This document shows, piece by piece, positions 1-64,000 of a stretch of DNA of 64,000 nt (the stretch's first letter is position 1; each line of letters begins with the position of its first letter). The DNA is from Litorihabitans aurantiacus (GTDB lineage Bacteria > Actinomycetota > Actinomycetes > Actinomycetales > Beutenbergiaceae): contig NZ_BSUM01000001.1 in assembly GCF_030161595.1 (NCBI RefSeq), forward strand, positions 1,364,001 to 1,428,000, given 5' to 3'. A program made the position numbers and the translations under genes. A model generated the notes under the pieces. That model was not told the origin of the DNA. It saw only the letters and a list, made by a program, of their open reading frames with translations, and ran no database searches.

Positions 1-3000
1 TCCACCGCAGTGACGGGAACGTCGGCGAGCGGGTTGTCGACCTCCGCCAGCAGACGGCGGACCGCGTCGACGTCGAGCTCGACGTCGGCCGGCGCCGCGA
101 TCCCGTTGGCGTCCAGCAGCCCGCGCCACATGGCGTCACCGCCGGCGACGCCGGCCAGCGCCGACTCCCGCGTGGGGTAGGCGTCCAGCACCACGAGGAG
201 GGCGACCTCCTCACCGCTGCTGCGCAGCCGTGCCGCCAGGTGCTGCGCGAGCCGGCCGCCGAACGACCACCCCATCAGGTGGTACGGCCCGTGGGGCTGG
301 ACCTCGCGCATCGCCCCGACGTAGCTGTCGAGCAGCTCCTCGATGGTCCCGGCCGTGGGCGGCTCGGGCTGGTCGGGCGCGATGCCCGGCATCTGCAGAC
401 CGAGCAGCGGCCGCCGCGAGGACAGGTGCTGCAGCAGCACGGCGTACTTCCAGCTCAGACCGCTCGCGGGGTGGACGGCGAACAGCGGTGCGCCCGTGCC
501 CTGCTCGCGCAGGGGCAGGATCGTGCGCAGGCTGTCCGCCACGGTCGAACCGGCCCCCTCGCCGGCGGACGCGAGCGCGGCCAGCGCGGCCACGGTCGGC
601 GCCCGGAAGAGCGCCTGCACCGGCAGGTCGCTGCCCAGCGCCTCGTTGACCGCCGCGACGGTCGGCTGGGCCACGAACGAGTGGCCGCCGAGCTCGAAGA
701 AGGAGTCCTCCGCCGAGACCGCCGACTCCCCTCGCCCAGGCCGAGCACCCGGGCGAACGCCGCGGCGACGGCGCGCTCGGCGTCGCCCTCCGGGGCCCGG
801 CCACCGGCCGCCCCCGCGTGCTCCAGCTCGGGCAGAGCGGCCGCGTCGACCTTGCCGTTGCGGGTCAGCGGGACCTCGTCGATCACGCGCACGGCGACCG
901 GGACCATGTAGTCCGGCACGCGCGAGCGCAGGTCGGCGAGCAGGGCGGCGGTGAGGTTCTCGGGCTCTGCGTCGCCGGAGGCGACCACCCACGCCCCGAG
1001 GGCCGTCGCACGCCCGGTGTCGACCGGTCGCACCACGGCCCGCTCCACGCCGTCGGACCGGCGCAGCAGCGCCTCCACCTCACCCGGCTCGACGCGGTGG
1101 CCGCGGATCTTGACCTGGTCGTCGCTGCGGCCGAGGGACACCACGCGGCCGTGGGCGGGTCCGGCGTCGCCCTCGCGGGCGGGCCGCACGGCGACGAGGT
1201 CGCCCGTGCGGTACATCCGGCTCCCGTCGGCGGCGAACGGGTCGGCGACGAACCGCTCCGCGCTCGCCCCGGGGCGACCGGCGTACCCGTGAGCGAGCTG
1301 CTCACCCGCGAGCCACAGCTCACCGACACCGCCCGGCACGGTGGGCCGCAGCGAGGCGTCCAGCACGTAGCCCCGCGTCCCCGGCGTCGTGGCCCCCAGC
1401 ACGGGCGCGTCCGTGTCCGCCACGCGCGCGACGAGCGAGTCGACACCCACCTCCGTCGGGCCGTACAGGTTCCAGGCCTCGACGCCCGTGCGCTCGCGCA
1501 GCCAGTCCCACAGCCCGCCGTCGATCGCCTCGCCGCCCAGCAGGAGCGTGAACGGCGCGTCCGCGGGACGGGAGTCGAGCACGTCGGCGAACGACGTCTG
1601 CGCCACCAGCGCGGCGACGTAGCCCGGCGTGGTCTCCCACGCCGCGACGCCTCGCTCCGCGAACAGGCGCACGAGCGCCTCGGGGTCGCGGCGCACGTCG
1701 TCGGCCACCACGAGCAGCTCGTGACCGGCGGCGAGCCACAGCACGGGGTCCATCGCGGCGTCGAAGCCGACCCCGGTGGTGTGCGCCATCCGCACGCGGC
1801 GGAGCTCGGGGTCGGGCAGCAGCGTGGCCCGGTGCGAGGCGAGCAGGTGCGCCAGCGCGCGGTGCGGCACCTGGACGGCCTTCGGCTCACCGGTCGTGCC
1901 GGAGGTGAACACGAGGTACGCCGGGTCGTCGAGATCCGGCGTCACCGCGGCCCCGGTGTCGTCCGCGGCCTCCGCGACACCGCCCGCTCCCCCGTCACCG
2001 ACGAGGTCGGTGAGGGCGACGACGGCGTCCGGCTCCAGCCCCGCGTCGGCGGCCGCCTCGTGCGAGACGTCGCCGAGCCCGTCGCCGGGTGCCGCCTCGT
2101 CGGCGTGCACGAGCAGCCGGGCGCCCGCCGTCGTGAGCATACGTGCCACCCGCTCGGCGGGCAGCGCGTCGTCGATCGGGGCGACGACAGCCCCGGCGCG
2201 CCACACCCCGAGCAGCGCCGCCACCGTGTCGACCGACCGCGGCAGGCGCAGCGCGACGACGTCGCCGCACGCCACCCCGCGCGCCCGGAGCGCCGAGGCG
2301 AGCGCCGTCACGCGCGCGTCGAGCTCGCCGCGCGTCAGGCGGGACGGCTGCCCCGGGGCCACCGCGGGCCCGGTGACCGCGACCGGTGAGGCGTCCCGGG
2401 CCACGGAGTCCGCGAGGACGTCCAGGACGGTCCGGGCCTCGTGCTCCCCGGCGGGCCACGCGGCCAGAGCGGTGGGGACGCCGGGGATCACGACGTCGCG
2501 CAGGGCGGTGTCGGGGGCCTCGGCGACCGCGCCCAGGAAGGCGAGCCAGCGGTCGACGAGCCCGCGGGCCGCCTCGTCGCTGAACAGCGCGGCGTTGTAC
2601 TCCAGCACGCCGTCCACCGCGCTGTCGGCGCTGACGGCGCCACCGGTCGCACTCGCGCCGCGGCCGCGCGGACGCAGGGTGAACGACAGGTCGACCTTCG
2701 CCGCCCCGGTGGACTCCGGCGGGACAGCACGCGTGGTGACGCCGGGCAGGTCGAGCTGGAGCCCGGTGGGCTCCTCCAGCGACAGCATGGTCTGGAACAG
2801 CGGGTGCCGCCCGAGCCGGCGCTCCGGGGCCAGGGCCTCGACGATGCGCTCGAACGGGACGTCCTCGTGCTCCACCGCGGTCAGCGTCGCCGCGCGCGCC
2901 AGGTCGATGGCGTCGAGCAGCGTCGGGTGGGTGGCAGAGGCCCCGTGGGCACGATCGGTGGGCCGCAGGTCCAGCCGGAGCGGCAGCGTGTTCACGAAGA

Positions 3001-6000
3001 AGCCCACGAGGTCGGCGAGGTCGGGGTCGGTGCGGCCCGCCGAGGGCGACCCGATCACGATGTCGTCGCCCGAACCGATCCGCTGAAGGTACCCGGCCAG
3101 CGCACCGAGCCACGCGTGGAACGCGCTCGCGGAGCGACGCCCGGCCGCCGTGGTCAGGCTCGCCGCGACGTCGGACGGGATCTCGAACTCGAGCAGCCGC
3201 GCGGGCTGCGACGCGGTGTCGGGCCGGGTGCCGTCGGCGGGCAGGTCGAGCTCGGTCGGCACACCGTCCAGCGCGTCCGTCCACACCGCCAGGTCCTGCT
3301 CGGCCGACCCGGTGGCCGTCGCCTCGCGATGCCGCGCGACGTCGGTCACCTGCACGGCGAGCGGTCGCAGCGCGGCCGGTCCGCCGCCCAGCCGCGCGGT
3401 GTAGGCGGCGGCCAGGTCGCCCACCAGCGGGGTCAGCGACGCACCGTCGGTGGCGATGTGGTGGATGACCAGGTCGAGCCGCCACGTGTCGTCACCGGTC
3501 GCCACGACCGCGGCGCGGATCGGGATCTCCGTGCCCAGGTCGAAGCCGGCGGTGAGGTCCACGGCGTCGGAGCCGGCCAGACCCGTCGGTGCCGGTTCGA
3601 TGCGGGCGACCGCCGCGCCGTCGACCTCGGGGTAGGTGGTGCGCAGGACCTCGTGGCGGGCCACCAGGTCGTCGACGGCACCGGCCAGCGCTGCGGTGTC
3701 CAGACCGCCGCGGAGCTCGACCTGCAGGACGACCGAGTACTCCGAGGAGCTGGGGTCGAGCCGGTTGAGGAAGCGCAGGCGCTGCTGGCCCGCGGTCAGC
3801 GGGAGGTCGTCGTCACCGGCGCGCGGGTTCTCCGCGACCCACGCCCGCAGCCGCGGCCGGTCCTGCGACTCCTTCCGCGCGGCACGCGTGCTGGCATCGC
3901 CGGTGTCGTCGGGCCCCGCGCCGCGGACGTGCTCGAGCAGCGCACCCGGCGTCGGGGCGTCGAAGACCGTGCGCAGGGGCAGGTCGGCGCCGAGCTCCTC
4001 CCGGATGCGTGCCACGAGGGCGACGGCGAGGAGCGAGTGTCCGCCGAGGGCGAAGAAGTCGTCGTCGAGACCGACCTCGTCCGCCCCGACGACGTCCCCG
4101 ACGATCGCGCACAGCGCGCGCTCGTCGTCGGTCTCCGGCGCCCGCGCGCTCGTGCGCGCGCCGGGCTCCGGCAGCGCGTCGACGTCGACCTTGCCGTTGG
4201 GCGTGAGGGGCACCGACGCGATCTGCGCCAGCGCCGTCGGGACCATGTACTCCGGCAGCGCCGCCGCGGCGGAGGCGCGCACGGCGTCGAGGTCGAGACC
4301 GTCCGGCTCGCCCCGGCCCACCAGCCACGCAGCCAGGCGCGCGGTCTCGGGGCCGCCGGGCGTGACGACGCGCACGATCGCGGTGGCGACGTCGTCGGCG
4401 CGCTCGAGGGTGCGCTCGACGTCGGCGACCTCGATGCGGTAGCCGCGCAGCTTGATCTGGTCGTCGTCGCGGCGCACGTACTCGAGCTCACCGCTCGCGC
4501 GGCGGCGCACGACGTCGCCGGTGCGGTACATCCGCGTGCCGTCGCCGCGCGGGTCGGCCACGAAGCGCGCGGCCGTCTCGGCGGCGCGGCCCCGGTACCC
4601 GTGGGCCTCGGAGAGGCCGGCCAGGTACAGCTCGCCCTCGACCCCCTCGGGGACGGGCCGCAGCGCGCGGTCCAGGACGCGGGCGGTGACGTTCGCGACC
4701 GGTCGGCCGATCGTGACCCGCCCCGGGGTGATCGGTGCGAGCACCGAGTCCACGGTGAACTCGCTCGGACCGTAGAGGTTCCAACCCGCCACGCCCGGGG
4801 CGTCGGCGAGGCGGTCCCACAGCGCAGCCGGCACGGCCTCGCCGCCGACGGCGACCAGCAGCGGCACCGTGCGGTCCGCGGCCCCCTCGAGCAGGCCGAG
4901 CGTCACGAGCTGCTGGGCGTAGGACGGCGTGGTCTCCAGGACGTCGACGCCGAGCTCGGCCACTGCGCGCACGACCGCCTCGGCGTCGCTCTGCGTCGTC
5001 TCGTCGGCGACGTGGAGCGTGGTGCCGGAGACGAGCCACAGGATCGGGTCCCACGCCGCGTCGAAGGCCAGGCCCGACAGGTGCAGCATGCGGGGCAGCC
5101 GGCCGGAGTCGGCCGCGACGGCGTCGCGCAGCGGCCCGACCAGGACGTCCTCGTGCTGCGCCAGCACGGAGGCCAGCGCGCGGTGCGGCACCTGCACGCC
5201 CTTGGGGCGCCCCGTGGTGCCGGACGTGTGGACGAGGTAGGCCACGTCGTCGAGCGCCGGAAGCGCAGGGAGCGCCGGCGGCTCGGTCTCGTTCGCGTCC
5301 TCGGTCGAGTCCCCGCTCACGAGGCCGTCGGCCGTGCGCAGGTGGGGCACGGACGCGCCCGCGTCCTCGAGCGCCCGCGCCAGCCGCTCCCCGCGCGCGA
5401 CGTCGTCGACCAGCAGCACGGTCGGTGCGGCGTCGGTCAGGACGGTCGTCAGACGCTCGTCGGGGTGAGCGACGTCGAGCGGGACGGCGACGGCGCCGGC
5501 GCGCAGCGCCGCCAGCACGGTCACGACGGCGTCGGCGGTGCGCGGGAGCGCGACGGCGACCCGGTCGCCCGGCGCCGTCCCGAGGCGCACGAGGGCGACG
5601 GCCGCGGTCTCCACCCGGTCCTGGAGCTCGGCGAACGTCAGGGAGCGGTCGACCCCGACGAGCGCGGGCCGGTCGCCGTGCTCGGCCGCGGTGGCCGCCA
5701 GCCGGCCCAGCACGCCGTCGGACACCGGCAGGGTGCGCCCCTCCTCGTGCTCCACCAGGCGTGCGGCGGTCGCGTCGTCGACGACGGGCAGGTCGGACAG
5801 GCGGCGGTCCGCACCGCTCACGAACGCGTCCAGCACTCGGTCGAGCGCGTCGCCCAGCCGCTGCGCCGTGGAGGAGTCGAAGAGCGCGCGGTCGTAGCCG
5901 AGGGCGCCCACGAGGGGGCCGTCCTCGCCGTCGGGCGTGGCGAAGTCGACCAGCAGGTCGGTCTTGACGCCGGCGCTGGTCACCTGGCCCGGGACCGTCA

Positions 6001-9000
6001 CCCGCAGCCCGGCGAGGTCGAGCTCGGCGGGCGCGTTGCTCTGCAGCGTCAGCAGGACCTGGAACAGGGGGTGGCGGTCGGGCACGCGCGGCGGGCGAAG
6101 CGCGTCGACGAGCAGGTCGAAGGGCACGTCCTGGTGGGCGTACGCCTCGGTGTTGCCCTCGCGCACCCGTCGCAGCACCTCCGCGAGCGTCGGGTCCTGC
6201 GCGAGCGAGGTGCGCAGCACCACGGTCGTGACGAAGAAGCCGACGAGCTCGTCGAGGCGCGGGTCGGTGCGCCCCGCGACCGGGGTGCCGACCACGACGT
6301 CCTCCCCGGCGCCCTGCTGCTCGAGAGCGACGGTCAGCGCGGCGTGCAGCACGATGAACAGGCTCGTACGGTGCTCGGCGGCGAGGGCGCGCAGCGCGGC
6401 GTGGCGCTCGGGGTCGAGGACGAGCGGCACCTCGCCGACGCCCCGCTGGGCGGGATCGGCGGCGTCGGCCGTCCCCCGGGCGCGGTCGCGCGGGAGGCTG
6501 ATCTCGTCGGGCGCGCCCGCGAGCGTCCGCCGCCAGTGCTCGACCTGCTCGGCCAGCGCGCTGGTCGGGTCCTCGGGGTCGCCGAGGACCTCGCGCTGCC
6601 ACAGCGTCCAGTCCGCGTACGTCACGGGCAGGGGCGCGAGCTCGGGCTCTCGTCCGTCGATCCGCGCCTCGTAGGCGCGCGAGAGGTCGTGCGCGAACGG
6701 TGCGAGGGACCACCCGTCGGCGGCGATGTGGTGCATGACCACCACGAGGGCGTGCCGGGTCGGCGCGGTGCGCAGCAGCACGGCGCGCAGCGGGGCCTGG
6801 GTCGTGACGTCGAAGGGCCGCAGGGCCTCCTGCTCCACGACGGCGTCGAGCCGCTCGGCGGGAACGTCGACGGCGGTCAGGGAGACGGGCCCGGCACGCA
6901 GGACCACCTGGACCGGCTCCCCGCCGTCGTAGGGCACGACGGTGCGCAGCGGCTCGTGGCGCTCCGCGACGTCGCCCAGGGCGGCCCGCAGCGCGGCCAC
7001 GTCGAGCTCGCCGTCCAGGTGCAGCACGACCGGGATGTTGTAGGCGGCGGACCCGGGCTCGAGCCGGTTGAGGAACCAGAGCCGGCGCTGCGAGTGCGAG
7101 ACGGGCAGGCGTTCGGGGCGGGGCGTCGGGGCGAGTCGCGGTCCCCGTGCCGAGCCTCGGGTGCCGGGGGTGTCGCCGGCGGTCTCGTCGTCGGTCGCGG
7201 TGTCACCGACCGCCCCCGCGAGCAGCGCGACGGTCGGGCGCTGGAAGACGGCACGGACCGTGACGGTGGTCTCGAGCCGGTCCGAGAGCACGGCGGCCAG
7301 CCGCGTCGCCAGGAGGGAGTGACCGCCCGCGGCGAAGAAGTCCTCCTCGATCCCGATCGAGCCGATCTCGAGGACCTCGGCGAAGGCCGCGGCGACGGTG
7401 CGCTCGGCCGCGGTGCGCGGCTGCTGGGAGGCGTCGGCCACGGTGGCCTCCGGGGCGGGCAGCGCGCGCCGGTCCAGCTTGCCGTTCGGCGTGAGCGGCA
7501 GGCTCGAGAGCGTGAGGATGCTGCTGGGGACCATGTAGTCCGGCAGGTCGGCGCGCAGCGCGTCCCGCACGCGGGTGCCGAGGCCGTCGCCACCCTCCCC
7601 CGTGACGTACCCGACGACGCGCGCCGCGGCGCCCTCGCCCTGGACGATCGCGGCGGCGCCGGAGACGTCGCCGTGGCGGCGCATGGCGCTCTCGATCTCG
7701 CTCAGCTCCACGCGGTAGCCACGGATCTTCACCTGGTCGTCGATGCGGCCGAGGAAGCGCAGCGACCCGTCGTGACGGCGTCGCACGACGTCCCCGGTGC
7801 GGTACATCCGGGAGCCGTCGTCGGCGAACGGGTCGGCGACGAAACGCTCGGCGCTCAGGCCGGGCTGCCCGACGTAGCCGCGCGCCACGTTCACGCCCGC
7901 GAGGTAGAGCTCGCCGACGGCGCGGTCGGGGACCGGGTGCAGCGCGGCGTCCAGCACGTAGTGCCGGCTGTTGCGCACCGAGGACCCCAGGTGGGGGTCG
8001 CCCGCGTCGATCGTGGCGATCAGGGAGTCGACCGTGACCTCGGTCGGACCGTAGAAGTTCACGGCGTGGACGTCCTCGTGCGCGGCGAACGCGTCCCACA
8101 GCCCGGGGCCGACCTCCTCGCCGCCGAGGGCCACGACCGTGGGGTGGCGCTCGCCCTCGAAGAGGCCGGTGGACAGGAGCGCCTGGGCGAACGACGGCGT
8201 CGTCTCGATCGAGTCGATGCCGGCCTCGGCGAGGTGGTCCGCCAGGCGCTGCGGGTCGCGCCGCACGTCGTCGTCGATCATGTGCAGCTCGTGACCGGCG
8301 AACAGCCACAGCAGCGGGTCCCACGCGGCGTCGAACGACAGGCCCGCGGTGTGCGCGACGCGCACGGGGCGACCGAGGCGCTCGGCGGCCGGCTCGAACA
8401 GCTCGGCGCGATGGTGCTGGAACAGGTTGCGCAGCGCCACGCGCTCGACCCCGACGCCCTTGGGACGGCCCGTGCTGCCCGAGGTGAAGACCACGTAGCC
8501 GAGCTCGGTGCTCGGCACCGACGGCAGCGTGGTGGCGTCGTCGCTGGCGCGGCGCCAGGCCGTCGCGGTGTCGGCGTCGATCGCCAGCGACGGGGTGGTC
8601 CACGTCGCCCCCGCGTCGCGGTCGCGCCCCGCCTGGCGGTGGCTGGTCAGGAGCAGGACGGGTGCCGCGTCCTCGATCATCCCGGTGACGCGCTCGATCG
8701 GGTACTCGGGGTCGAGCGGGACGTACACCGCGCCCGCCTTGAGCAGGGCGAGCACGATCATCGGCAGGTACCGGCTGCGCTCGATCCGGACGGCGACGGA
8801 CTCCCCCGCCGTGACGCCCTGCGCGAGCAGGTGGTGCGCGAGGCGCGTGGACGCGAGGTCCAGCTCGGCGAGGGTCCAGGTGCCGTCGGGGGCGACGACG
8901 GCGAGGTCGTCGGGCCGCTCGGCGGCCTGCTCGGAGAAGGCGTCGAGCACCGTCTCCTCGCTGATCTGCCGCTCGGGACCGGCACCCTGGGCGATCAGCG

Positions 9001-10387
9001 GGGCGACCTCGTCCTCCGACACGAGCCGGGCGCTGGTCACGGGCATGTCGGCGTCCGCCAGCGCCTGGCCGAGCAGGCCGACGAGTCGCTCGGCGTGCTC
9101 GGTCAGGGTGGCGGTGGTGTGCAGCGCGGCGTCGCCCTCGAGTGCGAGCGTGGCCGTGGCGGCACCGCTGTCCAGGCCCGAGACGACGACCGACAGGTCG
9201 TGGACGGGACCGGTGGAGAGGATGCGGACCTCACCGGTCGCCTCGCCGAGCGTGAGCTGGTCGATGACCGGGAGCAGGTTGACCGAGGGTCCGGGCTGCG
9301 CCGGTGCCGTCGGGAGGTCGTCCGTGCGGAAGCGCTGGTGCTTCACGACGGCGCGCACGACGTCGCCGGCGTGCGCGACGGTCTCGGCGATCGTCGCCGA
9401 ACCGGGGACGTCGAGGTGCATCGGGAGGATGCTGGAGAGCATCGACGGCGTGGCCTTCGCGACCTTCCCGCGGCGCGCCGTCACCGGCAGCCCGAGCGAG
9501 ACGGAGTCCTGCCCGGTGATCCGGGCGAGGTAGAGCGCGACGACACCCACCACGGTCTTCGGCAGGTCGCGGCCCATGTCGGCGAGCGGCCGTGCCAGCG
9601 CCTTCGTGAGCGGGACGTCGACCCGGACGACGCGCGAGGCGGGACGCCCGGTCGTGCCCTCGAGCCCCTCGACCGTCGACTCGCGGTCGAACGCCTCCCG
9701 CCAGAACGCCTCGTCCTGCGCGTGCTCGTCGGAGGAGCGGTACTCCTCGAGCGCCCCGAGCAGCTCGGTGTGGGAGGGGAACGGCGAGGCCGTGCGCGCG
9801 GCGGTGCGCGCGACGCGGCCGGTGAGGAGTCGCAGGAGCGGCCCGGACGGCGCCCGCTTCGCCAGCTCGGTGTACACGCGGGCGAGGTAGTGCAGCGCGA
9901 TGACGGCCGAGTACCCGTCGAGGGCGACGTGGTGCACGCGCTGGAACAGCAGCGAGCGGCCACCCGCGAGACGGAACAGGACGGCGCCGAAGAGCTCCTC
10001 GCCGGCGAGGTCGCGCGGCGTGGCCATCTCCTCGTCCATCCGCGCCCGGGCACGCTCCCGTGCGACGTCGGCGTCGACGTCGCGCAGGTCGACGACCTCG
10101 AGCAGGTCGTCGGTGGGCTCGGGGCGGCGCAGCACCGCGTACGGTCCGTCCGCGTCGGAGCGGAAGCGCATGCTGAGGGAGTCGATGTCGCGGACGGTCT
10201 TGGTGACCGCGATGCTCAGCAGCCGCGGGTCGAGATCGCCGGCGACGTCGAGGTACTGGCCGATCTGGTAGGTCGGGTTGTCGGGGTCGAGATCCTGGGC
10301 GTACCAGAGCCCGCGCTGCGCGGGGGTGAGGGTGAGGCGGTCGTCGGGGGCGGTCTCGGTCAGGGGCGTCTGATCGTTGGTCGTCAC
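1..10387 (-). CDS. Trimodular non-ribosomal peptide synthetase, C-A-T-C-A-T-C-A-T-TE (3' end outside window)
   Basis: Assembles a short peptide on carrier domains and releases it with a type I thioesterase. Module 1 spans about residues 1-1085, module 2 to about 2160, module 3 to about 3245, then TE. Condensation motifs are HHVALDG (about 152), HHIAADG and HHIATDG. The adenylation domains carry TSGSTGRPKG or TSGTTG(R/E)PK, YGPTE or YGPSE, and YRTGD. Carrier motifs are GGHSLLA twice and LGGHSFVA. The TE has GWSFGG (plus-strand 258-281). The first C domain opens the protein and resembles EntF/DhbF-type C domains that accept an aryl or acyl starter from a separate carrier, so a siderophore is possible (inference). 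No epimerase or methyltransferase domain was seen. The frame breaks at the CCCC run 728-731; one added base restores the third carrier domain and TE. The GTG start follows AAGAGAG. A-domain specificity was not assigned. Confidence 0.93.
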
Positions 10388-10406
10388 GCGTCACTCTCTT
10401 CACGGA

Positions 10407-10438
10407 CGAGGCCCCGCCCTTGAGGGGGCGGGGCCTCG
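10407..10438 (-). terminator. GC-rich hairpin between the peptide gene and the NRPS
   Basis: Perfect 13-bp arms (10407-10419 and 10426-10438) flank a 6-nt loop, with no clear T-tract. It lies downstream of the small peptide gene and about 20 nt upstream of the NRPS start on the same strand. It could end the peptide transcript or act as an attenuator for the NRPS. Confidence 0.7.
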
Positions 10439-10495
10439 AGTCACGATGGTGCGCCGGTTGGTCCGGCGCTCACTGCTCGGTCGCTCGGCGTCGAT

Positions 10496-10597
10496 CTACT
10501 GGAACTGACCGATCTGCAGGAAGTTCAGGATGCCGCCGATGTCGACCAGCGGGCCCTGGACGAGCGGGCCTTCGATGAGTGCGTTCCACATCTCCAC
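10496..10597 (-). CDS. Small acidic amphipathic peptide (33 aa), unknown function
   Basis: A short frame begins GTG GAG ATG and ends TAG. GAAGGAG lies at 10604-10610, 6 nt before the GTG, which is excellent spacing; the in-frame ATG at 10591 is the alternative start. The product has no Lys, Arg, His or Cys, three acidic residues and a net charge near -3. It contains the internal repeat GPLVQGPLV and a hydrophobic C-terminus (ILNFLQIGQFQ). There is no signal peptide or RiPP-like core with Cys/Ser/Thr. It sits upstream of the NRPS on the same strand, separated by a strong hairpin, and is divergent from the deacetylase. I do not recognise a family. A membrane-active or pore-type helix, a signalling peptide or a leader peptide are all possible. 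Confidence 0.6.
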   Translation of the reverse strand: MEMWNALIEGPLVQGPLVDIGGILNFLQIGQFQ

Positions 10598-10653
10598 GGG
10601 GAGCTCCTTCGTACGTCTCGTTGCCTGCCCCGGTCGGGGCCTCACGAGGGGTT

Positions 10654-10673
10654 CGGAACCGTCCGCGGTTCCG
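10654..10673. promoter_or_regulatory. 8-bp inverted repeat upstream of the peptide gene
   Basis: CGGAACCG and CGGTTCCG form perfect arms with a 4-nt loop. The repeat lies 57 nt upstream of the peptide start and 64 nt upstream of the divergent deacetylase start. Its position suits an operator or a 5' UTR hairpin. No regulator can be assigned. Confidence 0.4.
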
Positions 10674-10736
10674 GATGGGTCGGGTCCGCGAACTCGGTGA
10701 CCCGCGCCTGCCCCACGCCTGGCAGGGTGGTGGCCC

Positions 10737-12224
10737 ATGAGGGGGCGTCTCAGGAACCTGTCGATCGCGTGCGCCACGGCGCTGGCACTCACCGCGTGCA
10801 CGCCGGCGGCCCCGCCGCCGGAGGAGGACTCGGGGCCACCACCGACGTCCCCGACGCCGACCTCCTCCCCGGGGCAGCCGATCGAGCGGATCGCCGCGCC
10901 GTCCCTCTCGGACGAGCTCGTGCCCGGCCTCGAGCTCGTGTCGGAGACGGACGAGGACCTGCGGATCTACACGCAGCACGCGGTCGTGCCCGGGGCCGAG
11001 GACCTGTCGGCCGCCCTGGCGGACTACGCGTCGCAGGCGCGGGAGGCCTACCTCCCGGTCGCCGAGTCGGCCGTCGAGGCGGGCGACGTCGAGAACCTCC
11101 CCGACCTCAACGTCCGTCCGGCCCTGGTCGGGTCCGCACCCGACGTGCTCGGCGTGCGCATGACGACCTACCAGTTCTCCGAGGACACGGGGACCGCGAA
11201 CGCCCGGACGTGGTGGGTCGACGGCGGCGACCTGCTCGACTCGGCAGACCTCTTCGCGACTCCGGAGGCCTTCACCGAGTTCGGTGACCTCGTGATGGCG
11301 GACCTCGAGGCACGTGAGCTGGGCCCCTGGGCGCCGGACGACGAGCCCACGCGTCAGCTCACCTCCATCACGTTCACCGACGGCGATCCGGTCGCCGAGC
11401 TCCCCGCCGGCGCTCTGACCGCCGCCGCGGCGGGTTCGCTCACCGTCCGCATTCCGGCCGGCGAGCTGCTGTCCGACGCCGGGCGGCGCGCGGCCGCCGC
11501 CGTCGCCGATCCGCAGCCCTACGACACCGGGCAGGTCGCACCGACCTCGCCGCCGCAGGAGTCGACGCCCCCGCCGTCGGCCTCGCCGACCGATGACCCG
11601 CCGTCGTCCGACGTGGACTGCGCGCAGGTCGCGTGCGTCGCCCTCACCTACGACGACGGGCCCTCCGCGAGCCTGACGCCCCAGCTCCTGGATGTGCTCG
11701 CGGAGCGCGGCGTGCCCGCCACCTTCTTCCTGCTGGGCTCCTCCGTCGAGAGCCACCCGGGGGTGGCCGCCCGGATCGCGCAGGAGGGCCACGAGATCGC
11801 CAACCACACGTTCTCCCACCGCGACCTCACCAACCTCGACCCGACCGAGCGGGCGGCGGAGATCGCCGACACGACCGCCGCGATCGAGTCCGCGACCGGC
11901 GTGACGCCGACGCTGGTGCGGCCGCCGTACGGCGCTCAGGACGACGCCGTCGTGGCCGAGTCCGGCATGGTGGTGGTGACGTGGGACGTCGACACCGAGG
12001 ACTGGTCGAACCGCGATGCGGCGGTCACGACCGACACCGCGCTGGCGGGCGTCGAGGCCGGGTCCATCATCCTCATGCACGACATCCACCCGAGCACGAT
12101 CGAGGCGGCGCCGGGCCTGATCGACGCGCTCGAGGCCGAGGGCTACACGCTCGTCACGGTGTCCGACATCCTCGCGCCGCTCGATCCGGCGCCCGGCACG
12201 CTGGTCTCGCGCGGGGCGTCCTGA
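10737..12224 (+). CDS. Polysaccharide deacetylase lipoprotein (NodB/CE4 family)
   Basis: A predicted surface metal-dependent deacetylase of N-acetylated glycans, possibly peptidoglycan. The N-terminus is a lipoprotein signal with lipobox LTAC at about residues 18-21, followed by a Pro/Thr/Ser linker. The middle (about 50-270) looks like the accessory domain of PdaC-type deacetylases. A second Pro/Ser linker precedes the NodB domain (about 300-480). All five NodB motifs are visible: TYDDGP (metal Asp), HTFSH (metal His pair), RPPYG, WDVDTEDW, and LMHDIH. The total of 495 aa fits the two-domain form. It is divergent from the peptide gene and convergent with the flavoprotein that follows, with only 3 nt between them. 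Substrate is not determined. Confidence 0.9.
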   Translation: MRGRLRNLSIACATALALTACTPAAPPPEEDSGPPPTSPTPTSSPGQPIERIAAPSLSDELVPGLELVSETDEDLRIYTQHAVVPGAEDLSAALADYASQAREAYLPVAESAVEAGDVENLPDLNVRPALVGSAPDVLGVRMTTYQFSEDTGTANARTWWVDGGDLLDSADLFATPEAFTEFGDLVMADLEARELGPWAPDDEPTRQLTSITFTDGDPVAELPAGALTAAAAGSLTVRIPAGELLSDAGRRAAAAVADPQPYDTGQVAPTSPPQESTPPPSASPTDDPPSSDVDCAQVACVALTYDDGPSASLTPQLLDVLAERGVPATFFLLGSSVESHPGVAARIAQEGHEIANHTFSHRDLTNLDPTERAAEIADTTAAIESATGVTPTLVRPPYGAQDDAVVAESGMVVVTWDVDTEDWSNRDAAVTTDTALAGVEAGSIILMHDIHPSTIEAAPGLIDALEAEGYTLVTVSDILAPLDPAPGTLVSRGAS

Positions 12225-12227
12225 GCC

Positions 12228-13466
12228 TCAGCCGACCTTGCCGCGCAGCAGGCGACGCAGGTAGACGACCGGCTCGACGTACCGGTCGAAGAACCATGAC
12301 GCGGCGCGGGGCCGCACGAGGTCCCCGACCGGGATCGTCGGCTCCTCGCGGCCGTCGCGGTCGAACTCCGCCAGCAGGAGCCGGTGCGCCCGGGTGGTCA
12401 CGGGTGCGATCGAGTAGCCGTCGTAGATCCGCATCGCGCGCCCGGTGCGGCGGGCGGCGATGTTGTGCGCGACGACCGGGACCTGCTGGCGCAGGGCGCC
12501 GCCCGAGGGCAGCGCGTCCAGGTCCGCCACGTCGCCGAGCGCCCAGATCCGCGGGTGTCCCGGCACCTGCAGCGTATCGGGGTCGACGACGACGAAACCG
12601 CCCTCGCTCGTCGTCAGCCCGCTCGCGGCGACCCACGCGGGCGCGCGGTGCGGCGGTGCGAGCAGGAGCGCGTCGTAGGGCGTGCGGACGCCGTCGACCG
12701 TGACGACCGTGCCGCCGTCGCCGTCGCCGTCGCGCGGCTCGACCGCCGATACGCGAACGCCGGTCCGCAGGGCGACACCCTGCTCCTCGAGCATCGCGCG
12801 CAGCTCCGCCTCCGCGCGGGGCAGCGGGACGAACGTCTCGGACGCCAGCAGCACCTCGACGTCGATCGCGCCGCGCACCCCGGTCGCGCGCCAGTGCTCC
12901 AGCGCCATCACCAGCGGCTTGAGGATCACGGGCGCGCACGGCACGTGCCGGTCGTCGACGACGACCACGACCCGCCCGGCCCGCACGCCCGTCAGCATCG
13001 GCCAGACGTCGACGGCGTGCTCCGGCAGGTAGCTCGTCGACGCCGCCGGGGTCGCCACCGCCTCGCGCGACCCCGGGATCGCGTCCCAGTCCACATCCGA
13101 CCCCGGGCAGAGCGCGAGGTCGCCGTAGCCAAGCTCGCGCCCGTCCGCCAGCGTCACGGTCGAGCGTCGGGGGTCCACCGCGACGACGGCGCCCGCGTAC
13201 CGCCGAGCGCCGGAGGGACCCACCTCGTCCTGCGCGTGCTGGAGCTCCGCGAGCTCCGCCTGGCCGCCCGCGACGTAGGACAGCATCGGGCGGTAGTGGT
13301 GCACGCGGGCGGGTTCGACGACGGCGACGTCGCGCGCACCCTCGCGCAGCAGCTTGCCCGCCAGCGAGAGGCCGGCGTTGCCGCCGCCCACGACGACGAC
13401 GTCGTGCCGCGCCACCGCGGCGCGCTCGCCACCGGTCGCGGACGGGGCGGTGGTGGATCTGCTCAC
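12228..13466 (-). CDS. SQR-like FAD-dependent NAD(P)/quinone oxidoreductase
   Basis: A two-dinucleotide-fold flavoprotein of the sulfide:quinone oxidoreductase / type II NADH dehydrogenase group. Visible are the FAD motif VVVGGGNAGLSLAG (about 24-37), the HHYRPMLSYVAGG segment typical of SQR relatives, and the second FAD motif WALGDVADLD. Cys120 (ALCPG) and Cys177 (VPCAP) are present. The region equivalent to the SQR YDGYTSCP motif reads YDGYSIAP, so the third redox Cys is absent and canonical sulfide oxidation is doubtful. GTG start with AGGAGC upstream. It is divergent from the type III PKS and may reduce or oxidise a quinone made by that locus (inference). Confidence 0.8.
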   Translation of the reverse strand: MSRSTTAPSATGGERAAVARHDVVVVGGGNAGLSLAGKLLREGARDVAVVEPARVHHYRPMLSYVAGGQAELAELQHAQDEVGPSGARRYAGAVVAVDPRRSTVTLADGRELGYGDLALCPGSDVDWDAIPGSREAVATPAASTSYLPEHAVDVWPMLTGVRAGRVVVVVDDRHVPCAPVILKPLVMALEHWRATGVRGAIDVEVLLASETFVPLPRAEAELRAMLEEQGVALRTGVRVSAVEPRDGDGDGGTVVTVDGVRTPYDALLLAPPHRAPAWVAASGLTTSEGGFVVVDPDTLQVPGHPRIWALGDVADLDALPSGGALRQQVPVVAHNIAARRTGRAMRIYDGYSIAPVTTRAHRLLLAEFDRDGREEPTIPVGDLVRPRAASWFFDRYVEPVVYLRRLLRGKVG

Positions 13467-13523
13467 GAGCGTGCTCCTGACGGTGGGCTGGGCCGGACGG
13501 GTGCTGACGGCCGGTGCTCCTCC

Positions 13524-13529
13524 ACGCTA
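13524..13529 (-). promoter_or_regulatory. Putative -10 box of the SQR-like gene
   Basis: TAGCGT on the minus strand, about 57 nt before the GTG start, in the divergent spacer with the type III PKS. No good -35 was found. Confidence 0.4.
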
Positions 13530-13612
13530 GGCGCGCGGCCGCGGAATGCGATGCACAGGTTCGTCGGCCGGCACCGGCAGCGGCGGTTCTCGGTGAGTGG
13601 CGACAGCGCGCC

Positions 13613-13618
13613 TAGGGT
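13613..13618 (+). promoter_or_regulatory. -10 box TAGGGT, predicted leaderless start of the type III PKS
   Basis: TAGGGT ends 6 nt before the ATG at 13625, so transcription should begin at or next to the start codon. No Shine-Dalgarno sequence lies between. Confidence 0.6.
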
Positions 13619-13624
13619 GGGGCC

Positions 13625-14791
13625 ATGGCTGTCAGCATCCGTTCGGTGGCCACCGCGGTCCCGCCCACCGTCCTGGCCCAGCACGCGATGCGCGATCTGC
13701 TCGCCGCGCAGCCGGGCCGCAGCCGGCTGGCCCGACGGCTCATCGCCTCCGCCTTCGACGCCTCGGCCATCGACACCCGCCACACCGTCGTCACCGACCT
13801 CGACACGGCCGTGCGTGAGGCGGACCCCGCCTCGCCCCCGCTCCTGCGGGACCCGGCCACGGACGCCGTCCTGCGGCCCGGCACCGGGGCCCGCAACGCC
13901 GCCTACGCCGCAGCGCTCCCGCCGCTGCTGCTCGCGGCCGCGCGCGAGGCGCTCGCCGCCTCCGGCGACCTCGACCTGGCCGACGTGACCCACGTCGTCA
14001 CCGCCTCGTGCACCGGCTTCTTCGCGCCCGGGCCGGACTACGTCCTCGTGCGCGACCTCGGTCTCGCCCCCACGACCCGACGCCTGCACATCGGGTACAT
14101 GGGGTGCTACGCGGCCTTCCCGGCCCTCGCCGCCGCGCGGTCGATCTGCGCGGAGGACCCCGGCGCCGTCGTGCTCGTGGTGTGCGCCGAGCTGTGCTCG
14201 CTGCACCTGGACGCCTCCGACGACCCGGACGCGATCGTCGCCGCCTCGGTGTTCGCCGACGGCGCCGCCGCCGCCGTCGTCACGGCGCGACCCGCGCCCG
14301 CTGGGCACCGGGTGCTCGACATCGACGAGCTGCGCACCACCCTGACCCCGGTGGGCGAGCAGGACATGGCGTGGACCATCGGCGACCACGGGTTCGAGAT
14401 GGTGCTCTCGCGGTACGTGCCCGGCATCATCCACGAGCACATCCGCGGTGCGCTGGACGGCCTGCTCGCGACGGCGGGCACCGAGGTCGCCGACGCCCAC
14501 GCGGTGATCGAGCGCTGGGCCGTCCACCCGGGCGGGCGCTCCGTGCTCGACAAGGTCGCCGCGGCCCTCGACCTCGACGCCGAGCAGATGGCACCCTCGC
14601 GCGCCGTCCTGCGCGAGTTCGGGAACATGTCGAGCGCGACCGTCCTGTTCATCCTGCAGCGGCTCCTCGCGGGCGAGGACGCGGGTGGCACCGATCGAGC
14701 CGCCGACGGCGAGCGCGTGTGCGCGATGGCGTTCGGCCCGGGGCTGACGGTCGAGTCGGCGCTGCTGACGCTGCGCGAGAACCCTGCGTGA
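13625..14791 (+). CDS. Type III polyketide synthase (chalcone/stilbene synthase family)
   Basis: A homodimeric ketosynthase expected to extend an acyl-CoA starter with malonyl-CoA and cyclise the product to a resorcinol or pyrone. The catalytic triad is Cys161 (GYMGCYAAFPAL), His301 (AVHPGGRS) and Asn334 (EFGNMSSATV). The TASCTGFFAPGPD segment (about 127-138) is typical of bacterial enzymes making alkylresorcinols or alkylpyrones. Its 388 aa is slightly longer than average. It heads a plus-strand operon: its stop overlaps the methyltransferase start, and a FAD monooxygenase follows. That order parallels the srs phenolic-lipid genes of Streptomyces (type III PKS, methylase, flavoprotein). The product is inferred, not proven. 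Confidence 0.93.
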   Translation: MAVSIRSVATAVPPTVLAQHAMRDLLAAQPGRSRLARRLIASAFDASAIDTRHTVVTDLDTAVREADPASPPLLRDPATDAVLRPGTGARNAAYAAALPPLLLAAAREALAASGDLDLADVTHVVTASCTGFFAPGPDYVLVRDLGLAPTTRRLHIGYMGCYAAFPALAAARSICAEDPGAVVLVVCAELCSLHLDASDDPDAIVAASVFADGAAAAVVTARPAPAGHRVLDIDELRTTLTPVGEQDMAWTIGDHGFEMVLSRYVPGIIHEHIRGALDGLLATAGTEVADAHAVIERWAVHPGGRSVLDKVAAALDLDAEQMAPSRAVLREFGNMSSATVLFILQRLLAGEDAGGTDRAADGERVCAMAFGPGLTVESALLTLRENPA

Positions 14792-15579
14792 GAGGCGTGC
14801 GCCCCGTCGCCCGCACCTCCCGATCGCCGCACGGGCTCGAGCGGCGAGACGTCGCGGCCGTCGAGCTGATGGACGACCCGGCGTGCGACGCCGAGGGGCT
14901 GCGCCGGACCTACCGCGCGTTCGTCGTGATCAACCGCGTGCTGGCGGGGTGGCGGCGCGTCTACGTGCGCCGGATCCGGCCGCTGCTGAGCGCCGACACG
15001 GTCACGACGCTGCTGGACGTCGGCTCGGGCGGCGGCGACGTCGCCCGGTCCCTCGCCCGGTGGGCCGCGCGCGACGGGCTGCGCCTGGAGGTCACCGGCA
15101 TCGACCCCGACGCCCGGGCGATCGCGTACGCCACGAGCCGGCCGGCGCTCCCGGATCTCACCTTCGAGCGCGCGCACAGCGGCGATCTCGTGGCGCGGGG
15201 TGCCCGGTTCGACGTCGTGATCTCCAACCACGTGCTGCACCACCTCGACCCCGCCGCGCGCGACGGCCTCCTGGCCGACAGCGCGGTGCTGGCGCGCCGA
15301 CTCGTGGTGCACGGCGACATCGCCCGGAGCCGCCGGGCGTACGCGGCCTACTGGGTCGCGACGCTGCCGCTCGTGCGGGCCGGACGCGCGTCGGCACCGT
15401 TCGTGCGCGACGACGGGCTGATCTCGATCCGGCGCTCCTACACGGCGCGCGAGCTGGCGGCGGTGCTACCCGCCGGGTGGCGCGTCGAGCGCGCCCCGTT
15501 CCGCGTGCTGGCCGTGCTGGACGGGCGCGCCGTTCTGGACGCACGTGAGCCGAGCGGCGGTGACGACGCGCGTGCGTGA
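14788..15579 (+). CDS. Class I SAM-dependent methyltransferase
   Basis: Predicted O- or C-methylation of the type III PKS product. The SAM-binding motif LLDVGSGGGDVARSL is followed by the acidic motif VTGIDPDARAI and by DVVISNHVLHHL, the usual motif IV/post-I pattern of small-molecule methyltransferases. The GTG start at 14788 overlaps the PKS stop (GTGA), so translation is probably coupled. The 3' end overlaps the monooxygenase start by 35 nt. The Streptomyces counterpart SrsB is a membrane isoprenylcysteine-type methylase, while this is a soluble Rossmann enzyme, so the step may differ. Confidence 0.87.
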   Translation: MRGVRPVARTSRSPHGLERRDVAAVELMDDPACDAEGLRRTYRAFVVINRVLAGWRRVYVRRIRPLLSADTVTTLLDVGSGGGDVARSLARWAARDGLRLEVTGIDPDARAIAYATSRPALPDLTFERAHSGDLVARGARFDVVISNHVLHHLDPAARDGLLADSAVLARRLVVHGDIARSRRAYAAYWVATLPLVRAGRASAPFVRDDGLISIRRSYTARELAAVLPAGWRVERAPFRVLAVLDGRAVLDAREPSGGDDARA

Positions 15580-16765
15580 CGTCCTCGTGGTCGGTGGCGG
15601 CGCCGTCGGGCTCGCGCTGGCCGACCGGCTCCTCGCCGCCGGACTCGACGTCGCGGTGTGGGAGCGCCGGGACGCACCCGAGGCGGGAGACGAGGGCGCG
15701 GGCCACTCGCGCGCCATCGGGCTGCACGCGCCGGCGCTGGAGGTCCTCGACCCCGTGCTCGCGCGCACGATCGCGTCCGAGGCGGTGCACGTGCGCCACG
15801 GAGTCGCGCGCACGCGCGCCGGCGTCCTGGGCGTCGTGCCGTTCGACGGCGTCTCGCGCCGGTTCCCGTACGTGGCCACGCTGCCGCAGTCGCGCACCGA
15901 GCACCTGCTGCGCGCTCACGTGCGGCGCGGCCACCCCGGGGTCGTCGCGTTCGGCACGGCCGTGGTCGCGGTGGAGCCGACGCGCTCGGGGGTGAGGGTG
16001 GCGGGCGAGCGCCGGTCGCGCGACGGCGGCTCCGCGGCACCGGTGGTCGAGACGGCACGGTTCGTCGTCGCGGCCGACGGCGCCCGGAGCGCGGTGCGCG
16101 ACCTCGTCGGCATCGAGGCGCCCGTCCACACCTACGCCGACACCTACCTCATGGGCGACGTCGCCGACTCGACCGGCGCGGGAGACGACGCGGTCATCCA
16201 CCTCGAGCCCGGCGGCGTCGTGGAGTCCTTCCCGCTGCCGGGCGGCGTGCGGCGCTGGGTCGTGCACACGGGGCCGGCGGCCGGCCCCCACCTCGAGGCC
16301 TCACCGGAGCTGCTCGCCGCGCTGGTGCGCGAGCGCACCGGGGAGGCGGTCGACCCCGCGACCACGTCGATGCTCAGCGCGTTCGCCGTGCGGCGCCGGC
16401 TCGCGCCCCGCACGGTGGCTGGTCGCGTCGTGCTGCTGGGGGACGCGGCGCACGAGATCTCCCCCATCGGCGGCCAGGGGATGAACCTGGGCTGGCTCGA
16501 CGGCGCGCGCCTGGCCCCGGTCCTCGTCGCGGCCGTGCAGGGGCGCACCGACGCCGCCGGCACCGCTCGTGCCCTGGCCGCGTACGACGTCGACCGACGC
16601 CGTCGCGCCCGCTGGGCGGCCCGCCAGGCCGAGCTCAACATGTCGCTGGGCCGACCAGTCTCCGGTACGCGCGCCGTCGTGCGCGACTCCGCGCTGACCG
16701 CCGCGCTGCGCACCCCGCTGCGCCGCGGGCTCGCGTCGGTCTACGCGATGCGCCACATGCGCTGA
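15545..16765 (+). CDS. FAD-dependent aromatic monooxygenase (UbiH/PHBH-like)
   Basis: A group A flavin hydroxylase that would hydroxylate an aromatic ring such as an alkylresorcinol, giving a hydroquinone or quinone. Motifs are GxGxxG in VLVVGGGAVGLALADRLL near the N-terminus, the DG motif ADGARSAVRDLVG, and the GD motif VVLLGDAAHEISPIGGQG. Its 406 aa is normal for the family. The GTG at 15545 lies inside the methyltransferase; another GTG at 15560 is possible. The gene ends 9 nt before the convergent UbiA stop. Confidence 0.88.
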   Translation: MSRAAVTTRVRDVLVVGGGAVGLALADRLLAAGLDVAVWERRDAPEAGDEGAGHSRAIGLHAPALEVLDPVLARTIASEAVHVRHGVARTRAGVLGVVPFDGVSRRFPYVATLPQSRTEHLLRAHVRRGHPGVVAFGTAVVAVEPTRSGVRVAGERRSRDGGSAAPVVETARFVVAADGARSAVRDLVGIEAPVHTYADTYLMGDVADSTGAGDDAVIHLEPGGVVESFPLPGGVRRWVVHTGPAAGPHLEASPELLAALVRERTGEAVDPATTSMLSAFAVRRRLAPRTVAGRVVLLGDAAHEISPIGGQGMNLGWLDGARLAPVLVAAVQGRTDAAGTARALAAYDVDRRRRARWAARQAELNMSLGRPVSGTRAVVRDSALTAALRTPLRRGLASVYAMRHMR

Positions 16766-16774
16766 GCGCGATCC

Positions 16775-17623
16775 TCAGACGGCCAGCGACGTCCCCGACA
16801 GCGCGAGCTGCGCCGCGACCACCAGCGAGGCCACGATGATCAGCTGGAACAGCAGCCTGTCCGGCGGCCGGCGCACCACCCGCACGACACCGACGACCGC
16901 GATCGCCACGCACACGACCAGGCCGACGACACCGAGCACACCGGGCCGCCCGATCTGACCCGCCAGCACCGGGCCGAGCGTCGTCAGCGCCGCGGCGACC
17001 GCCAGCGCCGCGAACGCGACGACCCCGGAGACCACGCGCCCCAGGCGGTGCGGCAGTCCGTCGACACCGGTCCTCGCGTCGTCGTCCAGGTCGGGCAGCA
17101 CGTTGGTGAAGTGGATGGCGACGCCGAAGACCGCCCCCACCGCCAGGGCCCACCACGCGGTCGTGGCGGGCGGCACGGCCGACAGCGTGACGACGGCGGG
17201 CAGCAGCCCGAAGCTCAGCACGAACGGCGCCACCGAGAACGCGGTGCGCTTCAGCGCGACGTTGTAGGCCCAGCCCGAGGCGACCAGCACGAGGTGGGCG
17301 ACCGCGGCCCGCCACCCGAGCGCGAACGAGAGCGGCACCGTGAGGGCCGCCGTGACCCACGCGGCACCGCGCACCACGCCGACCGGCAGATCACCCCGGG
17401 CGACCGGCTTGTCGCTGCGGTGGACCGCCCGGTCGCGCGCGGCGTCGAGCCAGTCGTTGGAGAACCCGATCGAGAGCTGGCCGGCCAGGAACGCCAGCCC
17501 CAGCACGACCACGCGCCACGCCGGCAGGCCGGTCCCGACGCCCAGCACCACCGCCAGGACCGTGACCGTCGCGGTCGGTCCGGGGTGGCTGGACAGCAGG
17601 AGCGACCGGGTGCGGGCGAGCAT
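16775..17623 (-). CDS. UbiA-family prenyltransferase
   Basis: An integral membrane aromatic prenyltransferase. The two Asp-rich Mg-diphosphate motifs are NDWLDAARD (about 55-63) and DLDDDARTG (about 187-195). Eight or nine hydrophobic segments fill the 282 aa. Family members attach isoprenyl chains to aromatic or quinone rings (UbiA, MenA) or make decaprenyl-phosphoribose. The position convergent with the type III PKS operon suggests it prenylates that product, or a related quinone; this is inference. Start is ATG with a -10 box only 6 nt upstream. Confidence 0.87.
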   Translation of the reverse strand: MLARTRSLLLSSHPGPTATVTVLAVVLGVGTGLPAWRVVVLGLAFLAGQLSIGFSNDWLDAARDRAVHRSDKPVARGDLPVGVVRGAAWVTAALTVPLSFALGWRAAVAHLVLVASGWAYNVALKRTAFSVAPFVLSFGLLPAVVTLSAVPPATTAWWALAVGAVFGVAIHFTNVLPDLDDDARTGVDGLPHRLGRVVSGVVAFAALAVAAALTTLGPVLAGQIGRPGVLGVVGLVVCVAIAVVGVVRVVRRPPDRLLFQLIIVASLVVAAQLALSGTSLAV

Positions 17624-17629
17624 CGTCCC

Positions 17630-17635
17630 AGCCTA
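17630..17635 (-). promoter_or_regulatory. -10 box TAGGCT, predicted leaderless start of the UbiA gene
   Basis: On the minus strand TAGGCT is followed by GGGACG and then the ATG at 17623. The architecture matches that of the type III PKS promoter. Confidence 0.55.
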
Positions 17636-17779
17636 GGTGGGCGGTCGTCGAGGAACGCCGGCGGGAGCCGGACGTGGGTACCGCGGTGCCCGCGGCAGGT
17701 TGTGCGACCGGCGCCGGCCCCATGCTTCGATCGTCCGGTGGCTGCATCTCGCGGCCCCTGACTCCCGGGAGACCCGTCG

Positions 17780-18672
17780 ATGTTCACCGGCCTCAGCGCC
17801 TTCCCCTGACCCCGCTGCGCGACGACGCCCTCGACGAGCGCGCCTTCATCGGTCTCATCGATCGTCTGCGCGTCGCCGGTGTCGACTCGATCACCGCGCT
17901 AGGGTCGACCGGCTCCTACATGTACCTCGATCGGGCCGAGCGACGGCGAGTCACGCAGCTCGCCGTCGAGCACGCAGGGCCCGTACCGGTGATGGTCGGC
18001 ATCGGCGCGCTGCGGACGTCCGTCGCCCTGCGGTACGCCGACGACGCCCAGGCGGCCGGCGCCCGCGCACTCCTGCTGGCGCCTGTGACCTACCAGGCGC
18101 TCACCGATGCGGAGGTCTACGCGCTGTTCGAGACCATCGCCTCCGCGGTCTCGGTGCCTGTGGTGGTCTACGACAATCCGGGCACCACCCACGTGACCTT
18201 CAGCGACGACCTCTACGCCAGCATCGGTGGCCTCACCAACATCACGTCGATCAAGATTCCTCCGCTCCCCTCCCACGGTGAGGAAGCCGCCGACCGGGTG
18301 AGGACGATCCGCGGTGTCATCCCCGGATCCGTGACGATCGGCATCTCCGGTGACGCCTCAGCCGCGACCGGACTGCTCGCGGGCTGCGACGCCTGGTACT
18401 CCGTCATCGGCGGGACCTTCCCCGCCGCAGCCCTCTCGCTGGCGCGCGCGGCACTCAGCGGCGACGCTGATGACGCCCGCGCGCAGTCCACCCGACTGCA
18501 ACCCCTCTGGGACGCGTTCGCGCGGTACGGCAGCTACCGCGTCATCACTGCGGCCGCCGAACACCTCGGCCTGGTCGGCCCCGACAGCCTCCCCCACCCC
18601 GTCTCCGGTCTACCCGCCCCCGCACGTGCCCACGTCGCGCAGGTCGTCGACCGCCTGTTGACGCACGCGTGA
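17780..18672 (+). CDS. DapA-family (dihydrodipicolinate synthase/N-acetylneuraminate lyase) aldolase
   Basis: A class I TIM-barrel aldolase. The Schiff-base Lys is in SIKIPP, the catalytic Tyr in VVVYDNPGTT, and GSTG takes the place of the usual GTTG loop. The natural start is the ATG at 17780 after GGGAG, giving MFTGLSAFPLTPLRDDAL. The sequence hits TGA at 17807 because the run 803-806 has four Cs where five are needed. With that base added the gene is 297 aa, normal for the family. The variant loop and the lack of lysine-pathway neighbours argue against biosynthetic DapA itself; a catabolic 2-keto acid aldolase is as likely. Confidence 0.8.
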
Positions 18673-18689
18673 AACTGGCGCGTGGCGTC

Positions 18690-18704
18690 CCCGACGCTGT
18701 CGGG
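18690..18704. terminator. Small hairpin after the DapA-like gene
   Basis: CCCGAC and GTCGGG are separated by 3 nt, 18 nt past the DapA-like stop. It lies between convergent genes. Weak, with no T-tract. Confidence 0.35.
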
Positions 18705-18777
18705 TACTCGCTCGATCACCCGGGCGTGCGAACGTTCCCGAGACGGTGGGTCGGGCCGTCGGGCCGTCGGGCCGTCC

Positions 18778-19479
18778 TCAGGCGGGCAGCTGCTTGCGGG
18801 CGTGCGCGGCGATGCGGCGCATCATGACGGCGTCGAGCGCGCCGCCCAGGAGGCCGCCGATCAGGGGCACCCCGCGGCCGAGCCGCGTGAGGAATCGCTC
18901 CCCCACGCCGCGCAGCAGGCGGAACCCGATGGCCTTGTTCACGACCATGAGGGACGACGCCGGCAGCCGCTTCAGCGCGAACGACGCCACGCGGCCGGTA
19001 CCCGTCGCCATCCCGGCCTTCTCCAGGACGTCGTTCGCGTCAGAGCCGACCAGCGTCAGCATCACCGCCGTGCGGACGTGGGGGTCGTCGACGTCGTGGC
19101 CGCGCAGCGACGCGATCGCCGCGACCATGCGGGTGGCCTGCACGTAGAACTCCAGCAGGTTGACCGGGAGCGCGACCGCCATCGTGGTGAATCCGCCGAC
19201 GCCGGTCACGACGCCACCGACCGCGCCGCCGCGCGTGTGGGTGCGCACCACCCGGCGCACTGCCCGCTCGACGTCGCCGCCCTCCGCCCGCAGGGCGCGC
19301 TCGGCCGTGGCGCGCGCCCCGCGCACGGGTCCCGCGCCGTCGATCCCGACCGCCATGATCGTGCGGATCACACGGTCGATCGCGCCCGAGCCCTCACGGC
19401 CCTCGCGAGCCTCCTCCAGCGCCGTGCGCGTCTGCGCGACCTGGGACCTGCTGGGGCGGAACCTGCGGCGTCGTGCCAT
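18778..19479 (-). CDS. EcsC family protein
   Basis: A 233-aa protein resembling the EcsC family. The N-terminus is basic (MARRRRFRPSR). A glycine/alanine-rich hydrophobic stretch around GGAVGGVVTGVGGFTT is followed by VALPVNLLEFYVQATRMVAAIA, and a second glycine-rich stretch is PLIGGLLGGALDAVMMRRI. The start at 19479 was chosen because GAGGAGG lies 9 nt upstream; an upstream in-frame start would lack an RBS. The molecular role of EcsC proteins is poorly defined. It is a single gene, convergent with the DapA-like gene. Confidence 0.75.
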   Translation of the reverse strand: MARRRRFRPSRSQVAQTRTALEEAREGREGSGAIDRVIRTIMAVGIDGAGPVRGARATAERALRAEGGDVERAVRRVVRTHTRGGAVGGVVTGVGGFTTMAVALPVNLLEFYVQATRMVAAIASLRGHDVDDPHVRTAVMLTLVGSDANDVLEKAGMATGTGRVASFALKRLPASSLMVVNKAIGFRLLRGVGERFLTRLGRGVPLIGGLLGGALDAVMMRRIAAHARKQLPA

Positions 19480-19671
19480 CTGACTCGTCCTCCTCGTGTG
19501 CCGACGATCCACGGTAGGGCGGGGCCCGTCTCGCGTCGAGGATCGTGACGTCGCCCCCGCGCACCCGGCTGCTCACCCCCGCGTCACCCGGTGGCCACCC
19601 CGCCGCCACCCGCGACTGGTTCGCTGGCGGTGCCGTCGCACGGCGGCCACCACCGAGCGCAGGGAGCACCG

Positions 19672-21570
19672 ATGTCCTCCACCAGTAGGCGGCGCGCCGC
19701 CGCTATCGCCCTCCTCGCCGGAGCGGCGCTCGCCGTCCCGGCCGCGGCGTGGGCGGACCCCACCGACCACGGCGGCGCCGCGCGGCTCGACGGCGACCAG
19801 ACCCAGGCGGTGCGAGACGCGCTGGTCGAAGGACCGGCCACGAACGTCATCCTGCTCATCGGCGACGGGATGGGCGACTCGGAGATCACGGTGGCCCGCA
19901 ACTACGCCGAGGGCGCCGCCGGCACGCTCGCGGGGATCGACGCGCTGCCGCTGACCGGCCAGTACACGACCTGGGCCCTGACGGCCGACGGCCTGCCGAA
20001 CTACGCCTCGGAGTCCGCCTCGACGGCGAGTGCGTGGTCGACCGGTACCAAGACCGTCAACGGCCGCCTCTCGGTCGACGTCGAGGGTGCCCCGCAGCCG
20101 ACGCTGCTCGAGCTCGCCCGCGCGAACGGCCTGCGCACCGGCAACGTGACGACGTCCGAGATCCAGGACGCCACCTCCGGAGCCCAGGTCTCTCACGTCG
20201 GTGCACGCTCCTGCTACGGCCCCGAGGACATGGCCGCGTGCGCGGGCCAGTCGCTCGAGGAGGGCGGCCTCGGCTCGATCAGCGAGCAGCTGCTGAACGT
20301 CCGCCCGGACGTGACGCTCGGGGGCGGCGCGGAGACCTTCGACCAGGTCGCGACGGGCGGCCCCTGGGCCGGCGCCACCCTGCGCGACCAGGCGCGCGAG
20401 CGCGGCTACCAGGTCGTGGGCGACGTCGCCGGACTCGACGCCGTGACCGCGGCCGACGCGACGCGGCCGGTCCTCGGCCTGTTCACCCCCGGCAACTTCC
20501 CGGTGCGCTACACCGGCCCCGAGGCCACGATCGGCGGCGGCGACCTCGACCCGGTCACGTGCACCGAGAACCCCGAGCGCCTGGACAGCGACCTCTCGCT
20601 GGGCTCCCTCACGTCGAAGGCCATCGAGCTCCTCGACAGCTCCGACGGCTTCTTCCTCCAGGTCGAGGGCGCCAGCATCGACAAGCGCGACCACGCGGCC
20701 GACGCGTGCGGTCAGATCGGTGAGACGGTCGACCTCGACGAGGCCGTGCAGGTCGCGCTCGACTTCGCGCGCCAGGACGGCGAGACCCTCGTCGTCGTGA
20801 CCGCCGACCACGCCCACACGAGCCAGATCGTCGGATCCACCCCTCCCGGCCCGTCGGTGCACCTGCTGACGCAGGAGGGCGTGGGGATGATCGTCTCCTA
20901 CGGCACCTCCGAGCTCGGTGAGTCGATGCAGCACACCGGTGCGCAGGTGCGCATCGCCGGCTACGGCCCCGGCGCCGCGAACGTCCTCGGGCTCACCGAC
21001 CAGACGGACCTCTTCTTCACCTCCGCGCGCACCCTCGAGCTGGACGCGGACGTGGCCGCGCTCAGCGCGGACGCGACGCTGACGCTCTCGTCCCCGACCG
21101 TGGCGCCCGGGGCGAGCGTGACGGCGCAGGTCACTGGGCTGGCGGCCGACTGGCAGGCCACCACCACGCTGGCCGACGCGGCGGTCGCCGAGGTGCCGGT
21201 CGACGTACTCGACGGCGGCGCGAGCGTCCCGTTCACGGCCCCGGCGGAGCCGGGCACCTACCGCGTCGCCGTCACGGGTGCGCAGACCGGCACGGTGCTG
21301 GCAGCCGATCTCGTCGTCAGCCCGACCGCGACCGACGCCCCGACGACCCCGGTTCCGACCGAGGTGCCCACCGGCGGCCCTGTCCCGTCGGACGCACCGA
21401 CCGACGTGCCCACCGACGGCGCCGGCGCGGGCACGGGCGGACGTCCCGGCCCTCCGCTCAGCCTCACCGGGGCCGACGTCGCCGGGTACTCGCTGATCGC
21501 GGCGGCGCTGCTGGTCGGCGGCACGGGCCTGGCCGTGTGGCGCCGACGGCAGCTGCGCGCCTCGGTCTGA
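19672..21570 (+). CDS. Secreted, wall-anchored alkaline phosphatase
   Basis: A PhoA-superfamily phosphomonoesterase. The signal peptide (about 1-29) ends near AAAWADP. The metal motif is [10 protein letters not shown]. The nucleophile region reads [16 protein letters not shown]: Ser is kept, but the residue before it is Glu where E. coli PhoA has Asp101. Later metal ligands appear in [11 protein letters not shown] and VTADHAHTS. An Ig-like region (about 465-560) and a Thr/Pro linker precede LSLTG, a hydrophobic helix and WRRRQ, which looks like a sortase signal related to LPxTG or LAxTG. The 632-aa length reflects this wall-anchoring extension. Start ATG after AGGGAG. Probably scavenges phosphate; no Pho box was identified. 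Confidence 0.88.
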
Positions 21571-21599
21571 CTCGGTGGCGGCGCCGCCGCCACGCCACC

Positions 21600-21643
21600 C
21601 GCGGCCCGGGTCGGGGGACCTTCGTCCCCCGGCCCGGGCCGCG
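21600..21643. terminator. Very strong hairpin after the alkaline phosphatase gene
   Basis: A 20-bp stem including one T-G wobble closes on the loop CTTC. A smaller hairpin (GTGGCGGC/GCCGCCAC, 21575-21593) lies just before it. Together they separate the phosphatase from the next promoter (-10 at 21652). Confidence 0.75.
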
Positions 21644-21651
21644 CTCGCGCC

Positions 21652-21657
21652 TAGGGT
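21652..21657 (+). promoter_or_regulatory. -10 box TAGGGT, predicted leaderless start of the epimerase gene
   Basis: TAGGGT lies 7 nt before the ATG at 21665, with no Shine-Dalgarno between. Confidence 0.55.
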
Positions 21658-21664
21658 CGTTGGT

Positions 21665-22681
21665 ATGACGACCGACACGACCGCCGACGAGACCCCGGAC
21701 GCGACGTCCGCCGCCCGGCCGCGCGCCGTCGTCGCCGGGGCCTCCGGCTTCATCGGGACGGCGCTCGTGGCCGCGCTGCGAGAGGACGGCTACGACGTCG
21801 TCACCGTGGGGCGCGGGTCCGGGGCGAGCGTGCGCTGGGACGATGCGGGCGCCGTCGAGCACGCCGTGGACGGTGCCGCGCTGCTGCTCAACCTGGCCGG
21901 GCGCTCGGTGGGGTGCCGCTACACCGACGCCAACCGACGGGCCATCTGGTCCTCGCGGATCGACACGACCCGTCAGCTGCACCGCGCCGTCGCGCGCGCG
22001 TCACGTCCCCCGGCGCTCTGGCTCAACGCCAGCACCGGGACGATCTACCGCGACGCGATGGACCAACCCCAGTCCGAGCACGACGGCGAGCTCGGCTCCG
22101 GGTTCTCGGTGGACGTCGCGCGGGGCTGGGAGCGCGCGTTCCTGGAGGGCGACCTGCCCGGCACGCGCCGGGTGGCGCTGCGGATGGCGATCGTGCTCGG
22201 GCACGGCGGGGCGCTCGGGCTGCTGCTGCCGGCCGCGCGACTCGGGCTCGCCGGGCCCCAGCTCGACGGCCGGTGGTTCCGCCACGACCGCTACCGCGGC
22301 ATCGGGCCGCAGGCCACCGAGCCCTCCCCCGCCCCGCCCCGCCGCCGCCCCCGCGGCGGGCAGCGGTTCAGCTGGATCCACCTCGACGACGTCGTCGGCG
22401 CGGTCCGGCACGTTCGTGACGACCCCGGCATTGCGGGCCCCGTCAATCTCGCGACCCCGGAGGCGAGCACCAACCGCGAGATGATGGCCGCGCTGCGGCG
22501 GCGGGTGCGCGCCCCGTTCGGGCTGGCCGCCCCGCGCTGGCTGCTCGAGATCGGGATGCTGGTGCTGCGGCAGGAGTCCGAGCTGGTCCTCAAGAGCCGC
22601 TGGGTGCAGCCCGAGGTGCTGCTCGCCAGCGGCTACCGCTTCCGCCACACCGACCTCGACGACGCGCTCGCCGCCTCCTGA
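21665..22681 (+). CDS. TIGR01777-type NAD-dependent epimerase/dehydratase
   Basis: An extended SDR-family protein. The cofactor motif GASGFIG lies near residues 28-34. The segment LLLNLAGRSVGCRYT, then SSRIDTTRQL and WLNASTGTIY, is characteristic of the TIGR01777 (YfcH/SulA-like) group. A Pro/Arg-rich insert sits around 225-240 before FSWIHLDDVVGAV. Its 338 aa is slightly long because of the N-terminal tail and that insert. The substrate of this group is unknown; some members have been linked to cell division. Monocistronic, with its own leaderless promoter. Confidence 0.85.
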   Translation: MTTDTTADETPDATSAARPRAVVAGASGFIGTALVAALREDGYDVVTVGRGSGASVRWDDAGAVEHAVDGAALLLNLAGRSVGCRYTDANRRAIWSSRIDTTRQLHRAVARASRPPALWLNASTGTIYRDAMDQPQSEHDGELGSGFSVDVARGWERAFLEGDLPGTRRVALRMAIVLGHGGALGLLLPAARLGLAGPQLDGRWFRHDRYRGIGPQATEPSPAPPRRRPRGGQRFSWIHLDDVVGAVRHVRDDPGIAGPVNLATPEASTNREMMAALRRRVRAPFGLAAPRWLLEIGMLVLRQESELVLKSRWVQPEVLLASGYRFRHTDLDDALAAS

Positions 22682-22711
22682 CGGCCGTCGGGCGTCCCGA
22701 CCACCGCTGCG

Positions 22712-23161
22712 TCAGACGACCCCGAGCAGCCAGCGCCCCACCGCGCCGACCGCGACCGCCCAGATCAGCGACGTCAGCGTGCCGATGATGAAGCGCTCCG
22801 AGACCGCCGCGCCCAGCGCGGAGGCCCGGGGGTTCTGCTGACCCGGCCCACCCGTCTCGCCCGGCGCGCTCGCGCCCGCGGCCGACACGGGGTCGCGCAG
22901 CTCGGGGTAGCGCCCGAGGCCCTTGATCGCGACCACGACGGCGATGCCCTCGGGCTGACCGGCCAGGACGCACCCCGCCGTCGCGATCCGCTCGAGCAGC
23001 CCGATCACCAGACCGCCGCGCAGGACGGCCTGGACGCTCGCGAGCGACACCGCGCGCGCCGCCGAGGCACCACGACTCGCGGCGCCGAGGACGAACGGGA
23101 CCAGCAGGGTGCCGCCGAGCGCCGCGAGGGCGAGCGTGGCGACGACGATCACGGGGGTCAT
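22712..23161 (-). CDS. Small membrane protein coupled to SatD
   Basis: A 149-aa protein with an N-terminal hydrophobic helix (VIVVATLALAALGGTLLVPF), central hydrophobic stretches (GLVIGLLERIATAGCVLAG) and a C-terminal helix (LIWAVAVGAVGRWLLGVV). GLLER, IKGLGRYPEL and SERFIIGT are conserved-looking. The ATG overlaps the SatD stop (ATGA), so the two are translationally coupled. Similar partners occur beside satD genes elsewhere, but their role is unknown. Confidence 0.72.
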   Translation of the reverse strand: MTPVIVVATLALAALGGTLLVPFVLGAASRGASAARAVSLASVQAVLRGGLVIGLLERIATAGCVLAGQPEGIAVVVAIKGLGRYPELRDPVSAAGASAPGETGGPGQQNPRASALGAAVSERFIIGTLTSLIWAVAVGAVGRWLLGVV

Positions 23162-23766
23162 GACTCGATCCTGCCAGCGGCCACCGACAGGAGGTGGACC
23201 GCCACCTCGCGCACCCCCGCCTCCTCCTGGCCCAGCGCGTCGCGCCGGAGCTGGGAGACGTTCTGCGGTGTGACGCCGAGCTCGCGCGCGACGCGGACGC
23301 CGGTCGCGTCCGGGCGACCGAGCAGGTCCAGCGCCCGCCACTGCGCCGGGGTGCGCCGCCGCACGACCGACGCCAGCAGCTGCAGCACCGCCTCCACCCG
23401 TGCGGCCGCGGGGGCGTCGTCGCCGTGCACGGCGAGCGCGTTCGCGAGGGTGCGACCCTTGGCGCGCTCGACCGCCTCTCGCGCGTGCACGAACGCGCTG
23501 CCGGTGCTCGCGGGCGCCGTCTCCCCGGGGTGCACCTCCCCGACACCGACACCGGTGCTCCAGCCACCGCGCCGCACCACGTCCAGCACCAGCGTCACGA
23601 CGGCGTCGGGCGAACCCAGGACGCCCTGCACCTCGTCGCCCACCGTTCGCACGAACGGCAGCACGACGTCGTCGTGGCCGAGCGTGGCGTCGAGGTCGGT
23701 GAGCAGATCCGGCACGAGGTCCGCACCGCGTCTGCTGGCGCGCTGGTCGATGGTCAGGACGAACAT
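23158..23766 (-). CDS. SatD family protein
   Basis: A 202-aa SatD-type protein. The N-terminus FVLTIDQRASRRGADLVPDLL, the middle FVRTVGDEVQGVL and the C-terminal helix-turn-helix-like segment VARELGVTPQNVSQLRRDAL fit the family. The last segment suggests DNA binding. It is the first gene of a two-gene unit with the membrane protein. Its promoter is unusually clear for this genome and predicts a leaderless message. The biochemical function of SatD is not established. Confidence 0.75.
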   Translation of the reverse strand: MFVLTIDQRASRRGADLVPDLLTDLDATLGHDDVVLPFVRTVGDEVQGVLGSPDAVVTLVLDVVRRGGWSTGVGVGEVHPGETAPASTGSAFVHAREAVERAKGRTLANALAVHGDDAPAAARVEAVLQLLASVVRRRTPAQWRALDLLGRPDATGVRVARELGVTPQNVSQLRRDALGQEEAGVREVAVHLLSVAAGRIES

Positions 23767-23772
23767 GGATCA

Positions 23773-23801
23773 ACCGTACTGGGCTGATCACCAACCATCA
23801 A
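23773..23801 (-). promoter_or_regulatory. satD promoter, leaderless, with overlapping inverted repeat
   Basis: -35 TTGATG (23801-23796), a 17-bp spacer and -10 TACGGT (23778-23773) stand 6 nt before the ATG at 23766. Arms GGGCT (23781-23785) and AGCCC (23801-23805) bracket the spacer and -35, a plausible operator. This is also the local AT-rich minimum. Confidence 0.65.
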
Positions 23802-23860
23802 GCCCTTGTCACTGATCTCTGCTCGATGGAGATGTCAGGGGTCGGCGGCACGATGGGAGC

Positions 23861-25410
23861 ATGCTGCTGGAGATCCTCGTCCGGACCTCGTCCGCCGTCG
23901 CCGCGACGCGGTCGCGCCTGGCCAAGCGTGCGCTCCTGGCGAAGCTGCTGGGCGAGGCCGACGCGGCGGAGCTCCCGCTGGTGGCGACCTACCTCTCCGG
24001 CGGACTGCGGCAGCGGCGCACCGGGGTAGGCGCGGCGGGTCTGCACCAGCTCCCGCCGCCCGCGTCGGAGGCCACCCTCGAGATCGCCGACGTCGACGCC
24101 CGGTTCGAGCGCATCGGTGCCGAGCTGGGCGAGGGGTCGGCCGCGCGCCGGACCCAGGCGGTCACGGACCTGTTCGCGCGGGCCACCGCGGACGAGCAGC
24201 GGTTCCTCGCCGCACTCGTCCACGGGGAGCTTCGCCAGGGCGCCTCGGCCGCACTGGTCCAGGACGCGGCCGCGACCGCGTTCGACGTGCCGCTCGCCGC
24301 GGTGCAGCGGGCCGCCATGCTCCTGGGGTCGACGCCGGGCGCCACCGCGCTCGCGGCCACGGGTGGATCGGCGGCGCTCGAGGCCGTCGGGCTGCACCTG
24401 GGTGTCCCCGTCGAGCCGATGCTCGCCGCGTCGGCGCCGGACCCCGAGGCGGCGGCCGCGAAGGCGGGGCTGCCGGCCGTCGTCGACGTCAAGATCGACG
24501 GCATCCGGGTGCAGATCCACCGCTGGCGCGCCGAGGACGGCGAGGACGTCGTGCGCATCTGGACCCGCAGCCTGGACGAGATCACCGACCGACTGCCCGA
24601 TATCGTCGAGGAGGTCCGTGCGCTGCCCGAGCGGGCGCTGGTGCTCGACGGCGAGGTGGTGGGGCTGCGCGAGGACGGCAGCCCGTTGCCGTTCCAGATC
24701 ATCGCCTCGCGCACCGCGAGCAGCACGGACCCGGCGACGGCGCGGGTGCGCACGCCGCTGACGCTCGTCGTCTTCGACGTGCTGCACGCCGGCGGCCGCG
24801 ACCTCCTGGACGAACCGCTCCGCCAGCGCATGGCGGTGCTCGAGCGGCTGCTCCCGGCCGGCCTCGGTGTCGCTCGGCACCGCGTGGAGACACCGGAGCA
24901 GGTGACCGCCGTCTTCGAGGACGCCGTCGCCGGGGGTTGGGAGGGCGTCGTGGTGAAGAAGCCGGACGCGCCGTACGCCGCCGGGCGGCGCGACGCGGGC
25001 TGGATCAAGGTCAAGCCTCGCCACACGTTCGACCTCGCGGTCATCGGTGCGGAGTGGGGGTCGGGGCGGCGGCAGGGGTGGCTGTCGAACCTGCACCTGG
25101 CGGCGCGCGACCCCGCGAGCGGTGAGCTCGTCATGCTGGGCAAGACGTTCAAGGGGCTCACCGACGCGCTGCTGACGTGGCAGACGCAGGAGCTGCTCTC
25201 GCGCGAGGTGCGCCGCACCCGGGCCGCGGTGTTCGTGGAACCACCGCTCGTCGTCGAGATCGCGTTCGACGGCGTTCAGGTGTCCCCGCGCTACCCCGGA
25301 GGGGTGGCCCTGCGCTTCGCGCGAGTGCTGCGCTACCGCGAGGACAAGCCCCCGATCAGGTCGACTCCCTGGCCGACATCCTCGCCCTCGCCCCCACGCT
25401 CCCCACCTGA
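23861..25410 (+). CDS. ATP-dependent DNA ligase (LigB-type)
   Basis: Seals nicks using ATP through a lysyl-AMP intermediate. An N-terminal DNA-binding domain (about 1-200) precedes the nucleotidyltransferase motif I VVDVKIDGIR (catalytic Lys), motif III LTLVVFDVLH, motif IV EGVVVKK, motif V WIKVKP, and an OB domain. The expected C-terminus (KPPDQVDSLADILALAPT) is split by a frameshift at the C run 25349-25353. One added C gives 516 aa, the usual length for actinobacterial LigB enzymes. It is monocistronic and may serve repair beside the NAD-dependent LigA found elsewhere in such genomes. Confidence 0.87.
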
Positions 25411-25412
25411 TC

Positions 25413-25500
25413 GCGAGCCACTTCTGGGGTACTCGCGAGGTACTTGTGGGGCACCCGCGAGGCACTTCCGGGGCACCCGCGAGAGACTTCCGGGGCCGCC
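25413..25500. repeat. Four tandem copies of a 22-bp unit between ligase and aroB
   Basis: Units start at 25413, 25435, 25457 and 25479. Each begins GCGAG, keeps ACTT and GGGG, and mostly ends in CACCC. The array fills almost the whole gap between the convergent ligase and aroB stops. No spacers, so not a CRISPR. Confidence 0.8.
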
Positions 25501-25504
25501 GGAG

Positions 25505-27144
<1,640 letters not shown>

Positions 27145-27182
27145 GGCAGGCTCACAGCGGCCGTGCCGGGTTCACCGCTGGC

Positions 27183-28379
27183 TCACCGCTGGGTGGTGGG
27201 CACGGCGTCGAGGTAGGCCTGCAGGTTGCGCCGCGACTCGGCCGCGCTGTCCCCGCCGACCTTCTCGAGCAGCGCCTGCGCGAGCACGAGCGCGACCATC
27301 GCCTCGGCCACGACGGCGGCGGGCGGCACCGCGCAGACGTCGCTGCGCTGGTGGATGGCCTTGGCGGCGTCGCCGGTGGTCGTGTCGATCGTGTCGAGCG
27401 CGCGCGGCACGGTGGAGATCGGCTTCATGGCGGCCCGGACGCGCAGCACCTCGCCGTTGGTCATGCCGCCCTCGACGCCGCCGGCGCGGTTCGTGCGGCG
27501 CTGGACGGTGCTTCCGTCGCCACGCTCGCCGCGCTCGATCTCGTCGTGCGCCTGCGACCCGCGGCGGCGGGCGGTGCGGAAGCCGTCACCGACCTCGACG
27601 CCCTTCATCGCCTGGATGCCCATGAGCACGCCCGCGAGGCGCGCGTCGAGCCGGCGGTCGGACTGCACGTAGGAGCCCAGGCCCGGCGGGAGGCCGTAGG
27701 CCAGCACCTCGACGACGCCGCCGAGCGTGTCGCCGTCCTTGTGGCACTGGTCGATCTCGGCGACCATCGCGGCCGAGGACGCGGCGTCCCAGCAGCGCAC
27801 GGGGTCGGCGTCGAGGTGGTCGACGTCGTCGGGCGTGGGGAGCTCGGTGCCCTCGGGCACCTCGGCCTCGCCGATCGCCACGACGTGCGACACGAGCCGC
27901 ACGCCCGCGACCTGCTCGAGGAACTTCGCGGCGACGACGCCGAGCGCCACGCGCGCCGCGGTCTCCCGCGCGCTGGCGCGCTCGAGCACGGGGCGCGCCT
28001 CGTCGAAGGCGTACTTGGTCATGCCCACGAGATCGGCGTGGCCGGGGCGCGGCCGCGTCAGCGCGGCGCCGCGGGCTCCGGTGAGGACGGCGGGGTCGAC
28101 CGGATCGGCCGCCATGACCTGCTCCCACTTGGGCCACTCGGTGTTGCCGATCTCGACGGCGATCGGTCCGCCCTGGGTGAGGCCGTGGCGCACGCCGCCG
28201 AGGACGCTGACCTCGTCCTGCTCGAACTTCATGCGGGCGCCGCGGCCGTAGCCGAGCCGCCGGCGCGCCAGCGCGGCGGCGATCTCGCTCGTCGTGACCT
28301 CGACCCCGGCGGGCATGCCCTCGAGCATCGCCACGAGCGCGGGACCGTGGGACTCCCCGGCCGTCAACCATCTGAGCAT
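27183..28379 (-). CDS. aroC: Chorismate synthase
   Basis: Last step of the shikimate pathway: converts EPSP to chorismate with reduced FMN. Signature segments are the start [60 protein letters not shown], and the C-terminal [18 protein letters not shown]. Length is 398 aa, normal. GGGAGA upstream of ATG 28379 is its own RBS. The frame appears open into the upstream prepilin peptidase gene, which I attribute to one missing base (28426-28429), not a fusion. Confidence 0.96.
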
Positions 28380-28422
28380 GGCGGCGATTCTCCCACGTCG
28401 TGGCGGGGCGGCCGGCGAGCGT

Positions 28423-29156
28423 TCAGGGGTGGGAAGGCCGTGGGTGAGGACGGCGACGGCGGCGCCCGCCAGCAGCCACGGACCGAAGGCCAGGTGCGTC
28501 CCGGCGCTCGCCCGCCGCGTCAGCAGCAGCACGAGCGCGGCGACTCCCCCGAGCACGACGGCGGCGACGAACCCGGTCAGGACGGCGCCCGGCTCGACCA
28601 GCGCCAGCAGGAGCGCGAGCAGACCGGCGAGCTTGACGTCGCCGTAGCCCAGGGCTCGCGGGGCGGCGAGCGTGGCGAGCGTCAGCAGCAGCCACACGCC
28701 CGCGGAGACGCCGAGCGCCACGATCACACGGCCCCACCCGGCCCACGGCGCGGCTGCCAGTGCGGCGAGCGCACCCAGCGCCCACCCGCGCAGCACGAGC
28801 ACGTCGGGCAGGCGGTGCCCGGCGGCGTCGACCAGGCAGGCGCCGGTCGCGGCCAGCAGCAGCACGAGCGCCGCCGGCCAGAGGAGTGGATCGTCGCTCG
28901 CCACGAGGTGTCGCTGGGCGACCACGGCGGCGAGGCCGCCCGCCACCGCGACGGCCGGTCGTCGCAGGAACCACGCGGGGTGGCGCACTCGAGGGGCGAC
29001 TTCGCCGTCGGGTCGGTCGGTGGATGCTCGCAGGTCCGACGGCACGAGCCCGGCGAGCCACGGCGCCGTCAGCGCCCCGAGAACCGTCCCGGCCGCGACG
29101 GCGACCCACGGCGCGATCGCCGTCAGTGTCGCCCACAGCGGGTTCGGATCGTCCAT
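28423..29156 (-). CDS. Prepilin peptidase (A24 family, short form)
   Basis: An integral membrane aspartyl protease that cleaves type IV prepilin-like leaders. The catalytic Asp residues lie in [11 protein letters not shown] and in the GxGD motif [12 protein letters not shown]. About seven hydrophobic segments. The N-terminal methylase domain with its Cys motif is missing, as in many actinobacterial forms. Adding one base to the run 28426-28429 gives a TGA at 28423-28425 and a 244-aa protein, with aroC following 43 nt later. No pilin gene lies in the window. Confidence 0.82.
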
Positions 29157-29226
29157 CGCGGCTCATGATCCCCCAGACCCGAACCGGGGCGCGCGCCTCG
29201 CCGTCGCCCTGGGGACGACGCGGCAC

Positions 29227-30099
29227 TCAGTCCTCGAGCGCCCCGGCGAGCGCGGCACGCATCGCGTCGACGGGCGCCGCACTCCCCGTCATGAGGCGCA
29301 CCTGCTCGGCCGCCTGGTGCAGCAGCATGAGCCAGCCGGGCGCCACCGCTCCCCCGGCACCCGACCAGGCCGCGGCCAGCGCGGTCGGCCAGGGGTCGTA
29401 GATCGCGTCGAGCAGGGTCTGCCCGGGGCGGAGGGGGCGGCCGTCGAGCAGCGCCGTCAGGTCGGCGGCGATCGGATCGGCGGCGCCGGCGACGGCGGTC
29501 TGCACCACGAGGTCGGCGTCCGCGATCAGGGGCGCGGCGGCGTCGAAGCGGCGCAGCGTCACGTCCATGCCCATGCGGTGCGCGGCCTGCAGCAGACCCG
29601 CGGCGCGCGCCTGCGACCGCACGCACACCACGGGATCGGTGACGCCGAGCTCGGCCAGCGCCGCGAGCGCGGCCGCCGCCGTCCCACCCGCACCGAGAAC
29701 GACGGCGGAGCGCGCCGGAGCGGCGGAGGGCGCCGCGCCCGAGCGGGCCTCCCGCAGCGCCTGCGCCGCGCCGTGGACGTCGGTGTTCGCCGCGACCAGC
29801 ACCCGCCGGCCGGAGGAGCCGGTCACGAGCACGGTGTTGGCGGCGCCGACGACCTGCGCGAGCGGATCGGCGGTGTCGGCCAGCGCCAGCACGTCGTGCT
29901 TGTGCGGCATCGTGACGGACAGACCGAGCCAGTCGCCGTCGAGACGGTCGAGCATCGCGCCCGCCTCACCCGCCGCGACCTCGATCGCGTCGTAGGTGTG
30001 GGGCAGCCCGAGCGCCGCGTAGGCGGCGCGGTGCAGGACCGGTGAGAGGCTGTGGCCGACCGGCTGACCGATGACGGCTGCGCGACGTGCGCTCAGCAC
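29227..30099 (-). CDS. aroE: Shikimate dehydrogenase
   Basis: Reduces 3-dehydroshikimate to shikimate with NADPH. Visible are the substrate motif GQPVGHSLSPVLHRAAY, the catalytic Lys in VTMPHKHD, the nucleotide loop VLGAGGTAAAALAAL, and NTD in AANTDVHG. About 290 aa, slightly longer than E. coli AroE. The GTG start at 30099 overlaps the restored mltG stop. Quinate/shikimate dual use cannot be excluded. Confidence 0.93.
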   Translation of the reverse strand: MLSARRAAVIGQPVGHSLSPVLHRAAYAALGLPHTYDAIEVAAGEAGAMLDRLDGDWLGLSVTMPHKHDVLALADTADPLAQVVGAANTVLVTGSSGRRVLVAANTDVHGAAQALREARSGAAPSAAPARSAVVLGAGGTAAAALAALAELGVTDPVVCVRSQARAAGLLQAAHRMGMDVTLRRFDAAAPLIADADLVVQTAVAGAADPIAADLTALLDGRPLRPGQTLLDAIYDPWPTALAAAWSGAGGAVAPGWLMLLHQAAEQVRLMTGSAAPVDAMRAALAGALED

Positions 30100-31294
30100 T
30101 GGCTCCCGTTCGCGGCGTACTCCTGGTACCACGCCTGGAACTCCGCCCGGATCTGGGCGAACTCCTCCCCGAATCCGTGAACTTCGTCTCCTCGGAGCAG
30201 AGGTTCACCGTGACGAAGTACAACCACGGCCCCTCCTCGGGATCGACGGCTGCCGCCATGGCGACGTTGTCGACCGCGCCGATGGGCGACGGCGGTAGAC
30301 CGGGGTTCAGGCGGGTGTTGTACGGATCGGGGTTCGTGTTGTGCTCGTCGCCGGGCAGCTGCACGCCGGGATTCTGCCGATCCCACGAGTAGCGCAGCGT
30401 CGAGTCCATCCCCAGCGTCGGGAAGTCGCCGACGTTCTCGGGCAGCAGACGGTTCTCGATGACGCGGGTGACCTGGCCGTAGCTCTCCGCCGGCACCTCA
30501 CGGGCGGCGATGGACGCCTCGGTGAGGACGCGGAGGCGGTCCTCGGGGGCGACGGCGAGCGCGTCGAGCTCCGCGATGCTGCGGTCGTACATCTGCTTGA
30601 GCAGGTCGGCCGGTCCTCCGCCCGGCGGCACCACGTAGGTGCTCGGGTAGAGGAAACCCTCCATCGGATCGAGCGCCTCGGGGTTCGTGTTTGGAGGACC
30701 CTCGAGACCGAGAGCCGCGTAGTCCTGCGCCGCGGCCTCCACCTCGGACAGCTCGACCCCGAGCGACTCGGCGATCCGCTGGTACACCTGGTCCGAGCGC
30801 CACCCCTCGGGGATGGTGATTCGGGTGTCCGCCCGCCGGTTTGGGTCCAGCAGCGCGTTGACCGCGTCCGAGGCCCGCATCTCCATCGGCAGGTCGTACG
30901 CCCCCGGCTGGATGGAGTTCGCGTTCGCGTTCGCGGTGTGCGCCGACGTGAACGCGTCGACCGTGGCCACCACGCCGGCCTGCTGCAGGATCTGACCGAT
31001 CGCCGCGCCCGAGGACCCCTCGGGGATGTCGACCACGACCGACCCCTGGCCGGGGCCGGGGTAGTCGGTCTGCGACGGGCTCGGGTCGGCCACCGACTCG
31101 AACAGCGGCGGGATCACCCGCACCGCGAGGATGGTGAGCCCACCGAGGATCACGACCATCACGAGGAAGCTCGCGAGCGAGCGGCGGCGCCGGTTGCCGC
31201 CGCCGGGCCGGGGCGCGGGGGCGCGCCGAGCACGGCGGCCCTCCTGCGACTCCCCGGGCGCGGGTGCCTTCTCGTCACCGAACAGATCAGTCAC
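30093..31294 (-). CDS. mltG: Endolytic murein transglycosylase
   Basis: A membrane-anchored enzyme that cuts nascent glycan strands and sets their length. An Arg-rich cytoplasmic tail is followed by one transmembrane helix (FLVMVVILGGLTILAVRVIPP), a LysM-like part and the YceG domain. The catalytic Glu lies in LTEASIAAREVP. The C-terminus should read ETKFTDSGEEFAQIRAEF, but one base is missing in the C run 30167-30170. With it the protein is 400 aa and its stop overlaps aroE. Starts GTG, overlapping the ruvX stop. Confidence 0.9.
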
Positions 31295-31779
31295 GTGTCG
31301 TGTCCTCCACGGCTAGTCCCCCGGGGCTGTACGAGCTGGCCGGGTTCACGGCCAGTGCTGCGCTCGATGTCGAGCGCGTGCTGCAGCACGATCACTGCAG
31401 CCACCTGGTCTACCACGGCACGCTGGGAGCGCCCTGGCAGTCCTGACGCGGTCATGGCCTGGTGGGCCGTGGCCGAGGTGAAGCGTTCGTCGACCATGCG
31501 CACGGGCACGGGCGACACCAGGCGGGCGAGGATGCCAGCATACGACCGCGCCAGAGAAGCGGCCTGACGGTTGCGGCCGTCCAGGGACCGCGGGAGCCCC
31601 ACGACGACCTCGAACGCCTCGAGCTCGGCGACGATCGCGGCGATGTGCGCCGTCCCGTCGTCGTCGCGGGTGCGGCGGACGGTCTCGACCGGCGTCGCCA
31701 GGATCCCGTCCGGGTCGCAGCGCGCGACGCCGACGCGGACGCTCCCGACGTCGACCGCCACGCGGACCCCGCGCCGCAC
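31291..31779 (-). CDS. ruvX: Holliday junction resolvase-like protein RuvX/YqgF
   Basis: An RNase H-fold nuclease of 162 aa, linked in bacteria to 16S rRNA 5' processing. Motifs: VRVAVDVGSVRVGVA (first Asp), VVGLPRSLDGR, VRMVDERFTSA (Glu) and VVDQVAAVIVLQHAL (last Asp). GTG start at 31779, one nt after the alaS stop at 31781-31783. Always beside alaS and mltG in actinobacteria. The frame appears fused to alaS because of one missing base. Confidence 0.9.
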   Translation of the reverse strand: MRRGVRVAVDVGSVRVGVARCDPDGILATPVETVRRTRDDDGTAHIAAIVAELEAFEVVVGLPRSLDGRNRQAASLARSYAGILARLVSPVPVRMVDERFTSATAHQAMTASGLPGRSQRAVVDQVAAVIVLQHALDIERSTGREPGQLVQPRGTSRGGHDT

Positions 31780-31780
31780 G

Positions 31781-34479
31781 CTAGGCCCGCCCCCGTCGAC
31801 CGCGCGGCGCACGACGTCGTCGACCCCCGCGAGCGCCCCCGCGAGCGCGGCGACGTCGGTCCCGCCACCCTGCGCGACGTCGTCGCGACCGCCGCCCTTG
31901 CCGCCCAGCTGACCGGCCAGCGCGCGCACGAGCTCCCCCGCGCGGACACCGCGGTCACGCGCGTCCGGCGTCGTGGCGACCACGACGGCGGCGCGTCCCT
32001 TCGCCTGCCCGCCCACGACGACCACCGCGGGGCCGGCGCCGAGCCGGTCGCGCAGGTCGAGGGCCAGCGTGCGGACGTCGTCCGCGCCCGCGACCTCGCC
32101 GAGGTCGTGGGTCAGCACCCGCACGCCGTCGACGTCGCGCGCCCCCGCCACGAGGGAGCCCGCGGCGGCGAGCAGCTGCGCCTGACGGAGCTGCGCGACC
32201 TCCTTCTCGGCGTCCTTGAGGCGGGCGAGCAGCCCCGAGATGCGGTCGGGCAGCTCGTCGCTGCGCACGCCGACCATCGAGGACAGCTGCGAGACGAGGA
32301 CCTGCTCCTTCGCGTGGAAGCGCGTCGCGGCGTCACCGACGAGGGCGTCGACGCGGCGAACACCGGAACCGATGGACGCCTCGCCGAGCAGCGTGATCGG
32401 GCCGAGGTGGCCCGTGGAGAGCACGTGGGTGCCGGCGCACAGCTCGCGCGACCAGTCGCCGCCGATCGAGACGACGCGGACCCGGTCGCCGTACTTCTCG
32501 CCGAACAGGGCCATCGCGCCGAGGGCGCGCGCGTCGTCGATCCCCATGACCTGGTCGTTCACGTCGAGGTCCTCGGCGGCGCGCGTGTTGACGCGCTCGG
32601 AGATCTCCGCGAGCGAGCCCGCCGGCGGCTGCGCCCCGGCGCGGAAGTCGAAGCGCAGGCGGTGCGGGGCGTTCTCGCTCCCGGCCTGGGTCGCGCCGTC
32701 GCCCAGCGTCTCGCGCAGCGCCTTGTGCACGAGGTGCGTGGCGGTGTGCGCCCGGGCGATCGCGCGCCGGCGCTGGGTGTCGATGGTGGCGACGCCGCCG
32801 CCGTCGAGCGCGATCTCGCCCTCCACGAGGCGGCCGCGGTGGACGCTGAGGCCCTTGATCGGGGCCTGGACGTCGTCCACCTCGACGACGCCGCCGCCGT
32901 CGAGCACGATCTGCCCCTGGTCGGCGAGCTGACCGCCGGCCTCGGCGTAGAACGGCGTGCGGTCGAGGATGACCTCGACGTCGGCGGGTGCGACCGCGTG
33001 CGGCACGCTCTGGCCGCCCGCGAGGAGCCCGACGACGCGCACCTGCGCCGTGGTGTCGGTGTAACCCAGGAACTGCACGGGCTGGGCGAGGTCGCCCGCG
33101 AGCGAGGTGTATACCGAGGTGTCGACGTGACCGGTCTTCTTCGCGAGCGCGTCGGCGCGGGCGCGCTGCTTCTGCTCGGCCATCAGCGAGCGGAACGCCT
33201 CGGTGTCGATGCGCACGCCCTGCTCGGCCGCCATCTCGACCGTGAGGTCGATCGGGAACCCGTAGGTGTCGTGCAGCTTGAACGCGTCCTCGCCACCCAG
33301 CACGGTGCCGCCCGCCCCGCGCACGCGCGTCACCGCGGCGTCGAGGATCGACGTCCCGGCCTCGAGCGTGCGCCGGAACGCGTCCTCCTCGCCGTAGACG
33401 ATCGCCGCGATGCGCTCGAAGTCCGCCTCGAGCTCGGGGTAGGACTCCTTCATCGCGTCCTTCGACACGGGGAGCAGGTGCGGCAGCGACGGCTCGGTCA
33501 CGCCGAGGAGGCGCATCGCGCGGACGGCGCGGCGCAGCAGGCGGCGCAGCACGTAGCCGCGGCCCTCGTTGGCGGGCCGGACGCCGTCGGCCACGAGCAT
33601 GAGGGCGGAGCGGACGTGGTCGGCGACGACGCGCATCCGCACGTCGTCCTCACCGTCGTTCCCGCCGGCGCCGTACGTGCGGCCCGAGAGCTCCTCGGCC
33701 TTCGCGATGACGGGGTGGACCTCGTCGATCTCGTACATGTTCGCCTTCCCCTGCTTGAGGAAGGCGATGCGCTCGAGCCCCGCGCCGGTGTCGATCGCCT
33801 TGGCGTCGAGCTCCTTGAGCAGCGGGTAGTTCTTGCCGGTGCCCTCACCGCGCAGGAACTGGTCGAAGACGAGGTTCCAGATCTCGAGGTAGCGGTCGCC
33901 GCCGGGGTCGACCGTGCCGCCGACGGCGTCCGGACCGAACTCGGGGCCGCGGTCGTAGTGGAACTCGGCGCAGGGGCCGGCGGGGCCGGGCTGACCCGTG
34001 TCCCAGAAGTTCTCCTCGCGCGGCAGCCGTACGATCTGGTCGGGGTTGACGCCGACGCGCACCAGAGCGGCGGCCGCGACGTCGTCCTCCTCCCAGATGG
34101 TGACCCACATCCGGGACCCGTCGAAGGCGAGCTTTCCCTCGTCCTCTCGGCCGGTGAGGAACTCCCAGGCGAGCTCGACGGCGCCGTCCTTGAAGTAGTC
34201 GCCGAAGGAGAAGTTCCCCATCATCTGGAAGAACGTGCCGTGGCGCGTGGTGCGACCGACGTTGTCGATGTCGTTGGTGCGGATGCACTTCTGCACGCTG
34301 ACGGCGCGCGGGTACGGAGCCGGCTCCGTCCCGACGATGTAGGGGATGAAGGGGACCATCCCGGCGATCGTGAAGAGGATCGAGGGGTCGGGCGAGATCA
34401 GCGAGGCGCTGGGGACCACGGTGTGGTCGTTCGCCTCGAAGTAGCTGAGGTAGCGGCGACGGATGTCGGCGGTGCGCAT
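31781..34479 (-). CDS. alaS: Alanyl-tRNA synthetase
   Basis: Charges tRNA-Ala and edits mischarged Ser/Gly. It starts MRTADIRRRYLSYFEANDHTVVPSASL, and the class II core includes RTTRHGTFFQMMGNFSFGDYF. The editing domain zinc motif appears as ATHLVHKALRE and later CAGTHVLSTGHLG. A C-terminal DHHA1 oligomerisation domain has GGKGGGRDDVAQGG. Restoring one base in the run 31790-31794 brings in a TAG at 31781-31783, giving 899 aa, the usual size, and ending VDGGRA. Without it, alaS and ruvX read as one 1062-aa frame. Confidence 0.96.
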
Positions 34480-34576
34480 CGGGATCCTCGGTGACGGGCG
34501 CCTCGGGCCGTGGGGCCCGGGCTGCGGCGGGTCGGGGGTGCGGCGGGTGCTGCGGTGCCGGTGGGGCGGGTCGAGC

Positions 34577-34900
34577 TCAGAACTCGTCGTCGACGTCCCA
34601 CGGGTCGGTGTCGGCCGCGGCGCGGCGGGCGCGGCGGCCGGCGCGCAGGGAGCGGGCGTCGGCGACGTCGTCGGGCGCGGCCAGCAGGTCGTCCGAGAGG
34701 CGCTGCTCCTGCTCGCGCATCGCCGTCGCGATCTCCGTGCCGACGGCGCGCAGCTCGTCGACGCCGCGATTCAGCGCGTCCACGAGCCCGGCGGGCGTGG
34801 CGGTGCGGGCGACGGCGTCGGCGGCCGAGCGGGCACGACCGAGGGCCACGAGCACGCCGACGGCGAGCGCCGCTCCCCCGACGGCCCAGACGACCTTCAC
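34577..34900 (-). CDS. Small membrane-anchored protein (DUF6167-like)
   Basis: 107 aa: a single N-terminal helix (VVWAVGGAALAVGVLVALGRA), a helical middle and an acidic C-terminus (DPWDVDDEF). GTG start overlapping the restored stop of the DUF948 gene (GTGA). This slot between rpsD and alaS is conserved in actinobacteria, but the function is unknown. The 97-nt gap to alaS holds nothing recognisable. Confidence 0.7.
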   Translation of the reverse strand: MKVVWAVGGAALAVGVLVALGRARSAADAVARTATPAGLVDALNRGVDELRAVGTEIATAMREQEQRLSDDLLAAPDDVADARSLRAGRRARRAAADTDPWDVDDEF

Positions 34901-35261
34901 GAGCTCTTCCCGCGGCGGCGGGCGACGACGGCACGCACCGCGTAGCTGAAGGAGGCCGCCTTGATCAGGGTCGGGCGACCGTCGCGGACACGAGCGTCGT
35001 CAGCGCCGAGACGTTGGTGCCGATCTCGGCGGCCGAGGTGGTCACGGTGTCGACCTTCGCCAGCTGGGCGTTGGCGCCGCGGACGGTCTGGGCGGCCTCG
35101 TCGATCACGGGCAGCGTGGCCTGCGTGAAGCGGGAGACCGACGTGCGGGTCTCCTCGAGGACCGAGCCGAGCTTGAGCAGGGGCACGGCGATCGCGATCA
35201 CCAGCGCGACGAACGCGACGGCGGCCACGAGGCCGGCGATGTCACCGAGAGATACCGACAC
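34897..35261 (-). CDS. DUF948 protein, membrane-anchored
   Basis: About 121 aa with an N-terminal helix (IAGLVAAVAFVALVIAIAVPLLKLG) and a coiled, Ala/Thr-rich helix, typical of DUF948. The frame stops early at TGA after VARP. One added base at the GGG run 34968-34970 continues it as PLIKAASFSYAVRAV and brings the stop into GTGA overlap with the next gene, as expected for this pair. GTG start at 35261 after AGGTGG. Function unknown. Confidence 0.72.
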
Positions 35262-35357
35262 GTTCCACCTCAGGGGCTCGGGGATCGGGGTGCAGTCATG
35301 GTGCGGGCCGCGCCGTACCTGGTGCGAGGCGGCCAGGGCGAGACTACCCGCTGCAGA

Positions 35358-35391
35358 CACGTGTGCCCCGGCCGCGACCGGGGCACACGTG
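35358..35391. terminator. Hairpin downstream of rpsD
   Basis: Perfect 14-bp arms (35358-35371 and 35378-35391) with a 6-nt loop, 37-70 nt past the rpsD stop. May end or attenuate rpsD transcription before the alaS part of the run. Confidence 0.75.
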
Positions 35392-35403
35392 ACTGCTCTG
35401 GTG

Positions 35404-35420
35404 CCGCTGCGACGCAGCGG
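35404..35420. terminator. Second small hairpin next to the rpsD stop
   Basis: CCGCTGC and GCAGCGG with a 3-nt loop, 8 nt past the rpsD stop and in tandem with the larger hairpin. Confidence 0.5.
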
Positions 35421-35427
35421 CGGTGGA

Positions 35428-36051
35428 TCAGCGGGCGTAGAGCTCGACGATCAGCTGGACGTCGGCGGTCACGGGGACCTCGGCGCGCTTGGGCGCACGG
35501 GTCAGCGTGGCGCGCAGCTTCTCGAGGGAGACCTCGAGGTAGCCCGGCAGCTGGGGCAGCACGTCGCGGTGCGCGCCGGCGGCGGCGACCTGGAACGGCG
35601 TCATCGTCTGCGACTTGGGCTTGACCTGGATGGTCTGGCCCGGCTTCACGCGGAACGAGGGACGGTCGACGAGCTTGCCGTCCACGAGGATGTGACGGTG
35701 CACGACGGCCTGGCGGGCCTGCGCGATGGTGCGGGCGAAGCCCGAGCGCAGCACGAGCGCGTCGAGGCGCTGCTCGAGGAGCTCCACGAACGTGTCACCG
35801 GTCAGACCCGGGTGCTTGCGCGCCTCGTCGAACGTGTTGCGGAACTGGGCCTCACGGATGCCGTACTGCGCACGCAGACGCTGCTTCTCCTTGAGGCGGA
35901 CGGCGTAGTCGCTCTCCTGGCGCTTGCGGGCACGACCGTGCTCGCCGGGCGGGTAGGGGCGCTTCTCGAAGGCGCGGGCGGCCTTCGGGGTCAGCGGGAT
36001 GCCGAGGGCGCGCGAGAGGCGCACCTGGTTGCGGGCGCGGTTGGATGCCAC
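35428..36051 (-). CDS. rpsD: 30S ribosomal protein S4
   Basis: Primary 16S rRNA-binding protein of the small subunit. Sequence ARNQVRLSRALGIPLTPKAA, then KRPYPPGEHGR, and an S4 RNA-binding domain around RLDALVLRSGFARTIAQARQ and HILVDGKLVDRPS. 207 aa, typical. The start GTG at 36051 (MASNRARN) was chosen since AGGAAG lies about 8-10 nt upstream; a GTG two codons earlier is too close. About 200 nt of leader precede it. No Cys zinc motif (the C-minus form). Confidence 0.97.
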   Translation of the reverse strand: MASNRARNQVRLSRALGIPLTPKAARAFEKRPYPPGEHGRARKRQESDYAVRLKEKQRLRAQYGIREAQFRNTFDEARKHPGLTGDTFVELLEQRLDALVLRSGFARTIAQARQAVVHRHILVDGKLVDRPSFRVKPGQTIQVKPKSQTMTPFQVAAAGAHRDVLPQLPGYLEVSLEKLRATLTRAPKRAEVPVTADVQLIVELYAR

Positions 36052-36251
36052 GTTCACTACTTCCTGTCTCGTTGTCACACCGCCGAGCACGGACGCCGCG
36101 GCGGAGTGGGACCGACCGATACCGCGATCCGTCCGGCTCGGTTGGACGAGCGGGCGGTGCGGCGAGGTGGCTAGGGCCCCAGGGAGCCGTGCCGGTGACC
36201 CGGCAGGCAACCGCTCAACCATACCCGATCGCAGCGGACCTCACTCCCGCC

Positions 36252-37595
36252 TCAGGAGTCGAGGATCTCCCGGATGCGCGCCAGCCGCGGTCCGACCTGC
36301 GACTCGAAGCCCCGCCCGGTCGGCTCGTAGTAGCGCGCGTCCTCCAGGCCCTGCGGCGCGTAGGTCTGGGCGGCGACGCCGTGCGGCGCGTCGTGCGCGT
36401 AGACGTAGTCCTGCCCGTGGCCGATCTTCTTGGCACCCGAGTAGTGGGCGTCGCGCAGGTGCATCGGCACGGCTCCGCCGCGCCCGGCGGTGACGTCGGC
36501 CATCGCCGCGTTGATCGCCGCGTAGGAGGCGTTCGACTTCGGTGCCGTCGCGATGTGCACCACGGCCTGCGCGAGCACGATGCGCGCCTCGGGCATCCCG
36601 ATGAAGCTGACGGCCTGGAAGGCGGCGACCGCCGTCGCGAGCGCGCTCGGGTCGGCCATCCCGACCTCCTCGCTCGCGGCGATCACGATCCGTCGCGCGA
36701 CGAAGCGCGGGTCCTCCCCCGCGTGCAGCATCCGCGCGAGGTAGTGCAGCGCCGCATCGACGTCGCTGCCCCGCATCGACTTGATGAACGCGCTCGCGAC
36801 GTCGTAGTGCTGGTCGCCGTCGCGGTCGTAGCGCACCGCGGCGATGTCGACAGCGCGTTCCACCGACGCCAGCGAGATGACGCTCTCCCCCACCTCCTGC
36901 GCGGTCCCCGCGGCCGCCTCGAGGACGGTGAGCGCCTTGCGCGCGTCCGGGCCGACGAGGCGCAGCAGGTGCGCCGCGGCGTCGTCGGCGAGGGTGAACG
37001 CGCCGTCCAGGCCCCGCGCGTCGGTGAGGGCGCGCTGCACGAGCGCGGCGACGTCGTCGGGCTCGAGCGGGTGCAGCGTGAGCAGGAGCGAGCGCGACAG
37101 CAGCGGCGAGATGACCGAGAACGACGGGTTCTCCGTGGTCGCGGCCACGAGCGTCACGAGGCGGTTCTCGACGCTGGGCAGCAACGCGTCCTGCTGGGTC
37201 TTGGAGAACCGGTGGACCTCGTCGACGAACAGGACGGTCTCCTGGCCGCCGCCGGACAGGCGACGCCGCGCATCCTCGATGACCGCGCGCACGTCCTTCA
37301 CCCCGGCGGTGACGGCGGAGAGCTCGACGAACGTGCGGTCCGCGGCGGCGGCCATGAGGTAGGCCAGGGTCGTCTTACCGGTCCCGGGAGGGCCCCACAG
37401 CACCACGGACGACGGAGGCACCGACCCGGCCTGCGGGGCGACCAGCCGGCGCAGCGGCGACCCGGGGCGCAGCAGGTGCTCCTGACCCACGACCTCGTCG
37501 ATGCTCGCCGGCCGCATCCGGACGGCGAGCGGCGCGTCGGCCCGCACGGCGGGGGTGCCGGAGCTCTCGCGCCCGGCCGCCTCGAACAGATCCAC
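36252..37595 (-). CDS. rarA: Replication-associated recombination protein A (AAA+ ATPase)
   Basis: A MgsA/RarA clamp-loader-like ATPase acting at stalled forks. Motifs: Walker [15 protein letters not shown], Walker [11 protein letters not shown], sensor 1 [10 protein letters not shown], and the C-terminal tetramerisation part with [21 protein letters not shown]. 447 aa, normal length. GTG start at 37595 with a -10 box 6 nt upstream, predicting a leaderless message. Divergent from the MMPL gene. Confidence 0.95.
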
Positions 37596-37601
37596 CGCTC
37601 G

Positions 37602-37607
37602 AGCCTA
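37602..37607 (-). promoter_or_regulatory. -10 box TAGGCT, predicted leaderless start of rarA
   Basis: Minus-strand TAGGCT, then CGAGCG, then GTG at 37595. Lies in the 29-nt divergent spacer with the MMPL gene. Confidence 0.55.
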
Positions 37608-37624
37608 CGTGGGAGAGTGTGGGG

Positions 37625-39901
37625 GTGTTCGCGCGTCTCGGCCGCACGGTGACCCGCCGGCCCCGTTCCCTCCTCGTCCTGTGGATCCTCCTGGCGATCG
37701 GTGCGGGCGGTGCGGCCATGACCCCGGTGCTCGGCGACCCCCTGTTCGCCAAGCTCGAGACCGGCGACCCCGGCGTCCCCGGCAGCCAGTCGATGCAGGT
37801 GCAGGAGCTCCTGGCGGACGCCGGTGACGGCGCCAGCACCACGATCCTGGTCGACGACGTCGACCTCGCGGACGCGGGGACCCGCGCCGATCTCGAGGCC
37901 GTCCTCGCCCCCGCGCGCGAGGATCTCGCCGCGATCGACGGCGTCGCGCAGGTCGTCGACCCGCTGCTCGCCCCGGACCCGACGGCGGACCCGGCCCTCG
38001 CCGTCCTCGTCTCCACGCAGGGTGACGCCTTCGTGCTGCGTGTGACGCTCGAGCCCGGTCTGGCGGGCGACTCGCTGGCGGACGCGGAGGACGCCGTCGA
38101 GGATCGCCTGCGGACCCTCGCGCAGGACGTCACCGCCGACGGCGCGGCCGGCAGCGCCACCGTGTCCAACACCTCGATCATCGTCTCGGCCGTCAACCAC
38201 CAGATGGAGCGCGACCTCATCCGCGGCGAGCTCGTCGCGCTCCCGATCGCGCTCCTCGTGATGGTCGTCGTGTTCGGCGGCGCGCTCGCCGCCGGGATGC
38301 CGATCGTCGGCGCGATCGCCTCGATCCTCAGCGGCCTCGGCGCGATCATGGCGCTCAGCTACGTGATGGAGCTCGACTCCGTCGTCATCAACGTCGTGAC
38401 GGTGCTCGGCCTCGGCCTCTCCATCGACTACGGGCTGCTGGTGGTCTCGCGGTTCCGCGAGGAGCTGCGGCGGCTGGTCGACGAGGTCGAGCGGATGGAG
38501 ACCGCCGGCATCCCGGTGGGCCGCCGGCGGCGCGGCGGGCGGCGTCGCGACCCGCTCGTGGTCCAGGCCGTCGAGACCACCGTGGCGACGGCGGGGCGCA
38601 CCGTCTTCTTCTCGGCCCTGACGATCGCGATCTCCGTGCTCGGGCTCGCCGCCTTCCCGGCCGATCTGCTGAAGGCCCTCGGCGTCGCCGGGGCGCTCGT
38701 GGTCGTCCTCGCCCTGGCGACCGCGCTCACGCTGGTCCCGGCGCTCCTCATGCTCAGCGGGCGCCGGTTCCTGCGCCCTTCGATCCTGAGCCGGGTGCCG
38801 GGGCTGCGCGCCGTCGTCGGGAAGCTCGGCGACGTCGCGCCGGACATCGGGGTGTTCTCCCGGCTGACGTCGCTGGTGCAGAAGCGGCCGCTCCTGACGA
38901 TGCTCGGCGCGATCGCAGCGCTGGTGGTGATGGCCTCACCGCTGCTGGGGCTGCAGCTGCGCAACTCCGGGATCGACATGCTCCCGCGCGGCTCCGAGCA
39001 GCAGCGCTACCTCGAGACGCTCGGTGAGGAGTTCCCGGCCGTCGGCGGCGCGGACGTGTTCGTCGTCGCCACGGACGCCCCCGACGAAGCCGCGCTCGCG
39101 ACGACCACCGAGCAGCTGGCCGCGCTCGACGGCGTCGCGTCCGTCGACCCCGCCGCCGACCTCGGAGACGGGCAGGTGCTGCTGGGGCTGCGGCTCGACG
39201 TCGAGGACGCCGGCGGCGCCGAGGCCGTCGCCGTCGTGAACGACGCCCGCGCGCTCGACCCGTCGCTGCTGGTCGGCGGGCAGGCGGCCGGGCAGGTCGA
39301 CTTCGGGCAGTCGCTGATCGACGGGCTCCCCGTCGCCGCCGGGCTCGTGATCGCGGCGACGTTCGTGCTGCTGTTCCTCATGACCGGATCGGTGCTGGTG
39401 CCGCTCAAGGCGCTGGTGACCAACCTGCTGTCCATCGCGGCGTCGCTCGGCGTGACGACCTGGGTCTTCCAGGAGGGGCACCTCTCGGGACTGCTGCGGT
39501 TCGAGTCGGTCGGCGGTGTCGAGAGCTACATCGTCGCCGTCGTGGTGGCGTTCGGGTTCGGGCTCGCGATGGACTACGAGGTGTTCCTGCTCTCGCGCGT
39601 GAAGGAGCTCTACGACGGCGGGGCCTCCAACGACGACGCCGTCCGGCTCGGGCTGCAGCGCTCGGGCCGCATCATCACCTCGGCCGCGCTGGTCATCATC
39701 GTGGTGTTCGCCGGGTTCGCCACCTCGAGCCTGCTGCCGATCAAGCAGGCCGGGTTCGCGCTCGCGCTCGCCGTCGCACTCGACGCCACGCTCGTGCGGA
39801 TGCTGCTCGTGCCCGCGACCATGACGGTGCTCGGCGACGCGAACTGGTGGGCGCCGCGCTGGCTCCGGCCGATCGCACGGCGACTGTCGCTGCAGCACTG
39901 A
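37625..39901 (+). CDS. MMPL family RND-type transporter
   Basis: About 758 aa with two repeats of one helix, a large extracytoplasmic loop and five helices, the usual MMPL plan. First helix SLLVLWILLAIGAGGAA; LSIDYGLLVVSRFREE in the first half and FGLAMDYEVFLLSRVKEL in the second are the paired TM motifs with proton-relay Asp residues. An Arg-rich cytoplasmic loop ([11 protein letters not shown]) lies near 302-312. The start at 37625 leaves 8 nt after GGGAGA; the in-frame GTG at 37619 is too close. Likely exports a lipid or hydrophobic compound; substrate unknown. Confidence 0.88.
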   Translation: MFARLGRTVTRRPRSLLVLWILLAIGAGGAAMTPVLGDPLFAKLETGDPGVPGSQSMQVQELLADAGDGASTTILVDDVDLADAGTRADLEAVLAPAREDLAAIDGVAQVVDPLLAPDPTADPALAVLVSTQGDAFVLRVTLEPGLAGDSLADAEDAVEDRLRTLAQDVTADGAAGSATVSNTSIIVSAVNHQMERDLIRGELVALPIALLVMVVVFGGALAAGMPIVGAIASILSGLGAIMALSYVMELDSVVINVVTVLGLGLSIDYGLLVVSRFREELRRLVDEVERMETAGIPVGRRRRGGRRRDPLVVQAVETTVATAGRTVFFSALTIAISVLGLAAFPADLLKALGVAGALVVVLALATALTLVPALLMLSGRRFLRPSILSRVPGLRAVVGKLGDVAPDIGVFSRLTSLVQKRPLLTMLGAIAALVVMASPLLGLQLRNSGIDMLPRGSEQQRYLETLGEEFPAVGGADVFVVATDAPDEAALATTTEQLAALDGVASVDPAADLGDGQVLLGLRLDVEDAGGAEAVAVVNDARALDPSLLVGGQAAGQVDFGQSLIDGLPVAAGLVIAATFVLLFLMTGSVLVPLKALVTNLLSIAASLGVTTWVFQEGHLSGLLRFESVGGVESYIVAVVVAFGFGLAMDYEVFLLSRVKELYDGGASNDDAVRLGLQRSGRIITSAALVIIVVFAGFATSSLLPIKQAGFALALAVALDATLVRMLLVPATMTVLGDANWWAPRWLRPIARRLSLQH

Positions 39902-39960
39902 GTCACCGCCGCACCGGGGCCGGGTGGGCGCGGAACGCCCAGGTCGGGCCGGCGCGACAG

Positions 39961-39988
39961 GGGTGTCCGCTGTGAGCGGCTGACACCC
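39961..39988. terminator. Hairpin after the MMPL gene
   Basis: GGGTGTC and GACACCC close an inner CCGCT/AGCGG pair that includes one motif copy. It starts 60 nt past the MMPL stop. No T-tract. Confidence 0.55.
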
Positions 39989-40160
39989 GTCCGTTACGTC
40001 GCGGCGGCGCAGCAGACCGGCGCTGACCTGCGGCAACACTGGGAGGCGGTGGGTGGGACCGGCGCCAGCCGCTCCCAGCGGACACCTGCCGAGCTGGCCC
40101 TCGACCCCTGCGCCGCCGCCCAGGGTCTCGGCGCAGCGCTGGCTGCGGCGCCCGGGCCCT

Positions 40161-40304
40161 CGCTGTGAGCGGCTGTGTCTCGCGGACAGCGGCTGGTGGC
40201 GTCAACGGCCTTGGGCACAGGGCCCTGACCTGCACAGATACAGATCGCTAGCGGGGGCGGCAGCCAGCAGCCGCTGTGAGCGAGACTCAGCCGCTGTGAG
40301 CGAG
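40161..40304. repeat. Repeated CGCTGTGAGCG motif
   Basis: Copies at 40161-40171, 40272-40282 and 40292-40302, plus one inside the hairpin at 39969-39979. The last two lie in 17-bp exact repeats (40268-40284 and 40288-40304) starting CAGCCGCTGTG, 20 nt apart. Function unknown. Confidence 0.7.
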
Positions 40305-40334
40305 GGTCGTGGGGCGTGCCAGCGCGCCAGCGCG

Positions 40335-41134
40335 TCAGCGCAGCGGGCGCGTCGCGCTCGCCGGACCGTACGAGCTCATCTCCGCGCGCGTGGTGAAGCC
40401 GAGGCGGCGGTAGAGCCGGCGCGCGGCGTCGTTCTCGGCGTACAGCCCGAGCGAGATCCAGTCGGCACCGGCCGCGAGACCGACCGCCGCCAGGTGAGCC
40501 GTGAGCGCCCGGCCCAGGCCACGACCGCGCTTCTCCGCGAGCACCCCGAGACCGTGCAGGTGCCACGACGCGCCTTCGCCGTGCCCCTGCTCCCCGCGCG
40601 CGCCAAAGACGCCGACCAGCGCGTCGCCGTCGTACGCCCCCGCCCAGGCGACCTCGGGCGCGGCGAGCGGATCCGCCGTCGAGCGCGGGTTCGTGCGACG
40701 GAGGACCTCGCGAACCACGGCGACCTCGGCCTCCGAGGAGACGTCGACGGCGCGGATCGACGTACCGCCCGGGAGGTCGGCCCCGCCGAGCGCGTCGGCG
40801 GCCTCCAGGGCCATCCAGTCCCACTGCGAGAACGGCACGAGCCCGAGTGCGTCGAGCACCCGGGCGGGCACCACGACGTCGCGGGGTGCGCTCAGCCAGA
40901 GCGCCGGCTCCGCCCCGCTGCGCCGACGCAGCCGCGCCTCGGCGTCGAGCAGGTCCTCGACCTCGACGGCCGCACCCCGCGCCATCAGCACCTCGCCCTG
41001 CGGCGTGGTGCGGGCGAGCAGCGCGGCCCCCGCCGTGCTCGCGGCGCGGCCGTGCGCCCAGTCCTCGCGCTCGGCGAGGATCAGGAGGTCGGTCTCGAGC
41101 ACCTGCGGGAGCGGGGCCGGCAGCGGCCCCGCGC

Positions 41135-41138
<4 letters not shown>
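40335..41138 (-). CDS. GNAT family N-acetyltransferase
   Basis: 267 aa. The C-terminal half holds a GNAT domain with the acetyl-CoA motif [16 protein letters not shown] and the last strand pattern [14 protein letters not shown]. The N-terminal half (about 1-130) is a less clear domain starting [21 protein letters not shown] start at 41138 overlaps the aspS stop (GTGA), so it is coupled to aspS. Substrate unknown. Confidence 0.85.
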
Positions 41139-42949
<1,811 letters not shown>

Positions 42950-43028
42950 GGGAAGGGTCCTTCCGAGGGGTGGGGGCGCTGAGGGTCCAGCCGACCCGCA
43001 GCCGCTCGCGGGCGCGAGGGCGGACAGG

Positions 43029-44183
43029 TCACCGTCGATGGTAGTTCCACTCCGCGATCCGCTCGCACGCCGCCGCGACGACCTCGCGCCCGGGCGAGAA
43101 CGACAGCCGGACCCAGCGCTCGCCGTCGACGAGGTCGAAGTCCGTCCCGGGCGCGAGCGCGACGCCGGTGTCGGCGAGCAGCCGCTCGCACCAGGTCGGC
43201 GAGTCCAGCCCCGCGGCGCCGATCTCCGCCCAGAGGTAGAACGCGCCGTCGACCGGGGCGACGCGGGTGAAACCGAGCGACGGCGCCGCCGCGAGCAGCA
43301 CCTCACGGGTGCCGGCGAGCGCGGCGACCCGCGCGTCGCACTCCACGTAGGAGGCGGGGTCGAACGCCGCGAGCGCTGCGTGCTGGGCGGGCACCGGGGC
43401 GCAGAGCGCGAGGTTGCCCGCGATGTCGGCCGTGGCGCGCGCGAGGTCGGGCGGCATGACCAGCCAGCCGAGCCGCCACCCGGTCATCCCCCAGTACTTG
43501 GAGAAGGAGCCGATCGTGAGGGCCGCGGGGTCGCCGGCCGCCGTCGCGGCGACCGCGCCGTCGTAGACGATGCCGTGGTAGATCTCGTCGCTGACGCACC
43601 GCACGCCCTGCTCGCGGCACCACGCGAGGATCGCCGGCAGCTCGGTCGTCAGCGTGCCCGTCGGGTTGGACGGACTGGCGATGACCACGCCGGCGAGCGG
43701 ACCCCGAGCGTGCGTCTCGCGCAGCGCCTCGAGCGTGAGCGCGTACCGCGCGTCCGGACCCGCCGCGACGTCGACCACCTCGCAGCCCAGGGCCGCCAGC
43801 GCGTTGCGGTAGGCCGGGTACCCGGGCGAGGCCACCGCGACCCGGTCCCCCGCGTCGAACGCCGCGACGACGGCGGCCAGCACCGCACCGGAGGCACCGG
43901 TCGTCATGAGGATGCGCGCCGGGTCCACCGCGACGCCGTAGCGCGCCGCGCAGTGCCCGGCGACCGCCTCGCGCAGCGCGGGCAGCCCCTGCACCTGCGT
44001 GTAGCCGAGGTCCCCGGCGAGCGCGGCGACGGCCGCCGCGCGCACCGGTGCCGGCGCTCCCCCGCCCGGCTCCCCCACGCACAGCGTCAGCACCGAGCGG
44101 CCCTGCGCCCGCAGCGCGTCGGCGCGCGCGAGCACGTCCATCACCGAGAACGAGGGGACGGCGCTGCGACGGGAGGGAGCCAC
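43029..44183 (-). CDS. PLP-dependent aminotransferase, class I/II
   Basis: 384-aa fold-type I aminotransferase. The PLP Lys lies in [18 protein letters not shown]; other markers are [22 protein letters not shown] and the C-terminal WVRLSFSP Arg that binds the carboxylate. The N-terminus [17 protein letters not shown] is shortened compared with AspAT. Amino donor and acceptor not assigned. Divergent from the DEAD-box gene across a 281-nt spacer. Confidence 0.87.
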
Positions 44184-44219
44184 GGGTCCATCCTCGCCGG
44201 TGCTCGCCCCGTGATCGAC

Positions 44220-44237
44220 GGGTGAGACACCTCACCC
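44220..44237. promoter_or_regulatory. Inverted repeat in the aminotransferase/DEAD-box divergent spacer
   Basis: GGGTGAG-ACAC-CTCACCC, perfect 7-bp arms, 37 nt upstream of the aminotransferase start. Operator-like; no regulator known. Confidence 0.45.
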
Positions 44238-44269
44238 GCGGCCACCGGGCGTCGCGGCGGACCGCGCGG

Positions 44270-44275
44270 TAGAGT
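44270..44275 (+). promoter_or_regulatory. Possible -10 box TAGAGT for the DEAD-box gene
   Basis: TAGAGT would give a 5' leader of about 180 nt before the start at 44465. Long leaders are common for cold-induced RNA helicases. No clear -35. Confidence 0.35.
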
Positions 44276-44464
44276 GATCGGCGTCCTTGGAGTGCGCATC
44301 CCGCCACAGGGCCCCAGACAAGATCACCGGCACGTGCTCGCGAGCGCGATGGTGACCACGCACGTCGCAGAGCGCGGCGGCGAGACGACGGGCACGAGAC
44401 GCGGGTTGACCGGCAGACACCGGTCGTATCTCCGCATCGTCCCCTCGTGAAGGGTTCCTCACCC

Positions 44465-46233
44465 GTGTCTGACCTCACCTTCGCCGACCTCGGCATGCCC
44501 GCGGACCTCCTGGCCGCCGTCGAGAACCTCGGCTTCACCACCCCCACCGCGATCCAGCAGCAGGCCATCCCGGTCCTGCTCGGCGGCAGCGACATCATCG
44601 GCGTCGCGCAGACCGGAACCGGCAAGACCGCCGCGTTCGGCCTCCCCTGCTGGCCGCGATCGACCCCGACAAGCGCGTCGTCCAGGCGGTCGTCCTCACC
44701 CCCACGCGCGAGCTCGCGATCCAGGTGAGCGACGCGATCGCCTCCTTCGTCCCGGCCACGAGCCGCGTCTCGGTCCTGCCGATCTACGGCGGCGCCTCCT
44801 TCGTGCCGCAGCTGCGCGGCCTCGAGCGCGGCGCGCAGGTCGTCGTCGGGACGCCCGGTCGCGTCATCGACATGATCGAGCGCAAGGCGCTGAAGATGGA
44901 GGAGCTCGCGTTCGTCGTCCTCGACGAGGCCGACGAGATGCTCCGCATGGGCTTCGCCGAGGACGTCGAGACGATCCTCGCGAGCACGCCCGCCACCAAG
45001 CAGGTCGCGCTGTTCTCCGCGACGATGCCGCCCGCGATCCGTCGCGTGGCCGACACGCACCTGACCAACCCGGTCGAGATCACCGTGGCGCGCCAGTCCT
45101 CCACGATCACGTCGGTCGAGCAGACCTACGCGATCGTCCCCTACCGCAACAAGGCCGAGGCGCTCGCGCGCATCCTGGCCACCAGCGACGTCGACGCCGC
45201 GATCGTCTTCGTCCGCACCCGCGAGACGGCCGAGGAGGTCGGCGCCGCGTTGGCCGCCACGGGCGTCAGCGCCGCCTCGATCAGCGGCGACGTCGCCCAG
45301 CGCGACCGCGAGAAGATCATCGACCGCCTCCGCGGCGGCTCCGTCGACGTCCTCGTCGCGACCGACGTCGCGGCGCGCGGGCTCGACGTCGACCGCATCG
45401 GCCTGGTGGTGAACTTCGACGTGCCGCGCGAGGTCGAGACCTACGTGCACCGCATCGGCCGCACCGGCCGCGCCGGCCGCACCGGCAGGGCGCTGACCTT
45501 CCTCACGCCGAAGGAGAAGCCGCGCCTGCGCACCATCGAGCGCGTCACGGGCTCGCGCCTCACCGAGGCCGTGCTGCCCACGCGTCTCGACGTCGTCGCG
45601 CACCGCGTCGGCAGCTCCGTCGCGAAGGCGGAGGAGCGTCTCGCGCAGGGTCGCCTGTCCGTGCACCGCGAGCGTCTCGAGCAGCACGCGGCGCAGACCG
45701 GCACCGACGTCCTCGACCTCGCGGCGGCGCTCCTCGCGCTGTCGGTCGGCGACACCGGCGGACCGGTCGAGGCCGAGGTCCAGCTGGCCGACCACGGCCG
45801 CGAGAACCGTTTCGAGCGCGACGGCGAGCGTGGCGGTCGTGACCGCGGCGACCGCTTCGAGCGGGGTGGGCAGCGCGGCGACCGTGGTGGTCGCGAGCGC
45901 GGCGGTCGCCCGGGCGGCAGCAGCGACGGCAACCGTTACCGCATCGCCGTGGGCCACCGCGACGGCGTGACGCCCCAGGGCATCGTCGGCGCCATCACCG
46001 GCGAGGGCGGCCTGCGCGGCGCCGAGATCGGCAAGATCGACATCTTCCCGTCGTTCTCCCTGGTCGAGATCCCGCTGGGGCTGGACTCCGACAGCGAGCG
46101 TCGCATCGGCGCCGCGAAGATCGCCGGTCGTCAGCTCCGCATCAAGGCGGACTCGGGTCCGCCCGCGCGCGGCCCCCGCGACCGTCACGACGGCGACCGC
46201 CCGGCGCGCCGCCCGCGCACCTACGCGCACTGA
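44465..46233 (+). CDS. DEAD-box ATP-dependent RNA helicase with DbpA-like RNA-binding domain
   Basis: A DeaD/CsdA-type helicase for RNA remodelling, ribosome assembly or cold adaptation. Q motif [14 protein letters not shown], motif [13 protein letters not shown], motif Ib TPGR, motif [10 protein letters not shown], motif III SATM, motif [15 protein letters not shown]. An Arg/Gly/Asp-rich tract (about 440-490) precedes a DbpA-like RNA-binding domain (about 495-560: [18 protein letters not shown]). The frame breaks at 44644-44647: CTC CCC CTG CTG needs five Cs and four are present. Restored length 589 aa. Start GTG 44465; an upstream GTG at 44447 is possible. Confidence 0.92.
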
Positions 46234-46254
46234 GCCCCACCACGTCTGACGACG

Positions 46255-46300
46255 AACGGCAGCGGCCGCGGTCCCGATCGGGACCGCGGCCGCTGCCGTT
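46255..46300. terminator. 46-bp perfect palindrome, bidirectional terminator
   Basis: 23-bp arms meet at 46277/46278. It lies 22 nt past the DEAD-box stop, between convergent genes. Rich in GGCCGCGG. Serves both strands. Confidence 0.85.
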
Positions 46301-46333
46301 ATCGGTCGGTGGGGTGGGGCCCCGAACCCGGGC

Positions 46334-46389
46334 CGAGAACGTCCTGGGCCGCGCGGAGACACCCGTTCGCGCGGCGCAGGACGTTCTCG
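46334..46389. terminator. Second long hairpin before the hisS stop
   Basis: Outer 13-bp arms (46334-46346, 46377-46389) and inner 8-bp arms (46348-46355, 46368-46375) with a 12-nt loop and one bulged G on each side. It ends 15 nt from the hisS stop. Confidence 0.75.
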
Positions 46390-46404
46390 ACCGGTGCGGC
46401 GGGC

Positions 46405-47784
46405 TCAGTCGGAGGCGGTCACGACGGCGCGCGGGAACCAGTCCGCCGCCGGGGGCGCCCACACCGTCGCGTCCGCCTCGACCTGGTCGCCGCTGCGGAT
46501 GTCCTTGACCGCATCGGCCTCGCCGGGCGCGCCCGGGAACCACACGTACGGGATTCCGCGCCGGTCGGCGTAGCGGATCTGCTTGCCGAACTTCGCCGCG
46601 GCGGGCGCGACGTCGCACGGGACACCGCGGGCGCGCAGCTGGGCCGCCACCTGGTTCGAGCGCGAGCGCGACTCCTCGTCGGCGACGGCGACGAGCACCG
46701 CCGTCGGCACGCTGCGGCTGGCCGTGACGAGACCGGCGGAGAACAGGCGGGAGAGCACGCGCGACAGCCCGATCGAGATCCCGACACCGGGGTAGGTTCG
46801 CGCGCCGTCGGAGGCGAGCGAGTCGTAGCGGCCACCGGAGCAGATCGAGCCGAGCTTCTCGTGCCCCACGAGCACCGTCTCGTAGACGGCACCCGTGTAG
46901 TAGTCGAGCCCGCGCGCGATCGACATGTCGGCGACGACGACACCCGGCGCGCGCACCTGCGCCTCCCGCAGGAGCCGCTCGAGCGCCGAGAGGCCCGTCT
47001 CGAGGTCCGCGAGGTGCTGCGGGTCCGCCCGCCCGACACCGGCGCCGATCGCCAGCACACGCACCCGCTCCACGACGTCGACGCCGCCCGAGAGCTCCGC
47101 CAGGTCGAGCGTCGCGGCCACCTGGGCCTCGCTCGCCCCCAGCTCGTCGCGCAGGAGGGCCGCGACGCCGTCGCGCCCGATCTTGGCCAGCTTGTCCACG
47201 CAGCGCAGCACCTCGTCGACGGCCTCCAGGCCGACACCGCGGTAGAAGGACTCCGCGACGCGGCGGTCGTTCACGAGCACCCGAACAGGCGGGAGCCCGA
47301 TCTCGGACAGCGCCGTGAGCGCCTCGGCCGCGATCAGCGGGACGTCGATCTCGAGGTGGTCGGGCAGGCTGCCCTCGCCCACGACGTCGATGTCCGCCTG
47401 CCAGAACTCGCGGAACCGCCCGTCCTGGGGGCGCTCACCGCGCCAGACCGGCTGGATCTGGTAGCGCTTGAACGGGAAGCTCAGGTGCCCGGCGTTCTCG
47501 AGCACGTAGCGCGCGAACGGCACGGTGAGGTCGAAGTGCAGCCCGAGATCGCCGTCGCCCGAAGCCTGCTCGGGGTCGGCGTGCAGGCGCCGCAGCACGT
47601 AGACCTCCTTGGAGGTCTCGCCCTTGCGCAGGAGCTGGTCCAGCGGCTCGACGGCGCGGGTGGCGACCGAGGCGAAGCCGTGCAGCTCGAACGTGCGGGT
47701 CAGGATCTCGATCGCGCGCTGCTCGATGATGCGCTGCGCGGGCAACCACTCGGGGAAGCCGGACAGGGGGGTCGGTCGGGGCAT
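46405..47784 (-). CDS. hisS: Histidyl-tRNA synthetase
   Basis: Class II enzyme of 459 aa. Motif 1 region at the N-terminus (PLSGFPEWLPAQRIIEQ), motif 2 YQIQPVWRGERPQDGRFREFWQ, the His-binding segments ARGLDYYTGAVYE, and motif 3 GISIGLSRVL, then an anticodon domain (AAQLRARGVPCDV). Start ATG 47784 after GGGAGGATC. Divergent from the cyclophilin gene. Confidence 0.95.
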   Translation of the reverse strand: MPRPTPLSGFPEWLPAQRIIEQRAIEILTRTFELHGFASVATRAVEPLDQLLRKGETSKEVYVLRRLHADPEQASGDGDLGLHFDLTVPFARYVLENAGHLSFPFKRYQIQPVWRGERPQDGRFREFWQADIDVVGEGSLPDHLEIDVPLIAAEALTALSEIGLPPVRVLVNDRRVAESFYRGVGLEAVDEVLRCVDKLAKIGRDGVAALLRDELGASEAQVAATLDLAELSGGVDVVERVRVLAIGAGVGRADPQHLADLETGLSALERLLREAQVRAPGVVVADMSIARGLDYYTGAVYETVLVGHEKLGSICSGGRYDSLASDGARTYPGVGISIGLSRVLSRLFSAGLVTASRSVPTAVLVAVADEESRSRSNQVAAQLRARGVPCDVAPAAAKFGKQIRYADRRGIPYVWFPGAPGEADAVKDIRSGDQVEADATVWAPPAADWFPRAVVTASD

Positions 47785-47912
47785 GCCCCGATCCTCCCAG
47801 ACGCACCGGCCGCGCCCGTCCCCGCCACCTATGCTGGAACGCGGGTCGGCACGGCTGCCGACGCCGCACGCACACGTCACGAGCAGGGCACCGGCACGTC
47901 ACGGGAGGACCG

Positions 47913-48707
47913 ATGGTCAGCAGGCAGGCACGCGAGGCCGAGCGACGGCGCCAGGAGAAGGCGAGGGCGCGCTTCGAACGGGCCGCCAAGGTGCGGCGCG
48001 AGCGCAGCATCGTGGCAGCGGCACTCGTGGCCGGGCTCGTGATCGCGACCGGTGCGGCGGCGTTCCTCCTGACGAACGACAGCGCCGACGGCGATGGCTC
48101 GGGTGACACCGCGCTCGACGGCGCCACCCCGACGACCGATGCGCCAACGCCCCTGAGCGAGCCCCTGCCCACCACGGACCCCGAGCTCTACGACGCGCCG
48201 CCCGCCGCGAGCGAGGCCACCGCCGCCACGGTCACGCTGGAGACCAGCGCCGGCGACGTCGTCGTCGAGCTCGACGACGCGGCGGCGCCCCAGGCGGTCG
48301 CCTCCTTCGAGCGGCTCGTGGGCGACGGCTTCTACGACGGCACCGCGTGCCACCGCCTCCTGCCGGACTCGCTCCTTCAGTGCGGCGACCCGACCGCCAG
48401 CGGGATGGGCGGCCCGGGCTACTCCTTCGGCCCCATCGAGAACGCCCCCACCGACGGCGTGTACCCCGCGGGCACGCTCGCCATGGCACGGCCGCCGGGC
48501 GACGGCGAGGGCATGGGAAGCCAGTTCTTCCTGGTCTTCGCCGACGTCCCGCTCCCGGACGACGCCGCCGGGGGCTACACGGTGTTCGGTACGGTGGTGC
48601 AGGGACTGGACGTACTCCAGTCGGTCGGAGCCGCAGGCAACGACACAGGCGCCACGAACGGACGCCCGGCGACGGACGTCATCATCGAGAAAGCGGTCAT
48701 CTCGTGA
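47913..48707 (+). CDS. Membrane-anchored cyclophilin-type peptidyl-prolyl isomerase
   Basis: 264 aa. A basic, helical cytoplasmic N-terminus (REAERRRQEKARARFERA), one transmembrane helix (IVAAALVAGLVIATGAAAFLL), a Thr/Pro linker and a cyclophilin domain (about 105-264). The fold segments DGTACHRLLPDSLLQCGDPT and MGSQFFLVFADVPLP match the family, but catalytic Arg (usually FHR) appears as CHRLL, so activity is likely but not sure. It folds exported proteins. Coupled to the DUF349 gene by a GTGA overlap. RBS GGGAGG. Confidence 0.88.
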   Translation: MVSRQAREAERRRQEKARARFERAAKVRRERSIVAAALVAGLVIATGAAAFLLTNDSADGDGSGDTALDGATPTTDAPTPLSEPLPTTDPELYDAPPAASEATAATVTLETSAGDVVVELDDAAAPQAVASFERLVGDGFYDGTACHRLLPDSLLQCGDPTASGMGGPGYSFGPIENAPTDGVYPAGTLAMARPPGDGEGMGSQFFLVFADVPLPDDAAGGYTVFGTVVQGLDVLQSVGAAGNDTGATNGRPATDVIIEKAVIS

Positions 48708-50656
48708 CTAGCACACCCGAACCCACCGACGAGCAGCAGCACGCCACGGACGCCCCCGCGGAGGTGACCGAGCAGACCGCTGCCGACATCGACACCTCCG
48801 TGGCCGCCACGGAGGAACAGGCGCCCGAGCTCGAGCCGGAACCCGGCGAGGACGGTCCGCAGGAGGTGACGACGGCGGAGGAGATCCCGCCCGCGCCCGA
48901 GACCGGGCTCTCGCTCACCGAGGAGCTCGTCGAGCGCGACGGCGTCGATGAGGTTGCAGCCGAGGACGTCTCCACGCTCGAGATCCCGCCCGCCGAGGAG
49001 TCCACGGTCGAGGTCGAGTCCGTCGCGGACACCGCGCCCACGGTCGACGAGACCCTGACGGCGGACCAGACCCCCGCACCCGACGAGGCCCCGGCCGAAG
49101 GTGACGTCGTCGCTGCCGAGGACGCCGCCGTAGTCGAGGAGGTGGCCGCGCCCGTCGAGGAGGCTGCCACCGCCGAGGACGTGCCGACCGCCGACGAGGC
49201 TGCGGCGTCCACGGACGCGGTGACGCGTGAGGATGCTGCGCCCGTGGAGGCGGCGCCGGTCGAGACGGCCACACCCGCTCCCCGCCCGACGCCGCGGCCC
49301 ACCCCGCGCCCCGGACCGCGACCGGCTCCGCGGCCCGGCGCCGGCACGACGTCAGCGCGCACGACCCCGGCCCCCGCCGCGGTCGCCGCCCCCACCCCCG
49401 CCGACGAGAAGGCCGACATCGAGGCAGCCTCGGCCTTCGGCACCGTGGCCGAGGACGGCACCGTGACGGTGCGCGACGGCGAGGACGAGCGCGTCGTCGG
49501 TCAGTTCGCGGGCGGTGACCAGCAGGAGGCTCTCGGCCTGTACGTGCGTCGCTACCTCGACCTCAAGGCCCAGGTCGCGCTGCTCGAGACCCGCCTGCCG
49601 ACGCTGAGCGCGAAGGAGGCGACCTCGACCCTGACCTCGCTCACGGAGCAGCTCACCGAGCCGGCCGCCGTCGGCGACCTGCCCGCGCTGCGTGCCCGCC
49701 TCGGCGTGCTGGGCGCCCAGGCCGACGAGCTGCAGGCCCAGGCGCGCCGCGAGCGCGAGGCCGCCCGCGCGCAGGCGGTCACCGACCGCACGGCGATCGT
49801 CGAGCAGGTCGAGGCCGTCGCCGCGACCGACCCGGCCCGGGTGCAGTGGCGCGACGCGACCGCGAAGGTCACCGCGCTGCTGGAGGAGTGGAAGCAGGCG
49901 CAGCGCACTGGCGTCCGCATCGACCGACCGACCGAGGACGCGCTGTGGAAGCGCTTCTCGCACGCCCGCACGAGCTTCGACAAGGCCCGCCGCGCCCACT
50001 TCTCCGACCTCGACCGCCGCAACAGCGACGCGAAGGGTGTGAAGGAGGAGCTGGTGGTCCAGGCCGAGGCGCTCGCCGACTCCACGGACTGGGGGCCGAC
50101 CGGCTCGCGCTTCCGTGCGCTGATGGACTCCTGGCGGGCGGCTCCCCGGGGCCGTCGCAAGGACGACGACGCGCTGTGGGCCCGGTTCAAGGCCGCGCAG
50201 GACACCTTCTTCGGTGCCCGCACGCAGATGAACGCCGCGATCGACGCCGAGTTCGAGGGCAACCTGCAGGTCAAGCTGGGTCTGCTCGAGCGCGCCGAGG
50301 CCCTGCTGCCGATCACCGACCTCGCGGCCGCGCGCCGCGACATCCGTCCCATCCAGGACGCGTGGGACGAGGCCGGCAAGGTGCCGCGCGCCGAGATGCA
50401 GCGCACCGAGGCGCGGCTGCGCGCCGTCGAGCAGGCGATCCGTGACGCCGAGCAGGCGGAGATGCGTCGGACCGACCCGGAGATGAAGGCGCGCGTCGAG
50501 GGCGCGACGGCGCAGCTGCTCGACTCGATCACCGCGCTGGAGGCCGACCTCGAGAAGGCGCGCTCCGCGGGCAACGCCAAGAAGATCAAGGACGCCGAGG
50601 CGGCGCTGGCCACGCGTCGCCAGTGGCTCGCGGCGGTGCAGCAGTCCCAGGACTGA
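48704..50656 (+). CDS. DUF349 domain protein with long acidic N-terminus
   Basis: 650 aa. Residues 1-190 are Glu/Ala/Pro/Thr-rich and disordered; then a PRPTPRPTPRPGPRP-type tract (about 193-210). From about 240 on come coiled, charged helices with DUF349 repeats (VQWRDATAKVTALLEEWK, TEDALWKRFSHARTSFDKAR, DDALWARFKAAQDTFF). Related DUF349 proteins are linked to stress or surface functions, but the role is unknown. GTG start overlaps the cyclophilin stop. A strong hairpin follows. Confidence 0.85.
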   Translation: MTSTPEPTDEQQHATDAPAEVTEQTAADIDTSVAATEEQAPELEPEPGEDGPQEVTTAEEIPPAPETGLSLTEELVERDGVDEVAAEDVSTLEIPPAEESTVEVESVADTAPTVDETLTADQTPAPDEAPAEGDVVAAEDAAVVEEVAAPVEEAATAEDVPTADEAAASTDAVTREDAAPVEAAPVETATPAPRPTPRPTPRPGPRPAPRPGAGTTSARTTPAPAAVAAPTPADEKADIEAASAFGTVAEDGTVTVRDGEDERVVGQFAGGDQQEALGLYVRRYLDLKAQVALLETRLPTLSAKEATSTLTSLTEQLTEPAAVGDLPALRARLGVLGAQADELQAQARREREAARAQAVTDRTAIVEQVEAVAATDPARVQWRDATAKVTALLEEWKQAQRTGVRIDRPTEDALWKRFSHARTSFDKARRAHFSDLDRRNSDAKGVKEELVVQAEALADSTDWGPTGSRFRALMDSWRAAPRGRRKDDDALWARFKAAQDTFFGARTQMNAAIDAEFEGNLQVKLGLLERAEALLPITDLAAARRDIRPIQDAWDEAGKVPRAEMQRTEARLRAVEQAIRDAEQAEMRRTDPEMKARVEGATAQLLDSITALEADLEKARSAGNAKKIKDAEAALATRRQWLAAVQQSQD

Positions 50657-50683
50657 CATCACCGGGGATCGCACGACCCCACC

Positions 50684-50732
50684 GGAACGGGACCGATCGA
50701 CGGCGCGCGACGCCGGCGGTCGGTCCCGTTCC
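50684..50732 (+). terminator. Hairpin terminator after the DUF349 gene
   Basis: Perfect 13-bp arms (50684-50696 and 50720-50732) enclosing a GC-rich loop that can itself pair. Starts 28 nt past the stop. Confidence 0.8.
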
Positions 50733-50831
50733 TCGTTCCCGGGCCCGCTCCTCTCCGATCACGGCAGCCCGAGAGCATCGCCCGTCCACAGCCGCACCGC
50801 CGCAGGTGGTCGGGACCGGCATGATCGACGC

Positions 50832-51460
50832 ATGCCGACCCCCTGGAGCGTCCGACCGGCCCGCGTCGTCCGGACGCCGCAGGAGATCGACGGCGTCGTC
50901 CTCACGGCCCTCGCGGGCGCCGGGGACTGGCTGTGGCACGGCCGGGTACCGTCCGACGTCGTCGTGACGCCGGCGGACCGGGCGCGCAGCGCAGTGGTGG
51001 CCTGCGGGGTGCCGACGCTGCTCACCGGCCCCGGCTCGAGGTCCTCCCCGCCGACGGCGGCGTCATCGCCCTGCGTGCCGCCGCCTGGATCCACCTGGGC
51101 GGGCCACCGCCGGACGTGCTCGACGTCCACGTCCCGCGGCCGCTGCGGGCGCGCTTCGGCGTCGTGCGCTACCGCTGCGCCCGCACCAGCGGTCTCGACG
51201 TCGACGCGATCGGCGGGGTCCCGACGACGTCGCTGCTCACCACCGCGTGCGACCTCGCCCGCGAGGTCAGCGCGCTCGAGGACTCGGGGGACGACGACGG
51301 CGCCCGCCTCGCACGCGAGTCGCTGCGGGCCGTGCTCGAGCACGTGCGGCCGGACGCCGTGCGCGGGCGTCTCCTGTCGGCCGCTCGGGCGCGGGGACGA
51401 CGCGCGCTCGCCGTCGTCGACGCCCTCGCGCCCGCCGCGGGTCTCAGCCCTTGGCGTTGA
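50832..51460 (+). CDS. Small unknown protein, weakly AbiEi/DUF559-neighbour-like
   Basis: About 209 aa once one base is added to the run 51029-51032, joining [12 protein letters not shown] to [19 protein letters not shown]. No membrane segment or signal. The segment [18 protein letters not shown] resembles the T..RTA.DLAR motif of AbiEi-type antitoxin relatives in actinobacteria, but no toxin gene adjoins it and I would not assign that function. No RBS precedes the ATG. Its 3' end overlaps the convergent relA end by 17 nt. Confidence 0.55.
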
Positions 51461-53796
51461 GCTCCGCGCGACCCGACGGCACCGGTGCCGCATCAGGCCG
51501 GACGCCGGTGACGCGGTAGACGTCGAAGACGCCGTCGATCTCGCGCACGGCGCGCAGCACGTGGCCCAGGTGCGCCGTGTCCCCCATCTCGAAGACGAAC
51601 TTGCTCACGGCCAGACGGTCGCGCGAGGTGGAGACGCTCGCCGAGAGGATGTTGACGTGGTTGTCCGAAAGGACGCGCGTGACGTCCGAGAGCAGGCGTG
51701 AGCGGTCGAGCGCCTCGACCTGGATCTGGACGAGGAAGACGCTCTGGGCGTCGGGCGACCACGAGACCGTGACGAAGCGCTCCGACTCCCCTGGAGCGCC
51801 TCGAGGTTGGGGCAGTCGGCGCGGTGCACCGAGACGCCCTGGCCGCGCGTGACGAAGCCGACCACGGGATCGCCGGGCACGGGCGTGCAGCACTTGGCGA
51901 GCTTGGTCCAGACGTCGTCCATCCCGGCGACGACGACGCCGCCCCCGCCGCTGCGCGTGCGCGCGATCTGGGTCGCACCCGGGTGCGTGACCTCGGCGAG
52001 GTCCTCTGTCGTCCCCTCCTCACCGCCGAGACCGGCCACCAGGCGGGAGACCACGTTGGCCGCCGAGACGTGGTGTTCCCCCACGGCCGCGTAGAGGGCC
52101 GTGACGTCCGCGTAGCGCATGTCGGAGGCGAGCGCCGTGAGCGAGTCGTGGGTGAGCAGGCGCTGGAGCGGGAGGTTCTGCTTGCGCATCACCTTGGCGA
52201 TCGCGGTCTTGCCCTCCTCGATCGCCTCGTCCCGACGCTCGCGCGTGAACCAGGCGCGGATCTTGTTGCGGGCGCGGGGCGAGGTGACGAACGAGAGCCA
52301 GTCCCGGCTGGGACCGGCGCCCTCGGCGCGGGAGGTGAAGACCTCCACGGTGTCGCCGTTGTCGAGCACCGACTCGAGCGGCACGAGACGGCCGTTGACC
52401 TTCGCCCCCACCGTGCGGTGCCCGACTTCCGTGTGCACGGCGTAGGCGAAGTCGACGGCGGTCGCCCCGTTCGGCAGGGACATGACGTCGCCCTTGGGCG
52501 TGAAGACGTAGACGTCGTTGCCCGACATCTCGTAGCGCAGCGAGTCGAGGAACTCCCCGGGTCGGAGGTCTCCCGCTGCCAGTCCACGAGCTGCTTGAGC
52601 CAGGGCATCTCGCCCGAGGCCGCGGTGGATCCGCCCGACGCGCCGGGCTGCTCCTTGTACTTCCAGTGCGCCGCCACGCCGTACTCCGCGCGGCGGTGCA
52701 TGTCGTGGCTGCGGATCTGGATCTCGACGGGCTTGCCGCCGGGGCCGATGACCGTCGTGTGCAGCGACTGGTACATGTTGAACTTCGGCATCGCGATGTA
52801 GTCCTTGAACCGCCCCGGCACGGGGTTCCACCGCGCGTGCAGCGCGCCGAGCGCCGCGTAGCAGTCCCGGACCGAGTCGACCAGCACCCGCACCCCGACG
52901 AGGTCGTAGATGTCCGCGAAGTCGCGGCCGCGCACGATCATCTTCTGGTAGATCGAGTAGTAGTGCTTCGGGCGACCGGTCACGGTCGCCCGGATGCGCG
53001 CGGCGCGCAGGTCCTCCACCACGCTGCCGCGCACGACGGTCAGGTACTCCTCGCGCGCCGGCGCCCGCTCCGTGACGAGACGAACGATCTCGTCGTACAC
53101 CTTCGGGTAGAGCGTCGCGAAGGAGAGGTCCTCGAGCTCCCACTTGATGGTGTTCATGCCGAGGCGGTGCGCGAGGGGCGCGTAGATCTCGAGGGTCTCG
53201 CGCGCCTTCCTCTCGGCGGAGCCGGAGGAGACGAACTTCCAGGTGCGGGCGTTGTGGAGCCGGTCGGCGAGCTTGATCACGAGCACGCGGATGTCGCGCG
53301 CCATGGCGACGACCATCTTGCGGACCGTCTCGGCCTGCGCCGCCTCGCCGAACGTCACCTTGTCGAGCTTGGTGACGCCGTCGACCATGCCGGCGATCTC
53401 GTCGCCGAACTCCTTGCGCAGCGTCTCGAGCGAGTAGTCGGTGTCCTCGACCGTGTCGTGGAGCAGTGCGGCGGCCAGCGTGGGCGGTGTCAGGCCGAGC
53501 TCGGCCAGGATCGTCGCGACCGCGACCGGGTGGGTGATGTAGGGGTCGCCGCTCTTGCGCAGCTGACCCTCGTGGGCCTTCTCGGCGACGCGGTAGGCGC
53601 GCTCGATGAGGCCGAGGTCCACGCGCGGGTGGTTCGCGCGGACGACGCGCAGCAGGGGCTCGATGGCGGGTGGCGTCTGGTGCCCGCGGGACCCGAGGCG
53701 CACCAGCGTGGTGCGCATCCGGGAGCGCGGCACGACGGGCTGCACGGCTCCCGCCGTGCCGCGACCGCGCTGATCCTGGCGCCCCTCGTCGACCAT
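51444..53796 (-). CDS. relA: Bifunctional (p)ppGpp synthetase/hydrolase
   Basis: RelA/SpoT homologue, the stringent-response enzyme. Hydrolase HD domain ([28 protein letters not shown]), synthetase domain ([35 protein letters not shown]), TGS domain ([26 protein letters not shown]), helical domain and C-terminal ACT domain. The frame is broken twice, each at a four-C run (52555-52558 and 51788-51791); adding a base at each restores [13 protein letters not shown] and [13 protein letters not shown] and gives 784 aa, the normal actinobacterial length. The leaderless -10 lies just upstream. Confidence 0.95.
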
Positions 53797-53802
53797 TGGC
53801 CC

Positions 53803-53808
53803 ATCCTA
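53803..53808 (-). promoter_or_regulatory. -10 box TAGGAT, predicted leaderless start of relA
   Basis: Minus-strand TAGGAT, then GGGCCA, then ATG at 53796. Confidence 0.55.
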
Positions 53809-53829
53809 GGTGCTGCCCCGGACGTGGAA

Positions 53830-53868
53830 CGACGCCGCCCGCACCCGGAGCGGGTGCGGGCGGCGTCG
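53830..53868 (-). terminator. Terminator of the yajC-secD-secF unit
   Basis: 18-bp perfect arms with a 3-nt loop, 15 nt past the secF stop and just before the relA promoter. Confidence 0.85.
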
Positions 53869-53882
53869 GGTGCCGTCGGGCG

Positions 53883-54977
53883 TCAGCGCTTCCGGCGCGG
53901 CTGGGACTGCGTGCCGAGGTGGACGCCGGGCACGGTGGCCGCGACGCGGTCGGTCTCGGGACGGACGTCGGCACTGGTGACCACGGTCTCGGTCTCGCCG
54001 ACCTCGGCCCGCAGCGCGAGCACCTTCGCGCTGTGCTCGCGGTAGACCGAGCGCCGCATGCGCAGCGCGGCCTCCAGCGGCGTGGCCAGGAAGATCGAGG
54101 ACGCGGTCGAGACGATCATGCCGATGAACAGCGAGAGCGCGATGTCGCGCAGGGTGCCGGCGCCGAGCAGGAACGCCCCGACGAAGAGGATCGAGGCGAC
54201 GGGGAGGACGCCGACGACCGAGGTGTTGATCGAGCGGACGATGGTCTGGTTCACCGCGAGGTTCGAGGCCTCCTCGTACGTGACGCGCGTCTGCTCGAGC
54301 ACGTTCGCGGTGTTCTCACGGACCTTGTCGAAGACCACGACCGTGTCGTAGAGCGAGTAGCCGAGGATCGTCAGCAGACCGATCACGCTGGCCGGCGTGA
54401 CCTCGAACCCGATGCCCGCGTAGAGGCCCACGGTCACGATCAGGTCGTGGATCAGCGCGATCAGTGCGGCCGCCGCCATGCTCCAGGTCCGGAAGTACAG
54501 CGCCATCACCAGCGCGACGAGCACGATGAAGATCACCAGGCCCTGCAGCGCCTTCGCGGTGATGTCGGCACCCCAGGTCGGGCCGATGAAGGAGGATGTC
54601 ACGGCGTTGCGCTCGACCTCGTAGACCTCGGCGAGCGAGGCGGCGACCTGGTCCGTCTGCTCCTGGGTGAGCTGATCGGTCTGGATGCGGACGCTGTCGC
54701 CGCCGACGACGGAGACGCGAGCCACCTGGTCGGTGCCGATCTCGCCCAGCACCTCGTTCGCGGGGTCGGACGACGTCGTCGCCGCACCCGAGACGGTGAA
54801 CTCCGACCCACCCCGGAACTCGATGCCGACGTTCAGGCCGCGCACGGCCAGGAGCAGACCGGAGACGATCACGAGGACCGCCGCGGCGATGAACCACACA
54901 CGACGCTTCCCGACGATGTCGTAGCTGCGCTTGCCCGTGTAGAGGTCGTTGCCCAGGCGGGCGAACTGGCCGGCCAT
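53883..54977 (-). CDS. secF: Protein translocase subunit SecF
   Basis: Accessory membrane subunit that works with SecD to drive late translocation by the proton gradient. First helix [19 protein letters not shown], then [11 protein letters not shown] and five C-terminal helices including [38 protein letters not shown] (read in parts). 364 aa, slightly longer than usual by a C-terminal tail. Its ATG overlaps the secD stop by one nt. Confidence 0.95.
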
Positions 54978-57145
54978 CAGCGGTTCTCCTCGGTGGTGTC
55001 GGTGGCGTCGGTGGCACTGGTGGACCGGTCACCGGTGGTGACCGACACGGCGTCGGCGTCGCGCGCGTCGTCCTCGGAACGCTCCGCCTCCGCCCGTGCG
55101 CGGGCCTCGTCGGCCTTGCGCTGCGCGATGGTGCGGGTGTCGGCCCGCTCGGACAGGGCGGCGCGCTCGGCCGCCGTCCGCGCGCGACCGCGTCCGGCGT
55201 AGGCGGCCACCGAGGCACCGAGGTGCACCGGGTCGAGCCCCGACCAGCGGTGCCCCTCCCCGAAGAACCTCGTCCGCACCAGGAGCTTCATGAGCGGGTG
55301 GGTGAAGAGGATGACCACGAGCAGGTCGATCACGGTCGTGAGTCCGAGCGTGAACGCGAAGCCGCGCACACCGCCCACCGCGATGAAGTACAGGATCACG
55401 GCCGCGAGGACGTTGACGGCGTCCGAGGCGAGGATCGTGCGGCGCGCACGGATCCAGCCGTGGTCCACGGCGGCCTGGAGCGTCCGGCCCTCGCGCACCT
55501 CGTCGCGGATGCGCTCGAAGTAGACGATGAAGGAGTCCGCCGTGACGCCGATGGCGATGATCAGACCCGTGACACCGGGGAGCGAGAGGCGGTACCCCTG
55601 CCACCAGGACAGCAGCAGGATCAGCCCGTAGGTCAGCGCTCCCGCGACCACGAGGCTCGCGACCGTCACGATGCCGAGGCCCCGGTAGGTCAGGAACGAG
55701 TAACCGAGGACCAGGATCAGGCCGATGATCCCGGCGAGCATCCCCCGCTCGAGCTGCTCGGTACCGAGGGTCGCGCTGATCTGCTCCTGCGACTGCACCT
55801 CGAACGTCAGCGGCAGCGAGCCGAAGTTGAGCTGGTTGGCGAGCGTCGTCGCCTCGTCGCGGGTGAACGGCGCGGCCGACGGCCCGCTGATCTGCGCCTC
55901 GCCGTTGGGGATCGGCGTCGTGACGGACGGCGCCGAGATCACGAGGCCGTCCAGCACGATCGCGAACTGGTTCTGCGGCGGCGTGCTGGTGGACAGGCGC
56001 GTGGTGACCTCGCCGAACTTGTCGCCACCCGCGGAGGTGAAGTTCATCTGCACGATGGGGCGGTTCGTGGCCGCGCCCGTGGAGGAGACCTCGAACGCCA
56101 TCTGCGCGCTGGTGAGGTCGGCGCCCGTGAGCTCCGCCGGGCCGAGCGCGTACTTGGCGCTGCCGTCGGGCGCGCACGCGACGAGCGGCTGCTCGGTCGA
56201 GTCGTCGCTGCCGCCCGCACGGTTCTCGGGGAGCGTGCAGTCCAGGGTGTAGAGGTCGTAGGAGACCTGCTCGGTCAGCCACAGCAGGTCGCCCGCGCTG
56301 GTGGGCGTGCCCGCGGGCTCCGAGGAGAGCTGACCGTCGCCGTCGACGTCGGCCGCGGCGAGCGCCGCCGCCTCGATCTCCTCGGTGGTGGGGGGCGTCG
56401 GTGCCTCGGTGGGCTCGGTCGCACCATCCGTCGGCTCGGTCGAACCCTCGGTCGGCTCGGTGGAACCCTCGGTCGGCTCGGTCCCGTCCTCGGTGGGCGA
56501 CGGCGCCGGTGCCGCCTCGAGGGGCATCACGCCGTCGGCGCCGGTGTCCCCGGCCTCGCCCTCACCGCTCGCGCCCTCGCCGTCGGTCGCCGGCGGCTCG
56601 GTGGCACCGCCGTCGGTGGTCCCGGGGTCGATGGCGCCCGGATCGATCGCACCGGGGTCGATCGCACCGGGGTCGATCGCTCCGAGGTCACCCGCCGCCG
56701 CCTCGGCCGCGGCCTGCGCTGCCGCCGGGTCGATCGTGCCGGGGTTGACCACCTGCAGCACCGGCCGCATGCGCATCTGGGCGGAGGCGGTGATGAGGGC
56801 GACCGTCTGCTCGTCGACCTCGCCCGGGATGGCGACGACGATGTTGCTCCCGCCCTGGCTGGTGATCTCGGCCTCGGCCACGCCGGAACCGTCCACACGC
56901 TGGCGGATGATCGCGATCGCCTGGTCGATGTCGTCCGAGGTGATCTGCTGGCCGTCGTTCGAGCGCGGCGTCAGGATCAGCTGCGTGCCGCCCTCGAGGT
57001 CCAGGGCCAGGTTCGGCGTGAACGACGCGCCGCCCTCCTCCTCGGCGTCACCCGTGAAGGCGCCGAAGCCGACGGTGCCGTACACCGCGACCAGGACGAG
57101 CAGGAGCAGGTAGAGCGGTCGTGCGATGGAGCTGCGTCGAGCCAC
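54977..57145 (-). CDS. secD: Protein translocase subunit SecD with expanded low-complexity insert
   Basis: Six-helix RND-like subunit of the Sec accessory complex. N-terminal helix PLYLLLLVLVAVYGTVGFG, LALDLEGGTQLIL, the P1 domain, and C-terminal helices with VTGLIIAIGVTADSFIVYFERIRDE (in parts). 722 aa, longer than the roughly 550-650 usual, owing to a residue 137-265 insert containing GAIDP and TEPTEGS repeats. A long acidic cytoplasmic tail follows. Starts ATG. Confidence 0.95.
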   Translation of the reverse strand: MARRSSIARPLYLLLLVLVAVYGTVGFGAFTGDAEEEGGASFTPNLALDLEGGTQLILTPRSNDGQQITSDDIDQAIAIIRQRVDGSGVAEAEITSQGGSNIVVAIPGEVDEQTVALITASAQMRMRPVLQVVNPGTIDPAAAQAAAEAAAGDLGAIDPGAIDPGAIDPGAIDPGTTDGGATEPPATDGEGASGEGEAGDTGADGVMPLEAAPAPSPTEDGTEPTEGSTEPTEGSTEPTDGATEPTEAPTPPTTEEIEAAALAAADVDGDGQLSSEPAGTPTSAGDLLWLTEQVSYDLYTLDCTLPENRAGGSDDSTEQPLVACAPDGSAKYALGPAELTGADLTSAQMAFEVSSTGAATNRPIVQMNFTSAGGDKFGEVTTRLSTSTPPQNQFAIVLDGLVISAPSVTTPIPNGEAQISGPSAAPFTRDEATTLANQLNFGSLPLTFEVQSQEQISATLGTEQLERGMLAGIIGLILVLGYSFLTYRGLGIVTVASLVVAGALTYGLILLLSWWQGYRLSLPGVTGLIIAIGVTADSFIVYFERIRDEVREGRTLQAAVDHGWIRARRTILASDAVNVLAAVILYFIAVGGVRGFAFTLGLTTVIDLLVVILFTHPLMKLLVRTRFFGEGHRWSGLDPVHLGASVAAYAGRGRARTAAERAALSERADTRTIAQRKADEARARAEAERSEDDARDADAVSVTTGDRSTSATDATDTTEENR
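56412..56495. repeat. Four 21-bp tandem units inside secD
   Basis: Units start at 56412, 56433, 56454 and 56475, each GGCTCGGT followed by a variable half. They encode the TEPTEGS-type heptads. Confidence 0.75.
56623..56682. repeat. Four 15-bp tandem units inside secD
   Basis: Units start at 56623, 56638, 56653 and 56668, consensus CGGGGTCGATCGCAC. They encode repeated GAIDP pentapeptides. Confidence 0.8.
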
Positions 57146-57207
57146 CGGGGTCTTCTTTCAGTCGAGCGGGCCGGCACCGCACGCGGACCGGCGAGTCGGG
57201 TGGGGCG

Positions 57208-57687
57208 TCAGGGCCGCTGGTCGGGAGACGTGGGGCCGCCGTCGACGTCGGGACCGGGCCGGTCCCGCTCGGTGCGGTCGTCCGTGACCGGACCGTCGGA
57301 CGTGAGCGAGGAGGCGTCGTCGGGGGCGACGACGTCGGCGTCGACGGGGTCTCCCTCGGGAGCCGGCGTCTCGTCGGGGACCGCGCGGCCGAAGGCGGCG
57401 TCCGCCGCGGCCGAGAACTGCGGCGGCACCTGCTGGATCGCGGCTATCACCCAGGTGGTCCGGGTGCCCGAGGACTCGATCGTCACGGCGTCACCCGTCC
57501 GGTCCACCACCACACCGAGCTGGCCGGAGGCGGTCATCACCTCGGCGCCGGGGGCCAGGGTGGCGCGGAAGTCGTTCACCGAACCCTGCTGCTTCCGGTT
57601 GCGCCGGCTGAGGAGGAACATGCCTCCGACCGCCAGGACGAGGAGACCGATGAGCAGCACGTTCGAGCTGCCGCCTTCTGCAAACAT
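57208..57687 (-). CDS. yajC: Preprotein translocase subunit YajC
   Basis: 159 aa: one N-terminal helix (NVLLIGLLVLAVGGMFLLS), a basic segment RRNRKQQ, the YajC core (PGAEVMTASGQLGVVVDRTGDAVTIES) and a long acidic Asp/Pro tail, common in actinobacteria. Leads the yajC-secD-secF unit. The 62-nt gap to secD holds no signal. Confidence 0.92.
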   Translation of the reverse strand: MFAEGGSSNVLLIGLLVLAVGGMFLLSRRNRKQQGSVNDFRATLAPGAEVMTASGQLGVVVDRTGDAVTIESSGTRTTWVIAAIQQVPPQFSAAADAAFGRAVPDETPAPEGDPVDADVVAPDDASSLTSDGPVTDDRTERDRPGPDVDGGPTSPDQRP

Positions 57688-57726
57688 GATGGGGAGAGCA
57701 CTTTCGTCGGGAGCGGACCGCGCACG

Positions 57727-57732
57727 AGTCTA
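57727..57732 (-). promoter_or_regulatory. Putative -10 box of yajC
   Basis: Minus-strand TAGACT, about 39 nt before the ATG, in the ruvB-yajC gap. Confidence 0.4.
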
Positions 57733-57808
57733 GGTGACGCGCCGCACACGCGTGCACGCACCGGCGGGCCCGGCGCGAACGGCCTGGGGCAACCGCTGGG
57801 CGGCGACG

Positions 57809-58843
57809 TCAGTCGAACAGGCGCGAGGGACCGCCCTCGGGAGCCGTGAGCCCGAGGTGCGCCCAGGCCGCCGCCGTCGCCACCCTGCCTCGCGGCGTCC
57901 GCGTGAGGAACCCCTCGCGCAGCAGGAACGGCTCCGCGACGGTCTCGACGGTCTCCGGCTCCTCACCGATCGCCATCGCGATGGACGTGAGACCCACGGG
58001 ACCGCCGCCGAACCGGGTGCACAGGCTGCGCAGCACGGCTCGGTCGAGTCGGTCGAGACCGCGGGGGTCCACCTCGAACACCTCCAGGGCGGCCGCCGCC
58101 GCCGCGGTGTCGGCCACCCCGGTCCCCCGGACCTGCGCCCAGTCCTGCACGCGGCGCAGCAGGCGGTTCGCGATGCGCGGCGTGCCGCGCGACCGGCTCG
58201 CGATCTCGTGGGCGGCCTCGGCGTCGAGCTCGATGCCGAGCAGGCGCGCCGAGCGGTGCAGCACGCGCTCGAGGTCGCCGGTCTCGTAGAAGTCCATGTG
58301 ACCGGTGAAGCCGAACCGGTCGCGCAGCGGCGCCGGCAGGAGACCGGCGCGGGTGGTCGCCCCGACGACGGTGAACGGCGGCAGCGAGAGCGGGATCGCC
58401 GTCGCCCCCGCACCCTTGCCCACCACGACGTCGACGCGGAAGTCCTCCATCGCGAGGTACAGCATCTCCTCGGCCGGCCTCGCGAGACGGTGGATCTCGT
58501 CGATGAACAGGACGTCGTTCTCCTGAAGCGCGGACAGGATCGCGGCGAGGTCGCCCGCGTGCGTGATCGCGGGCCCCGAGGTGAGGCGCAGCGCGGCACC
58601 GACCTCGCTCGCGACGATCATCGCGAGCGTCGTCTTGCCCAGGCCCGGGGGCCCGGCCAGCAGCACGTGGTCGGGAGGCCGGTGGCGGGCGACGGCGGCC
58701 TCGAGCACGAGCGAGAGCTGGTCGCGCACCACCCGCTGCCCGACGAACTCCGCCAGCCGGCGCGGGCGGAGCGCCGCCTCGGCGGCGCGCTCGATCTCGT
58801 CCGCCTCGGCGGCCGTCACCGCCGCGCCGCCGTCCTCAGCCAC
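57809..58843 (-). CDS. ruvB: Holliday junction branch migration helicase RuvB
   Basis: AAA+ motor of the RuvAB complex. Walker [16 protein letters not shown], Walker [12 protein letters not shown], sensor [19 protein letters not shown], and the C-terminal winged helix ([18 protein letters not shown]). 344 aa, normal. GTG start at 58843 overlaps the ruvA stop by 8 nt. Confidence 0.97.
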
Positions 58844-59444
58844 GGGGCACACCCGCGAGCTCGCGCAGGGCCGCGCGCAGCACGGCGGCGGCGTCGCCGT
58901 CGGGCGCCTCGCCCCGCTCCAGGACGGCCGCGACGGCGGCGTCCGCGGCCCGCGCGTTCCACCCGAGACCGACCAGGGCCTCCACGACGTCGGGCCCGGC
59001 CCCGGTGGGTGCCGCCGGCGCCGGCGCCTCGACCGACCCGACCGCGACGCCGAGCTTCCCCGCCAGCTCGAGCACCATGCGCTGCGCGCCCTTCCGGCCG
59101 ATGCCCGGCACCCGCTGCAGGGCGGCCAGGTCCTCACCGGCGACGGCGCGGCGGAGCCCGTCGGGCGTGTGGACGGCGAGGGCGGCCAGCGCCAGTCGGG
59201 GGCCGACGCCGCTGACGGTCATCAGCACGTCGAAGATGTCCCGCTCGTCGGTCTCGGCGAACCCGAACAGGGTCTGGGAGTCCTCCCGCACCACGAGCGT
59301 CGTGTGCAGCGTGCCCTCCACGCCGAGGCGCAGGCCCGCGAGGGTCGCCGGCGTCGCCAGCACGCGGTAGCCCACTCCCCCGGCGATCACGACGGCGTGG
59401 TCCAGCCCGATCGAGCAGACCTCGCCCCGCACCAGTGCGATCAT
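58836..59444 (-). CDS. ruvA: Holliday junction DNA helicase subunit RuvA
   Basis: 202 aa. N-terminal OB domain ([19 protein letters not shown]), helix-hairpin-helix pairs ([16 protein letters not shown] and [19 protein letters not shown]) and a C-terminal RuvB-binding domain after an Ala/Pro linker. ATG at 59444 with GGAG about 8 nt upstream. The gap to ruvC carries the LexA box and -10. Confidence 0.96.
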
Positions 59445-59500
59445 CGACAGCTCCTTCCGCCCGCGCCGAGGTCGGCCGGGACCCGCCGCCGCGCGGCGGA

Positions 59501-59516
59501 GCGAACACGTGTACGA
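59501..59516. promoter_or_regulatory. LexA (SOS) box upstream of ruvA
   Basis: GCGAACACGTGTACGA matches the actinobacterial SOS box TCGAAC-N4-GTTCGA at all but two positions. It sits 57 nt before ruvA and directly downstream of the -10, where bound LexA would block transcription. Confidence 0.75.
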
Positions 59517-59520
59517 ACGA

Positions 59521-59526
59521 AGACTA
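59521..59526 (-). promoter_or_regulatory. Putative -10 box of ruvA
   Basis: Minus-strand TAGTCT; its first three bases are the ruvC stop codon. The LexA box starts 4 nt downstream. Confidence 0.5.
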
Positions 59527-60251
59527 GCGTCCGACGGGGCCGCGCACCGGGGCGACGCGCCGCGCCGTCCGGCGGGAGCGGCGCTCCGCCTCGAGCCACA
59601 GCTGCTGGGCGGCGGTGGGGCCGCCGGTCGCGCCGGTCCCGCCGGCGGGTGCGGCGTCACCCGTGCCGCCCCGGGCGGCCCGGACCGATGTCGCCTGCGC
59701 CGCGCCCGCGGGCGTCCGCCACGCGTGGCAGATCGCGAGGGCGAGGGCGTCGGCCGCGTCGGCCGGCCGCGGCGGGGCGGCGAGCCCGAGGATGCGGGTC
59801 ACCATCGTGGTGACCTGCTCCTTCTCGGCGCGGCCGTTCCCCGTGATCGCCGCCTTGACCTCGCTGGGGGTGTGGAGCTCGACCGGGATGCCGCGGCGGG
59901 CGGCGGCGACCATGGCGAGGCCGGCGACCTGCGCCGTCCCCGTGACGGTGGAGACGTTGGACTGCGCGAAGACCCGCTCGACCGCGACGGCGTCGGGCTG
60001 CAGCCGGTCGATCCACTCCTCGAGGCGTGTGGCGATCTCGAGCAGCCGCTGCTCGAGCGCCTGGTCCGGCGAGGTGGTCGCCAGTCCGACGTCGACGATC
60101 CGGACGACGCGACCCGCCGTCGCGGTCACGGCGCCGAGGCCGCAGCGCGTGAGGCCGGGGTCGACGCCGAGGATCGTCCGGCCCCGCGCGAGGTCCGGGC
60201 GCCGCCGGCGGCGTTCCGGGACCCGCGCGGGCGGGTGGTCGACTGGTTCAC
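59524..60251 (-). CDS. ruvC: Crossover junction endodeoxyribonuclease RuvC
   Basis: RNase H-fold resolvase. Catalytic acids appear in [19 protein letters not shown], and [12 protein letters not shown]-terminal Ala/Gly/Arg tail makes it long (242 aa against about 170-190). In the coding frame no start codon lies close upstream. Adding one base to the run 60182-60185 links to a GTG at 60251 ([13 protein letters not shown]), giving a proper start with a 25-residue basic N-terminal extension. I consider that the real start. Confidence 0.9.
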
Positions 60252-60304
60252 ACCGGCCACTCTCGCACGCGACCCGGCACCGGGCGCCGGCCCGACACGC
60301 GGGC

Positions 60305-61066
60305 TCAGTCCTCGGCGTCGAGCGCCGCCATGACCTCGTCGGAGGCGTCGAAGTTGGCGAAGACGTTCTGCACGTCGTCGGAGTCCTCCAGGGCATCGAC
60401 CAGGCGCAGCATCTTGCGCGCCCCCTCGACGTCGACCTCGACCTCGACCGACGGCAGGAACTGCGCCTCGGCGGAGTCGTAGTCGAGCCCCGCCTCCTGG
60501 ACGGCCTTGCGGACGGCCACGAAGTCGCTCGCGGCGCTCAGCACCTCGAACGCCTCGCCGAGGTCGTTGACCTCCTCCGCGCCCGCGTCCAGGACGGCCA
60601 CGAGCACGTCGTCCTCGGTCAGGCCGTCGGCCTTGGGCACGACGACGACGCCACGCCGCGAGAACAGGTAGGAGACGCTGCCGGGGTCGGCCATCGAGCC
60701 GCCGTTGCGGCTGAAGGCGAGGCGGACGTCGGCCGCGGCGCGGTTGCGGTTGTCGGTGAGGCACTCGACCAGGACCGCGACGCCGCCGGGGCCGTAGCCC
60801 TCGTACATGATCGTGTCGTACTGGGCGCCCCCGGCCTCCTGGCCGCTGCCGCGCTTCACCGCGCGGTCGATGTTGTCGTTCGGGACCGACGTCTTCTTGG
60901 CCTTCTGGATGGCGTCGTAGAGCGTCGGGTTGCCGGCCGGGTCGCCGCCGCCCGTGCGGGCCGCGACCTCGATGTTCTTGATCAGCTTCGCGAAGAGCTT
61001 GCCCCGCTTGGCGTCCTTGGCGGCCTTCTGGTGCTTCGTGGTGGCCCACTTGGAGTGACCCGACAT
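60305..61066 (-). CDS. yebC: YebC/PmpR-family protein
   Basis: 253 aa of the TACO1/YebC family. Starts [23 protein letters not shown], with [20 protein letters not shown], then [16 protein letters not shown] and [10 protein letters not shown]. Family members act as transcription factors or help ribosomes through proline stretches. Upstream of ruvC with a 53-nt gap, the usual actinobacterial arrangement. Confidence 0.95.
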
Positions 61067-61127
61067 GGTTCCCGCTTCCCGTTGCTCGACGTGCGCACGC
61101 GCGGCGCCAGGCCGCGCGACGCCAGCG

Positions 61128-61133
61128 ATCCTA
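61128..61133 (-). promoter_or_regulatory. Putative -10 box of the yebC-ruvC unit
   Basis: Minus-strand TAGGAT, about 61 nt before the yebC ATG. Confidence 0.45.
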
Positions 61134-61155
61134 CCGGCGGACGGTCACGGACCGG

Positions 61156-61752
61156 TCAGGACGGGGTCAGGTCGCGGACCGCCCCGGTCCACGACCCGCC
61201 CTCCCCGGGCAGCGCGGCGACCACCTCGGCCACCAGGTCGGGGAGCTCCGCGGGGAACACCTCGACGTCGAGATCGCGCAGGGCCTCGGGGTCCCACCAC
61301 GCCAGCTCGTCGACGAACGAGCGCTCGATCGCGGTCCAGCCGGCCGTGTCGAGATCCGCCTCGTCGCCCTCGTGCCGCAGCACGCACGCGAAGAACACCT
61401 CGTGCTGGCGCACGTGGCGGGCCACGAAGTCGAAGACGGCCGTGCGGCGGGCGACCGGGCCCACGAGGTCGTCGGGCGCGATGCGCAGCCCCGTCTCCTC
61501 GAGCACCTCCCGGGCGGCCGCCTCGCGCTCGCCCTCCCCCGGCTCGAGTCCGCCACCGACCGTGAACCACCAGGTGCGTGAGGGGTCATCGGCGTCGTGC
61601 GCCCGCACGAGCAGGATCCGACCCGACGCGTCGAGCAGCAGCACCCGGGCCGCGTGACGGAACGGGACGCCGTCGGCCCCGACCTCCCAGCCCTCGCCGG
61701 GCAGGAAGGAGTCGACGGCCTCGTCGCCGTCGTCGGCAGCCGGGGAGCTCAG
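61156..61752 (-). CDS. Nudix hydrolase
   Basis: About 198 aa with a complete Nudix box: GGGLEPGEGE, then REAAAREVLEETGL. Hydrolyses a nucleoside diphosphate linked to another group; substrate unknown. No ATG, GTG or TTG lies ahead of the first strand (AARVLLLDASGRILLV). A CTG overlapping the PrsW stop (CTGA, 61752) is the best visible start; a base error near the PrsW end might hide another. The GTG at 61644 would cut into the fold. Confidence 0.82.
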   Translation of the reverse strand: MSSPAADDGDEAVDSFLPGEGWEVGADGVPFRHAARVLLLDASGRILLVRAHDADDPSRTWWFTVGGGLEPGEGEREAAAREVLEETGLRIAPDDLVGPVARRTAVFDFVARHVRQHEVFFACVLRHEGDEADLDTAGWTAIERSFVDELAWWDPEALRDLDVEVFPAELPDLVAEVVAALPGEGGSWTGAVRDLTPS

Positions 61753-63122
61753 CGGAACGCCTGGGGCGCGGCGACCTGGAACGCGCGCCGGTCGGCCGAG
61801 ATCGCGGCCAGGAGCTCGGCCTCGGTGCTCGAGTGGGTGCGGAGGTCGGCCCGCCCGCTGACCGCGCGCTGACGCATGTAGGCCAGCGACGTCGCGTCCT
61901 TCTGGAACCGCTTCATCGCGGCGCCCGCCCCCGGACCGAGGCGGGCCGCCCAGGCGCGCGCCTGCGCCCGGGTGCGCAGGGAGGCCACCATGTCGATCTC
62001 GTGCGACGCGAACCAGCCGGCGCCCGCGTACTCGGTCAGCCGTGCCCGGATCGCCGCGCTCTCCTGCCGCCGCAACCAGAACGCGAGCACGATCGCGGCG
62101 ACGAACAGCGGGATCTGGACCAGACCGTAGACCAGCAGGAAGGCGTTCTCGCTCCCCGTCACGGCGCCGAGGCTCGCGGAGGCGTTCCAGAGCGCGTGCA
62201 GGCCCATCGCGGCCACGAGGCCGATCGGGAACAGCCACCACGCGGCGTACCGGTTGCGGTGCCGGGAGGCGATGCCGAGCGCGATGCCGATCGAGGCGGT
62301 GAACAGGATGTGGGCGAACGGCGACATCACGCCGCGCGTGAAGAAGATGGAGGGCAGGATCTCGATCGCGCGGCCGAAGTAGATGATGTTCTCGGTGAAG
62401 GCGAACCCGGCCGCCACGACGGCCGCGTAGACGATGCCGTCGACCACGCCGTCGAAGTGCTTGCGGCGCAGCAGGAAGATCAGCAGGACGCCGAGGCCCT
62501 TCGTGACCTCCTCGACGATCGGGGCCGAGACGACGGCGCCGATGATGTCCGCCTGAGCGGCGTCCCCGGTCGCGTCGTAGTAGGCCAGGGCGACGGCGGT
62601 GTTCCCGTAGAACGAGATGACCACGGAGACCCCGGCGCCCCAGAGGAACGCGATGAGGAGCATCACCTTCGGCTCCGGCTCCCAGCGGTCGAGCCACATG
62701 ACCGTGGCCAGCACGACGGCGAGCGGGATCAGCGCGGCGATGAACCCGATGGCGGCCGGGGCGGGCCCGACCTGGCTGAGCGCGATCCACAGCCCCCACA
62801 GGCCGGCGAACCCGACGACGCACAGGGCCACGATCGTGCCCGGACCCATGGCGGCCGAGCGACGACCGCCGTGCCAGATTTGCGGCTGCTGGCCGCCGGG
62901 CCCGTAGGCGCCGGGGGCCGCGTCCTGGACTCCGTGCGGGGCCGCACCGGGGTGGCCGTAGCCGGTCGGGCCGGACGTACCCGGGGTTCCGTAGCCGCCG
63001 GGCCGAGTCGGTGCGGGGTAGCCGCCGCCCTGGTGGGGGGCCTGCCCCTGCGGACCGCCGGACGCCGGCCGCGAGGGCGCCGGGTAGGGGTTCGACGACG
63101 GTCCGGGGTAGCCACTCGACAT
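61749..63122 (-). CDS. PrsW-family intramembrane metalloprotease
   Basis: 457 aa. A Pro/Gly/Tyr-rich cytoplasmic N-terminus (about 1-75) precedes about eight helices. PrsW motifs: EEVTKGLGVLLIFLLRR, AFTENIIYFGR and HALWNASASLG, whose Glu and His residues would bind zinc. PrsW in Bacillus cleaves an anti-sigma factor; no such target is seen here. Leaderless -10 upstream. Confidence 0.85.
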   Translation of the reverse strand: MSSGYPGPSSNPYPAPSRPASGGPQGQAPHQGGGYPAPTRPGGYGTPGTSGPTGYGHPGAAPHGVQDAAPGAYGPGGQQPQIWHGGRRSAAMGPGTIVALCVVGFAGLWGLWIALSQVGPAPAAIGFIAALIPLAVVLATVMWLDRWEPEPKVMLLIAFLWGAGVSVVISFYGNTAVALAYYDATGDAAQADIIGAVVSAPIVEEVTKGLGVLLIFLLRRKHFDGVVDGIVYAAVVAAGFAFTENIIYFGRAIEILPSIFFTRGVMSPFAHILFTASIGIALGIASRHRNRYAAWWLFPIGLVAAMGLHALWNASASLGAVTGSENAFLLVYGLVQIPLFVAAIVLAFWLRRQESAAIRARLTEYAGAGWFASHEIDMVASLRTRAQARAWAARLGPGAGAAMKRFQKDATSLAYMRQRAVSGRADLRTHSSTEAELLAAISADRRAFQVAAPQAFR

Positions 63123-63129
63123 GCGGCCG

Positions 63130-63135
63130 ATCCTA
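63130..63135 (-). promoter_or_regulatory. -10 box TAGGAT, predicted leaderless start of the PrsW gene
   Basis: Minus-strand TAGGAT overlaps the upstream gene's stop and lies 7 nt before the ATG at 63122. Confidence 0.5.
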
Positions 63136-63783
63136 GTGGTGGGGAGGTCGCAGACGCGGTGCGGTGTCGTCCATCTCGAACGACCGCGGGAGGTCGGCAC
63201 GCCCGGCCAGCCGCAGCAGCCGCACGAGCGCCTGGGCCCGGATGCGCACCGACTGGGCGACGGCGTCGTTGTGGAAGCGGCGTGCCAGCTCGACCCGGCC
63301 GGCCGTGGCGACGACGTCGCGCACCACCGGCGCTGTCGCCGCACCCTCGGCCAGGGGTCCCTCGAGCGCCTGGCGCAGCACGCGGGAGAGGTCGCTCTCG
63401 ACGATCTCGCGCTCGGCGGTCAGCGTGACGCGGCCGGGTCGACGGCGGTCGGCGTCCGGGTCCGTGCGCGCGTCGCCGCGCCCCTCGCCATCTCCGGTGC
63501 CGTCCCCGGTGCTGTCCGTCCCTCCGGTGAGCTCGAGCTCCTGCCCGCTCGCGAGGCACGCGTCGGCGGCGCCGGCGAGCACGAGCGAGGAGGCGGGGTC
63601 GAGCCGGCCGGACGCGGCGAGCTCGGCGGCCTGCCCGGCTCGGCGCAGCAGCTGCGCGTCCAGCGTGGCGGCCGTGCGCGTGACCTTCTGGTGCAGCAGG
63701 TCGAGCCGGTTGGCCTTCGCGAGCGCGAGCCACACCAGCAGCCCCACCACGACCACGACGGCGAGCACGATCTCGGTGGTCAC
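63133..63783 (-). CDS. LemA-like membrane-anchored protein
   Basis: 216 aa: an N-terminal helix (IVLAVVVVVGLLVWLALA), helical LDLLHQKVTRTAATLDAQLLRR, an acidic Asp/Gly/Thr insert (about 88-115), and a C-terminal helix with RVELARRFHNDAVAQ, resembling the ARxxYN motif of LemA proteins. Function unknown. GTG start overlaps the glycosyltransferase stop (GTGA). Confidence 0.65.
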   Translation of the reverse strand: MTTEIVLAVVVVVGLLVWLALAKANRLDLLHQKVTRTAATLDAQLLRRAGQAAELAASGRLDPASSLVLAGAADACLASGQELELTGGTDSTGDGTGDGEGRGDARTDPDADRRRPGRVTLTAEREIVESDLSRVLRQALEGPLAEGAATAPVVRDVVATAGRVELARRFHNDAVAQSVRIRAQALVRLLRLAGRADLPRSFEMDDTAPRLRPPHH

Positions 63784-64000
63784 GACGCCTCCTGCTCTCC
63801 CTCGCCCGTGGCGAGCTGGTAGACCGTCAGCACCTGCGCCGTCACGACCTCCCAGTCGTACTGCGCGCACCAGGCCGTGGCGTGGTCCCGCGTGCGCGCC
63901 GTCGCGCCGGGATCTCCGAGCGCGCCCAGGACGGCCGCGGCGAGGGCGTCCGGGTCCCCGACGGCGAACAGGGTGCCCGCGCGCCCTCGTCCAGGACGCG
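63780..64000 (-). CDS. GT4-type glycosyltransferase, C-terminal part
   Basis: Only the last about 73 residues are in the window. GTLFAVGDPDALAAAVLGAL and the C-terminal helix TAWCAQYDWEVVTAQVLTVY fit the PimA/PimB mannosyltransferase group, usual in this neighbourhood. At the CCC run 63984-63986 one missing base separates RVLDEG from RAGTLFAVGD. Substrate inferred from context only. Confidence 0.72.
   Translation of the reverse strand, partial: RPGRGRAGTLFAVGDPDALAAAVLGALGDPGATARTRDHATAWCAQYDWEVVTAQVLTVYQLATGEGEQEAS

Follow-up and report, generated by a model that had tools for sequence, protein, structure and literature searches.

The window, i.e. the whole stretch of 64,000 nucleotides that was analysed, carries on its minus strand a 33-codon frame and, 108 nt after its stop codon, the GTG of a large NRPS gene (Table 1). 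The earlier note on this DNA had taken the frame for a real short gene beside the NRPS, with a near-ideal Shine-Dalgarno sequence, a GPLV repeat and neither basic residues nor Cys, and all of this holds for the window peptide: the ribosome-binding motif and the repeat are present, and the translated frame contains no Lys, Arg, His or Cys among its 33 residues. An alternative ATG lies at 10591; the start codon is GTG in the window and in the same-genus genome G001, and ATG in Serinibacter arcticus, Sanguibacter inulinus and G207. As homologues that share both tail and neighbour recur in many genera, the frame is, judged from sequence comparison, a real, previously unlisted gene, far beyond chance. 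Neither Rfam, run on the whole window, nor a search of plasmid sequences with the window peptide gave a match. The divergent neighbour on the plus strand (10737-12224) encodes a polysaccharide deacetylase with a lipoprotein-like start; in S. arcticus (L069) its place is taken by another frame, which lies on the strand of the peptide gene and terminates shortly before it. ARAGORN places a tRNA-Ser at 5222-5302 on the plus strand, opposite the NRPS frame, which is probably a false positive.

Table 1. Features of the peptide-NRPS locus; positions refer to the window unless a locus is named.
Feature	Position	Strand	Remarks
Thioesterase end of NRPS	1..719	minus	other frame; continues past the left edge of the window
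NRPS open frame	455..10387	minus	3310 aa, three C-A-T modules
Hairpin	10407..10438	minus	13 bp, G+C-rich, between the peptide gene and the NRPS gene; like a terminator, but lacking a T run; kept in 4 aligned loci
33-aa peptide gene	10496..10597	minus	GTG start 10597, TAG stop 10496; product VEMWNALIEGPLVQGPLVDIGGILNFLQIGQFQ, tail GQFQ
Shine-Dalgarno sequence AAGGAG	10604..10609	minus	6 nt 5' of the GTG; kept in 4 aligned loci
Inverted repeat GGAACCG/CGGTTCC	10655..10672	minus	upstream of the peptide gene; arms not conserved in 4 aligned loci
DrrA	L021 18378-19607	minus	outside the window, after the NRPS; passes the TIGR01188 cut-off
DrrB-like permease	L021 17452-18432	minus	outside the window; ABC-2 protein below the drrB cut-off

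The strong hairpin that the earlier note had seen after the peptide gene begins 57 nt past the peptide stop, just ahead of the NRPS ribosome site; it is better than all of 100 dinucleotide shuffles, and the stretch from the peptide stop to the NRPS start folds at a z of -4.2. The inverted repeat noted upstream is likewise present in the window, but its arms are not kept in the aligned relatives, where a conserved TCCGAACCC-type block overlaps merely the end of the start-proximal arm (four aligned loci).

When the 33-residue sequence was used as a query against 199 relatives, near-identical frames (88%) were found in the same-genus genomes G001 and G002 and weaker matches in other families, several of which turned out to be the C-terminal ends of longer, Sec-like frames with the C domain of an NRPS directly after. 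The conserved frame in relatives, on which the earlier note had let the gene stand or fall, is thus there, and the gene stands. Among 396 genomes of the order, a nine-row peptide profile matched 20 strongly (E ≤ 6.5e-8), after which there is a gap to E 1e-3, and among 394 genomes across the class the sole strong match was the window's own genome. With a profile built on the NRPS's first C domain, 20 of these 396 genomes were likewise picked up (E 1e-35), and the two sets coincide in 19. The odd cases are G318, where the NRPS stands right at the beginning of one contig and a weak peptide match (E 0.0014, ...LKFGQFQ) at the edge of another, and G227 (locus L048), which shares its genus with several peptide carriers and holds apparent remnants of both genes, so that peptide and NRPS look decayed together.

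The same picture emerges from a named collection, in which a pattern matched 317 stretches, of which 257 encoded relatives; the 80 best loci were retained. In a tree of the best 80 loci and the window, a clade of 48 rows has a support of 100/100, and a peptide ending in GQFQ, in a few cases with up to two further residues, precedes the NRPS in 46 of its 48 rows, i.e. in the window and in 45 of 45 testable loci; L091 and L105 were left out of this count, as their sequence begins 3 and 72 nt upstream (contig edges). The peptide lies ~83-279 nt ahead of the first C-domain motif in clade loci, and no GQFQ was found upstream in the 33 tree rows outside the clade. Comparison of these loci shows that the linkage of the peptide to one NRPS clade is near-perfect, and as almost all sampled genomes of the order that have the NRPS also have some form of the peptide, the two probably work together.

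To judge from these alignments, the window peptide belongs to a hitherto undescribed family of peptides with a GQFQ tail, of which 48 members were compiled, namely those of the 45 loci, of the window, of G001 and of G371. By a crude rule, which looks for a basic residue and a small-x-small site and is not SignalP, 40 of the 48 have Sec-like N-termini, five are short and leaderless (33-37 aa: the window, G001, S. arcticus, S. inulinus and Agrococcus baldri) and three are neither. Sizes range from 33 to 107 aa and 19/48 start with GTG, the start codons being chosen by the strength of the Shine-Dalgarno sequence; in L114 this rule picked an internal ATG, and a longer GTG frame exists. Over the 38 of the 48 peptides that were aligned, G15, G30, Q31, F32 and Q33 (window numbering) are invariant, GPL(V/I)x repeats well upstream of the tail are also conserved, and the tail has no conserved Lys, Cys or Ser. 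One or two residues follow GQFQ in six of the 48. The last 27 residues are net negative in 46/48, contain Cys in none and Lys or Arg in seven, i.e. in this part the absence of Cys described for the window peptide extends to all 48, but the absence of basic residues does not.

Within genera, pN/pS over the last 26 codons (Nei-Gojobori) lies between 0 and 0.40 in 26 of 31 pairs, the remaining five comprising three identical pairs and two with no synonymous change. The signal is weaker, 0.19-0.92, when the window, G001, S. arcticus, S. inulinus and G207 are compared with one another (ten pairs, few sites). These codon comparisons show that the peptide is under purifying selection at the protein level. 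No family of Pfam or NCBIfam fits the window peptide or four homologues, the few matches up to E 1 being far below the curated cut-offs, and AlphaFold2 gives no fold and only one short helix (pLDDT 64, pTM 0.15).

The operon reads peptide, NRPS (C-A-T x3-TE) and Drr-type exporter. DrrA adjoins the NRPS in 26 of 27 mapped loci, with L097 as the exception; 28 genomes were searched, L084 was left out because the contig ends, and a partial DrrA is present in the matching genome G067. Across nine clusters from four groups of genera, with short flanks, nothing beyond peptide, NRPS and Drr recurs between groups, including any donor carrier protein or activating ligase beside the NRPS. The transglutaminase PF09017 matched none of 17 genomes, but as the control gave no match either, this proves little on Gln cross-linking.

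The NRPSs of the family that were read to the end consist of C-A-T x3 plus TE, in keeping with a C-A-T x3-TE enzyme with a Drr exporter, although in some the domain motifs failed to pick up individual domains and a few of the frames contain interruptions. In the window a single frameshift at ~782-719 puts the last carrier/TE part out of frame, and the G001 gene (L022), otherwise colinear, has one at a different place, ~residue 537, so that the operon may be failing in these two, or the assemblies may be in error. Most modules that were read have the specificity code DAWEAG[LF]VDK or near variants, and the last module of several genera, including that of the window, has DAMELGLVDK, DALELGLVDK or DAIELGLVDK; the codes were read against the GrsA numbering, and one A domain was missed in some enzymes, among them the second of the window. 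The nearest printed code that we found is DAWEGGLVDK, reported as the hydroxyornithine code of scabichelin (PMC7692728). The Orn/Lys hydroxylase PF13434, searched at E 1e-10, has no match in the peptide-bearing genomes G000, G002 and G207, which rules out a hydroxyornithine monomer made by the usual route there. Among 32 genomes, peptide carriers as well as non-carriers, it occurs in 28, is absent also from G182, which has no peptide, and is weak in G001; being scattered in this way, the hydroxylase does not track the operon. From the codes, the NRPS would join three similar monomers that are probably ornithine-like or otherwise polar.

The first module of the window NRPS resembles EntF, DhbF and MxcG: the EntF chain 5ja1 aligns over residues 17-1061, 5u89, a DhbF fragment, is the best PDB match (476-1532), the terminal domain is a TE, and the NCBIfam models EntF and MxcG match below their cut-offs. 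Unlike these systems, it has three near-identical codes, no PF13434 in the three peptide-bearing genomes, no 2,3-DHB ligase over the cut-off and no DtxR-like box. The ligase model TIGR02275 exceeded its cut-off of 723.55 in none of 28 genomes; it matched below the cut-off in eight, most strongly in the peptide-bearing G371 (576 bits) and in G130 (579 bits). Against a DtxR consensus, the best DtxR-like boxes in the 48 loci agree at 9-12 of 19 positions and have no fixed place. With no hydroxylase in those three genomes, no DHB ligase over the cut-off and no DtxR box, a siderophore reading of the NRPS was rejected. The first C domain retains its HHxxxDG motif. About 20 residues past the first motif of this domain, a strand reads YQIGQY and is thus similar to LQIGQFQ, the tail of the peptide. 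The idea that the tail mimics this C domain was considered and rejected: strand and tail do not co-vary (QIGLY vs NIGQF in Brevibacterium, NIAEY/AIAEY vs IGNYQ in Nocardiopsis), so the likeness is probably a coincidence.

Outside the clade, the same place ahead of some related NRPSs is taken by other secreted peptides or proteins. In three Nocardiopsis loci and G430 (L113, L115, L118, L169) a secreted peptide ending in IGNYQINH or IGNYQVRN precedes the same type of NRPS; for G430 just the NRPS start was read, and the GNYQ search matched three of 394 genomes at E 0.01, the other two weakly. Directly upstream of the NRPS in four Nocardioides loci (L110, L112, L117, L123) lies the gene for a secreted, Gln-rich protein of ~150-180 aa with QQQ-rich stretches and repeats of the SQLLGAQQQD type; the stop codon of this gene and the presumed start of the NRPS overlap, as ATGA in three loci and as TTGA in the fourth. 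One of the Nocardioides and two of the Nocardiopsis proteins were compared with Pfam and NCBIfam and matched no family there. Only a short similarity of the tails suggests that the GNYQ peptides and the Gln-rich proteins are homologous to the GQFQ peptides. In Streptomyces physcomitrii (L147), by contrast, DrrA and two codes of the DAWEAG type are present, but no such peptide was found within 1.5 kb upstream, and two crude scans found none in the other 25 rows outside the clade.

What the peptide does may be approached by weighing several explanations. According to the earlier note it could be a leader peptide that controls the NRPS through the hairpin, i.e. a cis-acting leader or arrest peptide that would govern NRPS translation or transcription and whose product would be inert in trans. 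Its position, a tail conserved to or near the stop and the N-terminal signal are reminiscent of the Sec-monitoring arrest peptides SecM, MifM and VemP, in which a signal and a conserved C-terminus likewise lie just upstream of a gene, and a strong stem, beating at least 99 of 100 shuffles, stands between peptide and NRPS in 23 of the 48 loci. These stems, however, comprise several unrelated sequences, suggesting that a partial terminator was selected for more than once, eight Brevibacterium, three Brachybacterium and three Curtobacterium loci yielded none with p ≤ 0.02 (best L093, p 0.03), and the intergenic regions, 47-215 nt long, share no common structure. What is conserved is the amino-acid sequence and not a coupling RNA structure: pN/pS is low, the tail is invariant across genera, the GPL repeats are maintained far from it, and most N-termini are Sec-like. 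In addition, residues after the tail are tolerated, leaderless versions exist and the Nocardioides counterpart is far too long. As the upstream genes vary in length and kind, have export signals and are conserved at the protein level, we regard a leader role as quite unlikely. A secreted pheromone, whose tail would act as an autoinducer, signal export and turn on the NRPS operon, would accord with a Sec-like N-terminus and a short conserved C-terminus ahead of a biosynthetic operon. Pheromones usually diversify, however, whereas GQFQ is invariant over many genera, none of the nine clusters offers a further recurring gene within the short flanks, and a larger Gln-rich protein occupies the same place in Nocardioides; the constancy of the tail in particular makes this explanation improbable.

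The order of precursor, hairpin, enzyme and exporter is also that of RiPP operons, and one may imagine a ribosomal-nonribosomal hybrid, in which the product of the NRPS would be linked covalently to the peptide, by the NRPS itself or by its TE. An intact HHxxxDG motif in the first C domain, together with the missing recurrent donor carrier protein and the lack of a DHB ligase over the cut-off in 28 genomes, would accord with such a hybrid, but Lys, Cys and Ser are not conserved in the tail, the short flanks contain no recurrent activating ligase, and Sec-signalled peptides exit the cytosol, where the NRPS works; we consider covalent joining unlikely. In contrast to RiPP operons the enzyme here is an NRPS, no other enzyme recurs, and most members have a Sec-like signal and no modification leader. 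The earlier note had further compared the peptide with PorA/PorH- or modulin-type membrane peptides, and an autonomous, amphipathic membrane-active peptide that merely shares the operon would agree with the small, hydrophobic and acidic character of the window form and with the five leaderless members. Unlike PorA/PorH and the staphylococcal modulins, the family has Gly/Pro-rich repeats, mostly Sec signals and no confident helix; membership found no match up to E 1 in Pfam or NCBIfam, libraries that may hold no such models. The tight linkage to the NRPS speaks against autonomy, which is a distinctly improbable reading. EntF-like NRPSs are often helped by MbtH, and a cytosolic helper in this manner would explain why a small protein is obligately linked to an NRPS. 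No sequence similarity to MbtH was found (Pfam, window peptide and four homologues), the architecture is that of repeats plus tail, and most members carry export signals, which renders a cytosolic helper very improbable.

With the pheromone, leader and membrane-peptide readings disfavoured, we tentatively favour an exported partner, i.e. the peptide may quite possibly be a small, obligate ribosomal partner of the NRPS product. The peptide would be made in excess over the NRPS, with the intercistronic hairpin serving as partial terminator; hairpins of this kind are common in precursor-peptide operons. It would leave the cytoplasm by Sec, whereas the leaderless form of Serinibacter and Sanguibacter might exit by membrane insertion or through the Drr exporter. 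Outside, it would bind the small NRPS-made peptide of three similar monomers, with the conserved GPL(V/I)x repeat and the free GQFQ end as the presumed recognition part, and act as carrier, neutraliser or co-active component of the NRPS product. The linkage, the Sec-like N-termini, the invariant and net-negative tails, the selection, Drr in the operon, the hairpin and the counterparts ahead of related NRPSs are all consistent with an exported partner. Against it stand the missing signal peptide of the window form, for which export has to be assumed, locus L147 with NRPS codes and DrrA but no peptide found, the lack of a strong hairpin in about half of the loci and of an adjacent DrrA in L097, the frameshifts in the NRPSs of the window and G001, and the weaker selection signal in the nearest relatives of the window. 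In addition, the monomer is guessed, hydroxyornithine misfitting the genomes with no PF13434, and AlphaFold2, in giving no fold, lends the binding idea no structural support.

More broadly, it is possible, if rather doubtful, that we are dealing with a two-part secretion system, in which one operon would supply a ribosomal and a nonribosomal peptide that work only together outside the cell, the ribosomal part (GQFQ, GNYQ or Gln-rich repeat proteins) fitting the product of its NRPS in each of several orders of actinobacteria.

Among the papers listed by searches of the open-access PMC library none recognisably describes such a peptide, and no record of the NRPS product was found.

An NRPS cluster is commonly taken to be an assembly line complete in itself. 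The peptide, in contrast, would be a component of an NRPS clade that gene callers can miss, as its members have only 33-107 codons, often start with GTG and, in those scanned, match neither Pfam nor NCBIfam. It would give a direct handle on the function of a widespread NRPS, and the pairing of peptide and NRPS would supply a rule for finding more such pairs.
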